Notes under the pieces: model-generated
The model's database searches: none
Told to the model about the DNA's origin: nothing
The model's input: only the letters and a program-made list of their open reading frames with translations
Source: Ignavibacteriaceae bacterium
GTDB lineage: Bacteria > Bacteroidota > Ignavibacteria > Ignavibacteriales > Ignavibacteriaceae
Assembly: GCA_013388545.1 (NCBI GenBank)
Contig: JACAFB010000015.1
Location: 1 to 64,000 of the forward strand
DNA length: 64,000 bases
Direction of reading: 5' to 3'
Position numbers and translations under genes: made by a program
In this document: positions 1 through 64,000 of the stretch, piece after piece
How the letters are laid out: each line of letters starts with the position of its first letter
Numbering within the stretch: position 1 is the first letter of the stretch

Positions 1-129
1 AGTGGTCATTCTGACGAAGGTCAGAACCTTTCGAGTGGTGTATACTTTTATCAATTAAGGATTCGAAGCCCTGAAATAAATTCAGGACAAGGAATAATTC
101 AAACTAAGAAAATGATTTTATTGAAATAA
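1..129 (+). CDS. C-terminal fragment of a secreted protein with T9SS type A sorting-domain tail (truncated by window edge)
   Basis: Open frame from position 1 to TAA at 127-129 reads ...NLSSGVYFYQLRIRSPEINSGQGIIQTKKMILLK*; the (S)GVYFYQL...TKKMILLK pattern is typical of Por secretion tails. Confidence 0.75.
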   Translation, partial: SGHSDEGQNLSSGVYFYQLRIRSPEINSGQGIIQTKKMILLK

Positions 130-178
130 GATTATAGTAGACATTAAGTTAAAGTGAATTTATACGACGTAAAACTGA

Positions 179-1453
179 CTAAGTCTTTTGCTTTTTTTTC
201 TTTGCAGCGGGAAACAAAATGTTATTTAATATCAAACGATATCCTGGAGAACTTTTATAGAGTGACAATTCTGTGGGAGGATCGCCAACCGCATGCTGAT
301 AATCTTCAGGATCGTGACCACCATAAAAGGTAAAAGTACCGCGGCCAAAGTTACCGTGAAGATATCTTACTTGTCCTAGGCCTGGTCTTTCTGCAAGAAT
401 CGTTACAGAGTTTTTAATCAACTCCCGTCTGAACATTGTAGTTTGACCCATAAAACCATGAATCACATTTGCATGACACTGTGTTAACATAGTTGGTACA
501 GGATCATATTTAGCTGAAAAGTCGAAAAGAGTGAAATAATCATTTTCGGCAGTGCCAACTTCAGCAGGTTGAATATCAATATCACTATACTCGTATATAT
601 ATGGATTCATTTCAACTTTAAAGTTTTCAAAAGCAAAGGTGTTTTGAAAGTCAAGATTTTGTTGAGCATTAGGATCAGCGGCGTCACCGTCAAACATTGG
701 GGCACAAATATCAACATTTAACGATGATAGTGAAATATCATATGAATCAGTTGCAGAACACATTGCAAAGAGAAATCCTCCTTGCCCGACATAATTTTTA
801 ATTTCAACTGCAATTTGTTTCATCATCTCAGAAACTTTTTTGAATCCGTTTTTTCTTGCACTTGTTTCATAAAGAATTTGCTGATCGATATACCATTGTG
901 CATTGCTAAAACTCGCATAAAATTTTCCGTATTGGCCTGTAAAGTCCTCATGGTGCAGGTGAAGCCAGTCATACTTTGAGAGATCGCCGCGAAGAATTTC
1001 GTCATTCCAGATTTTATCATAAGGTACGCGGGCATATTCGAGCACAAGAGTAACCGCATCATCCCAAGGCGCAAATCCAGGGGGCACATATACAGCAATT
1101 TTAGGGGCTTTCTCAAGCCTAACTACATCCATGTTATTATCTTCACTTTGTACAAACGAATAAATTTGCGAAGCCTCTTCAATCGAAAGAGTTTCGAACT
1201 TAACTCCTTCTATTCTGCATTCGTTTGCAAGTTCGTTGTTATAATCCAGAAGAAAAGATCCACCACGGTAGTTAAGAAGCCAGTCTGCAATTATTCCTTT
1301 CTCTAGAGCGCGGTATGTAATTCCATAAGCTTTAAGATGATCGTTTTGTGCCAGGTCCATAAAAATTAAAAGCTTTGATTGTGCTCTGACTGAAGGAATC
1401 AAACAGACAAAGAATAAAATCAGCAAGCCGAATAGATTTTTGTTTAAATTCAT
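179..1453 (-). CDS. Secreted conserved protein, annotated as asparagine synthetase B-like in Bacteroidota
   Basis: 424 aa with signal peptide; KLLIFMDLAQNDHLKAYGITYRAL and following region resemble this family. Confidence 0.6.
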   Translation of the reverse strand: MNLNKNLFGLLILFFVCLIPSVRAQSKLLIFMDLAQNDHLKAYGITYRALEKGIIADWLLNYRGGSFLLDYNNELANECRIEGVKFETLSIEEASQIYSFVQSEDNNMDVVRLEKAPKIAVYVPPGFAPWDDAVTLVLEYARVPYDKIWNDEILRGDLSKYDWLHLHHEDFTGQYGKFYASFSNAQWYIDQQILYETSARKNGFKKVSEMMKQIAVEIKNYVGQGGFLFAMCSATDSYDISLSSLNVDICAPMFDGDAADPNAQQNLDFQNTFAFENFKVEMNPYIYEYSDIDIQPAEVGTAENDYFTLFDFSAKYDPVPTMLTQCHANVIHGFMGQTTMFRRELIKNSVTILAERPGLGQVRYLHGNFGRGTFTFYGGHDPEDYQHAVGDPPTELSLYKSSPGYRLILNNILFPAAKKKKQKT

Positions 1454-1530
1454 TAAATGAAAATTATTTGGAAGTAAAAAGCCAGATTAAAAAAGCACCA
1501 CATCAATATTCCGAAAAGTACAGAATGAAT

Positions 1531-2781
1531 CTATGCAGATTTCCTGTCGATTTCGAGGAATATAGGTTCAGCACCTTTTTCAACCACATCTTTGGTAATA
1601 ATACATTTGTTCACTTTTTCTTTACCAGGAAGCTCGAACATAATGTCAAGCATAAATTCTTCAACGATAGACCTTAAAGCCCGTGCGCCTGTTTTTCGCT
1701 GCTGTGCTTTTTTAACTATTGCTTCAATGGCAAAAGGATCAAATTCAAGTTCGACTCCCTCAATCATAAAAAGTTTTTTGTACTGTTTTAGTATAGCGTT
1801 TTTCGGCTCAGTCAAAATACTTTTTAATGCCTCCGAAGACAAAGAGTGAAGAGGTGCAATAACAGGGAGCCTGCCGATTAATTCCGGAATCAATCCAAAA
1901 CGCAGCAAGTCTTCCGGCTGAATAAGTGATAATAATTCGTCACTTGAAAAGTTGTCTTTCAAATCAGATGCAAATCCGATTCTTGTTTTATTGATACGTG
2001 TTGCTACAATTTTATCAATTCCTTCGAATGCCCCGCCAACAACAAACAAGATATTTTTTGTATTAACATTTATAAGGCTTTGTTCCGGATGTTTTCTTCC
2101 GCCTTTGGGAGGAACACCGGCAACTGTTCCCTCGAGAATTTTAAGAAGCGCCTGCTGAACTCCCTCGCCTGATACATCTCTTGTAATTGAAGTGCTCTCA
2201 CTCTTTCTTGCAATCTTATCAATTTCATCGATATAAACTATACCTTTTTGTGCGCGTTCAAGATTATAATCTGCAACCTGCAGCAGGTGAACGAGAACTG
2301 TTTCAACATCGTCTCCAACGTATCCAGCCTCGGTTAAAGTGGTTGCATCGGCCATTGCAAAAGGAACATCAAGAATTTTTGCCAATGTTTGTGCAAGAAG
2401 TGTTTTACCAACTCCCGTAGGACCAATTAAAAGAATGTTACTCTTTTCAATTTCAACATCGTCTAATTCAAAAAAAGAAGTTTTTGAATGAATTCTTTTG
2501 TAATGGTTGTAAACAGCAACAGATAAAACTTTTTTTGCATGATCCTGCCCGATTACGTACTGGTCGAGTTCTTTTTTGATCGATGCCGGAGTATGGTTTT
2601 TAATATTTTTACTTCTGGAATTATTATAAGCGGCGAGGTTGTTCTTCAAAATATCAACACTGCTGCTGATACAAATATCACAAATGTATACATCAGGCCC
2701 GGCAATTAAGCTTTCAACTTCATTTCCGTCTCTGCCGCAAAATGAACATTTAACAAAGTTGTTGTTTTGTTTTTTACCCAT
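1531..2781 (-). CDS. clpX: ATP-dependent Clp protease ATP-binding subunit ClpX
   Basis: N-terminal zinc finger [26 protein letters not shown], Walker [21 protein letters not shown]-terminal ClpX domain. Confidence 0.97.
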
Positions 2782-2790
2782 ATGGATTTA

Positions 2791-4626
2791 TCAACTTAGT
2801 TTGTTTCTTAATCTGATTATTTCCTGTCGTGCTTCATCAGTATAAAGTGACTGCGGGAAGCGCGCAAGCAATTGTTCATAAAATTCAATTGCTTTAACCG
2901 AACTTTTTAACTCATAATCGGAAATTTTACCCAGTAAATATAAGGCTTTATCTGCATAAATATTGTTTTTGTCTTCACCGGCAATTGTTTGAAATAGTTT
3001 AATTGACTCATCGATATTATTTAGAGCAAGCCTCATTTCAGCTTCACGCAATTTTGATATGCTCTGAAGAAGAAATACCTGCGGGTTCGAATAAATCTCC
3101 CTGTAAATTTCAGCCGCTTCCTCAAACCTGGTTTGTAACGCATAAAATTCTGCCAATGCAAACTTTGCAAGATTAGACGAATCATTAACAGTCGTGTTCA
3201 AAAGAAGTGACAGCTCTATTGCATCATTTGCCGCATTATCGCCAAGATTATTCATCACTTCAGAAAGAAGGGATTTTGAATTTTCAAATTCACCTTTAAA
3301 GAAAAGAAGCCGCGCCAGATTGTACTTTGCAATGTTTTTTCTTTCCTTTGGAATTATTGAACTTGCTAAAATTTTCTGGTAGAAATGTTCACTCTTTTCA
3401 AGTTCACCGCGCTGCAGAAATAATTTGCCCATCTCTTCAAGCGCATCCGGGAAGAAAAGCGAGCCGGGAGCTTCGTTAATTATTTCATTAAATAATTCTA
3501 TTGCCTCATCCTGTTTATTGTCGAGAAGCTTAAGCCTGGCTATTCTGATCGAAGCTTCATTTGAAAATTCAGTGTGCCGGTATTTTTCTCTGACTTCATT
3601 GTAGATAGAAACAATTTTTCCCGTTTCTTTTGAATCAACTAACCCGGGAAAACTGAAGGGCTTCCATTTTTTTCTTTCTATAGCCTGTTTTTGAGTGTTT
3701 AATTCTTCAAGGCTTTTTGCATAAGCAATTTTGATTGATGGAATTTGCGGTGACGAAGGATAAAGGGTAAGCAGTTCTTCAAATATTTTTGAAGCGATGT
3801 TAAATTCTTTTTCCTTAAACACGAAGATTCCAAACCTGTAAAGTTCATTTCCGTTTGAATTTGTTTCGTCGTCAATTTTTTTGTAAAGGCTGAATGCTTT
3901 TTCAAAATCCTTTTTTTCTGAATAAAGACGGGCAAGAAGAATATCAAAGTAAATGTTCCTTCCTGAGTCCCAATCTTCAAAAACTCTTATGCTTTGATCG
4001 AGAGCGTCAGGTTTATTGATATAAGTTAAAATTCTTGCTTCAATAAGTTGAAATTGATTCTGTTCCTTCGATAAAACTTCGCAGAACTCATTTGCAGCTT
4101 TGTCGTACCTCATAGTAAGCTGGTAAAGATTCGCCAGATCATAAGAAAAGATTTTATAATCTGAAGAAGCGCTTTTCCCTTTAATCAGAAACTCAATCGC
4201 TTTATCGAAAGCTCTTCTTTCTATTGCATAATTTGCAATTATTCTGTAGTTCATATTATTGGGTGAGAAGTTTTCCAGCGCACTTTCCCAAACTTCAAAG
4301 GCTTTCTCTTCATCCCCTGATTGATAAATTGTTGATCCTAAAAGTCCGTGAAGATTAATATCACCGGGGTATCTCTGAATTCTTTCGGTTAATAATAAAG
4401 CTGAAGCGCTGAAGTCCTTCTGTTTTAAATAGAGGTCATTTAAAGATTCAAAAAACTGAATATTGTGAGGTTCGTTGTTGTACAATTCTTCATAAATCGA
4501 ACGGGCTTTTGCCAGCTCTCCCGACTGCTCATATCCCTGTGCAAGCAAATAGCGGTTATATGAATCGTTCTGGGAAAAATTTGCCGCATTAATAATTAAA
4601 AGCAATATGCATGCGTACTTAATCAT
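2791..4626 (-). CDS. Tetratricopeptide repeat protein
   Basis: 611 aa, signal peptide, many TPR-like repeats (LAKARSIYEELYNNEP, DEAIELFNEIINEAPGS). Confidence 0.85.
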   Translation of the reverse strand: MIKYACILLLIINAANFSQNDSYNRYLLAQGYEQSGELAKARSIYEELYNNEPHNIQFFESLNDLYLKQKDFSASALLLTERIQRYPGDINLHGLLGSTIYQSGDEEKAFEVWESALENFSPNNMNYRIIANYAIERRAFDKAIEFLIKGKSASSDYKIFSYDLANLYQLTMRYDKAANEFCEVLSKEQNQFQLIEARILTYINKPDALDQSIRVFEDWDSGRNIYFDILLARLYSEKKDFEKAFSLYKKIDDETNSNGNELYRFGIFVFKEKEFNIASKIFEELLTLYPSSPQIPSIKIAYAKSLEELNTQKQAIERKKWKPFSFPGLVDSKETGKIVSIYNEVREKYRHTEFSNEASIRIARLKLLDNKQDEAIELFNEIINEAPGSLFFPDALEEMGKLFLQRGELEKSEHFYQKILASSIIPKERKNIAKYNLARLLFFKGEFENSKSLLSEVMNNLGDNAANDAIELSLLLNTTVNDSSNLAKFALAEFYALQTRFEEAAEIYREIYSNPQVFLLQSISKLREAEMRLALNNIDESIKLFQTIAGEDKNNIYADKALYLLGKISDYELKSSVKAIEFYEQLLARFPQSLYTDEARQEIIRLRNKLS

Positions 4627-4715
4627 ATATCATAAAAATATCAAAATATAATTCAGCGGCAAGTGAATAATTGAGTTGAATCGGGGAGCTAATTACAGAA
4701 TGAAGTAAATATTAA

Positions 4716-4749
4716 GCCGGAAAAGAAACCTTTAAGGGTTTAGTCCGGC
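4716..4749 (-). terminator. Two-tier hairpin at the 3' end of the sigma/anti-sigma/TonB operon
   Basis: GCCGGA (4716-4721)/TCCGGC (4744-4749) outer stem and AAACC (4726-4730)/GGTTT (4737-4741) inner stem, 45 bp past the stop of the minus-strand gene. Confidence 0.5.
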
Positions 4750-4793
4750 CTAACAAATTTCACATAAAATTTATCAACGGGTACAATTTTCTT

Positions 4794-5621
4794 TCACTTA
4801 AGTTTGAAGAAAATCGGTACGGTCACCTGAGTTTTTACAGGCTTTCCTTTAACTTTTCCCGGGGTAAATTTTATTTTCATCACAGCATCTCTTGCAGCAT
4901 TATCAAGCAGAGGATTAACTCCTTTAATGATTTCAGTTTTAACAACATTTCCCTGTTCGTCAATCAAAGCTTTTACAAAAACCTTTCCCTCAATACCTTC
5001 TCTTTTTGCTTGTTCAGGGTAGATAACATTTTTAGCAAGCGCTTCCAACCCACCCAAAGGCATCGGCATTTCATCAGCGTTTGTGAGATATTCTTCCTGC
5101 GATCCAAAAATTCCACTCATAAAATTTGGAAGCTTCACCTCATATTTTCCGCCCGGAAGCGATATCACGCTTAAATCTTTCAGATCGGCATAAACCTTAA
5201 CGCGTTTGCCATCTTTTTCTGATGGATTAAATCTCCAATATTCAATTTTTTTGAGCAAAGCGTTATTAAGTTTATCTCTGTCAGTAAAATTTTTACGTCC
5301 ATCTGAACTGACCTCAAGCCGATCGTAGTAAGAGCTAATGTCTTTTAATTTTCTCACCTTACCTTTTTCGTCGATATAAACTCTCAGCGCTATTATGTAA
5401 CTCAGAGTGTCATCGGTTTTGTTTTCGTCGATAGATTTAACTGCTTCAACCAAATCTTTACGGATATCATAGTTACTATCAGCAAAACCCAGGGATTTAT
5501 CCACTTCCTCCTCTGACAAGTATTCAGCTTCCAGGTTAGGGATCAATTCGATTTGCGGCTTTTCTTCTTTACAGCCTGCGAATAGTATTGCCAGGGAAAA
5601 GAATAGAAAAAATCTTTTCAT
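4794..5621 (-). CDS. Lipoprotein with TonB C-terminal domain (apparently two TonB-CTD-like repeats)
   Basis: Lipobox LFAGC; C-terminal YPEQAKREGIEGKVFVKALIDEQGNVVKTEIIKGVNPLLDNAARDAVMKIKFTPGKVKGKPVKTQVTVPIFFKLK. Confidence 0.85.
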   Translation of the reverse strand: MKRFFLFFSLAILFAGCKEEKPQIELIPNLEAEYLSEEEVDKSLGFADSNYDIRKDLVEAVKSIDENKTDDTLSYIIALRVYIDEKGKVRKLKDISSYYDRLEVSSDGRKNFTDRDKLNNALLKKIEYWRFNPSEKDGKRVKVYADLKDLSVISLPGGKYEVKLPNFMSGIFGSQEEYLTNADEMPMPLGGLEALAKNVIYPEQAKREGIEGKVFVKALIDEQGNVVKTEIIKGVNPLLDNAARDAVMKIKFTPGKVKGKPVKTQVTVPIFFKLK

Positions 5622-5630
5622 TTTATTTCC

Positions 5631-6095
5631 TCATAAATTTGGATTGATAATTATTTCATTTGAAAATTTTGCGCGAACTTCAGCAGCAGGCAAACTGTTA
5701 AAAAGTGTTTGAATAGTTCGGGATTGTGAACTCACCTGAACTGAAAGGTTGTCTACTTTTTGCTGATAATCCGAAACTACTTTAAACAGGTATAAAGAAA
5801 GCAAAATCATAAGCACTGCAAAAACATAAGCAAGAGACGGCATTCGTTTCTTGTGAGCCGGCCTGTGTATTTCATGCAATTTTTTTTCAACTGAAATTAA
5901 AATTCTTTCTTCAAGCTCGGAAGGAATTTCTTCTGCTGAGTTCTCAATCTCACTCCTGATTGCACCAAGCTGCTTAAAATATTCACGGGCTTCTTCATTC
6001 TCAGACAGCATAGAAAACAAGCCTGGTTCATCTTTCTTATTCAATTCTCCATCAAAATAAAGATTTATAATTTCTTTAATCCTTAAATCATTCAT
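5631..6095 (-). CDS. Putative anti-sigma factor (single TM)
   Basis: Small N-terminal domain, one TM helix (SLAYVFAVLMILLSLYLF), directly downstream of an ECF sigma gene. Confidence 0.65.
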   Translation of the reverse strand: MNDLRIKEIINLYFDGELNKKDEPGLFSMLSENEEAREYFKQLGAIRSEIENSAEEIPSELEERILISVEKKLHEIHRPAHKKRMPSLAYVFAVLMILLSLYLFKVVSDYQQKVDNLSVQVSSQSRTIQTLFNSLPAAEVRAKFSNEIIINPNL

Positions 6096-6107
6096 AGGTT
6101 AACCTTT

Positions 6108-6629
6108 CTATTGAACGAGTTTTGAAATTTTATTAACGAGCTTTTGACGCACCTTATATAATCTGCTTTTCACCAAAGCCTCATCAATTTCAAGTATTCC
6201 CGAAATTTCTTTATATGACAGGCCGCCGTATTCTTTAAGAATGAATACCTCTTTTTGCTCCGGCCCCAGCAAATCCAGTTCTTTCATAATCAACTCTTTG
6301 ATTTCTTTAAGTTCCGTTTCCTGAAAAATATCCTGATTTGAAAGTACATTAAGGTCATCGGTGCTCATAACATTAAATTGATCAAGGCGGACACGCTTCG
6401 ATCTAAAGTAATAGAGTATTTCATTTCGTGCTGTCTTGAATAACCAGAAATTGTAACTTGACGAGTTCTGAATTTCTGAAAGATTCTCAAAAAATTTCAA
6501 AAAGACATTTTGGACAATGTCTTCAGTCATGAGCCTATCATTAACCATTTTAAGTACATAGTTATATAACTTCTTTTTATACCGGTTAAAGACAATTGTG
6601 AACTCGATAACTTTTCGGGATTCTTCCAT
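6108..6629 (-). CDS. ECF RNA polymerase sigma factor
   Basis: Region 2 (YVLKMVNDRLMTEDIVQNVFLKFFENL) and region 4 (QKEVFILKEYGGLSYKEISGILEIDEALVKSRLYKVRQKL). Confidence 0.93.
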   Translation of the reverse strand: MEESRKVIEFTIVFNRYKKKLYNYVLKMVNDRLMTEDIVQNVFLKFFENLSEIQNSSSYNFWLFKTARNEILYYFRSKRVRLDQFNVMSTDDLNVLSNQDIFQETELKEIKELIMKELDLLGPEQKEVFILKEYGGLSYKEISGILEIDEALVKSRLYKVRQKLVNKISKLVQ

Positions 6630-6850
6630 ACAACTCTCTTTCTACTCTTAAAGATACCTGAGTGAATAAAAAGTTGTTACAGATGCCTTGATGAGTAAAA
6701 AAAATTTTTTTGTGCAATTTTTACTCAAATCATTATATTGATGTTTCAAATCGGTAAAAATAACTCTAATGTTTGATTTTGCTGCCAATTTTTTAGGCAT
6801 GAAAATTGAAAAACCGATGTAAAACTTTAATAACTTTTATGAGGTTAAAA

Positions 6851-7951
6851 ATGAAAAAACTTCTTTTTGCACTTCCTTTAATATTAGCCCTTTTTTATTT
6901 CGGATGTGACTCAACTGAACCTGATGGTACAGACAACTCCGATATTCCTCAGGACCCTGCAGGAGTAACCATTCCACTATTACAATTTAATAACATTCTT
7001 CCAACCGGTAATTTTACTTTAGGTGCTGGCAACAGAGTTAAAGTAAACTTACAAGGACTTATAAATCCCAAAACTAATCAGCCGATTCAGTTGTTTTACG
7101 ATGCAAACAACCCGGCAAGTTCAAATATTTTCCTTTCTGAAGACGGAGTGGTCAAAGGTTTGAAAGTAACTAAAGTTAGTACCGGAAATACCTTGAAAGC
7201 CGATGTTGTGTTTGTTGTTGACAACTCCGGAAGCATGGGTGAAGAAGCTGACTCAGTTGCAAATGGTATTATCTCATTTGCAAATTTCCTTCAGGCAAGT
7301 GGTCTTGATGTAAGATTTGGTGTTGTTGGTTATTATGGCCAGGTAAATGGCGCTCTTAATTTCACAACTGCACAGGCTCTCTCAAATTATTTAAATCGGG
7401 TTGGCTATTCTGGAACGAGCAGGACAGAAGGGTTCGCCGGACCTGACAGTGCTTCTTTACAGAACAGAGCTTCTAATTTTGCAAACACAGTTTATGATGA
7501 GAATGGTGTTGTTGCAGCTCTCTTCGCCGATTCAGTTTTTAGCTGGAGAGGTGATGCTCAAAGAGTAATAATCAACTTCACAGACGAATCAACACAACCT
7601 GACAATGCTTTACTTTGGAATACTGCTACAATGTGTGCGAAGCTTAGTGGTAAAGCAACAGTTCATACCGTTTATAGTGGTCCTGCAGATACAAGCTATG
7701 GGCTAAATGGTCCCTGGGGCCCATATCATGAACGTCCCTGGAAGATGTCCGAATGCACTGGCGGTACAATCAAATTCGTACCTCAGGATGCATCCGGCTT
7801 GAATCTTAAGAATCTGCCTGTTGCAGGAGCTTTGTCGAATAGTTACCTTGTTGAGTATGTTGCTGGTTCAACCGGAAAGGTTCATACAGTTATCATAGCC
7901 GTTAAAACCAATGATGCTGACGGTAAACAAGAATTCTCTGTTAATTACTAA
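6851..7951 (+). CDS. vWA-domain lipoprotein
   Basis: Signal peptide/lipobox MKKLLFALPLILALFYFGC; MIDAS DVVFVVDNSGSMGEEADS; start moved from the ORF-track start at 6806 to the Met preceding the lipoprotein signal. Confidence 0.85.
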   Translation: MKKLLFALPLILALFYFGCDSTEPDGTDNSDIPQDPAGVTIPLLQFNNILPTGNFTLGAGNRVKVNLQGLINPKTNQPIQLFYDANNPASSNIFLSEDGVVKGLKVTKVSTGNTLKADVVFVVDNSGSMGEEADSVANGIISFANFLQASGLDVRFGVVGYYGQVNGALNFTTAQALSNYLNRVGYSGTSRTEGFAGPDSASLQNRASNFANTVYDENGVVAALFADSVFSWRGDAQRVIINFTDESTQPDNALLWNTATMCAKLSGKATVHTVYSGPADTSYGLNGPWGPYHERPWKMSECTGGTIKFVPQDASGLNLKNLPVAGALSNSYLVEYVAGSTGKVHTVIIAVKTNDADGKQEFSVNY

Positions 7952-7969
7952 CCAGGATATTTGGCTAAC

Positions 7970-7999
7970 AAAAAGGGCTTCATAATGAAGCCCTTTTTT
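7970..7999. terminator. Bidirectional intrinsic terminator
   Basis: AAAAAGGGCTTCA-taa-TGAAGCCCTTTTT between convergent genes. Confidence 0.9.
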
Positions 8000-8002
8000 A
8001 TT

Positions 8003-9127
8003 TTAATAATAGATATGCGTCTGGATTACAACCGAGTTATTTGTTACATCTGGATTTTCCATTTGAATTCTGTATTGAGGACGAATCTCGATGAAGCTGT
8101 AAGGGAAAATTTCAAATCCTAAAATAATTCGTGATAATTCATCTTTCGTTAATTTGTCACTGGGATCAAATCTGTCATATCGCGCCACGAACTCAAGTCC
8201 TTTAATTATTCGATATGATGCTTCTACCATCAGAGCTGTGGTAACTGATTCTGCAACAACATAATCTTTAGCCGTAACATATTCACCGAGAAGTGAAATA
8301 CCGCTTACTCCGAATCCTAAAAATCCCGCATACATATTTACATTATTGTAACCGCCAGTAGTGAAGTTTTTATCTTTAAAATTACTGAAAGAACCACCTA
8401 ACATCAGGTTAACATTTTCACCAATTGATGGTGTTAGTTGAAGACTTGCGGTATAAGATGGATCAGTTGCAAAAAGTTCTCTTCTTGGATTACCGACACT
8501 TGCTGTTAAAAAAGCGAATTCAGAAATGAAAATTCCTGCTTCAACTCCGGATTCAACGTAGTCGGGTGTGAAAATTAAACCCTGCCTTCCGCCTGTTGCA
8601 AATAATAATCCAAAATCGCCCGCCCTTGTATAAGCCGTATGATCATCCATTTTTATTCCGAAATTCGGACTGAAAGTACCTCCTTTAATGTAGCCGTCAT
8701 TGGGAAGTATCCGGGCTACTGCATAGCCTTCATAAACTCTTTGTATGAAATCATACCTTACGAGCAAAGAAATTTCCTCAGATAAATCTAAGCCGGTGTA
8801 AACAGAAGCTGCCATTCTTTGAAAATCAGACTGAGTAGTTGAATCGGAAGTTCTTACTAAAAACTGACCTCTCAAATCAAGTCCATAGCTTATATTCTCC
8901 CCTATCATATTGCTCATCTTAAAGTTTTCATTATTTGAAGACATCATCGCAAGGTTGTTTTTCCCAAATTTCCAACCGCCGGTGTTTCTTAAAGCCCCGC
9001 CACTCGGATTAACGTGGCAATCAATACACTTTCCTCCCATTCTAAGAGCAAATCTTGGAATAGAATAAGATTCAGAAATTAGTCCGATAATGAAAAGGAT
9101 ACAAAAAGCCTGAAAAAGTTTATTCAT
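8003..9127 (-). CDS. Outer-membrane beta-barrel with N-terminal monoheme c-type motif (Cyc2-like architecture)
   Basis: Signal peptide, IPRFALRMGGKCIDCHVNPSGGALRNTGGWKFG (CXXCH at 9014-9028), then amphipathic barrel-like strands ending in ...THIYY. Confidence 0.65.
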   Translation of the reverse strand: MNKLFQAFCILFIIGLISESYSIPRFALRMGGKCIDCHVNPSGGALRNTGGWKFGKNNLAMMSSNNENFKMSNMIGENISYGLDLRGQFLVRTSDSTTQSDFQRMAASVYTGLDLSEEISLLVRYDFIQRVYEGYAVARILPNDGYIKGGTFSPNFGIKMDDHTAYTRAGDFGLLFATGGRQGLIFTPDYVESGVEAGIFISEFAFLTASVGNPRRELFATDPSYTASLQLTPSIGENVNLMLGGSFSNFKDKNFTTGGYNNVNMYAGFLGFGVSGISLLGEYVTAKDYVVAESVTTALMVEASYRIIKGLEFVARYDRFDPSDKLTKDELSRIILGFEIFPYSFIEIRPQYRIQMENPDVTNNSVVIQTHIYY

Positions 9128-9325
9128 ACTTCTCCTTTTTGAATTTATTTAATGTTTTATGTGTTGAACAGAGAGTTGTAAGCTAAATCTCTGTAAACAA
9201 TATAACAAAATATCAATTAAATAATAGCATGAAGAAAGATTTTCTATAATTCAAATTGCTAACACATAATACGTTGATTAAATAACCTATCTTTAATAGC
9301 TTTGATATGAGGTAAATGAATTAAA

Positions 9326-10471
9326 ATGAAAAAAATATTTGTGCTGGGCTCAACTGGGTCAATCGGTGTAAATTCGTTAAACGTTATCAGAAATTTCGCG
9401 GAAAAATTTCAGATTTGTGGTTTAACCACAAACTCCCGTATAGATGAGCTTGAAAAACAGATAAACGAATTTCATCCGGAATTAGTTGTTGTCAAAGACG
9501 AACAAGCCGCTGATGAACTCAGAAGCAGAAAGTTAAATTCCCGTACTGAAATTCTGTCCGGTGATAAAAACCTGTTGCTTGCAGCTTCAAGCCTTGATTA
9601 CGACATACTAATTGGAGCAATGGTAGGTTTTTCAGGTTTAGCTCCAACTATTGAAGCAGTAAGGCGAGGTAAAAGAATTGCATTAGCTAACAAAGAAACA
9701 TTGGTTGTTGCCGGCGAGTTAGTAACTGTTTTGTGTAAAGAACATTCTGCCGAAATAATTCCTGTCGATTCCGAGCACAGTGCGATTTATCAATGCCTGG
9801 TCGGAGAAGAGCTTTCAGAGGTTGAAAAAATAATTTTAACGGCATCGGGTGGACCGTTTCTTAACAAAGAAAAATCGTTTTTCGAAACTGCTACGATTGA
9901 ACAAGCTTTAAATCATCCAAACTGGAAAATGGGAAATAAAATTACAATCGATTCTGCATCTATGATGAACAAAGGACTTGAAGTTATTGAAGCTCATTGG
10001 TTGTTTGGATTGCCGAAAGAAAAAATTGATGTGGTTATTCATCCTCAGTCTATTATACACTCTATGGTTCAATTCAGAGATGGTTCAATAAAAGCTCAGT
10101 TAGGCTTACCCGATATGAAATTGCCGATTCAGTACGCTCTTTCTTTTCCTGAAAGACTTCAAAATCAGTTTGAGAGAACCAACCTTCCTTTAATCGGATC
10201 CTTCACTTTTTTTGAACCGGATTATAACAAATTTGAATGTCTTAAATTAGCTTACGATGTAATGGAATCCGGAGGAACAGCTCCCTGCATTCTTAACGCA
10301 GCTAATGAAATTGCAGTTGACAAATTTTTGAAAGGAAAGATAAAATTTTCACAAATTCCTTACCTTATTAATAAAGCTTTAAATAAATTAGAAAATCATT
10401 TTCAGCCGGATCTTGAGGTTATTTTTAATTGTGATAAACTAACGAGAGATTTTGTTTCGGCTTTGGTTTAA
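9326..10471 (+). CDS. dxr: 1-deoxy-D-xylulose-5-phosphate reductoisomerase
   Basis: MKKIFVLGSTGSIGVNSLNVI, LANKETLVVAGELV, IIPVDSEHSAIYQCL. Confidence 0.97.
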   Translation: MKKIFVLGSTGSIGVNSLNVIRNFAEKFQICGLTTNSRIDELEKQINEFHPELVVVKDEQAADELRSRKLNSRTEILSGDKNLLLAASSLDYDILIGAMVGFSGLAPTIEAVRRGKRIALANKETLVVAGELVTVLCKEHSAEIIPVDSEHSAIYQCLVGEELSEVEKIILTASGGPFLNKEKSFFETATIEQALNHPNWKMGNKITIDSASMMNKGLEVIEAHWLFGLPKEKIDVVIHPQSIIHSMVQFRDGSIKAQLGLPDMKLPIQYALSFPERLQNQFERTNLPLIGSFTFFEPDYNKFECLKLAYDVMESGGTAPCILNAANEIAVDKFLKGKIKFSQIPYLINKALNKLENHFQPDLEVIFNCDKLTRDFVSALV

Positions 10472-10493
10472 TTATTCAGGAGTAAAAATCTAA

Positions 10494-11849
10494 ATGGACT
10501 ATATAATTTATTTCATAATTACAATCGGAGTTCTGGTATTCGTTCATGAATTTGGACACTTTGCTGCAGCTAAGCTTTGCAAAATGAGAGCAGATATTTT
10601 TGCTATTGGTTTCGGCAAAAGATTATTTGGCTGGAATAAAAAATCGGGTTTTTCTTTTGGTGATTTGCCTAAAGATTTTGATGGAGAAGGTCATACCGAT
10701 TACAGATTGTGCCTTCTTCCTTTAGGTGGTTATGTAAAAATAGCAGGCATGGTAGACGAAAGTATGGATACCGAATTTGCTAATGCAGAACCCCAACCTT
10801 ATGAATTCAGATCTAAACCAGTTTGGCATAAAATATTTGTTATAGTTGCTGGCGTTCTGATGAACCTGTTTTTAGCGTGGATAATTTTCTGGGGTGCGAA
10901 TTTTTTTCACGGCAAACAGGTTACCAAAACAACTACTATTGCCTTCGTTGAACAAAACAGCCCGGCTGAAAAATCCGGATTCAAAGCTAATGATAAGATA
11001 ATTTCCATCAATGGAGTGCAGACCGAAAACTGGGAAGAGGTAAGAGCACAAATTTTCGTAAATACACTTGGTGAAAATCTAAACTTCCTTATTGAGCGTG
11101 ATGGGCACAAAATTAATCTTCCCGTTTTAAGAAAAGGAATTCCGGAAGATGAAAATGAAAGGTTTTTCCTTATTCCCCAGGGCTACAGGCCTGGAATCAG
11201 TGATGTATTGAAAAATTCTCCGGCAGATAAAGCAGGCCTGAAACCCGGAGATATTTTGCTTGAGTTGAACAATATTCCTCTTTACACAAGCCAACAAACC
11301 ACAGAAATCATTTCCTCGAATGCCGGGATAGAGATGCCCCTGAAAATTTTAAGAGGAAAAGAAACATTAACCCTTAATGTAACACCCGGTGAAGATAAAA
11401 AAATTGGCGTCGCTATTGGTCAGGTTTATACCGGAGAAGCAGACTTTAAAACTTACGGCTTCTTTTCATCATTTTATTATGGATGGCTCGACATTGTCAG
11501 GATGACAGAACTAACCTTCAATATGGTTGGAAAAGTATTCGCTGGAGATATAGAATTCGGGAAAGCATTTGGGGGACCTGTTAAGATTGCACAGTTTGCA
11601 GCAAAATCCGCTGATACCGGAATTGCAAGCTTTCTCTATTTTCTTGCATTGTTAAGCTTAAGCTTGGCGATTATTAATATAATGCCATTTCCGGTACTCG
11701 ATGGCGGGCATCTGATTATTATAATCATTGAGGCTGTAATGAAAAGAGAAATTCCCGTTAAAGTTAAAATTGCAATACAAAATATCGGCTTTGCTGTGCT
11801 TCTGCTTTTAATGGCATTTATTATTTATAACGATATAATTTCCTTGTAA
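10494..11849 (+). CDS. rseP: RIP metalloprotease RseP (site-2 protease, two PDZ domains)
   Basis: HEFGHFAAAKL zinc motif, PDZ repeats, C-terminal PFPVLDGGHL. Confidence 0.95.
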   Translation: MDYIIYFIITIGVLVFVHEFGHFAAAKLCKMRADIFAIGFGKRLFGWNKKSGFSFGDLPKDFDGEGHTDYRLCLLPLGGYVKIAGMVDESMDTEFANAEPQPYEFRSKPVWHKIFVIVAGVLMNLFLAWIIFWGANFFHGKQVTKTTTIAFVEQNSPAEKSGFKANDKIISINGVQTENWEEVRAQIFVNTLGENLNFLIERDGHKINLPVLRKGIPEDENERFFLIPQGYRPGISDVLKNSPADKAGLKPGDILLELNNIPLYTSQQTTEIISSNAGIEMPLKILRGKETLTLNVTPGEDKKIGVAIGQVYTGEADFKTYGFFSSFYYGWLDIVRMTELTFNMVGKVFAGDIEFGKAFGGPVKIAQFAAKSADTGIASFLYFLALLSLSLAIINIMPFPVLDGGHLIIIIIEAVMKREIPVKVKIAIQNIGFAVLLLLMAFIIYNDIISL

Positions 11850-11902
11850 GGATTTTTATTCTGAGGCGGGGAAATTAGAGTAGCTTAATTCTTCAAATTA
11901 GA

Positions 11903-11932
11903 AAAGGATGCCGGTTTCAACAGGCATCCTTT
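11903..11932. terminator. Bidirectional terminator hairpin
   Basis: AAAGGATGCC / GGCATCCTTT, 10-bp perfect stem between convergent rseP and 11956..13107. Confidence 0.85.
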
Positions 11933-11955
11933 GTAATTTTATTTCAAATCAGATT

Positions 11956-13107
11956 TTAGAAAAAGTTATACTGAAGCGAAACACTTGCACCAAGGTCTGT
12001 AACTTTTGTCAATCCTCTTCTTATCAAAGATGCATTTATACCGAGATTAATGTAATTCTCAAGATAGAAAATAAAAGATGAGGTTAGGTTATGGTCAATG
12101 TATGAGTCACCAACTGCCGGTTTGAAATAATCGGCATTGTAACCTGTAACAAAGTTAATCCTGTTGCTAAGTTCATAGAGATAGTTGATTCCAGCCTTTG
12201 AAACAAACACTTTAAAGAAGCTTGAATCCATCGGGGTATTTATGTTTGCGAACATATCGATCTGAGACCGCCAGCCGATTGGATATGAGAATCTGCCTCC
12301 AAGTGAAAGAGCGGGAGAGTTTGTTGGTGATTTATCTCTGGTTGAAAGATTGAACAAAACACCAAGTGTTACATCCCATCCATAAAATCTTTCATTAACT
12401 CTTTCGTTGATAGCTTTTAATACTTGCTGGGTTCTTAAAATTCCTATTGCGCCAAGAGAATTGCCAACAAGTTTCCCTGAAGCTTTAATTTCTTTTTCAA
12501 TTGCTTCATACCACTCTTTTTCATATGTATCGCCATAGACACCTCTGAATTCATCTTCGCGCTCAATAATATTAGCAATCTTTATCATAGTTTCTTTGGG
12601 CAGGTAATCCGAAATTACTTTTTCTCTGATTAAATGCTCTTCTATTCTTACTGCTTTAGCTAATGCAGTCGCATTGATGTATCGTCCGTAACCGGCACCA
12701 ACCAACAGGTTAGACTCGATTTGTTTGAATGTGTTGGCGTGTCTTGCATCTAAAGCACCAAATCCAAACCAATCCTTATCATCCCAAATATATTTTCTGA
12801 TACTTGGACGAATGCTGATATCGTGGGAGTATTTATCGAAAGATTTTCCTCCTGTAGCATCTACATCAATAAACCAGGCAAATGGAAGAGATGAGTAAAA
12901 ATACCTGAAAATCAGGTTTGCAGATGCATTGTTTGAAGTAACAAACGTAGTGCTGTCAGTAGAAGACTGAGCCCAGTTGTAAGTACCTGAAAGTCTCAAA
13001 ATCTTTGCAGTACTGATTGGCACATCATAATCCTGAACACTTACATTTTGTCCAAGAACAGAAGTTGTTAAGAGAGCAAATGAGAAAAATATTAGAATTC
13101 TTTTCAT
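11956..13107 (-). CDS. Secreted outer-membrane barrel-like protein of unknown function
   Basis: Signal peptide MKRILIFFSFALLTTSVLGQ; strand-rich halves flanking a helical central insert; C-terminal aromatic end LQYNFF. Confidence 0.6.
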   Translation of the reverse strand: MKRILIFFSFALLTTSVLGQNVSVQDYDVPISTAKILRLSGTYNWAQSSTDSTTFVTSNNASANLIFRYFYSSLPFAWFIDVDATGGKSFDKYSHDISIRPSIRKYIWDDKDWFGFGALDARHANTFKQIESNLLVGAGYGRYINATALAKAVRIEEHLIREKVISDYLPKETMIKIANIIEREDEFRGVYGDTYEKEWYEAIEKEIKASGKLVGNSLGAIGILRTQQVLKAINERVNERFYGWDVTLGVLFNLSTRDKSPTNSPALSLGGRFSYPIGWRSQIDMFANINTPMDSSFFKVFVSKAGINYLYELSNRINFVTGYNADYFKPAVGDSYIDHNLTSSFIFYLENYINLGINASLIRRGLTKVTDLGASVSLQYNFF

Positions 13108-13409
13108 TAAAGAATCTCCATAATTGTTTATAATATTTGATTACGGTTGAAAAGATAATGTATAGACTAATTAGCGGCAAGAAATCGGGAGCACAGTGAA
13201 TATTTAAGCAACGCAACTATCGACGCCCCCAACAATGTTTTCACTTCAAAGTTTCTGCTAAGCTTCCATTTATCATCTCTAAAATCCTTTTATAATAAAA
13301 AAACGTACATCTATTCTATCGGAGATTATTTTTACCACAGAAAGAAATAGGCTTCAAATTCAATAGACTAAGAAAAATTTCAGAATAGGAAAAGAAAGAT
13401 TATTTTTAG

Positions 13410-14552
13410 GTGATCGTTACTTATAAATCATTTTCATCAGGATTGCCCGTCTTGACTGCAGCAGAATTAAAGAAAAAGTTCAGTCACCCGCTAACCAGAA
13501 AGCAAATTTACTGGGCAAGTCAAATATGCGGGTGGACATTGTTTGGCCTGGTAAATTATTTTTTTATCTCTGCCTACGAGCAATTAAGTCCGGGCAGAAC
13601 TTTAATCTGGATTTTGCTTTGCTTACTTGGTTTGACTTCTACACATATTTACAGGTCGATAATCAAAAAACATAACTGGCTTAATCTTTCTCTATCCAGA
13701 ATCATTCCGAGAATACTTATTTCAAGTTTTATAATTGGCTCCGTTGTTTATGGAATTGTCTTTTCAACGGAGATAATTTTTGATCTGCTGCCTAAGGAAG
13801 AATTTAATCCTGCTGCTCCGCTTATTGGAATTACAAACATGGGAAGTATTATCCTCCTCTGGTCGCTTATTTATTTTTCATTGCATTATTTTGAAAATTA
13901 TAAACGAGTTGAAATTGAATCGTTAATCTGGGAAGCAGCGGTTAAAGACTTTGAGCTAAAAACTCTCAAGTCGCAGCTTAACCCTCATTTTATGTTTAAC
14001 GCAATGAACAGCATAAGAGCTTTAATAGAAGAGGACCCTGTAAATGCGAAAAATGCTATTACAAAACTTTCTAATATTTTAAGATACTCGTTAAGAATTG
14101 ACAGGACTGAAACAGTTCCTCTTGAAGATGAAATTCAAACTGTAGAAGATTACCTTGCGCTTGAGAAAATCAGGTTTGAAGAGAGACTCAAATACAAAAT
14201 TTTTATAGCACCCTCAACTTGCAAAATTGAAATACCTCCAATGATGATTCAAACTTTAGTTGAAAACGGGATAAAACATGGGATTTCAAAACTGCCGGAA
14301 GGCGGAGAGGTTAGTCTTACATCAAATATAGAAAAAAATCATCTTGTCATAAGAATAGAGAACAGCGGATTCATAAATGAAGAGGATGTAAGAAACTCTA
14401 AAGGATTTGGAATAAGCAACACAAAACATCGATTAAATCTTCTTTTCGGAGAAGATGCATTTTTTAATATCAGTAATAAATCAGATAAAAAGGTTCTAAC
14501 AGAATTAATTATTCCTTTAGGAGCAAGAAAAAATGAAAGCTTTAATAGTTGA
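13410..14552 (+). CDS. Sensor histidine kinase, LytS/YehU (His_kinase PF06580) family
   Basis: LKSQLNPHFMFNAMNSIRALIEEDP H-box, MMIQTLVENGIKHG N-box, four predicted TM segments; GTG start. Confidence 0.93.
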   Translation: MIVTYKSFSSGLPVLTAAELKKKFSHPLTRKQIYWASQICGWTLFGLVNYFFISAYEQLSPGRTLIWILLCLLGLTSTHIYRSIIKKHNWLNLSLSRIIPRILISSFIIGSVVYGIVFSTEIIFDLLPKEEFNPAAPLIGITNMGSIILLWSLIYFSLHYFENYKRVEIESLIWEAAVKDFELKTLKSQLNPHFMFNAMNSIRALIEEDPVNAKNAITKLSNILRYSLRIDRTETVPLEDEIQTVEDYLALEKIRFEERLKYKIFIAPSTCKIEIPPMMIQTLVENGIKHGISKLPEGGEVSLTSNIEKNHLVIRIENSGFINEEDVRNSKGFGISNTKHRLNLLFGEDAFFNISNKSDKKVLTELIIPLGARKNESFNS

Positions 14553-15252
14553 TGACGAAAGACTTGCCCGCACAGAATTGCGGCGACTTCTCTCTGAACA
14601 TAAAGAAATCCAGGTTGTCGGCGAAGCAGTAAACGCAGACGATGCTGTTTCTAAAATCAATGAGCTAAATCCTGAAATTGTTTTTCTCGACATTCAAATG
14701 CCCGGCAAATCGGGATTTGAAATGCTTGAAGAGCTCGATAGTGTCCCCAAAATAATTTTTACTACCGCCTATGACGAATATGCGCTTAAAGCTTTTGAAT
14801 ATAATGCGCTGGATTATTTATTAAAGCCAATAGAACCCAAGCGGCTTGAAGAGGCTATTAAAAGAATAGTAGAAAGACATCGGGAAGAAAAGGTTGCAGA
14901 AACCAGCGAACAAATTCTGACTTCAGAAGATCAGATATTCGTGAAAGATGGTGACAGATGCTGGTTCGTTAAGCTCGAAAACATCCGGCTGTTTGAATCT
15001 GAAGGTAATTATGTGCGCTTATATTTTGATGATCATAAACCACTGATTCTGCGAACATTGAATTATCTTGATGAACGGCTTGAAAAAAGATCTTTCTTCC
15101 GTGCAAACAGAAAACACATTCTAAATTTGAAATGGATTGAATCGATAGAACCCTGGCTAAATGGAGGTTTGCTTGCAAAGTTAAAAGGCGGGATGAAGAT
15201 TGAAGTTTCGAGAAGGCAGGCAATTAAATTTAAAGACAGACTGAGCCTTTAA
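14533..15252 (+). CDS. LytTR-family response regulator
   Basis: ALIVDDERLAR, EIVFLDIQMPGKSGFE receiver; C-terminal LytTR domain (FFRANRKHILNL). Confidence 0.95.
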   Translation: MKALIVDDERLARTELRRLLSEHKEIQVVGEAVNADDAVSKINELNPEIVFLDIQMPGKSGFEMLEELDSVPKIIFTTAYDEYALKAFEYNALDYLLKPIEPKRLEEAIKRIVERHREEKVAETSEQILTSEDQIFVKDGDRCWFVKLENIRLFESEGNYVRLYFDDHKPLILRTLNYLDERLEKRSFFRANRKHILNLKWIESIEPWLNGGLLAKLKGGMKIEVSRRQAIKFKDRLSL

Positions 15253-15254
15253 TT

Positions 15255-16622
15255 TTAGTTTCTTTTCAGAAACCGTTTTTTGATATCGTAATATAGAAGT
15301 ACGAAAAATGGTAAGTACTGAACCAACAATACCGGGGTATATTCTTTCCACTTATCTCCAAGCGGAGTGAAGTTTGAAAAATTACTTGTGAATTGAAGAC
15401 TAAAAACCGAATAAAACTGTGAAAAGGGATTTAACACACTAATCCAGCCCAAATACCACGGATATAAAGTTGTGGAAAATATTATCAGACACAGAAATAC
15501 TCCGAATACTCCACTTACAAAATCTTTATATCTAAGGCTTATAACAATAACGGAAATTACCAGCAAAGCAGCACAGATGATTCTGGCAGTATATCCGCTG
15601 TTCAACAGGAATTTGAACAGGTTGTAAACTGATGCATTAAATTCCCACCGCGATAAATAAGTAAACAATCCGGTTACAAGGTTCGGATGCTGGTAGAAAA
15701 AAGGAAGATAAAAAATGATAAGCATTGCAAGAAAAATTAAACCGAACATCAAACTTTTCTTAAAGCCAAGCTTGCGTAATAATAATGGAAAAATAAAAAC
15801 AGGTAAAAGCTTTGATAAAAATGAAAGTGCATAAAAAACGGATGAAAGCTTATAGTTGTTTTTCTCTATGAAATAAATGAAAAGTACAAAGAACATAATT
15901 CCCTGCGCATCAAGGTGAATATTTATAAAATATTCCATTATAGAAAGCGGAAGCCAGGCGTAGAATAAAACGTAATTTGGATTACTCTTTTTAAGTATTA
16001 AAAGCTTAAGAAGAAAAATCATTGTAATTATTTCACAAATCAGGTAGACCAGCTTAAATCCCCAGAACCTGCCCCCGGAAAGAACATAACTTATAACAAA
16101 TCCAATCTGCGCTGCCGGAGGATAAATAGCAGGAATGTGTTTGAATGTAACCAGTTTGTAGTTGTTATCCCGAAGATGTTCAAGCACTTCTGAGTTTGGT
16201 TGAAGATAATAGGGATTAGAACCATTTAAAATTACCTTTGCTTCCCAGACATAACGATGAATATCATCAGAAGTTGATGGTGATGAATAAAAAAGTAATA
16301 GCCTGAATAAAACACCAAATAAAATTATTATCAGAGGGATCTTATACTTAAAAATATTGTCTTCATCAGATCTAAATATTTTTTTTGAAACAACTTCCGG
16401 TAAAAAAGAGGGAACGTCTTCTGATAAGTTATGATTATTCAGCTCAGCACGTTTAATCAGAAAAACTGTGAACGCAAATACAATAAAAGTTTCGAAATAA
16501 GTGAACATATAAAGCTGTATGTCTTCACCTTTTCTGAAAATCACAAAGCTCAGATAGAAGAAAAAGGAGAGGAACGCGCTGGCCCAGAATAATTTAATAA
16601 GCTGATTTATTGAAAAGATCAT
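15255..16622 (-). CDS. Polytopic membrane glycosyltransferase (GT-C/GT87-like)
   Basis: Many TM helices; SPSTSDDIHRYVWEAKVILNGSNPYYLQP and IYPPAAQ motifs. Confidence 0.7.
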   Translation of the reverse strand: MIFSINQLIKLFWASAFLSFFFYLSFVIFRKGEDIQLYMFTYFETFIVFAFTVFLIKRAELNNHNLSEDVPSFLPEVVSKKIFRSDEDNIFKYKIPLIIILFGVLFRLLLFYSSPSTSDDIHRYVWEAKVILNGSNPYYLQPNSEVLEHLRDNNYKLVTFKHIPAIYPPAAQIGFVISYVLSGGRFWGFKLVYLICEIITMIFLLKLLILKKSNPNYVLFYAWLPLSIMEYFINIHLDAQGIMFFVLFIYFIEKNNYKLSSVFYALSFLSKLLPVFIFPLLLRKLGFKKSLMFGLIFLAMLIIFYLPFFYQHPNLVTGLFTYLSRWEFNASVYNLFKFLLNSGYTARIICAALLVISVIVISLRYKDFVSGVFGVFLCLIIFSTTLYPWYLGWISVLNPFSQFYSVFSLQFTSNFSNFTPLGDKWKEYTPVLLVQYLPFFVLLYYDIKKRFLKRN

Positions 16623-16634
16623 CTGAAAATATTT

Positions 16635-18629
16635 TTAATTAAACAGCTCCCACGACAGCCCAAACCGAATATTTCGTTCGGGCATTGGATAAAACCGAAC
16701 GAGATAATAGTTATTATCGAAAAGATTTTCCCACGTAAAATAAACTATGGCAACTTTCCGAATTTCCCCTGCGGCAATAAAATCAAGCCGGTTTGATGGA
16801 TTAATAAATAAATCAGACCCTCCTACCAAATCAATGTTAGGGCTGTAGCCGATGGTTTGTTTCCCAAAGTAAGTGAATTCAAATCCTGCTTTCAAATCTA
16901 AATTATCATTGAACAGAAAATCTCTGAAGAATAACCCCGTGGTAAAAATAACATCGGGCGGATTGTTTGTGGTTATACCGTCATACCACCTTTCTGTAAT
17001 ATCGTAGTAAGAAGCTCGTGCTTCTAAAAAGATTTTCCAGACTTTGATCCCAAGCTGGGATGATAAACCCCAGATATTACTTTCGGTTGTATAGTTGCTA
17101 TTAATATAATTGACCGGGTAATGAAGATTAAAATTTTTCCTATTGAAAAGTTTAAGATCGGCAAGAAAATTTTCTTTAAGGAATTTGGCTCCAAGCTCTG
17201 CTGTTTTAATTCGCAAATCTGAGTAGAATGGTTTGTACTCTGAATAGCCGGCATAAAAATTCAAAAATTTTGAAAGATAATATTTAACATCAAACCCGAA
17301 GCCCGGATTTGCCCCGGAATAATTATTTTCTCCGAACTGATAATCGTAATGAGCATATTTGTAAAACACAGAAGGAACAAAAGCACTGTCTAACAAATAA
17401 GCTGACAGCACGCCGGCAATTGAGAATAAATTCATTGATGAATAATTATCCTCAAGAATGTCTCCTGAAGAATAAGAATCTTTAAACTTATTTGACTCAT
17501 AGTTTGCGAACAATCTGGCATCCAAAAAATCGAATTTGAAACCTTGTTTAAGAAAAGCACCCCAGAGTTTATTCCTGAATTTGTTGGTAAATGAATTTCC
17601 TGCTTGTCCATTTGAATTTTCATCAAGGTAAAATTTATAGAAAAGAGTCAAATCTGTTTCAGAATTTTTACTAAAAGAAGATAACAATCTCAAACCAAAA
17701 TGATGCTGTTTAACTTTTAATCTTCCGGATTCAGTTATAACAGGGGCTTCAAGGTTATTATATAGTACCGCTTCGAGGTTCTGTGTAGCTTGAAGAATAC
17801 TGTCAACATCCACACCCCCATTTAATCCGGTTTCGGAACTTGAATAACGGTACGTTCCAATAAGGTTTATTGAATCTGATAAAAGATATTTGAGTTTTGC
17901 TTTTGCCTGCCAAACGGAATAATCCGTATTTAAGTAGCGATTGCTTGCAATACGGTTGGTAATTTCTGCAGAAGCAATTAGCTGCCTGAAAACATATAGG
18001 CTGAACAAACCGTCAATCATTGTTTCATCATACGGCCCTTCATAATATTTCACACGTGTGTATGGCAAAGAAGGAGAAGGATCTTTAGAAATAAGATTGA
18101 CCGAAACAGAGTTGTTATAAGGCCCGTAAATGAATCCTCGCGGCAATGGGGCAATTTCTATCGAGTCAACTGATTCAGATTGAAAATGATTAAGGTCAAA
18201 TAGATTTGAATAACGGTTATTATAATAAACTCCGTCTTCAAAAAAACTAATACCTTTTGAATTTGTTCCGTAAAGAAAAAGATCATTTGGCTGACCAAGT
18301 GTTCCGTAATCCTTTAAATAATAAAATGGTGAGAGCTTAAAAAAATCTGCTGTATATCTGTAATCTATTCTGAGGAAATCATGTTTTTTGATTATAAGAT
18401 TTTCAACTGAGAGAGGAGTTTGATAAAGAGGAATCATCTTCCCCTTTTTTGCTTCAACCTTCAAGCTGTCAGTATTCAGTAAACTGTCGGCAAATGATAG
18501 TGTATCAATTGGAGTTACTGCTGATGAATCTTGCGTGAAATTCACCGGGTTGATCTTTATTGTGTCGAGCACCTGTGCAAGATTGTTTGTTACTAATGAA
18601 ATCAGAAAAAAGAAAATTAATCGGTGCAT
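16635..18629 (-). CDS. TonB-dependent-receptor-like outer-membrane protein
   Basis: Signal peptide; degenerate plug-like region GISFFEDGVYYNNRYSNLFDLNHFQSESVDSIEIAPLPRGFIYG; long barrel. Confidence 0.7.
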   Translation of the reverse strand: MHRLIFFFLISLVTNNLAQVLDTIKINPVNFTQDSSAVTPIDTLSFADSLLNTDSLKVEAKKGKMIPLYQTPLSVENLIIKKHDFLRIDYRYTADFFKLSPFYYLKDYGTLGQPNDLFLYGTNSKGISFFEDGVYYNNRYSNLFDLNHFQSESVDSIEIAPLPRGFIYGPYNNSVSVNLISKDPSPSLPYTRVKYYEGPYDETMIDGLFSLYVFRQLIASAEITNRIASNRYLNTDYSVWQAKAKLKYLLSDSINLIGTYRYSSSETGLNGGVDVDSILQATQNLEAVLYNNLEAPVITESGRLKVKQHHFGLRLLSSFSKNSETDLTLFYKFYLDENSNGQAGNSFTNKFRNKLWGAFLKQGFKFDFLDARLFANYESNKFKDSYSSGDILEDNYSSMNLFSIAGVLSAYLLDSAFVPSVFYKYAHYDYQFGENNYSGANPGFGFDVKYYLSKFLNFYAGYSEYKPFYSDLRIKTAELGAKFLKENFLADLKLFNRKNFNLHYPVNYINSNYTTESNIWGLSSQLGIKVWKIFLEARASYYDITERWYDGITTNNPPDVIFTTGLFFRDFLFNDNLDLKAGFEFTYFGKQTIGYSPNIDLVGGSDLFINPSNRLDFIAAGEIRKVAIVYFTWENLFDNNYYLVRFYPMPERNIRFGLSWELFN

Positions 18630-18842
18630 CAGCAGAGTCTGTACTTAATAAAGGTTAAACTTGAAGTTAAATTAAACAATAAGAGACACAGCACAAAAAT
18701 AATAAAATTGATTGAAGAGCTATGAATGTGCCCACTTAAAGTATTCAATAAACCGAGCTGCCTGGCTTCAAGTGTTTTTTTTAATATCAGAAAATTTTTA
18801 ACTTTGTGCCCGTATCAATAACCAAAAAAGAAAGGTTAATTT

Positions 18843-19124
18843 ATGGCCTCAAAATCAATGACTAAGTCTCAGATACTCGACCACCTGTCAAAGAAGACCG
18901 GGACAACAAAAAAAGTTGCAGGTATGTTTTTAGAAGAATTAGTTTCACTATCATACAAAGAAGCTAAAAAGTCTTTTGTAATTCCAGGATTGGGTAAGTT
19001 GGTCGTAGTAAATAGAAAGAAAAGGATGGGAAGAAATCCTGCTACGGGAGAAACAATGGTTATCCCTGCAAAGAAAGTCCTCAAATTCAGAATAGCAAAG
19101 CAAGCTAAGGATTCAATTCTTTAG
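18843..19124 (+). CDS. HU-family DNA-binding protein
   Basis: FVIPGLGKLVVVNRKKRMGRNPATGETMVIPAKKVLKFRIAKQAKDSI. Confidence 0.95.
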   Translation: MASKSMTKSQILDHLSKKTGTTKKVAGMFLEELVSLSYKEAKKSFVIPGLGKLVVVNRKKRMGRNPATGETMVIPAKKVLKFRIAKQAKDSIL

Positions 19125-19144
19125 ATCTCCATTTTAGATAAAGA

Positions 19145-19176
19145 AGGCTGACTGCAGGCAGCGGTCAGCCTTTTTT
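19145..19176 (+). terminator. Intrinsic terminator after HU gene
   Basis: AGGCTGAC (19145-19152)/GTCAGCCT (19164-19171) stem followed by T run. Confidence 0.9.
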
Positions 19177-19231
19177 ATATTAATCTTTTCCTTATTTTGA
19201 AATTGGCATCCGAAAACATTAAAACTCTAAA

Positions 19232-21010
19232 ATGAAACTTCTTTATTCATATCTTAAAAATTATTGGAAGCTTGTATTGCTTGCTTTGTTTCTTGCAGCG
19301 GTAAACCAGATCTTTTCAATGCTTGATCCATTAATATTTAAAATCGTGATTGATAATTATGCAACAAAATTTAATCAATACACAAGTGAAGAGTTCATCA
19401 GAGGGGTTTTGCTGTTATTGGCTGCAGCAGTTGGAGTTGCTTTTGTTTCAAGGGTTGCAAAGAACTTTCAGGATTATTACCTGAATGTTATTACGCAAAG
19501 AATAGGTGCGGATATTTACACAAACGGAATTCGCCATTCAATTCAGCTTCCTTATTTTCAATTCGAAGATCAGAGAAGCGGCACAACACTTGGCATTTTA
19601 CAAAAAGTAAGAACAGATACAGAAAAATTAATTTCAGCGTCGGTGAATGTTTTATTTACAACAATTGTTGGTGTAATCTTTTTAACAATTTACGCAATCA
19701 ATGTTCACTGGATTATTGCGCCTGTTTTTTTTGCTGCTGTTCCTATTCTCGGTTTTATCAGCTCGGTGCTCAGCAGGAAAATAAAAAAAATTCAGAAGGT
19801 GATTGTCAGCGAAACTACTGCTCTTGCAGGATCAACTACTGAATCATTGCGGAATATTGAGCTTGTTAAAAGCCTTGGATTAGGCAACCAGGAAATCAAA
19901 AGGTTGAATTCAACCACCGACAAAATTCTCAGTCTTGAACTAAAAAAAGTTAAATACATCCGAACGCTAAGTTTTATCCAGGGAACATCAGTTAATTTTA
20001 TCCGAACGACAATTTTATTTCTACTGCTTTATCTGATTTTTATTCGTGATATTTCAGTGGGCGAATTCTTTTCAATGTTTATTTATTCCTTTTTTATTTT
20101 TGGCCCGCTTCAAAGTCTTGGAGATATAATAAATATCTATCGCGAAACTGAAGTTTCGCTTAATAATTATGAAGATCTGCTGAAAAAACCTGTTGAAACT
20201 AAACCTGAAAATCCTCAGGTACTTGGCGAGATCTTCAAATTGGAATTCCGGGATGTTGTTTTCAGGCATCAATCAGCAAGCAAGCATGCTTTGCAAGGAA
20301 TTTCATTTACTGCAAATAAGGGAGAAACAATTGCATTTGTTGGCCCTTCAGGTTCAGGCAAAACAACCCTTGTAAAACTTCTTGTGGGATTGTACGTCCC
20401 CAAAGAAGGAAAAATAATTTTCAATAATATTTCCTCACGACAAATCGATTATGATGAACTTCGAAACAAAATAGGGTTCGTTACCCAGGATACACAACTT
20501 TTTTCCGGAAGTATAAAAGAGAATCTTCTTTTTGTAAATCCAGATGCAACAGATGATGAATGTCTTGATGTGATGATAAAAGCATCTGCCCAAAGTTTAC
20601 TTGAGCGCGCCGAAAAAGGTCTTGATACAATTATCGGAGAGGGAGGAATAAAAGTAAGCGGGGGAGAAAAACAGAGAATTTCAATTGCAAGGGCATTGCT
20701 TCGCAATCCAGATTTACTAATTTTTGATGAAGCTACATCTTCTCTTGATTCGCTTACCGAAGAAGAAATTGCAAAAACTATTCGCAGTATATCAGAACGG
20801 GATGATATTATAACCATACTTATCGCTCACAGACTTTCAACTGTAATGCATGCTGATAAAATCTTTGTTCTTGAACGTGGTAAAATTGTAGAGTCTGGCA
20901 AACATGAAGAGCTTTTGGAAAACAAAGGACTCTATTATGCTCTCTGGCGTCAGCAGATTGGTGAAAAAGATTTTACCAGCGCAGTGGATCTATCACAAAA
21001 TGAAGAGTAA
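19232..21010 (+). CDS. ABC transporter, fused permease/ATP-binding (exporter type)
   Basis: Six-TM domain; GPSGSGKTTL Walker A, VSGGEKQRISIARAL signature, LLIFDEATSSLD. Confidence 0.95.
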   Translation: MKLLYSYLKNYWKLVLLALFLAAVNQIFSMLDPLIFKIVIDNYATKFNQYTSEEFIRGVLLLLAAAVGVAFVSRVAKNFQDYYLNVITQRIGADIYTNGIRHSIQLPYFQFEDQRSGTTLGILQKVRTDTEKLISASVNVLFTTIVGVIFLTIYAINVHWIIAPVFFAAVPILGFISSVLSRKIKKIQKVIVSETTALAGSTTESLRNIELVKSLGLGNQEIKRLNSTTDKILSLELKKVKYIRTLSFIQGTSVNFIRTTILFLLLYLIFIRDISVGEFFSMFIYSFFIFGPLQSLGDIINIYRETEVSLNNYEDLLKKPVETKPENPQVLGEIFKLEFRDVVFRHQSASKHALQGISFTANKGETIAFVGPSGSGKTTLVKLLVGLYVPKEGKIIFNNISSRQIDYDELRNKIGFVTQDTQLFSGSIKENLLFVNPDATDDECLDVMIKASAQSLLERAEKGLDTIIGEGGIKVSGGEKQRISIARALLRNPDLLIFDEATSSLDSLTEEEIAKTIRSISERDDIITILIAHRLSTVMHADKIFVLERGKIVESGKHEELLENKGLYYALWRQQIGEKDFTSAVDLSQNEE

Positions 21011-21160
21011 CCTTACTTCAAACTTTAAGTTGTACTAATGTTTTATATCTGAAGTCAAAGCCGACCTTCAAAGCAAAAAAAAATTTATCCTATCTATTGC
21101 AATTAGTTTATGAAAACTAAATATTTGTTTAGAAAATTTTTTTGCGAGCGCACATAAAAA

Positions 21161-22570
21161 TTGAACGGAGACAAACCTTACCTAAAAAGAGTCCTTGGAT
21201 TCAGGGATTTATCCTTCTTTCTCATCGCTGCATTAGTAAATTTAAATAGTGTTCCTGTTGTTGCAAGTGCCGGTCCGGTTGCTCTTATATTATGGCTGAG
21301 CGGATTTGTTTTCTTTTTTATTCCCCAGGCCATTGCGGTGCTCGAATTCTCAAAACGCTCTCCTCACGAAGGCGGCATCTATAATTGGAATAAAGCAGCT
21401 TGGGGTGATTTTCATGGCTTTATCTCCGGCTGGGCTTACTGGGTAAACAATATTTTCTATATCCCTACTCTTTTGTTTTATATTATCGGTTTTCTTGCCT
21501 ACATAATTGGTAATTCAACTTCCTCTCTGTCTTCCAGCCCGGTTTTAATGATGAGTATTTCTCTTGGGCTCCTTTGGATTTTAACTTATCTCAACATTCG
21601 CGGATTCGGCGTCGGTAAATGGGTTCAGAATTTAGGTGCTTCGGGCACATTTATAACAGCTTCGACAATTTTGGTTATTGGTATAATTACTGCATCAACA
21701 AAAGGTTCTTCAGTCACCTTTTCAATGAGCTCAGTCTTCTCATCTCTTGATAACTGGACTTTTTTGTCATTGCTGAGTGTTGTGTGTCTGAATTACGTTG
21801 GGCTTGAACTCGGATCAGTGATAGCAGATGAGGTAAAAGAGCCGCAAAAAAATATCCCCAAGGCAGTATTAGTTGCGGGAACTTCAACAATTTTGATGTT
21901 CCTGGTAGTTACAACTGCATTATTGATTTCAATTCCATTTGAAGAAATTGGAATTATTGAAGGCATTCTTCAGGGTATAGAGCGCGCAGCAGAAGCTATC
22001 GGGATTGGCTGGATTGTTTTTCCTGTTGCTGTTTTTATGATAATGAATGCCGCTGGAAATACTTCAGCATGGCTTTCAGGCGCGGCAAGAATTCCATTTG
22101 TAATTGGAATTGATCGGTACCTTCCTTCAGCACTCGGCACTGTTCACCCGAAGCATAACACCCCTCACGTAGCGCTGATTGTTCAGGGAGTGGCGTCAAG
22201 CTTTGTTATTATAGTTGCGGCTATAGGTTCTTCTGTTGGGGATATGTATATGTTCCTGCTTCAAACTACAGTTGTACTGCAATTAATTCCTTACGTTTAT
22301 ATGTTCGCTGCTTTAATTAAAGTTAGATCTACTTACGGAAAGAGCGGCGGATTTTTTTCAAATAAATTTGTTACGGTAATCGCCGGGTTTATCGGCGGAG
22401 GAATGACAATTTTTGGAATTGCATTTGCATTCGTCCCCTCGGCTAATATCTCTGCTATTCTTGTTTATGAAATAAAGCTTGTTTTTAGCTGTGTAAGTTT
22501 TCTCATTCCTGCATTTGTGTTTTATCGGATTAACCTTCGCAAGCTTAAAGTCAGTGAGGTTATTAATTGA
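21161..22570 (+). CDS. APC-family amino acid permease
   Basis: About 12 TM; FSKRSPHEGGIYNWNKAAWGDFHGFISGWAYWVNN. Confidence 0.85.
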   Translation: MNGDKPYLKRVLGFRDLSFFLIAALVNLNSVPVVASAGPVALILWLSGFVFFFIPQAIAVLEFSKRSPHEGGIYNWNKAAWGDFHGFISGWAYWVNNIFYIPTLLFYIIGFLAYIIGNSTSSLSSSPVLMMSISLGLLWILTYLNIRGFGVGKWVQNLGASGTFITASTILVIGIITASTKGSSVTFSMSSVFSSLDNWTFLSLLSVVCLNYVGLELGSVIADEVKEPQKNIPKAVLVAGTSTILMFLVVTTALLISIPFEEIGIIEGILQGIERAAEAIGIGWIVFPVAVFMIMNAAGNTSAWLSGAARIPFVIGIDRYLPSALGTVHPKHNTPHVALIVQGVASSFVIIVAAIGSSVGDMYMFLLQTTVVLQLIPYVYMFAALIKVRSTYGKSGGFFSNKFVTVIAGFIGGGMTIFGIAFAFVPSANISAILVYEIKLVFSCVSFLIPAFVFYRINLRKLKVSEVIN

Positions 22571-22740
22571 ATTTACCTCCCGTGAAAAAACTTTAATTTA
22601 AATTCGGATGTAATTTTTTGAATGTTATCCTTTTAGATAAAGAAACGGTTCATAAATTTTATTTTATCGGAGAATATAATCTTTAGCGGAGCGAAAATAA
22701 TTTTTCATTTCAAGTTATTTAAAGATTACTCTGCTTTATC

Positions 22741-23370
22741 ATGAATATTTCACTTAAGATATTATTCGTTCTCTTCGCTTTATTTGTTTTTAATCTTATG
22801 TTTTTGTTTGCGCAAACCACTGATTGTACTTGTCAAAAACATAAGATTGGTTATCTGGTCAGTTTCGGCAATCAGAAATTAAGCTTTGTTTCGCTTGCCC
22901 TTCCTTACAGCTACAAAGTTGTATTCTTTGAGATCGAATACTGTTACAATCTGTCTGCCGATAAAAACTGGGAACTTGACCTGATTTTTCAACCACAATA
23001 CAATATAACTGAATACAAACCGGATAACGATCAGGGAAAATATACAAGTGGTTACGAATATGGTTCGAATGTTGGGTTATGCACCAGATTTAAATTGATA
23101 CCCGATTTATTTAAAATCTATACAATTCTTTCAATAGGGCCAAACTACGTTTCAGGAGTTCCAAACCGTCAGCGAAGCGGCTTCCTTTTTGCAAATAATA
23201 TAATTGCAGGTATTAATTTTCAATTATCCGATCACTGGTATTTTGATTTGAGAATTGGGTTCAGACATCTTAGTAATGCCGGATTCAACAGCCCAAACAG
23301 AGGAATCAATAATTTGATAATTTCGGGCGGAGTACTTTTTGATTTAATTTCAGGTGAAATTAATCTCTAG
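22741..23370 (+). CDS. PagL/acyloxyacyl hydrolase-like outer-membrane protein
   Basis: Signal peptide; FRHLSNAGFNSPNRGINNL matches the PagL HxSNAG...PNxG pattern. Confidence 0.7.
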   Translation: MNISLKILFVLFALFVFNLMFLFAQTTDCTCQKHKIGYLVSFGNQKLSFVSLALPYSYKVVFFEIEYCYNLSADKNWELDLIFQPQYNITEYKPDNDQGKYTSGYEYGSNVGLCTRFKLIPDLFKIYTILSIGPNYVSGVPNRQRSGFLFANNIIAGINFQLSDHWYFDLRIGFRHLSNAGFNSPNRGINNLIISGGVLFDLISGEINL

Positions 23371-23496
23371 CTTATTATTTTGAGTCAATGATTGTTTATC
23401 TCTAGTTGTTTTTTATATACAGATTAATCTTTTTTAATTTTAATGCTGATTTTTAGCAGGTAAACAATTCTAATATCAGATAGCGGAAATAAAAAA

Positions 23497-24807
23497 ATGT
23501 TTAATACGACCGGGATGAAAAAAATTTTGGATTTTATCAGCCTGAAAAAGGGTGAAGAAGCCAGAGAAAAAGTATTAGAAAATGTAAAAGCAAACACTTC
23601 TTTTCGTGGTTCTAATTTATGGATTCTTGCCTGTGCGATTGTTATCGCTTCAATTGGTTTAAATGTTAATTCGGCTGCAGTAATAATTGGTGCAATGCTA
23701 ATTTCTCCATTGATGGGACCAATTGTGGGCACAGGGTTCGCCCTGGGGATCCTGGATTTATCATTACTTAAAAAATCATTAAAGAATTTAATTGTAGCAA
23801 CCTTTGTAAGCCTCCTGGTTTCAGCAGCGTATTTTTATATAAGTCCCTTTAAAGAAACTCAGTCAGAATTACTTTCCAGAACAAATCCGAACATTTACGA
23901 TGTTTTAATTGCATTTTTAGGAGGACTGGTCGGAGTAATTGCAATAACCCGAGTAGAAAAAGGGAATCCTATCCCGGGTGTTGCAATAGCTACTGCATTG
24001 ATGCCGCCTCTTTGCACAGCAGGTTATGGATTGGCAGTTGGAAATCTGGCCTATTTTGCAGGAGCTTTATATTTATATATGATTAATAGCGTGTTCATCT
24101 GCCTTTCAACTTTTCTAATTGTAAAATATTTGAAATATCCGGCAGTGTTTGAAATAGATAAAAATCGTCAGATGAGGATAAGAAATGGAATCACAGCACT
24201 GCTAATAATTTTAATCATCCCGAGCATTTATATTGCATATAATCTGATATCCGAAAAAAAGTATAATCAGTCTGTTATTGATTTTATTGATAAAGAACTT
24301 ATCAGTAATGGGTATGTATTAATTTATAAGAAAGTCGATTTTTACTCACAACCTAAAAAGATTGAACTCGCTTTTCTTACAAAAAAATTCTCTCCTCCTG
24401 AACTTCAACTCCTGAATGATAAATTGAAATATTATGGAATTGAAAACTCCCAATTGATTATTAAACAAGACACAACCGACATTAAAAAAATCATAAAGGG
24501 GGAATTAGAGGGTACGCAGTCTTTGTTGAATGAGAAAGAATTAAGAATTGCAGAGCTGGAAAAAAAATTAAATTCCCGGATTTATGACAACGAATCGATT
24601 CTTTCTGAAACAAAAATTTTATTTCCAGAAATTCAGACTATTTCAATTGCAGATCATTCTTTTTCTGTTTCAAAAGATTCTGCAGATGTGATCCCCGTAC
24701 TCATTTACAAAAGCAAAAAGGATTTGTCAGCTCCCGTTAAATACAAATTAATTGAATGGTTGAAAAAAAAGCTAAATAAGCCGAAGATTCAGCTTTTTCG
24801 CTTATAA
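23497..24807 (+). CDS. DUF389 (TIGR00341-like) membrane protein
   Basis: ASIGLNVNSAAVIIGAMLISPLMGPIVGTGFALGI...ITRVEKGNPIPGVAIATALMPPLCTAGYGLA. Confidence 0.92.
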   Translation: MFNTTGMKKILDFISLKKGEEAREKVLENVKANTSFRGSNLWILACAIVIASIGLNVNSAAVIIGAMLISPLMGPIVGTGFALGILDLSLLKKSLKNLIVATFVSLLVSAAYFYISPFKETQSELLSRTNPNIYDVLIAFLGGLVGVIAITRVEKGNPIPGVAIATALMPPLCTAGYGLAVGNLAYFAGALYLYMINSVFICLSTFLIVKYLKYPAVFEIDKNRQMRIRNGITALLIILIIPSIYIAYNLISEKKYNQSVIDFIDKELISNGYVLIYKKVDFYSQPKKIELAFLTKKFSPPELQLLNDKLKYYGIENSQLIIKQDTTDIKKIIKGELEGTQSLLNEKELRIAELEKKLNSRIYDNESILSETKILFPEIQTISIADHSFSVSKDSADVIPVLIYKSKKDLSAPVKYKLIEWLKKKLNKPKIQLFRL

Positions 24808-25130
24808 AAGAGTTTTTTGTTGCAATAATTAAATTTCATCTGCCTGATCAGATGACTTGTTAAGCTTTCAAACTGATTTCTGTTTTATAAATTCAGGCAA
24901 AAGTAATCTGTAAACAATTAGATCTTATCAACCGTGAAATGTTCCGATTTTCGCCTTTGATTAGATTCGCAAAATGAACGAAAAAATATTTGTTGCGCTA
25001 TTGCTAAATACCATAATTGTCTTTCTTATTTTACACTTTCATTAAGTTCATTTAATTTTACCTTTAAGGAATTACCCGTCTCTTAAACTTTTTAGCAGAT
25101 CCAGAGACTAAAAACAAAAAAAGGACAATT

Positions 25131-27512
25131 ATGATCAGATGGATTATTTCAATTTTAATTTTATTTAGCTGCACAGCATACACACAAAAAATTTATGATT
25201 TGATTCAGCCAATAAATCTTCAGCAGGATGGAGCAACAAAAGTATTGGTCAGTGATATTTTTTATTCGCCCTCATATAATGTTGAATTTAGTTCGACACC
25301 AAATATCGAAGTTACTTATGATAATAAGTCGATGGAAGTATCATTAACTCCCAAAGAATCTTTTTCGGGGATAGAACTGGTTCCCTTTAATCTTGGCGAA
25401 GAAACCTACCTGATTCCTGTTAAACTTAAGAGAAGTCAAAAATATCTTTTTACTTATAAACCAAAAGAGGGAGAAAAAGAAGTAAATCTCTTCGGTCAAT
25501 TTAATAGCTGGGACAGGCATAACCTCCCAATGAAAGATATAAATGGCGACGGCATTCTGGAAGTTGAAATTCCTCTTGATCCGGGAAGATATGAATATAA
25601 GTTTTTCATTGACGGTCGCGAAGTTATCGACTTTGATAACCCGGTAAAAGTTCCGAACGGGATGGGAGATTTCAACTCTGTCAGAATTATAGAAGAAGCA
25701 GCAAAGGATAAAATGTTTCTCCATGTTCTCGGATCAGAAAAAAAAGGAAAAGAACTGAAACTGAAATTCTATTTCGAAAGCATCGATAAAAGTATGCTGG
25801 TTGATGGAAAATCTGTGATTGCACTCTTTGATAATCAAAAATTTCCTGACAAGCTTATAGAGATAAAAGGAAGAGAAATAATTCTAACAGCAAAAAATGA
25901 GATGCTTTCAGGCAATCATTTTATAAGAATAGCAGTCAACGGGCACGGGTATAATTCCAATATACAAACTGTTCAGCTCCACGATGGAATTATCGCCGGA
26001 AATTCGGGAGTTCGTACTCTTAACGATAATATAATTTATTGTATTATGATTGACCGCTTTAATAACGGGGATAAATCAAACGACAATCCAATCGTTCATG
26101 ATTCACTTTTCACCCCTGCAAATTATCAGGGCGGTGATTTACAGGGAATAGTTAACAAGCTTGAAGACGGTTATTTTGAAAAACTTGGTATTAACTCATT
26201 CTGGATTTCCCCGATTGTTGACAACACAAATAAAGCTTACCGTGAATTCCCTCCACCTCACAGGTATTATACAGGTTATCATGGCTACTGGCCGGTTTCT
26301 TCGAACAAAGTTGAGGAGCATTTTGGAGATATGAAATTAGTTAATAAGCTTGTTGACATTGCACATCAAAAGAATATGAAAGTTTTCTGGGACTACGTTG
26401 CTCATCATATTCACGAAGAGCACTGGATGTGGAAAGATCACCGCGATTGGTTCGGAACTTTTTATCTGCCGAACGGAAGACTAAACCTAAGACTGTGGGA
26501 TGAATACAGACTTACTACCTGGTTTGAGCCTTATATGCCCTCGTTTGATTTTGCCGGTTCTTACGAAGCTCTTGAATTTATGACCGATAATGCGGTTTGG
26601 TGGTTAAAAGTAACCGGAGCAGATGGATTCCGTCACGATGCAGTAAAACACGTTCCAAATGAATTCTGGAGATTACTTACAAGAAAATTAAAAAGTGAAA
26701 TAGAAATACCTCTGAACAAAGGTTTATATCAAATCGGGGAATCTTTCGGAGGTATCGAGTTGATAGCTTCATATGTGAATAACGGACAGTTGAATGCCCA
26801 GTTTAATTTTAATCTTTACGATGTTGCAATTCCAACTTTCCTCGATGAAAACGCTTCTTTCAAATTGCTTGATTATCAGATGCAGAAAAGTTTCCAGGTT
26901 TTCGGTTACAACAACCTGATGGGCAACATTATGGACAGCCATGATAAAATCCGCTATATGGCTTATGCCGATGGTGATCTTGCAATCAATGATGGAAGAG
27001 CAGGAGATTTTGCCTGGAATAATCCACCGAAAGTTGATGACCCCAAAAGCTATGATAAATTAGAATTGCACCTCGCATACATATTAACTATTCCCGGAGT
27101 ACCAATTATTTATTATGGTGATGAAATTGGAATGACCGGAGCTTCAGATCCGGATAATCGCAGAATGATGAAATTCGGTGATGAACTTAATGAATATGAA
27201 AAACAAACTCTTGAAGATGTAAGTAAACTTATCCACATCCGAAAAGATCATCCGGCTCTGAGATATGGAGATTTTTTAACTTTGCAGGCAGATGAAAATA
27301 TATATGCTTACTTAAGATCTGATATGAATGAGAGAATATTAACTGTTGTGAATAAGAGTTCCAATGAACAAAAACCGGAGTTTATTTTACCCGGAATGTA
27401 CAAAGTAAGCAAAGCAAAAGACCTGATCAGTGGGAAAGAGTTTACTATTAAAAATAGTAGAATTGATCTTGTCATCAACGGAATTGGATACCATATTTTA
27501 AAGTTAGAATAG
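25131..27512 (+). CDS. Secreted alpha-amylase-family (GH13) glycosidase with glycogen-binding/CBM48-like domain
   Basis: VNLFGQFNSWDRHNLPMKD...YEYKFFIDG module; GADGFRHDAVKHVPNEFW catalytic Asp region, MDSHDKIR, PIIYYGDEIGM. Confidence 0.93.
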   Translation: MIRWIISILILFSCTAYTQKIYDLIQPINLQQDGATKVLVSDIFYSPSYNVEFSSTPNIEVTYDNKSMEVSLTPKESFSGIELVPFNLGEETYLIPVKLKRSQKYLFTYKPKEGEKEVNLFGQFNSWDRHNLPMKDINGDGILEVEIPLDPGRYEYKFFIDGREVIDFDNPVKVPNGMGDFNSVRIIEEAAKDKMFLHVLGSEKKGKELKLKFYFESIDKSMLVDGKSVIALFDNQKFPDKLIEIKGREIILTAKNEMLSGNHFIRIAVNGHGYNSNIQTVQLHDGIIAGNSGVRTLNDNIIYCIMIDRFNNGDKSNDNPIVHDSLFTPANYQGGDLQGIVNKLEDGYFEKLGINSFWISPIVDNTNKAYREFPPPHRYYTGYHGYWPVSSNKVEEHFGDMKLVNKLVDIAHQKNMKVFWDYVAHHIHEEHWMWKDHRDWFGTFYLPNGRLNLRLWDEYRLTTWFEPYMPSFDFAGSYEALEFMTDNAVWWLKVTGADGFRHDAVKHVPNEFWRLLTRKLKSEIEIPLNKGLYQIGESFGGIELIASYVNNGQLNAQFNFNLYDVAIPTFLDENASFKLLDYQMQKSFQVFGYNNLMGNIMDSHDKIRYMAYADGDLAINDGRAGDFAWNNPPKVDDPKSYDKLELHLAYILTIPGVPIIYYGDEIGMTGASDPDNRRMMKFGDELNEYEKQTLEDVSKLIHIRKDHPALRYGDFLTLQADENIYAYLRSDMNERILTVVNKSSNEQKPEFILPGMYKVSKAKDLISGKEFTIKNSRIDLVINGIGYHILKLE

Positions 27513-28343
27513 ATGAACAAATGTAAATTGATCAAAACTTCACTTTTAAAGTTATTTATTTTAATTGTTGTTGTGTTATTCGGATGCACTAAAAAAGAAT
27601 CAGAAACCTCAGAATACAGAATCATTAGAATTGAGGCTCATGAGTTTAAGTTTAATATGCCAGATACTATATCAGCCGGATATAATGTCTTTCGGTTAAT
27701 TAATCATGGCAATCTTATTCACGAAGGTTTGATTTTCAGATTTACAAATGACTCGTTCACGATAAAATCATATATTGACAGTGTAGCGGCAGGAATAGAT
27801 TTCCCTTCTTTCAGCTTAGATCTGGGTGGACCCGGTATGACTACTCCTTATGATTCAAATGAAGTAATAATTAATCTTACACCCGGTAAATATGGAATTG
27901 TGTGTTGGGTTGATAACCATTTAATGTTAGGTATGAATAAAGACTTTTTTGTTACAGAAACGAGCTCCGAAATTGGTTCAAAGCCCAAAGAAGATTTAGT
28001 TTTAGAACTATCCGATACGGCTTTTACATTTTCTAAACTGCCAGTAAAGGGTAGTAATTTAATTAAAGTTATCAATGTCGGAGCTGATAACCACGAAGTT
28101 GATTTTATAAAATTATTTAAAGGAGTGACTAGCAAAGAATATATCAAGTGGAAAATAACCAGAGATGGTGATCCAAAAGGATTACCTGTGGGTGGTTCAC
28201 TCGATATCAATCCCGGATATGAAATTTGGCTGCCAATGACCTTTAAAGAAGGTAAGTATTTACTCACTTGTGTCGTCCCAAATAAAAAATCTGGCAAATC
28301 ACATTTGGAAGAAGGCAAATTTTTTGAATTTGAAATAAAGTAA
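27513..28343 (+). CDS. Lipoprotein with two cupredoxin-like repeats
   Basis: Lipobox VLFGC; two ~110-120 aa repeats, each with an upstream His and a GKYxxxC segment. Confidence 0.5.
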   Translation: MNKCKLIKTSLLKLFILIVVVLFGCTKKESETSEYRIIRIEAHEFKFNMPDTISAGYNVFRLINHGNLIHEGLIFRFTNDSFTIKSYIDSVAAGIDFPSFSLDLGGPGMTTPYDSNEVIINLTPGKYGIVCWVDNHLMLGMNKDFFVTETSSEIGSKPKEDLVLELSDTAFTFSKLPVKGSNLIKVINVGADNHEVDFIKLFKGVTSKEYIKWKITRDGDPKGLPVGGSLDINPGYEIWLPMTFKEGKYLLTCVVPNKKSGKSHLEEGKFFEFEIK

Positions 28344-28393
28344 AACTTTATTTGAGTCTTAAGTAAAATAAATTTTCAAATTATGGAGACATT

Positions 28394-28762
28394 ATGGCTA
28401 AACTAACTATCGTTTATGGTATTATTTTTATTTTGATGGGACTTTATGGTTACTTTGGAATAAGCAGTGAAAGTATTACTGCTTTGATTCCAACCTTTTT
28501 CGGAATTCCTTTACTTATTCTTGGATGGATTGGATTAAATGAAAAATACTTAAAACATGCAATGCACGGTGCCGCTGTTTTAAATTTACTTGGTTTTGCT
28601 GGTACTTTAAGTGGATTGATAAAATTTTTCAGAATGCTCGGCGGCGAACAATTTGAAAGACCTTCGGCAATAACCATTCAGGCAATAATGGCTTTTCTAT
28701 GCCTGGTGTTTTTAATTCTTGCGGTGAAGTCATTTATCGATGCACGGGAAAAAAGAGAATGA
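28394..28762 (+). CDS. Small integral membrane protein
   Basis: 122 aa, four hydrophobic helices. Confidence 0.7.
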   Translation: MAKLTIVYGIIFILMGLYGYFGISSESITALIPTFFGIPLLILGWIGLNEKYLKHAMHGAAVLNLLGFAGTLSGLIKFFRMLGGEQFERPSAITIQAIMAFLCLVFLILAVKSFIDAREKRE

Positions 28763-30087
28763 TCAGGATATTTTTAATCTCTCTCGCTTCTTTGGTACTG
28801 CTCTCGTGCGGTCAGCGTCGTGATGAAATTGTTGTTAGTGATCTTGAAATCAAAATGAATATTATTGCCGAAAAATATGTGAAACTAGTTCTTGATATCG
28901 GGAAATATGACCCTGATTTTGTTGATGCATATTACGGACCCCCTGAGTGGAAACCAGTTGAACAGAACCTAACTTCTGATTCTGCTGCACATGTAATGCT
29001 TTCTGCGGAGGTCGATACTCTTTTATCAGAACTGGAGTCCCTTGCCTCTTATAAAGCAAGCGAGCTGGAAACACTTCGTTACAGATATTTATATAAACAG
29101 CTGCTTGCCTGTAAAATGAAGGTGGAAATGTTAAACGGAATTACGTTTTCATTCGATACAGAAACTAAAACATTATATGATGTGACTGCACCCTCTTTCA
29201 GCGATACTCACTTCGAAAAAATAATTGATGAGCTTGATAAAATACTTCCCGGCAGCGGAAATGTTTCAGAAAGGATGGAATTGTTTAAAAAGAACTTTGT
29301 TATTCCCGGGGAAAATCTTGAAAGAGTATTTAATGCCGCCATTAACGAGTGCAGAAGGCGAACACTTGAGCATATTTATATTCCCGAATCAGAAAATTTT
29401 AAAGTCGAGTATGTCAAAAATCAGCCCTGGGGTGCATACAACTGGTACAAAGGAAATTACTTCAGCACCATCCAGGTAAATACCGATCTGCCGGTTTATA
29501 TAGATCGTGCAATTGATCTTGCTGCACACGAAGGTTATCCCGGACATCATGTTTACAACTCACTCCTTGAATGGAACCTTGCAAATAAAAGAGGGTGGAA
29601 GGAATTTACAATTTATGCTTTGTTCTCTCCTCAATCTCTGATTGCAGAAGGTACTGCAAACTATGGGATTAAAATGATCTTCCCGGGCAATGAAAGAATT
29701 AAATTTGAAAAAGAAGTTTTATTCCCGCTTGCCGGATTGGACTCTTCAGAAGCTGAAAAATATTATAAAGTAATTGATCTTCAGGATAAGCTCAGTTATG
29801 CCGGAACCGAAGCAGCCAGAAAATATCTTGATGGCAGAATGAACAGATTACAAACTGTTGAGTGGCTGGTGAGATATGCTTTGAGGACAAAAGAAAGTGC
29901 GGACAAATATGTTTCTTTCATTGAAAAATATAGAAGCTATGTAATTAACTACAGTCTTGGAAATGATCTTGTTGAAGCATGGATAAACAGCAGCGGCGGA
30001 ACAGAACAGAATGAAGAAAAACGCTGGCAGCTTTTTGAACAATTATTATCAACTCCGCAAACTCCCGGCGGACTTACAAAGAGATGA
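28759..30087 (+). CDS. DUF885-like lipoprotein, putative zinc peptidase
   Basis: Lipobox LLSC; AAHEGYPGHHVYN motif; start moved to 28759 from ORF-track 28699. Confidence 0.75.
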   Translation: MIRIFLISLASLVLLSCGQRRDEIVVSDLEIKMNIIAEKYVKLVLDIGKYDPDFVDAYYGPPEWKPVEQNLTSDSAAHVMLSAEVDTLLSELESLASYKASELETLRYRYLYKQLLACKMKVEMLNGITFSFDTETKTLYDVTAPSFSDTHFEKIIDELDKILPGSGNVSERMELFKKNFVIPGENLERVFNAAINECRRRTLEHIYIPESENFKVEYVKNQPWGAYNWYKGNYFSTIQVNTDLPVYIDRAIDLAAHEGYPGHHVYNSLLEWNLANKRGWKEFTIYALFSPQSLIAEGTANYGIKMIFPGNERIKFEKEVLFPLAGLDSSEAEKYYKVIDLQDKLSYAGTEAARKYLDGRMNRLQTVEWLVRYALRTKESADKYVSFIEKYRSYVINYSLGNDLVEAWINSSGGTEQNEEKRWQLFEQLLSTPQTPGGLTKR

Positions 30088-30090
30088 TTT

Positions 30091-31242
30091 ATGAAAGCAA
30101 AATCTTTAATTGATTCTTCATCAAAATTTTTCATTACAACAATCGGAATTATAGTAATCGGAATTGTACTTAAAGAGCTTAGCCACATTTTTATACCGCT
30201 GGTAATTGCGATATTCCTTTTTTTCGCATTTGCCCCGCTTAACAACATTCTTGAGAAATTTAAAATCCCGCTCTTCCTGATTACAATTATAGATATAGTC
30301 ATAACCTTTGCTTTTTTGTACGGAGTCGGAAAAGTTGTTTTCGATTCTTTTATGCAATTTAGCGAAGGACTTCCTTTTTATGATGAAAAATTAAGCCAGA
30401 TGATTCGCAACATCGCTGTAAGCTGGGGAATAAAAGATACTTTTTTCACAAATTTTTCTTTTGAACAGCTTCTTTCAAAACTCGATTACAGCTCCATTGC
30501 CGGAGGATTCTTTTCATCTACCTTCTCAATTCTTGGAAGTATTTTATTTGTGCTATTTTATTTTGTTTTTGTCATTTCAGGTGAAAGAACAATTTACCAG
30601 GCTATAAAAAACCGATATGTTTACAAAAAAGTTAAACCTGAGTTGAAGAAAATCAAAAAATATCTCAGCTCATCTTCTGCCGCTGCTGATGAACAAGCTA
30701 ACACCGACGAATTATTGCTTGAACGACAAAAACGTGAAGAGCAGCTCGAAAACACCTTCAGAATAATTACCGAGCAGATTCAGCGTTACATACTTACAAA
30801 ACTTAGCGTTAACCTGGCTGCCGGAATTTTAACCTCGCTTGCTTTATATATAATTGGAATTGATTATCCGATTGTCTGGGGATTATTTGTTTTCCTTTTC
30901 AACTTTATACCTACAATTGGTTCTGCTGCTGCATTGATTTTACCTGTACTGTTTTCAATAGTTCAGTTCGATTCATTCGGACTTGTGCTGTTAGTGATTT
31001 TGATAATGGCAGGAATTCAGACACTTGCTTTTAATGTGGCCGAGCCAATGATTGTCGGTAAGAGTTTAAACCTTAATCCACTTTTAATTTTGCTCTCGGT
31101 ATTAGTGTGGGGATATATCTGGGGAATCGTTGGAATGCTTTTATCGGTTCCATTAACTGCGATAATTAAAATAATAATTTCAAATTCATCTTCTCAGAAT
31201 CTTCACTTCATTGAACAGCTAATGAGCCAGGAAAAAGCTTAG
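30091..31242 (+). CDS. AI-2E family transporter
   Basis: Multi-TM; NFIPTIGSAAALILPVL, LNPLLILLSVLVWGYIWGIVGMLLSVPLTAIIKI. Confidence 0.92.
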   Translation: MKAKSLIDSSSKFFITTIGIIVIGIVLKELSHIFIPLVIAIFLFFAFAPLNNILEKFKIPLFLITIIDIVITFAFLYGVGKVVFDSFMQFSEGLPFYDEKLSQMIRNIAVSWGIKDTFFTNFSFEQLLSKLDYSSIAGGFFSSTFSILGSILFVLFYFVFVISGERTIYQAIKNRYVYKKVKPELKKIKKYLSSSSAAADEQANTDELLLERQKREEQLENTFRIITEQIQRYILTKLSVNLAAGILTSLALYIIGIDYPIVWGLFVFLFNFIPTIGSAAALILPVLFSIVQFDSFGLVLLVILIMAGIQTLAFNVAEPMIVGKSLNLNPLLILLSVLVWGYIWGIVGMLLSVPLTAIIKIIISNSSSQNLHFIEQLMSQEKA

Positions 31243-31268
31243 ATTATTAACGATGAACCTGTAGTATT

Positions 31269-32285
31269 TTAAGAATCTTCTTTTAACCTGATGATCATTT
31301 TCTGCTGAATCTTATCCAGAATTTCTTTGGTTACAAATACTTCTTTGAATATCTCTTCAATATTTTCTTTAGTAACATTTTCAAAGTCTGTTTCCCGTGG
31401 GAATATACACATGCCGCCAAGGTCAATCGCAGCAGGGCTCATAAGAATTTGTTCATCTCCCTGTTTGTAATAATGAGTTGAACGGTGTTTCTCGCGAAGA
31501 AAAATAATTATTCTCCAGCCATATTCGCTTTCATAAAATGAGATCAGGTTCATCAATGGCTCTTCCTGCGCATTTACAAGTTCAGAATACACTGAATAAA
31601 AGATATTGAAAACTTTCAGAATGAAAGAATAATCCGTACTCTCAATCGTAATGAACTTTCTCAATCCATCATCAACTGCATAAACCAGATCATCTTTCTC
31701 ATCCAATATTTCTGATCCGTACTCATTTTTAATTAAGTGAAACTCCTCATCAATCGGCATGAACAATTTGTTGCCTGCCTGAAAATGTAAATGATCCGGC
31801 GCAGATGCACCGCAGCGTGGACCGTTATAAATTACCGAATAATGCTCAGAGAGATCTCTGCTTAAATCAAGCAGGTATGGAAATGTGTCGATTATTCTTT
31901 GAGGCTTATGTTTTTCATGAGCTAATGTAAAGTGAACAGGAAAAATCGGGAAAGGATTACAAAGAATTATATATTCATCGTGGTATAAAACACCTTTCTG
32001 TCCGTCTGGTAGATTTTCACTGCATAGGAAACACTTTCGCTCCAGTATTGATTGATCATCAACTTTTGCCGAGGTTGAAGTCATCCTGCCGGGATTAAAC
32101 TGGGCTTTTATGCTGAAACCGCCAAACTGAAATGATTTTACTTTAACTGTTTTGAGGGATTCAACACCCGCTGCCAGCATTTCCCATTCATCTTTTTGCC
32201 TGATAAATAATGTCCTTGCAGCCTCCGAAAAATTATTTTCGTTTGCGTAATTGATTATTAAGGGATCTTCTGATAAAACGCTCAT
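31269..32285 (-). CDS. DUF4922 protein, GalT/GDP-L-galactose phosphorylase-like HIT superfamily
   Basis: CFLCSENLP, FPIFPVHFTLAHEKHKPQRI, NGPRCGASAPDHLHFQAG. Confidence 0.85.
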   Translation of the reverse strand: MSVLSEDPLIINYANENNFSEAARTLFIRQKDEWEMLAAGVESLKTVKVKSFQFGGFSIKAQFNPGRMTSTSAKVDDQSILERKCFLCSENLPDGQKGVLYHDEYIILCNPFPIFPVHFTLAHEKHKPQRIIDTFPYLLDLSRDLSEHYSVIYNGPRCGASAPDHLHFQAGNKLFMPIDEEFHLIKNEYGSEILDEKDDLVYAVDDGLRKFITIESTDYSFILKVFNIFYSVYSELVNAQEEPLMNLISFYESEYGWRIIIFLREKHRSTHYYKQGDEQILMSPAAIDLGGMCIFPRETDFENVTKENIEEIFKEVFVTKEILDKIQQKMIIRLKEDS

Positions 32286-32294
32286 ATTAACCTG

Positions 32295-33407
32295 CTAACT
32301 GTTAATAACATTTGAATAAATTTCTATTGTTCTGTTTATAAACTTTTCCATTTCAAATTCTTCGATTACCCGTTTCCGGGCAGCTTTTCCTAATTCTGAT
32401 CTCTTTAACGGATCTTTCAGAAGTATCTCAACTTTTTCCGTGAGATCCGCAGCATTTTTCTTCTCGAAAAACAGCGAGGTGATACCGTCTTTTGCTATCT
32501 CAAGTACACCTTCTGCTCTTGCACAAACTGATGGCAGTTCCATTGCCATTGCTTCAACAAGCGCGACTCCGAATGATTCTGCATGCGATGGAAAAATAAA
32601 AATATCCATTGCACTCAACAAATCCGGTATATCTCTTCTGAAGCCTGTGAATATTATTTTATTACCGGCAAGCCTGCCAGCCATTTGCTTTATTTCGTTT
32701 TCATATTCATCTTCACCCCTGCTTGCTTCTCCAACAATTACAAATCGCACATTGTTGTACCCGGATGAAATTATTTTCGCCATTTCAAGAAATTCTTCGT
32801 GTCCTTTTCCCGGAGTGAATCTTCCTATCATTCCAATCAGGACTTCTTCAGTTGAAACTTTAAACTCATTCCTGATTTTTTGTCTGTCAGCTTTTTCAGG
32901 ATTGAATGCCGCGCAATCAATTCCGTTATATACAATTTCAATCTGATCGGATTTGAGAGGAGTTGTATCATTCAGGTTTTTTGCAATTGCATTGCTGATT
33001 GCAAGAGCCTTATTTACTCTTTCGTAAAGAAACCGATGAAAAAAATCTTTTTTAACGACAAAAGATCCTACGTGTTTTGTAAATATCAGCTTAGATGCTG
33101 ATTTAACTAAACGAAGCGCCGGAACTAATATCCATAAATCTTTAGATGCGTGGCTGTGAATCAGATCATATCTCATTCGTCTGAGTAATCCGGCTGCTTT
33201 TAAGACCGCTATTGGGCTGAAGTATCCGGCTGACTTTATAGGATGAATTATTATTCCAAGATTATTTGCTTCAATGTGCATTCTGGATTCGGAAAGGCAT
33301 AATAGCTCGGGCCAGATTCCTTTTTCAAGAAGCTTTTTTATCATAGCAAGCATAACCATTTCCATTCCACCCCAGCTTTTGGATAAACAGGAATACAAAA
33401 TTTTCAT
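32295..33407 (-). CDS. GT4-family glycosyltransferase
   Basis: SKSWGGMEMVML N-terminus, IGMIGRFTPGKGHEEFLEMA, FPSHAESFGVALVEAMAMELP. Confidence 0.93.
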   Translation of the reverse strand: MKILYSCLSKSWGGMEMVMLAMIKKLLEKGIWPELLCLSESRMHIEANNLGIIIHPIKSAGYFSPIAVLKAAGLLRRMRYDLIHSHASKDLWILVPALRLVKSASKLIFTKHVGSFVVKKDFFHRFLYERVNKALAISNAIAKNLNDTTPLKSDQIEIVYNGIDCAAFNPEKADRQKIRNEFKVSTEEVLIGMIGRFTPGKGHEEFLEMAKIISSGYNNVRFVIVGEASRGEDEYENEIKQMAGRLAGNKIIFTGFRRDIPDLLSAMDIFIFPSHAESFGVALVEAMAMELPSVCARAEGVLEIAKDGITSLFFEKKNAADLTEKVEILLKDPLKRSELGKAARKRVIEEFEMEKFINRTIEIYSNVINS

Positions 33408-33459
33408 CTTCTTCTGCTCATAATTTTTTTCTTTCTATCATTCTCAGATTTTTTCTACC

Positions 33460-34830
33460 TCAGTAAATCTTTTTTAGATGAGCATCTCTGAAATAGTGAA
33501 TTAATATTTCATCAAAGAAGTATCCCTGTTCTGCCATAACAGCTGCTCCAATTTGGCATAAGCCAACCCCATGACCCCATCCGGCCCCGTAAATTATAAA
33601 CTTCCCCGGAATGTCGTCTTTAATTTCAGATTTTTCAATTACAATAGCAGAGCTGTAAAGATGAGTCTCAGAAAGTATTCTCCTGATTTCAAGCTCCTTC
33701 CCGATTGTCATTGTTTTCTTTTCACCTTCAATTCTTAGTTTTATAAGGCGCGATGATTTTCCTCTTTCAACCGGGATAAGATTTTTAATGAGTCCAAAAT
33801 CTATCCCGCTTTTCCGTTTTACCAATTCAGAAATCTGATCCTGGGTGTAAACAATTTTCCAGCGATAAAAATCTTTTGTTTCCTGATCGTAATCTAAAAG
33901 TATCTGATTCAGAATTTTTATGTCTGTTGTGTTGCAAAAGCCGGGAGGGTTTCCTTTAATCCATTTTATTGCATTGGTTTCTTTGCTGAAATCAGTATCG
34001 AAGGCATCTGTCTCATACTTATAGTCAAACACAGCTGTTAATGATTTGTGAATTTCAGGTTCCCACACATTTTCAAATGATTCTGAAATTCCCCCGCAAG
34101 CTTTTGAAAAACGCGCATCAAGAATTTTTTCTTCGCTTATCAAAACAATGCCTCTTGTTTCATCAACAGCTTTTTGTGCAGAGTCTGTTGTTACTTTAGT
34201 TACTCCCTGGTATCGCTGACAATGATCATCGGCACAAACATCGAAAAGCTTGTGATCTTCCCGGTCGTACCATCGGACAATTTCATCTTCGGTTATATAA
34301 CCCGACTCATATTTCTTTGCTGTGGTTTTTATTGTTTTGGACTTTTCAATTTGCGCAAGTAGCCAGCTTCGCGAAACAACTGCGGTTGCTTTAAGCATTT
34401 GCAGCGAGCATTTAGCACTCATCTCTGATGATATAACACTCATTAAGTAATTTTCAATCGGGATGATATTTACTGCCACAACATTTTCGTTATCCTTTAT
34501 CAACTTCAAAGAATAAATGAAACGCTGTTTTTCTCTTCGCTCCCAGTGGAATTTAACGCCGATTACTACATCGCGTATAAGAAAGGATTCGCTTTCGGGG
34601 TCTTGCGGTTCAAAAATGATTTCGTCTGAGATCTCAATTTTATCATTATCCCCTGTGCAAATTATCCGGTTGTTTATAATTTCAGCTTCGTAACGCCCGC
34701 TGAAAAGTTGCTTGAAGCCGAATGACTTATATTCTCCATACAATTCAAACCTGATTTTCTTATCGCTAAGTATGCCCACACTGATGTAAGGTTCTTTTTC
34801 GTAGCTGGTCATTTTGATTCTCTCTCGCAA
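33460..34830 (-). CDS. SpoIID/LytB domain protein
   Basis: SSEMSAKCSLQMLKATAVVSRSW, ARFSKACGGISESFENVW, GAGWGHGVGLCQIGAAVMAEQGYFFDEIL. Confidence 0.92.
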   Translation of the reverse strand: MRERIKMTSYEKEPYISVGILSDKKIRFELYGEYKSFGFKQLFSGRYEAEIINNRIICTGDNDKIEISDEIIFEPQDPESESFLIRDVVIGVKFHWERREKQRFIYSLKLIKDNENVVAVNIIPIENYLMSVISSEMSAKCSLQMLKATAVVSRSWLLAQIEKSKTIKTTAKKYESGYITEDEIVRWYDREDHKLFDVCADDHCQRYQGVTKVTTDSAQKAVDETRGIVLISEEKILDARFSKACGGISESFENVWEPEIHKSLTAVFDYKYETDAFDTDFSKETNAIKWIKGNPPGFCNTTDIKILNQILLDYDQETKDFYRWKIVYTQDQISELVKRKSGIDFGLIKNLIPVERGKSSRLIKLRIEGEKKTMTIGKELEIRRILSETHLYSSAIVIEKSEIKDDIPGKFIIYGAGWGHGVGLCQIGAAVMAEQGYFFDEILIHYFRDAHLKKIY

Positions 34831-34969
34831 ATATTTCTGAGATTTCCTTTCAAAATATAAGAATTGTTTAGAGAATCTGATAAAAACTATCTTGTAATGA
34901 ACGGTGGATTCAAGCTTTGTTGATCCATATTCATCATATTAAATCTGCTCATAATCATTAAGCCCTTTT

Positions 34970-35153
34970 GGTATCTCTGTCAATTCTATATAAATATTTT
35001 CTTTTAACATTAATATTACCCATAGTCTCACTCTTAGTCTTTGCAGCAAGCTGTAACACAACCAAACCGCCAACTATAAATCCATCACCGCCTGTTGTCA
35101 GATGTCGGTAACGGAGTTGGACTATTGCTTGATACAACCTATAAAGATATCTA
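34970..35153 (+). pseudogene. Remnant of a lipoprotein N-terminus
   Basis: Frame reading YKYFLLTLILPIVSLLVFAASCNTTKPPTINPSPPVV (lipobox, no start codon), then continuation SDVGNGVGLLLDTTYKDI* in another frame. Confidence 0.45.
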
Positions 35154-35323
35154 GTTTTGTTGTTAGTTTTTCTTCAAATGCAGCTATATTCAAAAACTCT
35201 TTATCTTATTTGTGTGTTTTGAAATTTTCTGAACACTGCCAATTAATTACCTGCTATCATTAAATCAAAAAATGGTAAATTAGCTCTGCACAGATTTACT
35301 TTTTCCTGATAATTTTGATAACT

Positions 35324-36247
35324 ATGAATAAAAATACTCAACAAACAATTTCTATAATTGGATTTCCTATGGATCTCGGTTCCGGCAGGCGCGGCGTGGA
35401 TATGGGACCATCGGCATTACGCATTGCGGGATTGGAAAGCAAACTCGAACAGCTTGGTTATATAATTGAAGATACCGGTGATGTAAACATTGAGATAATG
35501 GAAAGACAAAAACTTCATGATCCTAAACTTAGATATTTAAATGAAATTCTTAAGACCTCAAAAATTCTGGCTTTGCGAACTGAAAAAGTTTTAGAGCAAA
35601 ATAAATTTCCTCTTTGCATCGGCGGCGATCACTCAATGGCTTTGGGAACAATTGCAGGAATCTCTTCTTACTGTAAAAAAAACAAATTAACTCTCGGTGT
35701 CATCTGGATTGATGCCCATACAGATATGAACACACATGAAACAACACCTTCAGGCAATATCCATGGAATGCCGCTTGCTGCTTCAATGGGGCTTGGACAT
35801 CCTGATCTTGTAAACTTTTACGGATTTGCCCCTAAATTTAAGCCGGAAAACTGTGCAATCATTGCTGCAAGAAGTATTGATGTTGAGGAAAGAAAAATCA
35901 TAAAGAAACTTAACCCCGCTGTTTACACAATGAGTGATGTTGATAAACTTGGAATACACAGAATAATTTCCCGCGTGCTGAAACAATTCAGGGAAAAAGT
36001 TGATCATATACATGTCAGCTTTGATGTTGACAGTGTTGATCCGAATTTTGCCCCCGGTGTTGGAACCCCCGTTCCCGGCGGTTTAAGCTACAGAGAAGCT
36101 CACTTGCTTATGGAATCAATTGCTGAGTGCGGTTGCATGTCTTCTCTTGAAGTTGCCGAAGTGAATCCTATTCTCGATAATAAAAACAGCAGTGCAATTT
36201 TTGCAACTGATTTGATTGCTTCAAGTATGGGGCAAAGGATTTTGTAA
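35324..36247 (+). CDS. Arginase (ureohydrolase)
   Basis: GGDHSMALGTIAG, WIDAHTDMNTHETTPSGNIHGMPL, SFDVDSVDPNFAPGVGTPVPGG. Confidence 0.95.
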   Translation: MNKNTQQTISIIGFPMDLGSGRRGVDMGPSALRIAGLESKLEQLGYIIEDTGDVNIEIMERQKLHDPKLRYLNEILKTSKILALRTEKVLEQNKFPLCIGGDHSMALGTIAGISSYCKKNKLTLGVIWIDAHTDMNTHETTPSGNIHGMPLAASMGLGHPDLVNFYGFAPKFKPENCAIIAARSIDVEERKIIKKLNPAVYTMSDVDKLGIHRIISRVLKQFREKVDHIHVSFDVDSVDPNFAPGVGTPVPGGLSYREAHLLMESIAECGCMSSLEVAEVNPILDNKNSSAIFATDLIASSMGQRIL

Positions 36248-36759
36248 TGAGATTCAATTCATTAAATATTTACATCGCTGCTTTCCTGGTTGTTACTCTT
36301 GTATTAAAGCTTCTGGGAATACTTCAAATAGGTTATCTTGAAATTTTATCTTATCTGATGATTATCTGTAGTATGGTTATGCTTATCTATTCTTTACAGA
36401 ATAAGCGGCCAGGAATTTTGTTTGGGGGCACATTTATTTTTTTATCAGGGGTGCTGTTGTTTCTCGCCAGCCGTTTTGAATTTATAAGCATTTCCAGACT
36501 GATTACTTCTGCCGTGTTAATGATCAGCGGAACAGGTATCCTGATGATTTATTTTTTCATTAATAGAAACAAGTTTCATCTTGCAAGCTCGCTTTTACTT
36601 CTTACGGGCGGACTAACACTGACACTTTTGGGAAGCGCAATTTCCTTTAATGACTTTATTAAAACGCTTGCAGAAATCGGCAAAAAATATTGGCCGGTAA
36701 TTATTATCAGTTTAGTTGTAGTGGTTTTGTTATTGAGAGAGAGAAGTGACAAAAATTAA
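36247..36759 (+). CDS. Integral membrane protein of unknown function
   Basis: 170 aa, several TM helices; start overlaps arginase stop. Confidence 0.7.
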   Translation: MRFNSLNIYIAAFLVVTLVLKLLGILQIGYLEILSYLMIICSMVMLIYSLQNKRPGILFGGTFIFLSGVLLFLASRFEFISISRLITSAVLMISGTGILMIYFFINRNKFHLASSLLLLTGGLTLTLLGSAISFNDFIKTLAEIGKKYWPVIIISLVVVVLLLRERSDKN

Positions 36760-36761
36760 AG

Positions 36762-37913
36762 TTAGAGAGTCCCTTCAAGATAAATAAGTCCTTCGGGGCT
36801 TTTGGCATATTGATTAGTTTCTGCTGTAAGAATAAACCTGACTACATTTCTGAAAGTAAGAGCAGGAAATGAAACCGGATAAAAAGTTTTTCTTAATGAC
36901 GGATCTATGATTCCCATTGAATAAAATTTTCCTTCTTCTGTCACCCATAAAATAAAAATCTTTCCGGGTTCCATGGCCGGCATATTTGAATATTGAAACA
37001 CTGCTTTATTCATATCCAGGCTCAAAATCAGTTTACCGATACCATCTCTGTCAGCTTCAGAACCATTAAGGTTAACGACCGCCACATCTTTCGAAGTCAG
37101 AATTTCACGGACTGTACTATCGTCAGAAGATTGAATGGAAGTATTTACAGATTCTTTTTTCAGCCGGTCAACTTCTTTTTCATAAACACTAATTTTTTTT
37201 GTGAAATGATTGTAGATGAAATAGATTGCAACAATTGCTGCAATAAAAATCAGCAGCGGAATAATCCAACCAAGTTTTCCGCCTTTTTTCCTGGAATTCA
37301 ACTGAAGAAGCTTTTCACTGTACGGTGTGTAAGAAAATTCTTTAAGCTTATTTTTTAGTGGAACCCCGCCCGAATCTTTTAACGGAGCGGGTTTAGTGAT
37401 AACAACGGGCTCCGTAACTCCTTCAATCTTTTCCGGAACAGTAGGCTGAACCTTTTCTGGAATTTCTTCAGCTTCGACCTTGATAAAGTCGAGAGAATCA
37501 CCGGTAACTGAAGCAACCTCTTTTGTTTCTTCTATTATTTCTTCTTTTTCTATCGGTGACTGATCATTTTCAGGTATTATTTCCTCTCTTACTTCGTTTG
37601 GCAGAACTAATTTTTCTTCAGGTTTTACCGGGAGGGTCTTTTGTGAAATAATTTGTTCAGCTTCCATTCTCTTTGCACGTTCCTCTTCACTGTATCGATA
37701 AAGCTTTCGTGCAACGGTATCTTTTAAAGTAACGGGCGGTGTTTGCATTGGAAGCAGTAAAGGCAGCTTACTGATTAATGATTGAACAGATTCTAATTCA
37801 GTTAATTCATTAGCTCCGGAGGTATAAGTTTGTTCTATGAATTTTTCCTGCTGGCCCAGTTCAAAGCTCCAAAGCGCGCCTGAAGTCAATAGCTCTTTTA
37901 GTTTATCACTCAT
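36762..37913 (-). CDS. Anti-sigma-K (RskA)-like protein
   Basis: Central TM; C-terminal NLNGSEADRDGIGKLILSLDMNKAVFQYSNMPAMEPGKIFILWVTEEGKFYSMGIID; overlaps sigma stop codon (TAATG). Confidence 0.8.
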   Translation of the reverse strand: MSDKLKELLTSGALWSFELGQQEKFIEQTYTSGANELTELESVQSLISKLPLLLPMQTPPVTLKDTVARKLYRYSEEERAKRMEAEQIISQKTLPVKPEEKLVLPNEVREEIIPENDQSPIEKEEIIEETKEVASVTGDSLDFIKVEAEEIPEKVQPTVPEKIEGVTEPVVITKPAPLKDSGGVPLKNKLKEFSYTPYSEKLLQLNSRKKGGKLGWIIPLLIFIAAIVAIYFIYNHFTKKISVYEKEVDRLKKESVNTSIQSSDDSTVREILTSKDVAVVNLNGSEADRDGIGKLILSLDMNKAVFQYSNMPAMEPGKIFILWVTEEGKFYSMGIIDPSLRKTFYPVSFPALTFRNVVRFILTAETNQYAKSPEGLIYLEGTL

Positions 37914-38494
37914 TACTCCCGCCCTTCTTTATTAAAATTATCCATAAGGCTGGCGATTGCAGTTTTTAGCTTCAACTGTACTGTAAGTAAAGGAATATTA
38001 AGCTGCGTTGCGATTTCATTCTCGGTTAATCCTTCAAAGTAAGCCAGCTCAATTACATACCGCTGAGCATCTGTAAGCTTATTCATTGCGGCAGTTATTT
38101 TTTCTTTGCTTTTATCAATATCATTTAAGCTGACTTTATCATCGTAAGAAAGAGATGGAGGTATAATGAATTTATCTTCGTAAGAGTCATCATATGGAAT
38201 TGAAATGGTATTTTTTTCTCTGCGCAAAGTGTCGAGGATTTTGTTCCTTGTTAAAGTGAGGATCCAAGAATAAGCGTTGTTAGATCCTGTTTTGAAAAAC
38301 GATGCCTTTTTCCAGATTATTAAAAAAACATTAGCCAGTGTTTCTTCAGCTTTCTGATTGTCTGCAAGCATTCTTTTTGTAAGCGTAAATAATAAAGCTG
38401 AATATCTGTTATAAAGCGATTCGAGCGCTTTTGAATCACGCTGAGCAACTTTATGAAGTAATTCGGAGTCTGTAAATTCTTTTTCTGTGACCAC
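37913..38494 (-). CDS. ECF sigma factor, SigK-like
   Basis: LYNRYSALLFTLTKRMLADNQKAEETLANVFLIIWKKASFF; AQRYVIELAYFEGLTENEIATQLNIPLLTVQLKL. Confidence 0.93.
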   Translation of the reverse strand: MVTEKEFTDSELLHKVAQRDSKALESLYNRYSALLFTLTKRMLADNQKAEETLANVFLIIWKKASFFKTGSNNAYSWILTLTRNKILDTLRREKNTISIPYDDSYEDKFIIPPSLSYDDKVSLNDIDKSKEKITAAMNKLTDAQRYVIELAYFEGLTENEIATQLNIPLLTVQLKLKTAIASLMDNFNKEGRE

Positions 38495-38677
38495 TTAAGA
38501 ATAGATTTTGTTTTGGAACAAATCTAAAGTTGAAATATCTAAAAATCAATCATAATACTGTAAATAATACCCGAGGTTTAAGCTTACAAAGCATTTATTT
38601 ATTTTTGGGTTCGGAAAAACACAGTAATAATTTATTTTTTAAATAATTTTAATTCTTAAAATTAGAATAAGGAAAGC

Positions 38678-41269
38678 ATGACTTCACGCGAAATTAGAAA
38701 ACAGTTTCTCGATTTCTTTCAAAGTAAAAATCACAAAATAGTTCCCTCATCACCTGTTGTTCCTTTTGATGATCCGACTCTTCTCTTTACAAATGCAGGT
38801 ATGAATCAGTTTAAAGATGTATTTCTTGGAGTTGGAAAACGCGACTATAAACGCGTAGCAGATACTCAAAAGTGTATTCGTGTCAGCGGTAAACATAATG
38901 ATCTTGAAGAAGTTGGGCATGATACATATCATCATACTTTTTTCGAAATGCTTGGCAACTGGTCTTTCGGAGATTACTATAAAGAGGAAGCTATTATTTG
39001 GGCATGGGAACTCTTAACAAATGTATGGAAACTACCAAAAGAAAGACTATGGGCAACTGTTTACAAAGATGATGAAGAGGCTCATAAGTTATGGAAAACC
39101 AAAACTGATATTAATCCTGAGCACGTGTTGAAGTTTGGTGAAAAAGACAACTTCTGGGAGATGGCCGATACCGGGCCCTGTGGTCCTTGCTCGGAAATTC
39201 ATATAAATGTCGGCAACGATTTTAACAATCCGGAATATGTTAATGCCGGTTCACCGGAATGTATTGAAATCTGGAACCTTGTATTTATACAGTACAACAG
39301 GGATGAAAGCGGTAAACTTAATGAGCTTCCTGCAAAACATGTTGATACAGGAATGGGTTTCGAGCGCGTTTGTGCAGTTCTGCAAAAGAAAAGCTCGAAC
39401 TATGATACCGATGTTTTTTCTCCGCTGATCGATGAGGTTGTGAAACTATCTGGTGTAAAGTATGATAAAGAAGAAGATAAAATTCCAATGCGTGTAATTT
39501 CTGATCACATCCGTGCATTAACTTTTGCGATTGCTGATGGCGCTGTTCCCGGAAATGAAGGCCGCGGATACGTACTCAGAAGAATACTTAGAAGAGCAGC
39601 GCGTTACGGAAGGAAATTGAATCTGAATTCCCCATTCCTCTATAAGCTTGTTGATGTGTTGGCTGAAAATATGGGTGATGTTTTTCCTGAATTGCTAATA
39701 AACAAGTCGAATGTTAAAAAAATAATAAAAGCAGAAGAGGAAAGCTTTAACTCAACTCTTGATCGTGGAATTGCTCTGTTCAATGATTTGGTAAATAAGC
39801 TTCAAAAGAAAAACGAGAAGACCATTCCGGGTGAAGACGTATTCAAACTTTATGATACCTATGGTTTTCCTGTTGATCTTACAAATGTAATGGCGATTGA
39901 AAAAGGATTTTCGATTGATGAGGTCAGGTTTAATGAATTAATGGATCAGCAGAAAGAAAGATCCAGAGAATTTTCTAAAGACAAATTTACTTCTGCCGGA
40001 ACAGCGCTTGAAGGATTTGAAGATGTTGATTTTAAAGAATTTCCAAAGTCCGAGTTTACGGGTTACGACTACAATAGCCTGAAGATTGAAACTGAAGTTT
40101 TGTTCTCTAAAGAACACAACAATTATATTGGTCTGATACTCAGGGAAACACCTTTTTATGTCGAGTCGGGAGGACAGGTAAGCGATACCGGTAAATTATT
40201 GAAAGACGGACAAACATTTCAAATTGTTAACGCGGTAAAAGTTTTTGATACCATAATCCATACAGTTGAAAAAAAATCCGGTTTTGATTTCACACCCGGG
40301 GAAAAAGTATCGATCTTAATAGATGATACCCGCCGGTGGGATATAATGAGAAACCATTCAGCAACTCATTTTCTTCACGCTGCGCTGAGAAAAATTATTG
40401 GTACCCATATTCAACAGGCGGGTTCTTATGTGGGTCCTGACCATTTGAGATTTGACTTTACTCATTTTTCAAAATTAAGTCCTGACGAACTAAAAGATGT
40501 TGAATCACTAGTTAATGAACAGATTAGAAGAAATCTCATTAGGACAAGACATGAAAATGTCCCGATCGACGAAGCAAAAAAAATGGGAGCTCTTATGTTT
40601 TTTGGCGACAAGTATGGTGACAATGTAAATGTTATACAGTTTGGCGATTTTACAATGGAATTCTGCGGCGGAACACATGTTCTTAATTCATCTGAAATCG
40701 GTTTGTTCAAAATTATCAGCGAATCATCAATTGCAAGCGGCGTGCGGCGTATTGAAGCCGTTACTGGCGCAGGTGTAGAAAAGTATATCAACTCTCAGAT
40801 TAAACAGTTGAAGAACTTCAGTGATCGTATCGATGAACTTCTTGAAAGTAAGAAAAAGCTTGAGAAGGAAAATTCAGAGCTGAAACTTAAGCAGAAACTC
40901 GGGCAACTTGATCAGATCCTTGCACAACATTCTGAAGAGAAGGGAGTAAAAATATTTAAAGGAAGAATTCTTGCTGATAGTATGGAAGAGCTTATGTCGA
41001 TTGGCAGCGAATTAAGAAATAAAATGGGAAGCGGAGTTTGTGTGTTGATTTCACAAATTGATGATAAAGCAGGAATAGTTGCAGTTGTTAGCGATGATTT
41101 AATAAAGAATAGAAAGTTAAGCGCCGGGAAAATTGTAGCAGATCTTGCAAAGATAGTTGGCGGCGGTGGCGGCGGACGACAGCATTTGGCAACGGCAGGA
41201 GGAAAGGATGTTTCTCAGATTGCTGTGGCACTTTCAAATGTTGAACAAGTTGTTGCTAAGTTTTTATAA
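38678..41269 (+). CDS. alaS: Alanine--tRNA ligase
   Basis: MTSREIRKQFLDFFQSKNHKIVPSSPVVPFDDPTLLFTNAGMNQFKDVFLG; RNHSATHFLHAALR; FCGGTH; GGGGGGRQHLATAGGKD. Confidence 0.98.
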   Translation: MTSREIRKQFLDFFQSKNHKIVPSSPVVPFDDPTLLFTNAGMNQFKDVFLGVGKRDYKRVADTQKCIRVSGKHNDLEEVGHDTYHHTFFEMLGNWSFGDYYKEEAIIWAWELLTNVWKLPKERLWATVYKDDEEAHKLWKTKTDINPEHVLKFGEKDNFWEMADTGPCGPCSEIHINVGNDFNNPEYVNAGSPECIEIWNLVFIQYNRDESGKLNELPAKHVDTGMGFERVCAVLQKKSSNYDTDVFSPLIDEVVKLSGVKYDKEEDKIPMRVISDHIRALTFAIADGAVPGNEGRGYVLRRILRRAARYGRKLNLNSPFLYKLVDVLAENMGDVFPELLINKSNVKKIIKAEEESFNSTLDRGIALFNDLVNKLQKKNEKTIPGEDVFKLYDTYGFPVDLTNVMAIEKGFSIDEVRFNELMDQQKERSREFSKDKFTSAGTALEGFEDVDFKEFPKSEFTGYDYNSLKIETEVLFSKEHNNYIGLILRETPFYVESGGQVSDTGKLLKDGQTFQIVNAVKVFDTIIHTVEKKSGFDFTPGEKVSILIDDTRRWDIMRNHSATHFLHAALRKIIGTHIQQAGSYVGPDHLRFDFTHFSKLSPDELKDVESLVNEQIRRNLIRTRHENVPIDEAKKMGALMFFGDKYGDNVNVIQFGDFTMEFCGGTHVLNSSEIGLFKIISESSIASGVRRIEAVTGAGVEKYINSQIKQLKNFSDRIDELLESKKKLEKENSELKLKQKLGQLDQILAQHSEEKGVKIFKGRILADSMEELMSIGSELRNKMGSGVCVLISQIDDKAGIVAVVSDDLIKNRKLSAGKIVADLAKIVGGGGGGRQHLATAGGKDVSQIAVALSNVEQVVAKFL

Positions 41270-41346
41270 AAAGAATTTATGCTCAGAATTTTGAAGTTGA
41301 AGAAGTGCCCGGGATTTTTATTTAACAATAATTACTTAATTAGTAT

Positions 41347-42693
41347 ATGTCGAAAACAAAAATAAAATATGTTTGTTCAAACTGTGGTTGTGAATCGGTC
41401 AGGTGGCTTGGTAAATGCCCCGAATGTGAAAGCTGGAATACATTCACACAGGAACTTATTGAAACATCTAAGAGGAAGTCAACTTCCATTACTTCAAATT
41501 ATAAATACAACACTTTAGAAAAGATATCTGTAAAAGAAGATGAAAGAATTAAAACCGGTATATCTGAATTTGACCGGGTTTTAGGAGGGGGATTAATGCC
41601 CGGGTCTGTAATTCTTCTCGGTGGCGACCCCGGCATCGGGAAATCCACTCTGGCGATGCAGGCGGCTTCAAAAATAAATCAGAAGGTATTGTATGTAACC
41701 GGCGAAGAATCTGAAAAACAAATAAAAATCAGAGCTGAAAGATTAAAACTTAAATCAAGCAGCTTTTTTGTACAGGCCGAAACCAGTTATTCTGCTATTC
41801 TTGGTGCAATCAATGAAATATCTCCTTCGGTAATAATTATTGATTCAATTCAAACAATTTACAGAAGCGAGCTTGAAAATTCACCCGGAACAATTACACA
41901 GATCCGCGAATGTACTTCACTTCTTATGGAGGAAGCAAAGAAAAACCATTATTGTATAATTGTCATTGGTCACGTTACCAAAGAAGGAATAATTGCAGGT
42001 CCAAAGATTCTTGAACACATGGTTGATACGGTAATTCAATTTGAAGGTGAGTCAAATCATTCATTCAGAATTTTAAGGGCTCAGAAAAACAGGTTCGGAA
42101 GCACAAATGAAATCGGCGTGTTTGAAATGCACGAGGACGGTTTGCGCGAAGTTAAAAATCCCAGTGAATTGTTTTTGAGCGAAAGGGAAAGACAAACTCC
42201 CGGCTCGGTAGTTACTTCAAGCATAGAAGGAACGCGACCAATTCTCCTTGAGGTGCAGGCACTTGTAACACCATCAAATTACGGCTATCCTCAAAGGGTT
42301 TCGAATGGCTTTGATCAGAGACGTCTTTCAATCCTATTAGCAGTACTGGAAAAAAGAGCAGGCATTCGGGTTTCGACAGCAAATGTTTTTGTTAATATTG
42401 CCGGCGGTATAAAAGTTTCTGAGCCTGCTGCAGACCTTGCTGTTTGTGCGTCTATAGCGTCAAGTTTAAGCGATAAAGTAATTGATAATAAAACTGTTGT
42501 AATTGGCGAAGTGGGGCTTGGCGGTGAAATAAGAAGTGTGGGAAATATTGATAAAAGAATTCAGGAAGCTGAAAAATTAGGATTCACACAGGCATTTGTG
42601 CCTGACGGTAATAAAAAAGAAATTAAATCATTACATAAAATATCAGTAAAAAGTTTTGAGAATCTTGACCAGGTTGTTAAGAACATTCTTTAA
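41347..42693 (+). CDS. radA: DNA repair protein RadA
   Basis: CSNCGCESVRWLGKCPECESWNTF zinc finger; GGDPGIGKSTL; KNRFGSTNEIGVFEM. Confidence 0.97.
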   Translation: MSKTKIKYVCSNCGCESVRWLGKCPECESWNTFTQELIETSKRKSTSITSNYKYNTLEKISVKEDERIKTGISEFDRVLGGGLMPGSVILLGGDPGIGKSTLAMQAASKINQKVLYVTGEESEKQIKIRAERLKLKSSSFFVQAETSYSAILGAINEISPSVIIIDSIQTIYRSELENSPGTITQIRECTSLLMEEAKKNHYCIIVIGHVTKEGIIAGPKILEHMVDTVIQFEGESNHSFRILRAQKNRFGSTNEIGVFEMHEDGLREVKNPSELFLSERERQTPGSVVTSSIEGTRPILLEVQALVTPSNYGYPQRVSNGFDQRRLSILLAVLEKRAGIRVSTANVFVNIAGGIKVSEPAADLAVCASIASSLSDKVIDNKTVVIGEVGLGGEIRSVGNIDKRIQEAEKLGFTQAFVPDGNKKEIKSLHKISVKSFENLDQVVKNIL

Positions 42694-42803
42694 TGATCAG
42701 GAAAAGAATCGAATGATATTTTGTTATTATTGCTAAACTTTTCAAAGCAATAGTTACTTGCCGGGACATCCCCGGTAACTAAATTCTAATAAAAGACAAT
42801 CCT

Positions 42804-45188
42804 ATGAAAATGAAATTACACCTGCGACTTTTTATCCTGCTGATTTTGATTAGCTCTCTTTCATATCCCCAGGTAAAAAAAGTTACCATTATCGTTGAAG
42901 CAGATACTATCCCTATAAATTCTTCTGTTTACATATCGGGAAACAGAGACAAGCTTGGTTACTGGAATCGTATGAAAAAGATGGATATGATTAAGACAAA
43001 TCTATGGAGTTACCAGTTGACTGAAAATGTTGGTGATACATTAATCTTTAAGTTTACGAGGGGAGACTGGACTTCCGAAGCAGTCGATAGCAATGGAATT
43101 GAATTCCCCAACAATGTCCATGTTGTTAGAAAAGATACGATACTAAAGTTTAGGGTAAACAACTGGCGTGATCTGGTTGTAAAGAGAATAATTATAGATC
43201 CCGAACGACTTAAAAATAAAGATGGATATCTTGAATTAGTTGAAGGCTGGAAATTCAAAATTGGCGATGATACCTCATGGGCTGCGATCAGTTATGATGA
43301 TTCAGACTGGGAAACGATAAATCCGCTTTTAGAGAAAAATGATTTCGAAAAGCTTAAATGGACCGGAAATATATGGTTTAGAAATTACATTACAGTTGAT
43401 TCTTCACTATTAAATAAACCTTTTGGTCTGAGATTTTTTAACACCGGAGCTGCTGAAGTTTATTTAAATGGTAAGCTGATTTTTAAAAATGGTGTTATCG
43501 GCAATTCAACAGAAACAGAGGTTACTCAAGTAGATCGGAACCCAAGGATAATAATGTTTGAGGGCGGTAGTCAGCAAGTTCTTGCCGTAAGGTATTCAAA
43601 TCATTACGCCGAAAAAATGATTAGATTTAATATACCGGCAGGATTCAGTGCTCTCATCGGCGATATGGACGCATTCATTTCACAAAGATTCTCAGATGTA
43701 CGGGATATTACTCTACATCAGTTTGCTTTTGGTGCTTTTGTGCTGGCTTTTGCAATTATGCATTTACTTCTCTTTATTTTTTATCCTAAAGCCAAAGAAA
43801 ATTTATATTACTCGATTTCGATGCTTTCCTTTGCCACAGTAATTTTTTCGGGTGCTCAAAGTAATTTTATCAACTCAATTCTATCTGCCATTGATTTTTT
43901 AATTCTCAATTCAGTAAGTGTACAGACTTCTGTTTTATTCGGATTGCTTACGGTTTATGCAAGCAGCTATCAGAGAATGCCCAAGCAGTCGGTTTTTTTC
44001 GTGGTTGTTTATGCGATATTTATTGTTCATACTTTGTTTTTCACGGGCTATTTAAGTGAAATAATGGATTATGCCTTTTACATTTTTATTCTGATTCTAA
44101 CACTTGAAATTTTCCGCGTTGTAGTTAGGTCCATTTATAGAAAAGAACCCTGGGGCTGGAGCTGGGTCATTGGAGTAGGATTCCTTGTTGCTATAATATT
44201 CATCGCATACCAGGTCTTAATAATAACAGGAATTATTGAAAACCCACTTTTCGGAATTTACCTTGTTTATGTTTATGGAATTGTATTCCTTGCAATAACT
44301 GTTTCAATAAATCTCTCGAAAAAAGTTTCTGACACAAATAAAGATCTTGAAAAGCAGCTTGTTCAGGTAAAAGAATTATCTGCAAAAGCGATTGATCAGG
44401 AAAGAAAAGCCCGGGAAGAAGAACTTGCCCGCAAACTACTTGAAGCTGATAATAAAAGAAAAACATACGAGCTTGAAGAAGCACAAAAACTTCAACTATC
44501 AATGCTGCCTCGTAATCTGCCTGTTGTTCCAAGCTTTGATATTGCTGTTTACATGAAACCCGCATTTGAAGTAGGAGGAGATTACTATGACTTTAAATAT
44601 GATAACAATGGACCTCTGATAGTTGCAATTGGTGATGCGACTGGTCATGGAATGAAAGCCGGGACTATGGTTGCAACAATCAAAGGATTATTCAGCGCTG
44701 AATCAATAAGAACGGAAATCATCCCGTTTTATAAGAAGTGCAGTAATATTATAAAAGACATGAACCTCGGTAATCTTTATATGGCAATGATGATTGCAAG
44801 CATCGAAAATTCTAAATTGAAAATCTCTTCTGCGGGAATGCCTCCCCTTTTTCTTTACAGGCAAAAAACAAAACTAGTTGAAGAAATCCGTTTGCCCGGA
44901 ATGCCATTAGGTAGTTTTACTAACTTCGATTATTTAGAAAAAACCACATCGCTTGAAGATGGCGATACAATTCTATTAATGTCCGATGGTTTTCCAGAGT
45001 TGTTCAATCCCGAAAAGCAAATTCTTGGTTACGAAAAAGCCAAAGAGCTATTTCAAAAGACGGGGTCAAAATCTTCATCCGAAATAATTAATTTCTTAAA
45101 TAACGCAGCCGAAGAATGGAGAAAAGGCGCTCGGCAGGAGGATGACATTACTTTTATTGTTCTGAAATTTAAATCCTCAGCACTCTGA
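42804..45188 (+). CDS. CBM20-like/7TM/SpoIIE-type PP2C serine phosphatase
   Basis: Signal peptide; N-terminal VYISGNRDKLGYWN starch-binding-like module; jelly-roll-like second module; ~7 TM; coiled coil; FEVGGDYYDF...IGDATGHGMKAG phosphatase core. Confidence 0.88.
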   Translation: MKMKLHLRLFILLILISSLSYPQVKKVTIIVEADTIPINSSVYISGNRDKLGYWNRMKKMDMIKTNLWSYQLTENVGDTLIFKFTRGDWTSEAVDSNGIEFPNNVHVVRKDTILKFRVNNWRDLVVKRIIIDPERLKNKDGYLELVEGWKFKIGDDTSWAAISYDDSDWETINPLLEKNDFEKLKWTGNIWFRNYITVDSSLLNKPFGLRFFNTGAAEVYLNGKLIFKNGVIGNSTETEVTQVDRNPRIIMFEGGSQQVLAVRYSNHYAEKMIRFNIPAGFSALIGDMDAFISQRFSDVRDITLHQFAFGAFVLAFAIMHLLLFIFYPKAKENLYYSISMLSFATVIFSGAQSNFINSILSAIDFLILNSVSVQTSVLFGLLTVYASSYQRMPKQSVFFVVVYAIFIVHTLFFTGYLSEIMDYAFYIFILILTLEIFRVVVRSIYRKEPWGWSWVIGVGFLVAIIFIAYQVLIITGIIENPLFGIYLVYVYGIVFLAITVSINLSKKVSDTNKDLEKQLVQVKELSAKAIDQERKAREEELARKLLEADNKRKTYELEEAQKLQLSMLPRNLPVVPSFDIAVYMKPAFEVGGDYYDFKYDNNGPLIVAIGDATGHGMKAGTMVATIKGLFSAESIRTEIIPFYKKCSNIIKDMNLGNLYMAMMIASIENSKLKISSAGMPPLFLYRQKTKLVEEIRLPGMPLGSFTNFDYLEKTTSLEDGDTILLMSDGFPELFNPEKQILGYEKAKELFQKTGSKSSSEIINFLNNAAEEWRKGARQEDDITFIVLKFKSSAL

Positions 45189-45342
45189 TAAAAGTCGGTT
45201 TCAACCCCTGCTGGCAGTATGTTCGGAGGCAGAGCAGAAATTTTAATTAATTTAAAAAATACTTTGTTTCTTATAAGATTTATACTAATTTGATGACGCG
45301 TCTTAAGGGCGCCTATTTGTTAAATTATCTAAAGGTTCTTTA

Positions 45343-45597
45343 GTGAGTATTAAATTGTTTGTAGGGAGTCTTCCCTGGGCAGTAAATGACGAAGCTTTAA
45401 AGTCTGCATTTGAACCTTACGGCAAAGTCCTTTCTGCCAAAGTGATTGTTGATCGTAATACAAAACGGTCAAGAGGATTCGGTTTCGTAGAAATGGAAAG
45501 CGAAGCTGAAGCTACAGCAGCCATCCAAGCACTAAATGGTTCTGATCTTAAAGGTCGTAACATTATAGTTAGCGAAGCCAAAGGTGGAAAATCATAA
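45343..45597 (+). CDS. RRM RNA-binding protein
   Basis: RNP2 LFVGSLPW and RNP1 RGFGFVEM; GTG start. Confidence 0.95.
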   Translation: MSIKLFVGSLPWAVNDEALKSAFEPYGKVLSAKVIVDRNTKRSRGFGFVEMESEAEATAAIQALNGSDLKGRNIIVSEAKGGKS

Positions 45598-45617
45598 GTG
45601 GTTTTGGAGCTTTAACA

Positions 45618-45647
45618 AGAGCGTCTTTCAGGACGCTCTTTTTTTAT
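45618..45647 (+). terminator. Intrinsic terminator after RRM gene
   Basis: AGAGCGTC-tttca-GGACGCTCT followed by T7 run. Confidence 0.88.
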
Positions 45648-45667
45648 TAATGTCCTGAGTTCTTTGG

Positions 45668-48079
45668 TTAAAAGATAAAAGTATTAATGCCTATCCTGAA
45701 ATTATTATTTCCACGGTAATTTAATTTCCAGCCTAATTCAATTTTTAAAGGAACTAAAACGTGTCCAAGACCAAAACCAATTTCATAGAACGGATGCCTG
45801 AAAATATTAATACTGTTTGTCAGAATAGAAGCGCTCTTATTCTGAATTTCCGAAAGTGCAATATTTAAAAATGTGTTTAATTGTATTTCCCAGTCTTTCA
45901 ATCCGGGAATTTTAAGAAACTTAAATATCTCATCTCTCCAATCCTGATCTATAAATATTGCCACTACTTTTTCGCCAAGGACTTCATTTATTTCGAGAGT
46001 TCTGAAAGAATTGTTGACTGATGTAAAATCAATATTTCCGGGTAAAGAATACAAAAGCTGATATGGAAGATACCCATCGTTATACATTCCGAATATTCTG
46101 ATATTAGTTCTTGCAGACCTGAATGTATTTATTACTCCTCTTAATTCTGCTTTGAAGGTTGTAAAATCAAGCTGGCTTTTTAGAAACCTCTTTCCTGAGA
46201 AAGTAACATCAAGGTCAAAAGTAAAATATGAATCGCCGAGCGATGTTCGTCTCCTGAATATTCCATCTTCAATGTAATCTCTTGGATCTAAAGTCATTCC
46301 TAAAGTTATCGAGTTGACTTTTGTTTCATAAATTGAAGGATTTTCTTTATATGATTTATTTTTAGCAAAGAACGAGAAGTCACTGTTTCTGGATGCACTC
46401 CTGAATGTATTATTTTCAAAACCTCCCCTGACACGAACAACCGGTAGTATCTCACCATCCAAAATAAATCTGAATCCGTTTGAATAATAATAATCCCTGA
46501 ATTCATACTTTGAAACTAAGGCAAGAATGGAGGAGGTGAAGTCTTTATAATTTTCAGATTCACCGAAGAGAATGTTGATCCTGTCATAAACTGACAGCGT
46601 TGCACTGTAAGTTCGGTATTCACCAAATAAGTATGACAATGAAAGATCAGTTTTAAATTTTTTGTCAGAAAATCCATAAGAGAACCGCAGAGATGAATTA
46701 AATCTTTGTTTGAAAGCCTCTTCAAAAAAGAATCCGAAATCCAAAGAATGTCCTTCAACCCGGTTGAAATGATACATTCCTAAAGGAGCACTGACTGAAA
46801 AAAAATCCGACAAAGAAATTCTTGCAGACAATGGTGAAAAACGATCCCATATAGATAAAGGTATTTTACTTAAACTGTCAATTCTTGAATAAGCTTTTAC
46901 TTCCTCGGTTGTGTTTGGAATTGTTTGAGATTTTTGCCAGTACTCAAAATCTTTTTCGTCTGCGTCAGTGAGTACAGAAATAACAGCTTTATCAAATATC
47001 GAATCATCAATTTCCTGATTGATTTTATAATCCTGCATAACTGTATTGAGCTCGATTATAAATCTTGCTATTCCCAGAAAGTTTGCGGAAATGTAAAGAC
47101 GGTAATCAACAGGCATCATTATTTTTTCATACTTCCTGAACTGTTGTGATATTCCAACGGTATCAAATATTCCCCCGGTATTTGCAGCACGATTAAGCTG
47201 CAGGTCAACTTTTATTAAATCAAATGTGCTGTCAGTAATAAAAAGATTACCCGTAAATCCCGGGTCAGATGAATTATCCGGAGTCATAAATATTTTAAAT
47301 ACGCGTTCCTGATCGATGGATAACTCATCCTGAATGAAAAAGAAATAGTAATCCAGGGAATTATCTGAAAGCGGACCGGGAATTTTTCTTCCAAAAAATC
47401 TTATGTCATCGCTATAAAAATTTTGAACAATTCTTCCGCCTGTAAGTGTGTTTACCGAAGGCGGGAAATTTGAGGTTTGCTTTCTTGCATAAATAATATC
47501 TTTAACAAGATCGGGTTTTTTAAAGTAGCTTCTGCTTTTATTTTCAAGAATACCACCAATTTGCATTTCTGACGAATCTGAAGATCCGATAGAAATAGAA
47601 ACACCTGAACCTTTTCCGCTTAAGTCCTGGTCGGTGATAATTACTCCTTTGGTGTAAGCCTCAAATTCATATTGCGAGATTAGTGAATTCCTTAAAATTT
47701 TTCTTTCGATTGCTTTCTTAATGATTCTGATTGCAGGATTCTCTCCGGGCAAAATAGTTATTTCAGGAAGATCAACTTTTGACGGCTCAAGAAAGAAACT
47801 TATATCTCTAAGATTGGATTTCAATTCAACTTTAATTGTATCTGAAATATACCCAATGTAAGATGCAACCAGGATGTAATTACCGGCTGAAAGTTTAAGC
47901 TCATAATCACCAAGTTTATTCGACGAGGTGCCTAAATTCGAATTTAGAACCCGTATATTAGCGAAGCCAAGATGTTCTTTTGTTTCAAAATCGATTATGC
48001 TTCCGCTGACAGAAAAGTTCTGAGCGCTGTTGTAAACTGATAAAAAAATAAGACTCGATATAATCAGGTAAAATTTCAT
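45668..48079 (-). CDS. DUF5686 / carboxypeptidase-like regulatory domain outer-membrane protein
   Basis: N-terminal FSVSGSIIDFETKEHLGFANIRVLNSNLGTSSNKLGDYEL domain; long barrel C-terminus. Confidence 0.88.
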   Translation of the reverse strand: MKFYLIISSLIFLSVYNSAQNFSVSGSIIDFETKEHLGFANIRVLNSNLGTSSNKLGDYELKLSAGNYILVASYIGYISDTIKVELKSNLRDISFFLEPSKVDLPEITILPGENPAIRIIKKAIERKILRNSLISQYEFEAYTKGVIITDQDLSGKGSGVSISIGSSDSSEMQIGGILENKSRSYFKKPDLVKDIIYARKQTSNFPPSVNTLTGGRIVQNFYSDDIRFFGRKIPGPLSDNSLDYYFFFIQDELSIDQERVFKIFMTPDNSSDPGFTGNLFITDSTFDLIKVDLQLNRAANTGGIFDTVGISQQFRKYEKIMMPVDYRLYISANFLGIARFIIELNTVMQDYKINQEIDDSIFDKAVISVLTDADEKDFEYWQKSQTIPNTTEEVKAYSRIDSLSKIPLSIWDRFSPLSARISLSDFFSVSAPLGMYHFNRVEGHSLDFGFFFEEAFKQRFNSSLRFSYGFSDKKFKTDLSLSYLFGEYRTYSATLSVYDRINILFGESENYKDFTSSILALVSKYEFRDYYYSNGFRFILDGEILPVVRVRGGFENNTFRSASRNSDFSFFAKNKSYKENPSIYETKVNSITLGMTLDPRDYIEDGIFRRRTSLGDSYFTFDLDVTFSGKRFLKSQLDFTTFKAELRGVINTFRSARTNIRIFGMYNDGYLPYQLLYSLPGNIDFTSVNNSFRTLEINEVLGEKVVAIFIDQDWRDEIFKFLKIPGLKDWEIQLNTFLNIALSEIQNKSASILTNSINIFRHPFYEIGFGLGHVLVPLKIELGWKLNYRGNNNFRIGINTFIF

Positions 48080-48245
48080 TAAATATATATTACTAATTAT
48101 TTCTGCTTAAATAATAAAGAATAGAAAAAACTAACCAAAACCTAAAACAACTGCCGATCTTAAATCCGAAGTGGTTTTAATTAGATTTTTAATATCTATA
48201 TTTTTAAGTGTCTAAAAAAATTCTTTAATAAACAGGAAAAGTAAA

Positions 48246-49013
48246 ATGTTGATCAGAATATTTGTTCTGCTATTGGTTACAGCATCTTTTAGCTTATATG
48301 CTCAGGATGAAACGGTAATTCCAGATTCTTTGAAGGAAGAACTTGAATCCCGTAATGTTCAGGAATTAATGGAAGGAATAACCGCCGAGCAGATAGTTGA
48401 AAAATATGTCGACGCAATCGGCGGCGTTGATGCACTAATGAATATTCAGGACCGCACAACGATTATGCGCGGCACTGCAATGGGGCAATCGCTTACAATA
48501 TTAGTCTATCAGAAAGCGCCAAATCTTCTCAAGCAGCAAATAAAAGTTGGCGGAATGTCACAGGACATTATTTTTAACGGGGAAAAAGGTGTTATGAAAT
48601 TTGCAGAGCAGAAAATGGATATTACTGGCGAAGAACTTGAGAGATTAAAAATAGAAGCATCTATCGATGTAATGTATAATCTTCCAAAATATGGAATTAA
48701 ATTAAATCTGCTGGGAATAGAAAACATAAACAGCAAACCGGCATACAAAGTTGAGTTTACTTACGCTTCCGGGACGAAATCACAAAAGTTTTTTGACGTT
48801 GCAAGCGGTTTGATCGTTAAAGAATTTGAGGTACTCAATACTGCACAGGGATCATTTAACCGCGAAACATATCTTGACGACTATCGCGATTCCGAAGGAG
48901 TTATGGTGCCTTATAAAATAACTCAAAATATGGGCCCTCAGCAAATGGAGTTCACTGTGAGCAGTGTGAAGGTAAATACCGGAATTAAAGAAGAAATATT
49001 CAAAATAGAATAA
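48246..49013 (+). CDS. LolA-like outer-membrane lipoprotein-sorting/DUF4292-like periplasmic protein
   Basis: Signal peptide; AEQIVEKYVDAIGGVDALMNIQDRTTIMRGTAMGQ. Confidence 0.7.
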   Translation: MLIRIFVLLLVTASFSLYAQDETVIPDSLKEELESRNVQELMEGITAEQIVEKYVDAIGGVDALMNIQDRTTIMRGTAMGQSLTILVYQKAPNLLKQQIKVGGMSQDIIFNGEKGVMKFAEQKMDITGEELERLKIEASIDVMYNLPKYGIKLNLLGIENINSKPAYKVEFTYASGTKSQKFFDVASGLIVKEFEVLNTAQGSFNRETYLDDYRDSEGVMVPYKITQNMGPQQMEFTVSSVKVNTGIKEEIFKIE

Positions 49014-49026
49014 AATTTATTTTACT

Positions 49027-49045
49027 GCCGGGTGAAATGCCCGGC
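49027..49045. terminator. GC-rich hairpin after the LolA-like gene
   Basis: GCCGGG-tgaaatg-CCCGGC; weak T-tract. Confidence 0.55.
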
Positions 49046-49071
49046 GGTTTCTTGTCTATGTCTCACACCTG

Positions 49072-49686
49072 ATGAATAGAAAATATTCTGCAATCGTCTT
49101 TGATCTTGGTCAGGTTTTACTGCCCTTCGATTACAATATCTTTATCGAAGCAATCGATAAATACAAACAGGGATTGGGAAAAGCTTTCATCGATAAATAT
49201 AATTCCAACTACAACATACACCGTGATTTTGAAAGAGGAAAAATTCCCGAAGAGAAATTTATCCGCCAAATGCTCAACTGGCTTGAGCACAAAATTACTG
49301 CAGAACAGTTTTGCCGTTACTGGTCATCAATATTTTCACTTAATAACGATGTTATTTCGCTTCTTCCGCAGCTGAAGAAAAATTACAAACTATTCCTGCT
49401 TTCAAATACTAATTCTATTCATAAAAAATATGGTTATGAGCAATATGATTTTCTGAATTATTTTGACAGGCTCATCTTATCCCACGAGGTCGGCTATGTT
49501 AAACCAGAGGAGCAAATTTATCGCGAGGTTGAAAAAGCATCACAGCTGGCTTCTGATGAACATATATTTATCGATGATATAAAAGAATATGCCGATGCTG
49601 CCAGGTTAATTGGATGGGATTCAATTCGATTTGAAAGTTATAATCAGCTTAAAGATGAACTTGGAGTCAGAGGAATTCTTAAGTGA
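49072..49686 (+). CDS. HAD-IA family hydrolase
   Basis: IVFDLGQVLLPFD, LFLLSNTN, GYVKPEEQIYREVE, IFIDDIKEYADAA. Confidence 0.9.
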   Translation: MNRKYSAIVFDLGQVLLPFDYNIFIEAIDKYKQGLGKAFIDKYNSNYNIHRDFERGKIPEEKFIRQMLNWLEHKITAEQFCRYWSSIFSLNNDVISLLPQLKKNYKLFLLSNTNSIHKKYGYEQYDFLNYFDRLILSHEVGYVKPEEQIYREVEKASQLASDEHIFIDDIKEYADAARLIGWDSIRFESYNQLKDELGVRGILK

Positions 49687-50633
49687 AGTTAGTATTACAA
49701 TTAATTCTTATCTCTTCTCCTATTTTATTTTTTAATAGCTGCGGAAATGAAAAAAATCATACGGCTCAGGAAACTGTTGAGAGCGAATATTCTTCGTTAT
49801 ATAAATCACTTGACACTCTGTATAAAAACAGATGGAATAATAAAATATCCTACTATCTTTACAAACCACGAAGCTGGAATGTATACAATGAAATTATGAA
49901 CCGGTTTGGTATTCAGGCTGCTGATATTGTTGCTGCCATTAATCGTGTTGATAAAAATAATCTCCGCGGAAGAGATACTATTGTTATTCCCGACACTTTT
50001 TTAACTGATCCGAGAAACTATTCTCCCTTTCCTTTCTTTGAGGAACTGGCCAAAAATATTCCCAAACTAATTCTTGTCTCCCAAAGAATTCAGAGTTATG
50101 CTTTATACGAGTACGGATGTTTAATTAAATGGGGCGCAGTAAGCAGTGGCAAGAAAAGAACCCCGACTCCAAATGGTTTGTTTTCTACAAACTGGAAATC
50201 AAAAGAAACTATTAGCACAGTGAATGAAGAATGGCTTTTAAAATGGTATTTTAATGTTGAAAACTTTGAAGGAGTATCGCTTCATCAATATGAATTGCCC
50301 GGGTATCCGGCCAGTCATGCCTGCGTCAGGTTAACCGAAGCTGATGCAAAGTTCATTTACAACTGGGCGGAACAATGGATTTTAACTTCAGATGAAGAGG
50401 ATATAATGGCTTTTGGTACGCCGGTGATAATCTGGGGAGAATATGATTACGAAAACCCTAAAGTCTGGAAGAAACTCGAATCGGATCCTGATGCGGCAAA
50501 AGTCAGTGAAAATGAAATAAAAGAATTGCTGGCAGAAAATCTGATTCTTATTCTTATCCGCCAGCAGGTGCGTGAAATGGTTTTACGAACAAAGTATGTA
50601 CAGGAACAAAAATATATTGTTCTAAACAAATAA
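49683..50633 (+). CDS. L,D-transpeptidase (YkuD) lipoprotein
   Basis: Lipobox LFFNSC; GVSLHQYELPGYPASHACVRLTEADAKFIYNW. Confidence 0.9.
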   Translation: MKLVLQLILISSPILFFNSCGNEKNHTAQETVESEYSSLYKSLDTLYKNRWNNKISYYLYKPRSWNVYNEIMNRFGIQAADIVAAINRVDKNNLRGRDTIVIPDTFLTDPRNYSPFPFFEELAKNIPKLILVSQRIQSYALYEYGCLIKWGAVSSGKKRTPTPNGLFSTNWKSKETISTVNEEWLLKWYFNVENFEGVSLHQYELPGYPASHACVRLTEADAKFIYNWAEQWILTSDEEDIMAFGTPVIIWGEYDYENPKVWKKLESDPDAAKVSENEIKELLAENLILILIRQQVREMVLRTKYVQEQKYIVLNK

Positions 50634-50691
50634 AATCAGACGCTATTAATTTTACCGTGGTAGATTTAAACTTTGCCTTGTAATTAATTGG

Positions 50692-52035
50692 CTACTCACC
50701 CTCCATATCCAAATTTCCGCTCCACAAATATTTTTTAGTTTCGTTCACAATTACTCCGCTTAGCAAAATTAAAGATACAATATTCGGTAATGCCATAAGA
50801 GCATTAGTTATATCAGCAAATGTCCAAACTGCGTTTAGCGATAAGACTGACCCAATCATAACGAAAATGACCCAAAGATACCTGTAAGGCTTAATGACTT
50901 TGCTGCCGAAAAGATACTCAGCTGCTTTTTCACCATAATATGACCAGCCAAGAATAGTTGAGAAAACGAAGGTCAGCAAACCAAGAGTCAACACAATTGG
51001 TCCAATTATATGAAAATCACTGAATGCTTGTTTTGTCAACGCAGCTCCGCTTAATCCCTTCATCCATTCATCCGAATTAACAACAACCAGTCCGGTCATT
51101 GCACACACAACAACTGTGTCCCAAAAGGTACCTGTCGATGAAACTAATGCCTGGCGAATGGGATTTTTAGTTTGGGCTGCAGCGGCAACAATAGGCGCAC
51201 TGCCCAAACCGGATTCGTTAGAAAAAAGTCCGCGTGCAATCCCAAAACGAATTGCCTCCTTCATCCCCGCACCAAGGAAACCGCCTACTGCCGCCTGTCC
51301 GGTAAACGCACTATTAATTATTAAAGATATTGTTTCCGGTATTCCATCTATGTTCATTCCCAGCACTATCAAACATCCGAGGACATATGTAATAGCCATA
51401 AAAGGCACTAAACCTTCGCACACTCTTGCTATGGATTTAATACCACCAAGAATTACAACAGCAGTCAGAGTTGTTAAAATTAATCCCGTAACCCACATTG
51501 GAATCTGAAAAGATTCGTTCACTAAAACTGAAATTGAATTTGCCTGAACCATATTCCCGATTCCAAAAGCAGTAACTGAAGTGAAAGCGGCAAATAATAT
51601 TGCGAGCCATTTTTTATTTAATCCTTTTTCAAGAACATACATTGGTCCGCCAGCCATCGAACCATCGGGCATTTTAACTCTGTATTTAACTGCTAGCAAT
51701 GCCTCGCTGTATTTGGTTGCAATTCCGAAAACACCGGTTAACCACATCCACAGAACTGCTCCAGGCCCACCTGCAGCAACTGCGGTAGAAACTCCAACAA
51801 TATTTCCTGTTCCAATTGTAGCTGCAAGTGCAGTTGTAAGAGCACCAAACTGACTTATGTCGCCCCTTCCCTCCTTTTCTCTTCCGAGTGAAATTTTTAT
51901 TGCTTTCCCGAGAAATCTCTGTATAAATCTCAAACGTATTGTAAGAAAAATATGAGTTCCAAAAAGAATTATTATCAAAGGGTATCCCCAGATAAAATCA
52001 CTAACAGAGGTAAGAATGTTTTCAAGAAATTCCAT
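50692..52035 (-). CDS. Sodium:alanine/glycine symporter (AGCS family)
   Basis: FGALTTALAATIGTGNIVGVSTAVAAGGPGAVLWMWLTGVFGIATKYSEALLAVKYR. Confidence 0.96.
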   Translation of the reverse strand: MEFLENILTSVSDFIWGYPLIIILFGTHIFLTIRLRFIQRFLGKAIKISLGREKEGRGDISQFGALTTALAATIGTGNIVGVSTAVAAGGPGAVLWMWLTGVFGIATKYSEALLAVKYRVKMPDGSMAGGPMYVLEKGLNKKWLAILFAAFTSVTAFGIGNMVQANSISVLVNESFQIPMWVTGLILTTLTAVVILGGIKSIARVCEGLVPFMAITYVLGCLIVLGMNIDGIPETISLIINSAFTGQAAVGGFLGAGMKEAIRFGIARGLFSNESGLGSAPIVAAAAQTKNPIRQALVSSTGTFWDTVVVCAMTGLVVVNSDEWMKGLSGAALTKQAFSDFHIIGPIVLTLGLLTFVFSTILGWSYYGEKAAEYLFGSKVIKPYRYLWVIFVMIGSVLSLNAVWTFADITNALMALPNIVSLILLSGVIVNETKKYLWSGNLDMEGE

Positions 52036-52259
52036 ATAAAACTTTCAATTTTTTAGATTGTTCCGGACATAGTTGGTTAAGTTGTAAACATATTTTATAG
52101 ATATAACAATTTAACAAATAAACTTCTTTTTTTTCGGATATCTGAATAAACCTCAAAGAAAAAAGCCAATATAATTATTCGCAAGTCCGCAATTAATCTG
52201 TAAAGGAATGATTAATAGGCTATTATTTTTTTGTATTTAAAGGGTATTCATATTAATTT

Positions 52260-52273
52260 TGAGCATATGCTCA
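52260..52273. promoter_or_regulatory. 14-bp perfect palindrome, putative operator of the DUF134 locus
   Basis: TGAGCATATGCTCA, 20 bp upstream of the DUF134 ATG. Confidence 0.7.
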
Positions 52274-52293
52274 TAATATATTTTTAAGAAATA

Positions 52294-52575
52294 ATGCCAA
52301 GACCGAGAAAACACAGAAGAATCTGCTGCAATCCTTCAGCATATTATTTCAAGCCAAGGGGAATTCCAATGCATCAATTACAAGAAATAATACTTGATCA
52401 CGATGAACTGGAATCGTTGCGGCTTGCTGATTTTCTTGCTTATTCTCACGAAAAAGCAGCAAAGGAAATGAAAATTTCCAGGGCTACTTTCGGACGGATT
52501 GTGGAGTCTGCAAGAAAAAAAGTTGCTGATGGGATCTTAAATGGAAAAGCTATCAGGATAAATGAAAAGCATTAA
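52294..52575 (+). CDS. DUF134 HTH regulator
   Basis: MPRPRKHRRICCNPSAYYFKPRGIP...LDHDELESLRLADFLAYSHEKAAKEMKISRATFGRIVESARKKVADGI. Confidence 0.93.
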   Translation: MPRPRKHRRICCNPSAYYFKPRGIPMHQLQEIILDHDELESLRLADFLAYSHEKAAKEMKISRATFGRIVESARKKVADGILNGKAIRINEKH

Positions 52576-52619
52576 TTAAAAATTTTATTAAAATTCTATT
52601 CAATTATGGAGCCAAAACA

Positions 52620-53039
52620 ATGAACAACCCAACAAACACATTCAAAGGGAAAATTGCAATTGCAACAAACGATCAGAAAAGAGTTACCGGGCATATTGGC
52701 AAATGCCGGGCATTTATGATTTATGAAATTGACGGAGAAAAAATTGTTAACAAAGAATTAAGAGAAAATCTGTTCACAAACCACATGCGGGGTGGCGAAC
52801 ATCATCACCACCATGGTGAGGGAGACGGCAATAGACATACACACTTAATAGAAGGATTGAAGGATTGCAAATTTTTAATTTGCAGCGGTGGCGGCTGGCG
52901 TGTTGTTGAAGACTTAAAGAAGCATAACATAGAAACACTATTTACTGATATTGAGCTGATTGAAGATGCTGTTAATAAATTTATCAAAGGTGAACTGAAA
53001 AACGAAACAGATTTAGTCTGCAATCATACTGATCACTAA
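52620..53039 (+). CDS. NifX/NifB-type dinitrogenase iron-molybdenum cofactor-binding family protein with His-rich loop
   Basis: KIAIATNDQKRVTGHIGKCRAFMIYEID; HHHHHGEGDGNRHTH; LICSGGGWRVVEDLKKHNIE. Confidence 0.88.
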   Translation: MNNPTNTFKGKIAIATNDQKRVTGHIGKCRAFMIYEIDGEKIVNKELRENLFTNHMRGGEHHHHHGEGDGNRHTHLIEGLKDCKFLICSGGGWRVVEDLKKHNIETLFTDIELIEDAVNKFIKGELKNETDLVCNHTDH

Positions 53040-53071
53040 ATATTCAACAGCTTACAGGGAGCAATCAGGGA

Positions 53072-53517
53072 ATTGAAGACAAAATCAAAATTGGCATTAT
53101 TATTTGCGATAGATACAAAATTTGTGCTGGTGGGAAGTGTTTCCATTAACTTAAAGAAGGTGCCGGCGCATTTGATATTTATAAAAATAAAGATGTTGAA
53201 CTTGTTGGTTACACTTCTTGTGGCGGATGCCCTGTCGATAATATTTAATATCCACCCGAAGAAATGAAAAAGAACGGAGTTGAGGTAATTCAATTTGCAA
53301 AGGTAATGATGGTGGGTTATCCACATTGTTCCTGCATCAATAACTTTAAAGGATTTATTAAGACAAAATTCGATTTAAAAGTAATTGTTGGTACTCATCC
53401 CATTCCGGAGAAATATTTAATCAAACATACGGAACTTAAACCCGGCACACACCGGAATGGCAGGAATTAGTTAAACTAACTTTGTCTGATGAACAAACAC
53501 GATTAGCTTATAATTGA
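53072..53517 (+). pseudogene. CGGC-domain protein, disrupted
   Basis: Reading frame KIGIIICDRYKICAGGKCFH*LKEGAGAFDIYKNKDVELVGYTSCGGCPVDNI*YPPEEMKKNGVEVIQFAKVMMVGYPHCSCINNFKGFIKTKFDLKVIVGTHPIPEKY..., TAA at 53147-53149 and 53246-53248, then frameshift near 53447-53455 into PEWQELVKLTLSDEQTRLAYN*. Confidence 0.85.
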
Positions 53518-53529
53518 TGAGTTTGCTGT

Positions 53530-54333
53530 ATGAATGTATTTGGTCCCATACCGCCAAGAAGATTAGACAGAAGTCTTGGCGTAAATAAGATTCCCTCAGA
53601 GATTTGCAGCTATTCCTGTGTTTACTGCCAGGTTGGACTTACTGAGTCAATGTCAATAGAAAGAAAAAAATACTTTAGTCCTGAAGTGATAGTTGATGAA
53701 GTTAAAAGAAGAGTCAATCAACTGAAAAATGATAATAAGCAAATTGATTATATTTCTTTTGTTCCTGATAGAGAACCAACTCTTGATATAAATCCTGGCA
53801 AAATTATCGGACTTATCAAACCACTTGAAATTAAAATCGTTGTTATAACAAATTCATCTCCACTCTGGGATAAGGAAGTAAAGGATGAGTTAATGCTGGC
53901 TGACTGGGTTTCCTTAAAAATTGATTCGGTTGATGAAAAGATTTGGCACAGATTAAACCGCTCTTACGGCAAACTGGATCTGCAAAAAGTTTTGGGGGGT
54001 GTTAATTTATTTAGGAATTCTTTTAGAGGTAAACTGGTAACAGAAACTATGCTTGTAAATGAACTTAACAATAATAAAGAATCATTAACGAACACCGCAG
54101 AATTTAAAGGGAAATTGAATCCCGATAAAGTTTATATACTTGTTCCAACTCGTCCTACTGCCGAAAAATTTGTCGAACCGCCATCAGAAAAAAATCTGAA
54201 TATGGCATACCAAATTTTTAGCCCAAATGTAAATGGTGTTGAAATTTTAACAGGAAAAATTATTCTAGCGGCGCATCCGATGTATCTTGCAGCCGTTAAC
54301 AGTATTAATAGTATTAGTAATCTGAGGAAATAA
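53530..54333 (+). CDS. Radical SAM protein (altered GEP motif)
   Basis: FGPIPPRRLDRSLGVNKIPSEICSYSCVYCQVG (CX3CX2C); DYISFVPDREPTLD. Confidence 0.85.
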   Translation: MNVFGPIPPRRLDRSLGVNKIPSEICSYSCVYCQVGLTESMSIERKKYFSPEVIVDEVKRRVNQLKNDNKQIDYISFVPDREPTLDINPGKIIGLIKPLEIKIVVITNSSPLWDKEVKDELMLADWVSLKIDSVDEKIWHRLNRSYGKLDLQKVLGGVNLFRNSFRGKLVTETMLVNELNNNKESLTNTAEFKGKLNPDKVYILVPTRPTAEKFVEPPSEKNLNMAYQIFSPNVNGVEILTGKIILAAHPMYLAAVNSINSISNLRK

Positions 54334-54804
54334 ATGAAGTTAAAAGCGATACAGGAATATTATCCCGATGATGTTGCTCATTGCTATGGCTGTGGAAAGC
54401 TTAATGAGCACGGACATCAGATAAAAACATTCTGGGACGGTGATGAAACCGTTACAAGGTTTACACCAAAAGAATATCATACAGCAATACCAGGTTACGT
54501 TTATGGCGGTTTGATCGCTTCGTTAATTGATTGCCACGGAACCGGAACCGGAGCTTTAGCTGCATATAAATCTGAGGGAAGAGAATTTGACACACAACCT
54601 CCCTTCCGGTTTGTTACTGCTTCATTGCAGGTTGATTATTTAAAACCAACGCCTCTCGGGCCAGAGTTAGAACTGCGGGGAAAGGTAATCGAACAGAAAG
54701 GAAGAAAGGTTATCTCTGAAATAACAGTTTCAGCAAACGGAGTAGTTACTGCAAAGGGAAAAGTTGTGGCAGTTCAGATGCCCGAGAATATGTTAAAAGA
54801 TTAA
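54334..54804 (+). CDS. PaaI-like hotdog thioesterase
   Basis: HCYGCGKLNEHGHQIKTFWDGDE, PGYVYGGLIASLIDCHGTGTGALAAY, ASLQVDYLKPTPLG. Confidence 0.85.
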   Translation: MKLKAIQEYYPDDVAHCYGCGKLNEHGHQIKTFWDGDETVTRFTPKEYHTAIPGYVYGGLIASLIDCHGTGTGALAAYKSEGREFDTQPPFRFVTASLQVDYLKPTPLGPELELRGKVIEQKGRKVISEITVSANGVVTAKGKVVAVQMPENMLKD

Positions 54805-54885
54805 CTTTAGATTAGAATATGGAAAACAAACATTACTGGTGATGGTTTATTTTACGATAAGCTGATTACTCCTAATCAGGACAGA

Positions 54886-55542
54886 ATGTTTATTAAAATC
54901 AAAAATTTGATTGAACCTGATTCGGAAATTCTCGACGTTGGTTGTGGAACAGGAAGATTAGAATTTTTTCTATCGGATAAATGCAAAAAAATTACAGGAA
55001 TCGATTTATTTAAAAAGAATATTGAACAAGCAGAAAAAAAATTAACAAAACTCAACCATAAAAACATAGATTTTAAGCATGCCGGATTTGATAGCTTCAT
55101 AAAAAATAATTCAGATATTTTTAATTACGTTATTGTAACATACGTAATTCACGAATTGCCTTATGAACAGAGGTTATCGTTGCTCAAAGGTATTTCCGAA
55201 ATTTCGGAAAAAATAATTGTAGGTGACTATCTTGTCCCAAGGCCCGGGGAGTTTTGGAATGTTCTGAATGAAATAGTTGAATTTGCTGCAGGGAAAGATC
55301 ATTATTATAATTTTAAAACCTTTGTAAAGCATAAAGGTATTGCAGGTTTGCTGAATGAATCCGGTTTAAAAATTCATCACGAAATTAAGAACGATCCATC
55401 AACAAACCACATTGCTGTTTTAACACGATTAGATAAAACATTTAAAACAAATTATTCTCCAATATTTTTATTAATCCAAATCAGTATAAACTCATTTGGA
55501 CTATCTAAAATGAGGTCGCAAAATTACCTCTTCTATTTTTAG
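54886..55542 (+). CDS. Class I SAM-dependent methyltransferase (5' end likely frameshifted)
   Basis: EILDVGCGTGRLEFFLSDKCKKITGIDLFKKNIEQAEKKL; see the frameshift finding for 54819-54885. Confidence 0.85.
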   Translation: MFIKIKNLIEPDSEILDVGCGTGRLEFFLSDKCKKITGIDLFKKNIEQAEKKLTKLNHKNIDFKHAGFDSFIKNNSDIFNYVIVTYVIHELPYEQRLSLLKGISEISEKIIVGDYLVPRPGEFWNVLNEIVEFAAGKDHYYNFKTFVKHKGIAGLLNESGLKIHHEIKNDPSTNHIAVLTRLDKTFKTNYSPIFLLIQISINSFGLSKMRSQNYLFYF

Positions 55543-55560
55543 AAAAAGTTTCTAGAAGGA

Positions 55561-55944
55561 TTAAAATTGCTTTCTGTCCCTGTCTTCAAATGAACATTCT
55601 CCCAGCTCAACGTGACCCTTGTATTGCTCCTCAAGTGATTGTTGATAATGATTTTCAAGTGATCGGCAAAGTTCAGGTCTTTTAAGCCATTGCCCCTTCT
55701 CATTTAAGCAATATTTTTTATCAATAGGGATTTCTTTCTTAAGATAACAACCGAACAATTCGACTTCATCCGGATGAATATTTTGTTCATCCAGATATTC
55801 AATCAATCCGCAAATTGTATCTGAAAAATATTGATTAAAGAGATCCTTGTCATTTTGAATAACTTGAACCTTAGCGAAGTATGTATAAGGGATAGTCCGG
55901 TCATATTTTGATTTTGGACCTAATATTTTTCTAATAATTCCCAA
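55561..55944 (-). CDS. Conserved hypothetical protein
   Basis: 127 aa, DTICGLIEYLDEQNIHPDEVELFGCYLKKEIPIDKKYCLNEKGQWLKRPELCRSLENHY...GECSFEDRDRKQF. Confidence 0.7.
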   Translation of the reverse strand: MGIIRKILGPKSKYDRTIPYTYFAKVQVIQNDKDLFNQYFSDTICGLIEYLDEQNIHPDEVELFGCYLKKEIPIDKKYCLNEKGQWLKRPELCRSLENHYQQSLEEQYKGHVELGECSFEDRDRKQF

Positions 55945-56165
55945 CTTGATTCACCTATGAAATAGTTTCTTAACCAAAACCTAAATAAACTTCCAGCAAT
56001 CATCAAGTATTAATTTAAAGTGAATATCGTTCCCATCTGAAAATCGTTTCTAAATTTAAAGAGGCAAATTTTATTGTGCAGTTGGTTTGGATATGGTCTG
56101 AAATTATGTTTAACTTTTCCTGCAACTTAATTCTAACCAACATTAAAAAATTATAAGGAGACAAA

Positions 56166-56735
56166 ATGGTTTCAATACTTGAACTTTGGCTACCCATTCT
56201 TCTTTCTTCAGTTATGGTTTTTATCCTCAGCTCAATAATTCACATGGTTCTTCCATATCACAGAACGGATTATAAAAAGCTTCCATCAGAAGACAGTCTT
56301 TTGGATACTTTGCGAAAAGCGAATATCCCCCCAGGTGATTATATGTTTCCCTTTTGTTCTGACAACAAAGAAAGAAACTCACAGGAATACAAGGACAAAT
56401 TAGAAAAAGGCCCTGCGGGAATAGTAACTATATTCCCGGCAGGAACAAATTTTATGGGCAGCAGCCTTGTAATGTGGTTTATTTATACGGTAATCGTGGG
56501 AATATTTGCCGCTTATGTCGCTGGTCGCGCGTTACCTGCTGGTACGGACTATCTTGCGGTATTCAGGTTTGCAGGTGTTACTTCTTTCGTTGGCTACACG
56601 CTCGCATTACTTCAGGATAATATCTGGTACAAGAAAAGCTGGGCAACAACTATAAAGAATGTAATTGACGGATTAATTTATGCGCTTTTTACCGGCGGCA
56701 TTTTCGGATGGCTGTGGCCGGGTATAACTTCTTAA
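56166..56735 (+). CDS. Integral membrane protein of unknown function
   Basis: 189 aa, four TM helices; AAGGAG upstream of ATG. Confidence 0.75.
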   Translation: MVSILELWLPILLSSVMVFILSSIIHMVLPYHRTDYKKLPSEDSLLDTLRKANIPPGDYMFPFCSDNKERNSQEYKDKLEKGPAGIVTIFPAGTNFMGSSLVMWFIYTVIVGIFAAYVAGRALPAGTDYLAVFRFAGVTSFVGYTLALLQDNIWYKKSWATTIKNVIDGLIYALFTGGIFGWLWPGITS

Positions 56736-56757
56736 TTTTATAACCATATTCGAAAGA

Positions 56758-56787
56758 GCCGCACCATTTAAAGGAGCGGCCTTTTTT
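56758..56787 (+). terminator. Intrinsic terminator
   Basis: GCCGC...GCGGC followed by CTTTTTT. Confidence 0.75.
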
Positions 56788-56797
56788 ATTTTTCTAA

Positions 56798-57319
56798 TTA
56801 CCTGAATGTGATAGAAGCCAAAACTTTCTCAACTAACGGAGAGAGTCTTTTTGCCTCTTCCGCAAATAATGAAATCATGATGTATGTGAATTCTTTTTCA
56901 TCTGATCTGATAAAATAGATTGCTGTCATTTGTGGACCATAACCTTTTTCAGCTCTCAAAAAATCTTTTCCCCCAATTTTAACAACTTTAGCATTAGTTT
57001 CAGGCGTGAAAAGAGCAAACATCATAAGCGAGTCCGCAGAGAGTTTCCCCTTGTTTGGATTCTTACCCAGTTTCATGACCTCTAGAGAATTGCCGTCCTT
57101 CTTTTCTGTAAGAACAAGAGTGGTGTATTCATCTTTATTTTTTTTAGGCTGGAGGTCGCCAAGAAATAAAAAATCCTCATAATTCCTTTTTAATTCCCAA
57201 CTCGATGGAAATGAAAAAGATATACCAAGTTTATCGTCGTTATTCGAAGTGAAGTTTTGTGCGGTAATTAGTGAATTAAGAAACAACACTAATAAAGGTG
57301 TAAGAATAAATCTTTTCAT
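56798..57319 (-). CDS. Secreted protein of unknown function
   Basis: Signal peptide MKRFILTPLLVLFLNSLITAQ; start moved from 57361. Confidence 0.7.
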   Translation of the reverse strand: MKRFILTPLLVLFLNSLITAQNFTSNNDDKLGISFSFPSSWELKRNYEDFLFLGDLQPKKNKDEYTTLVLTEKKDGNSLEVMKLGKNPNKGKLSADSLMMFALFTPETNAKVVKIGGKDFLRAEKGYGPQMTAIYFIRSDEKEFTYIMISLFAEEAKRLSPLVEKVLASITFR

Positions 57320-57431
57320 AAAATAATTTTTCTCTGTTATTTGTGTATATCTTACCAACATCTGGAATCCGGCAAAGGTTCATTTGAAATCAGGAAGGAA
57401 AATATCCGGGATAAGAAACAACTGTTAATAA

Positions 57432-57475
57432 AATTACTGCCCGGCTACAGAGGCATTGGTAACCAGGCAGTAATT
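57432..57475. terminator. Hairpin between two minus-strand genes
   Basis: AATTACTGCC (57432-57441)/GGCAGTAATT (57466-57475), 24-nt loop. Confidence 0.5.
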
Positions 57476-57491
57476 AGTTGATTGTTCGTTT

Positions 57492-57911
57492 TTATCGGAT
57501 GAAATCATTCAGCGCAAGCTTATCATCAATCGAAAGCGATCCATCTCTTGACTTCAATGCAAAAGCGACATCATCACATTTTGACTCAAGGTATTTTTTC
57601 ATTCGTCTGATAATTCCACCCGGAAATATTTTATAAGTTGCGAACAATGCAGTCTTTATTCCATTCAAAGTCGGAAGTCTTTTAATAAAAGCCATCCATT
57701 CGTTATCAGGTTTATTTGAGATAATCAACGAATCACTTTTCCAGCCGCTAAGGAGAAGATAATCAGCTCCTTCAAGTTTTTTCGGTTCAAAACTGTTTAA
57801 GGGAATTAACTCTGCTTTAAGTCCTCGGTTAAGAAGGAACTCGGCAATTTCCTCACCAAATTTTTTGGTGGCGCTGTTTTTGCTCTGAAATATTATTAAT
57901 GCTTTTTTCAT
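57492..57911 (-). CDS. Flavodoxin-like domain protein
   Basis: MKKALIIFQSKNSATKKFGEEIAEFL...ADYLLLSGWKSDS...LNGIKTALFATYK; start moved from 57950. Confidence 0.7.
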   Translation of the reverse strand: MKKALIIFQSKNSATKKFGEEIAEFLLNRGLKAELIPLNSFEPKKLEGADYLLLSGWKSDSLIISNKPDNEWMAFIKRLPTLNGIKTALFATYKIFPGGIIRRMKKYLESKCDDVAFALKSRDGSLSIDDKLALNDFIR

Positions 57912-58316
57912 ATCACACCTCGGTTTTAATTTCCGGCAGAAAAATAACAAGCAGTTAGCGCACTCTCAATTTTTATGTGTCGAATGGATTTTTTTGAGGA
58001 TATTAAATGAATTTTCGCTGAAGGAACAATTGTAACCGGGTTGTTTCTTTCATCTTCAGAACAGCAAAAAGTAAAATTAGGAACTGGAAAGCAAATCGGC
58101 ACACGCTTTGAGAAGGACTTTCTCTTAAGAAAACACCTTCTTTAATTATGATCTTGCATGTTCGAACTTACATTAAGTATTTTATATGTACTCGAAGGTT
58201 TTTCAGAAGTGTAATTAGATTAGTTTTAGTTAGGATCAATAAAAAATATTGGATATAATTTTCTGTTATACAATTATATTAAAGAAATACTTTTCAAATC
58301 TTATTTTAACTATGTT

Positions 58317-59594
58317 ATGAATTCTATTCTCACGAAACTTGTTTTTCTTTTCCTTCTGAGTTTTGTATTAATTTTATTGACGGATTGTAATAGAGAAATA
58401 GAACAGCAGGCGCCTTCATCAATCATTCCATCTAAAGAACAACTTTCCGGAAGCAGGTTTGCTGCATTTATTAATGATTTGAAATCCTTGCCTGAAGATC
58501 AGCGAAAAGGTTTTGTTCAGAATTTCCTAAGTTCAAACCCATCTTCTCCCATAATTGAAGACAGCATTCTTGCATGCTTTTACTGGTTTGGAAGCGCATC
58601 ATTAGTATTGATAAACGGAGATATACACTCCGGATGGAGCCGTCCTGATATAATGAAGTATATTTCCTGCGGAGATGAAAAATTTTTTTTCGCTGTCTGC
58701 ACATTGCCTCCAGATTCCCGCGTAGATTATCAATTTGTTGTTGATGGAAAAACTATAACCGATCCTCGCAATAAAGTTATATCACCGAGTGGTTATGGTT
58801 TTAATTCTCAATGTACAATGCCGCTTTTCAAGCCAAAGAATATCCGGGAATACCGGGCTAATGTTAAACATGGGACAATTGATTCTCTTTGGTTTATGAG
58901 CAAATCAACTTCAATAAAACCGAGAATGATAAAAATTTATAAGCCCGCTGATTATGATTCTCTTTCAGAATTTCCTGCTGTTTATCTCAATGATGGATTC
59001 AAAGCAATAGAGTATTGTTCATTTATAAACTTGCTGGATAACCTGATTGCTGAAAGGAAAATCATGCCCATCATTGCTGTGTTTATTGATTTTGCAGAAG
59101 GAGATTCAGATTATTTTTTGAATAAGACAGATGAATATATTACTGCTCTTTGCGATGAGCTTGTGCCTTTCATAGACAGCAGATATAAAACATCAACTAA
59201 AAATTCCAATCGGCTTTTAACCGGAATCTCTGACGGCGGGCATGCGTCTCTCCATACTGCACTAAAAAGGTCCGATGTTTTTTTTAATGCGGCTGGTCAA
59301 TCATCAACAATTACAGAAAAACTTTTTAATGCAATTGATGAGTTGTCCTCATCAAAAAATGTTCATCTCTACCCAAAACTTTATTTTGATGTCGGAAGAT
59401 ATGATCTGATAAACGGATACAAAGACAACTCTTTCTTATATGCAAACCAGTTATTTAGCCAAGAACTGAATAAAGCTGAAATTAATTACCGTTTCCGGAT
59501 ATTTAACGACGGACATCAGTGGGCAAATTGGCGGGAAAGAATGGATGAAATACTTATTTACTTTTTTGGAACATTGCCGGAAGCGCATCTCTGA
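58317..59594 (+). CDS. Lipoprotein esterase (enterochelin esterase-like alpha/beta hydrolase with N-terminal E-set/CBM48-like domain)
   Basis: Lipobox-like LLTDC; WFGSASLVLINGDIHSGWSRPDIM...YQFVVDGKTITDPRN; RLLTGISDGGHASLHTALKRSDVF nucleophile region. Confidence 0.8.
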   Translation: MNSILTKLVFLFLLSFVLILLTDCNREIEQQAPSSIIPSKEQLSGSRFAAFINDLKSLPEDQRKGFVQNFLSSNPSSPIIEDSILACFYWFGSASLVLINGDIHSGWSRPDIMKYISCGDEKFFFAVCTLPPDSRVDYQFVVDGKTITDPRNKVISPSGYGFNSQCTMPLFKPKNIREYRANVKHGTIDSLWFMSKSTSIKPRMIKIYKPADYDSLSEFPAVYLNDGFKAIEYCSFINLLDNLIAERKIMPIIAVFIDFAEGDSDYFLNKTDEYITALCDELVPFIDSRYKTSTKNSNRLLTGISDGGHASLHTALKRSDVFFNAAGQSSTITEKLFNAIDELSSSKNVHLYPKLYFDVGRYDLINGYKDNSFLYANQLFSQELNKAEINYRFRIFNDGHQWANWRERMDEILIYFFGTLPEAHL

Positions 59595-59756
59595 ATTGTT
59601 TAACAATCTTACTCCGCACTCATTACAGGTTATGATGTCATCATTATTTCAATCATTCGAACAATTTGTAACCAGCAGATATTTCGTATAGTATTTGCGG
59701 CAGCTAATGTATAAGATATTGTAATTACGGGTAAAAAAATTCGTAAATTAACCGGC

Positions 59757-59795
59757 GAATGATAACTCATCCTTTTGGGCAACCACTTATCATTC
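59757..59795. promoter_or_regulatory. Inverted repeat upstream of secreted protein gene
   Basis: GAATGATAA (59757-59765)/TTATCATTC (59787-59795), 9-bp perfect arms. Confidence 0.4.
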
Positions 59796-59869
59796 ATATC
59801 TTAAGCGGCATTTGAGTTGTCATCTCTGATTTGTAATAAATCAACAAACAATGTGAAGGAGATACAACA

Positions 59870-60454
59870 ATGAAGATCTTATCAATAACTATGATAGTTC
59901 TGTTTGCAATGCTTACTTCGGTATTTGGTCAGGAAAGAACCGATGAAAAGAAATGGACGATTGACCCTGTAACCGGGGACACTATTTATACTGAATCCGT
60001 AATAATTTCTAAATCCGAGGACATTACCTCCCGCAATAATATTATTGTCATTAACCCATTAAAGTTCCTTCTGTTCTATAATATTTCTTACTTTCATAAA
60101 ATAGGTGAACAACAGGCTCTGGGTGTTGGAATTCAAATTCCTACTATTACTGATATAAACGGAATTGGTTTAAATGGTGAGGCAAGATTCTATCCCTCAG
60201 GAAAAAATCTACGCGGGTTTTATTTTGCGCCGAACTTTTCTTACAATAATCTAAGCAGCGAAGGGAGCGACAATTCTGTTTCAATTACCTCGCTTGGCGG
60301 TCTGGTTGGCTGGCAGTGGTTTCCGGGCGATCAGTTTGCTATCGGGCTTGGAATAGGTGTTGACTATTACTTTTTCTCCGGCGATGATGATGTATTTAAT
60401 AAACTTGACGGAACAGCACCCTCTTTGAGGTTTGATATCGGGTATGCCTGGTAA
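59870..60454 (+). CDS. Secreted outer-membrane beta-barrel-like protein
   Basis: Signal peptide MKILSITMIVLFAMLTSVFGQ; strand-rich; C-terminal FDIGYAW. Confidence 0.7.
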   Translation: MKILSITMIVLFAMLTSVFGQERTDEKKWTIDPVTGDTIYTESVIISKSEDITSRNNIIVINPLKFLLFYNISYFHKIGEQQALGVGIQIPTITDINGIGLNGEARFYPSGKNLRGFYFAPNFSYNNLSSEGSDNSVSITSLGGLVGWQWFPGDQFAIGLGIGVDYYFFSGDDDVFNKLDGTAPSLRFDIGYAW

Positions 60455-60619
60455 ATTAAACTCGCAGTAAAATAGAGCTGTAAGACATTTCCTGGAAGTT
60501 TAATTAATCAAAGCACTATTCCCTTTTCAACCCTTTATCTGATTTTATAGTCAGCCAGAGATTAATTAACCGCTGGCTGACTACAAATTATGCTTTTATT
60601 CCTTGCGTGTAATTAAATA

Positions 60620-62239
60620 CTATTTCATCAAAATCATTTTCTTTGTATTTGAAAAACTTCCCGTCTGTATTTTGTAAATGTAAACACCGCTTACAAGTTT
60701 GCTTGCGTTAAATTTTACTTCGTACTTACCTGCAATTTTTTCTTCATTTACAAGTGTTGCCACTTCGTTTCCAAGCAAATCATAAACTTTCAATGTGACA
60801 TTACCAGTTACAGGTAACTGATAACTGATTACCGTGCTCGGGTTAAATGGGTTAGGATAATTCTGCATCAATGAATATTTACTAAATGAATAAATTCTGT
60901 TTTTTAATCCATCTTCAACGTTTACCGGGGAATTAAACTTAAGCCTGGCGAGAAATAGATTTTTTTCTCCACCAGTTACAGTGATTGTATCGAAGAGTGC
61001 GTTCTGACTTACAACGCCCGACACATAGAAACTCCCGTTATTATCTAAAATAATTCCACTTCCCGCATCGTAACCAACGCTTCCGGCAGATTTTGCCCAT
61101 TGAATTTCACCATTCTTATTATAGTTAAGAACAAAAATATCTTGATAATCAATTGCGTTTAGAATTACTCCATCCCCGAAATTAATTGTTCCTCTGAAAA
61201 ACCCGGTAATGCAAATATTTCCATCACTGCCGCAAGATAAGAAGTTTGAATTGCCGATGGTTGCATCTCCCAGATTGTTTCCCTGTGGAATCTCCTTCAG
61301 CCAGATATAATTCCCTTCAGGATCTATTTGGGTTACAAAAAAATCATAAACCCACTGAGGCCCATTTGCAAAAAAGCTCCCAAAGCTTGTTGAGCCTAAA
61401 AGATTTCCGCTCATATATGCATAACCAAAATTATCGGTTTCTATCTGCCAGGTCTGGGCAGAAATATCCTGAATAAAATTTACAAATTGTGCTATATCGT
61501 TGGAGTCATATTTCACTACATACTCTGTATATGTAAATGGAACAAGAGTATCCAGCCCGTTGAATGATGCTGGGTTTTGAAAAGAAAATCCGGTCACCCA
61601 AATATTTCCAAATAAATCCTGATCAATATCGCTTATGAGAGATACGCCGGATTGTTCAATAGTGGAAAGAACAGCTCCATCAGGACTTAACCGCAAAATT
61701 TTAGTATCGTAAGCCCACCTTGATAATCCTATCAGAAAATCATTTGAATATCCGTTTGACAAAGCAGACAACTCGTAGATATCAGAGGTGTATTCTGTTG
61801 CGTCTTTCAGCCAGAGCAAGTTCCCGGTGTCATTTAATTTTAAAATAAAGTTGCCTAATCCTGAACCTGAATGAATAAGCTGAGATGTTTCAACTGTAAT
61901 TGTGTCACTGTAAGAGCCGACACAGATAACATTATTATCCATATCAAGAATTATTTTAGAAACATCTGCTTTACCGAAAATTGTATTCTCCCATACTAAT
62001 GAATCTAAATCACTTCTTTTTTCAAGTTTCACATCACCCAAGGTTCCGAAATTATAACCCTCACGGAAATGTATAAGTCTTGCGCAGACAGGGTTCCCGG
62101 AATTATCAATTGCTGAAGGTGCATTTAAATACGATAGATTATATGGATAATTTGGAGATATTAAATTTACCCATTGATACGTTTGTCCGAATGTTGATGA
62201 ACATAAAAACGAAAAAGCGATTAAAAAATATCTTAACAT
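60620..62239 (-). CDS. Secreted beta-propeller-like (SBBP repeat) protein with T9SS type A sorting domain
   Basis: Repeated D..GN...G/S strands; C-terminal YPNPFNPSTVISYQLPVTGNVTLKVYDLLGNEVATLVNEEKIAGKYEVKFNASKLVSGVYIYKIQTGSFSNTKKMILMK. Confidence 0.92.
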   Translation of the reverse strand: MLRYFLIAFSFLCSSTFGQTYQWVNLISPNYPYNLSYLNAPSAIDNSGNPVCARLIHFREGYNFGTLGDVKLEKRSDLDSLVWENTIFGKADVSKIILDMDNNVICVGSYSDTITVETSQLIHSGSGLGNFILKLNDTGNLLWLKDATEYTSDIYELSALSNGYSNDFLIGLSRWAYDTKILRLSPDGAVLSTIEQSGVSLISDIDQDLFGNIWVTGFSFQNPASFNGLDTLVPFTYTEYVVKYDSNDIAQFVNFIQDISAQTWQIETDNFGYAYMSGNLLGSTSFGSFFANGPQWVYDFFVTQIDPEGNYIWLKEIPQGNNLGDATIGNSNFLSCGSDGNICITGFFRGTINFGDGVILNAIDYQDIFVLNYNKNGEIQWAKSAGSVGYDAGSGIILDNNGSFYVSGVVSQNALFDTITVTGGEKNLFLARLKFNSPVNVEDGLKNRIYSFSKYSLMQNYPNPFNPSTVISYQLPVTGNVTLKVYDLLGNEVATLVNEEKIAGKYEVKFNASKLVSGVYIYKIQTGSFSNTKKMILMK

Positions 62240-62453
62240 CGTTCACTCCTTCCGGTATTTTTTTCAAGTTAACGAATTGTAAAAAATAATTCAACCACAC
62301 CTTGCTGTGATCAGGGTTACTTTGGTAAATAAGGAAAGCGTTTAACTATCTATAAGATTTTATTAATCTGGTAAGTTGCTGATAAATTTTGACCAATTTT
62401 TCAAATGAGCAGAACCAAAATCCGGATCGGATGTAAGGTCTCTGAAGTTCATA

Positions 62454-63932
62454 TCAGATTTTTGCAGCAATTCTTCTGTAATGATATCCGTATACTGCCA
62501 TTGTCATTGCAAGTGGAAATTTTTTTGGATGGCGGATTAAACTATGGGCAAAAAGTTTCCAAAAATATTTTTTACCTTTTTCAAGTGTTCCCAAAAGCCA
62601 TAGAAGCATCACAAACGCCCTCACTTCTTTTAACTTTATTTTGTTTTTATTCCAGGATGGCAATCTGTAGTTTTTTAGAAATTGCTTAACACGCAGATAA
62701 TATTCTTTTTGTGAATAAATTGTCCTGATAATTTTTGAGTAACCATTCATCAGATCCCGGTAATTCATCTTTGGAATAAAATTCATTTGACCATCCATAT
62801 TGTTTCCGCTGAAAACGTCAAGAAGTCTGTTTTCAATTTGTAATTTTTTGAATAGCTTCGTTCCGCTTGGTGCGTTTAGCAGCCCAACCATTGCAGAAAC
62901 AATTCCGCTCTTTTGAATAAAATCGATCTGATCCTGAAATACCTTCGGAGTATCGCTATCAAATCCAACAATAAAACCACTGGATACAATAAATCCTTTA
63001 TCCTGAAGTTTCAAAACAGATTCAATAAGATTACGCTTAAGGTTGTGTGATTTACCGCATTCTATCAGACTTTCGGTGCTTGGTGTTTCAATTCCAATAA
63101 AAACGCTGTTGAATCCTGATTCAATCATCATATCCATCAGAACATCATCATCAGCGAGATTTACCGTCACTTCTGTTATGAAATTGAACGGATACTTTTT
63201 CTTTTTTGACCATTCAATCAGTTTCGGCAGTAAATCAGATTTTAATTTTCTTTTATTTCCGATAAAATTATCATCGACAACAGAAATTGGACCGCGGTAG
63301 CCAAGCTCGTAAATTCTTTCAAGTTCGCCAATGAATTGCGAGCTTGTTTTTGTTCTTGGATTTCTGCCATTAAGCATTGTTATACTGCAGAAATCACAGT
63401 CGTACGGGCAACCTCTTGAATACTGCAAAGATAAGGAAGCATATTTTTTTATATTGAGCAGTTCCCACATCGGCACCGGCGATTTTGATATCTCGGGAAA
63501 CTTATCGGTCATATATATATGCTTTGGATTTCCATTTTTCAAATCATCAAGAAATAGCGGAAGGGTAATTTCAGCTTCATTTAAAACAAAATGATCAACA
63601 CCCTGAAAATCTTTGTACTGAGTTGTTGCAAGCGGACCACCGACAACAATTTTTACCCCGAGGGAATTGCATCTTCGGATAACTTCTCTGAAAGATTTTA
63701 TCTGAATATTCATACCGCTGAGAAAAACATAATCTGCCCATAGAATTTGTGCATCTTCAAGTTTTGAAATATTCATATCAACCAGTTTCTTCTCCCATTC
63801 TTCAGGAAGTAATGAAGCAACGGTGATCAGCCCCAGAGGAGGTTCGGCAACTTTTTTTGCTACGAATTTAAGCGCATCTTTAAAGCTCCAGAAGGAAGAA
63901 GGTGTTTCAGGGTAAACTAAAAGTATTTTCAC
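62454..63932 (-). CDS. B12-binding-domain radical SAM protein (DUF4070-like)
   Basis: PPLGLITVASLLPEEWEKKLVDMNI cobalamin-type domain; YSRGCPYDCDFCSITMLNGRNPRTKT. Confidence 0.92.
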   Translation of the reverse strand: MKILLVYPETPSSFWSFKDALKFVAKKVAEPPLGLITVASLLPEEWEKKLVDMNISKLEDAQILWADYVFLSGMNIQIKSFREVIRRCNSLGVKIVVGGPLATTQYKDFQGVDHFVLNEAEITLPLFLDDLKNGNPKHIYMTDKFPEISKSPVPMWELLNIKKYASLSLQYSRGCPYDCDFCSITMLNGRNPRTKTSSQFIGELERIYELGYRGPISVVDDNFIGNKRKLKSDLLPKLIEWSKKKKYPFNFITEVTVNLADDDVLMDMMIESGFNSVFIGIETPSTESLIECGKSHNLKRNLIESVLKLQDKGFIVSSGFIVGFDSDTPKVFQDQIDFIQKSGIVSAMVGLLNAPSGTKLFKKLQIENRLLDVFSGNNMDGQMNFIPKMNYRDLMNGYSKIIRTIYSQKEYYLRVKQFLKNYRLPSWNKNKIKLKEVRAFVMLLWLLGTLEKGKKYFWKLFAHSLIRHPKKFPLAMTMAVYGYHYRRIAAKI

Positions 63933-64000
63933 AATAGGCTCCGACTTATTTATATTAAATCACAACTTCATTATGCACAAAATTTCATTACAGTATTGTA

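Follow-up and report, generated by a model that had tools for sequence, protein, structure and literature searches.

A CXXCH heme-motif domain fused to a predicted outer-membrane barrel in an apparently undescribed Ignavibacteria protein family separate from Cyc2

The locus examined here lies within a 64,000-nucleotide stretch of an Ignavibacteriaceae genome (hereafter, the window), in which a reverse-strand open reading frame encodes a protein that an earlier note had described as a heme-motif domain fused to a barrel in a Cyc2-like layout. The following features were assigned at this locus:

8003–9127, reverse strand: open reading frame for the putative fused monoheme cytochrome/outer-membrane barrel protein (374 residues plus stop, ATG start; the coordinates include the stop codon)
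9062–9127, reverse strand: putative signal peptide, residues 1–22, recognized by eye from its hydrophobic core and a cleavage site between SYS and I
8942–9061, reverse strand: putative cytochrome region, residues 23–62, with the motif PRFA..xG..C..CHVNPxGG..RN..G, defined by family conservation and of low confidence in the AlphaFold model
9014–9028, reverse strand: CXXCH heme-attachment motif C34-I-D-C37-H38, invariant in 72/72 representatives and single in 80/80 full-length relatives
8813–8815, reverse strand: Met105, invariant (72/72 representatives), candidate distal heme ligand
8639–8641, reverse strand: His163, invariant (72/72 representatives), candidate distal heme ligand or substrate/metal site
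8015–8017, reverse strand: His371 of the final strand, near-invariant (71/72 representatives), candidate distal heme ligand
8009–8893, reverse strand: predicted 16-strand beta barrel, residues 79–373, from AlphaFold2, the model of a second member, Foldseek matches to OprP/OprO, and the profile match to OprO
8555–8671, reverse strand: long loop between strands 5 and 6, residues 153–191, with the conserved motif PxxG...DDHTxxTR, from two models and conservation
7970–7998, no strand assigned: stem-loop with T runs, from a consensus scan, in the interval between this gene and a convergent VWA-protein gene

The open reading frame and the heme-domain sequence quoted in the earlier note agree exactly with the window, and its account of the protein's layout from end to end was borne out. 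The N-terminus, MNKLFQAFCILFIIGLISESYS followed at the cleavage site (judged by eye) by IPRF, resembles a signal peptide; one CXXCH occupies residues 34–38; and the strand-rich region with an aromatic end corresponds to the predicted barrel, which terminates in ...HIYY. The gene is flanked by the convergent VWA-protein gene and by a divergent dxr–rseP pair. This pair is also found close by in about 30 related loci, a number that includes copies of a single genome. On weak evidence, the stem-loop could possibly be a terminator shared by the cytochrome-barrel gene and the VWA gene, the consensus scan around the gene having found one such element against 0.9 expected. A promoter scan around the gene returned sites no more numerous than in shuffled sequences. 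The protein had no direct match in Pfam, NCBIfam, or PDB sequences, and CXXCH was absent from all other open reading frames of the window.

Only two cysteines are present in the mature protein, both belonging to the CXXCH motif, while one further cysteine is located in the signal peptide. Shuffling of the mature sequence yielded CXXCH in 6 of 200,000 trials, and exactly one N-terminal CXXCH was found in all 80 full-length relatives collected by phmmer with no selection on the motif; the motif is therefore not a product of chance. Its context in these 80 relatives reads [LI]PRFA..xG..C..CHVNPTGG..RN..G. Apart from the start methionine, the conserved cysteines, histidines, and methionines among the 72 representatives comprise C34, C37, H38, M105, and H163, each invariant, together with H371, which is retained in 71. 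The window protein has three histidines in total (38, 163, and 371), all of them conserved, with H163 belonging to the long loop's DDHT motif and H371 to the last strand. Judging from the sequence, a covalent heme c would be carried at the predicted CXXCH site, with one of M105, H163, and H371 likely serving as its distal ligand.

Structure prediction, which the earlier note had called for, returned 16 strands in two AlphaFold models. The AlphaFold2 model of the window protein, built from 62 sequences, displayed a porin-like topology (pLDDT 81, pTM 0.80) with its longest loop between strands 5 and 6, and a second member, ~34% identical, was likewise modeled with 16 strands. The best fold match in the PDB was OprP (2O4V; Foldseek rank 1, TM 0.61 by query length), with OprO (4RJW) in fourth place, and the family profile also retrieved OprO by sequence, weakly (E 6.5e-4). 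The predicted structure thus has the OprP-type fold of the Porin_O_P (OprO/OprP) porins; the corresponding Pfam model did not match the window protein and matched 1 of 35 members (7.8e-4). Unlike the window protein, the phosphate-selective OprO and OprP have no heme domain, and their identity to it is about 13%. A viral fold search with the window protein returned generic porins only. The long loop may fold into the barrel like L3 of porins. The cytochrome region was modeled free of heme and at low confidence (pLDDT about 50).

Cyc2, for which heme binding has been shown, is described by the motif AXPXFAR[Q/K][T/Y] upstream and PXL downstream of CXXCH, a length of at least 365 aa, and a porin barrel, and OprO and OprP are the reported templates for Mariprofundus Cyc2 (PMC8406198). 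The window protein shares with Cyc2 a signal peptide (by eye), the single N-terminal CXXCH following it, a predicted 16-stranded OprO/OprP-like outer-membrane porin, and PX[FY]A before the heme motif; in many relatives a cytochrome gene adjoins, and the length filter of FeGenie (>=365 aa) is passed by the window protein (374 aa) and by 128 of the 154 member rows, which include near-copies and number 122 after thinning. To this extent the Cyc2-type layout proposed earlier stands; membership in Cyc2 does not. The upstream motif is absent from the window protein, which reads SIPRFALRM, and even its relaxed form PX[FY]AR[QK][TY] occurs in 0/154 members, as does PXL four residues downstream of CXXCH, where the window protein reads CHVNPSGG; instead of R[Q/K][T/Y] and PXL, the family carries CHVNPTGG..RN..G. 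Against a Cyc2 HMM that we built from 22 sequences, the window protein scored E 0.24. In a quick tree of 100 rows, arbitrarily rooted and with some long branches, a branch with SH-aLRT 99 set the family apart from the other rows, and the family did not group with the Cyc2 sequences. Profile comparisons, whose percentages here and below are pairwise scores taken without a database background, aligned the cytochrome domain to that of Cyc2 proper at 96% and the barrel to the Cyc2 barrel at 0.4%. Masking the three CXXCH columns reduced the cytochrome-domain match to 41%, which weakens this likeness. By the published definition the window protein is not Cyc2, and its sequence resembles Cyc2 proper in the cytochrome domain only; the earlier note was right to treat homology to Cyc2 as not yet established.

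Genes that do carry the Cyc2 motifs are present in the class. ARQT-type Cyc2 genes were observed at L145:1-1104 (reverse strand) and L189–L202, and the genomes of L145 and L147 also carry the window family. One ARQT-type Cyc2 of the class matches proteobacterial plasmid genes at 31–38% identity, and a c-type cytochrome gene lies just downstream in five of six of those plasmid genes; the window protein itself matched no plasmid sequence. A further set, which we named FARKY-type, is the Cyc2-motif family of Ignavibacteria. PXL was present in 17/17 ARQT-type and 16/16 FARKY-type sequences, a result that alone is independent, since both sets were sorted by their upstream motif. The window's own genome encodes a FARKY-type protein that meets the Cyc2 motifs (392 aa; contig C68, L219 5795-6973), with a tetraheme cytochrome gene directly before it, the two genes together spanning L219 4334-6973; several further genomes of the class have this gene pair as well. 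One survey (PMC8478452) reports that Ignavibacteriales carry genes for iron oxidation as well as for iron reduction and that Cyc2 cluster 3 dominates at most sites.

Comparison of the window family with the FARKY-type family revealed a distant relationship over the full length of the sequences. Their profiles align full-length at 98.6%, and the barrels alone at 92.8%, as opposed to <1% for three unrelated families. The two families share a monoheme N-terminal domain followed by a barrel, but the FARKY-type proteins meet the Cyc2 motifs, usually follow a tetraheme cytochrome gene, and are without the DDH motif and CHVNPTGG. The heme module further shares CxxCHxxPxGGGxRNxFG with Temptin_C-type CXXCH proteins (97%, or 89% with CXXCH masked), whereas two unrelated cytochrome families scored <5%; the Temptin_C-type proteins differ in having no barrel and in possessing a C-terminal type IX secretion domain. 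An outer-membrane barrel is also combined with c-type heme in MtrCAB, MtoAB, and PCC; there the cytochromes are multiheme, separate proteins seated in barrels of 26 strands (PMC8406198). The window protein is of another build, with one heme motif fused to 16 predicted strands rather than a multiheme cytochrome with a separate large barrel.

Relatives of the window protein were found in 106 of 149 sampled Ignavibacteria genomes, and in a 297-genome sample of the phylum every full-length match fell inside Ignavibacteria. Four weaker matches lay in other parts of the phylum: three heme-free porins that consist of the barrel alone, and one sequence (G368), possibly a truncated member, whose match spans the cytochrome region at the end of a contig. 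Named records with the family are nearly all Ignavibacteria or Bacteroidetes MAGs, plus a few odd labels; one contig filed as Candidatus Hodarchaeum mangrovi (L123) bears a member at 52% identity and is probably a misbinned Ignavibacteria contig. A scan of genome contigs with the single window protein confirmed no relatives, and 78 loci were obtained with a closer alignment as query. Heme-free porins with barrels that fit the family profile (L256–L263) were observed in and outside the class, and it is possible that such porins were the source of the barrel before fusion. No published description of this cytochrome-barrel family was found in the open-access papers searched; the family is apparently undescribed and forms its own clade, separate from Cyc2.

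In thirteen family-level groups, a redox gene lies within two genes of the family gene and in the same direction, and these neighbors are of four protein kinds, for each of which one example was checked with Pfam. A diheme CytoC_RC-type protein was found in group f9, PSCyt1-type monoheme cytochromes in f4, f13, f18, and f19, and Rieske proteins in f7, f8, f15, f16, f20, f21, and f22. In group f2, the gene directly upstream encodes a Temptin_C protein that has both a CXXCH and a type IX tail, mostly at gaps of <170 bp (L034:8725-9399, L272:8185-8913, and similar loci). Adjacent same-strand genes were redox genes in 23/82 cases, against 6/618 among genes at least three places away in the same loci, a comparison that is uncorrected for shared ancestry and whose background takes both strands. 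Four redox kinds in thirteen groups are hard to explain by one event. No redox gene lies beside the window copy or beside the sampled members of its own group, f1.

The window's own genome encodes cytochrome c assembly proteins and a heme-copper oxidase, together with more than 100 type IX tails (128 matches), one of them at 60620-62239 in the window. A search of this genome for the N-terminal part of the Temptin_C partner did not recover that protein. All matches of the Temptin_C search fell in the type IX tail region, apart from a weak hit (E 0.0027) that lay on the window protein's own heme region. Since the genome is about 83% complete, such absences are weak evidence.

Taken together, we consider it probable that the protein is an outer-membrane cytochrome-porin, Cyc2-like in layout but of a separate family, that exchanges electrons with periplasmic carriers. 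From the observed conservation, the predicted architecture, the separate clade, and the relatives' redox neighbors, we infer heme attachment, orientation, and electron flow as follows. The protein would be exported and would receive one covalent heme c at C34/C37/H38, and its 16-stranded, OprP-like barrel would insert in the outer membrane with the small cytochrome domain at the periplasmic mouth. Single electrons could then be exchanged between the heme and either a surface partner or a small soluble compound that has entered the barrel, and the heme would pass them to or from a periplasmic carrier. In other lineages this carrier may be the product of the neighboring redox gene (a diheme cytochrome, a monoheme cytochrome, or a Rieske protein), and in the window lineage some other carrier. 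Against this cytochrome-porin role stand the window copy and sampled f1 members, with no redox gene beside them, and the poorly modeled cytochrome region, which leaves the heme position and its ligands as candidates. A more specific version of the same explanation, in which Fe2+ enters the barrel of a divergent Cyc2-type Fe(II) oxidase and reduces the heme, with electrons moving inward to a terminal oxidase, is unlikely. It accords with the shared architecture, fold template, and cytochrome profile alignment, with the heme-copper oxidase of the genome, and with Ignavibacteriales MAGs credited with Cyc2 cluster 3 hits, genes unspecified, in one survey (PMC8478452). However, both Cyc2 motifs are missing throughout the family, the barrels do not align, the cytochrome match falls once CXXCH is masked, a Cyc2-like gene true to the motifs is already present in the genome, and the family occurs in most of a class whose bacteria are mainly heterotrophs.

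Electrons might instead run outward, the heme taking them from the periplasm and giving them to a surface partner for the reduction of an extracellular acceptor; in one lineage that partner would be a type IX-secreted cytochrome. We regard this as somewhat unlikely: the upstream Temptin_C gene in f2, the abundance of type IX tails in the genome, and the iron reducers and anode dwellers among Ignavibacteria (PMC7399161) speak for it, but the Temptin_C partner is restricted to one group and was not found in the window's genome by its N-terminal part, and one heme alone cannot span the membrane. That the protein is a solute porin outside electron transport, its cytochrome-like plug serving as a gate driven by redox state or dependent on heme, seems improbable given the redox neighbors in thirteen groups and the strict retention of CXXCH, even though the fold is that of substrate-specific OprP/OprO porins, heme-free porins share the barrel profile, and the long loop, which often forms the constriction in porins, holds the best-conserved motif of the barrel. 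It is very improbable that the CXXCH is heme-free and binds another metal or acts as a thiol-disulfide site. No cytochrome Pfam model matches and heme attachment is read from sequence, yet the histidine is as invariant as both cysteines, c-type maturation genes are present, the neighbors are cytochromes and Rieske proteins, and the family is related to Cyc2, itself a demonstrated heme protein (PMC8406198).

The family is present in most sampled genomes of a class common in sediment and groundwater. Cyc2 serves as a genomic marker of iron oxidation, and surveys of iron genes that relax the Cyc2 motif could take this family for Cyc2. We tentatively entertain, as rather doubtful, the broader idea that this is a second family of fused cytochrome-porins, spread through the class, distinguished by a heme-domain motif of its own, and coupled time and again to different redox partners; in one lineage it would build a path of two cytochromes across the outer membrane, the other being exported by type IX secretion. 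The few invariant residues (M105, H163, and H371) make the predicted heme site directly testable. The family may allow Ignavibacteria to pass electrons across the outer membrane and, if heme binding and electron transfer hold true, outer-membrane electron exchange in the class would be wider than searches for multiheme cytochromes show.
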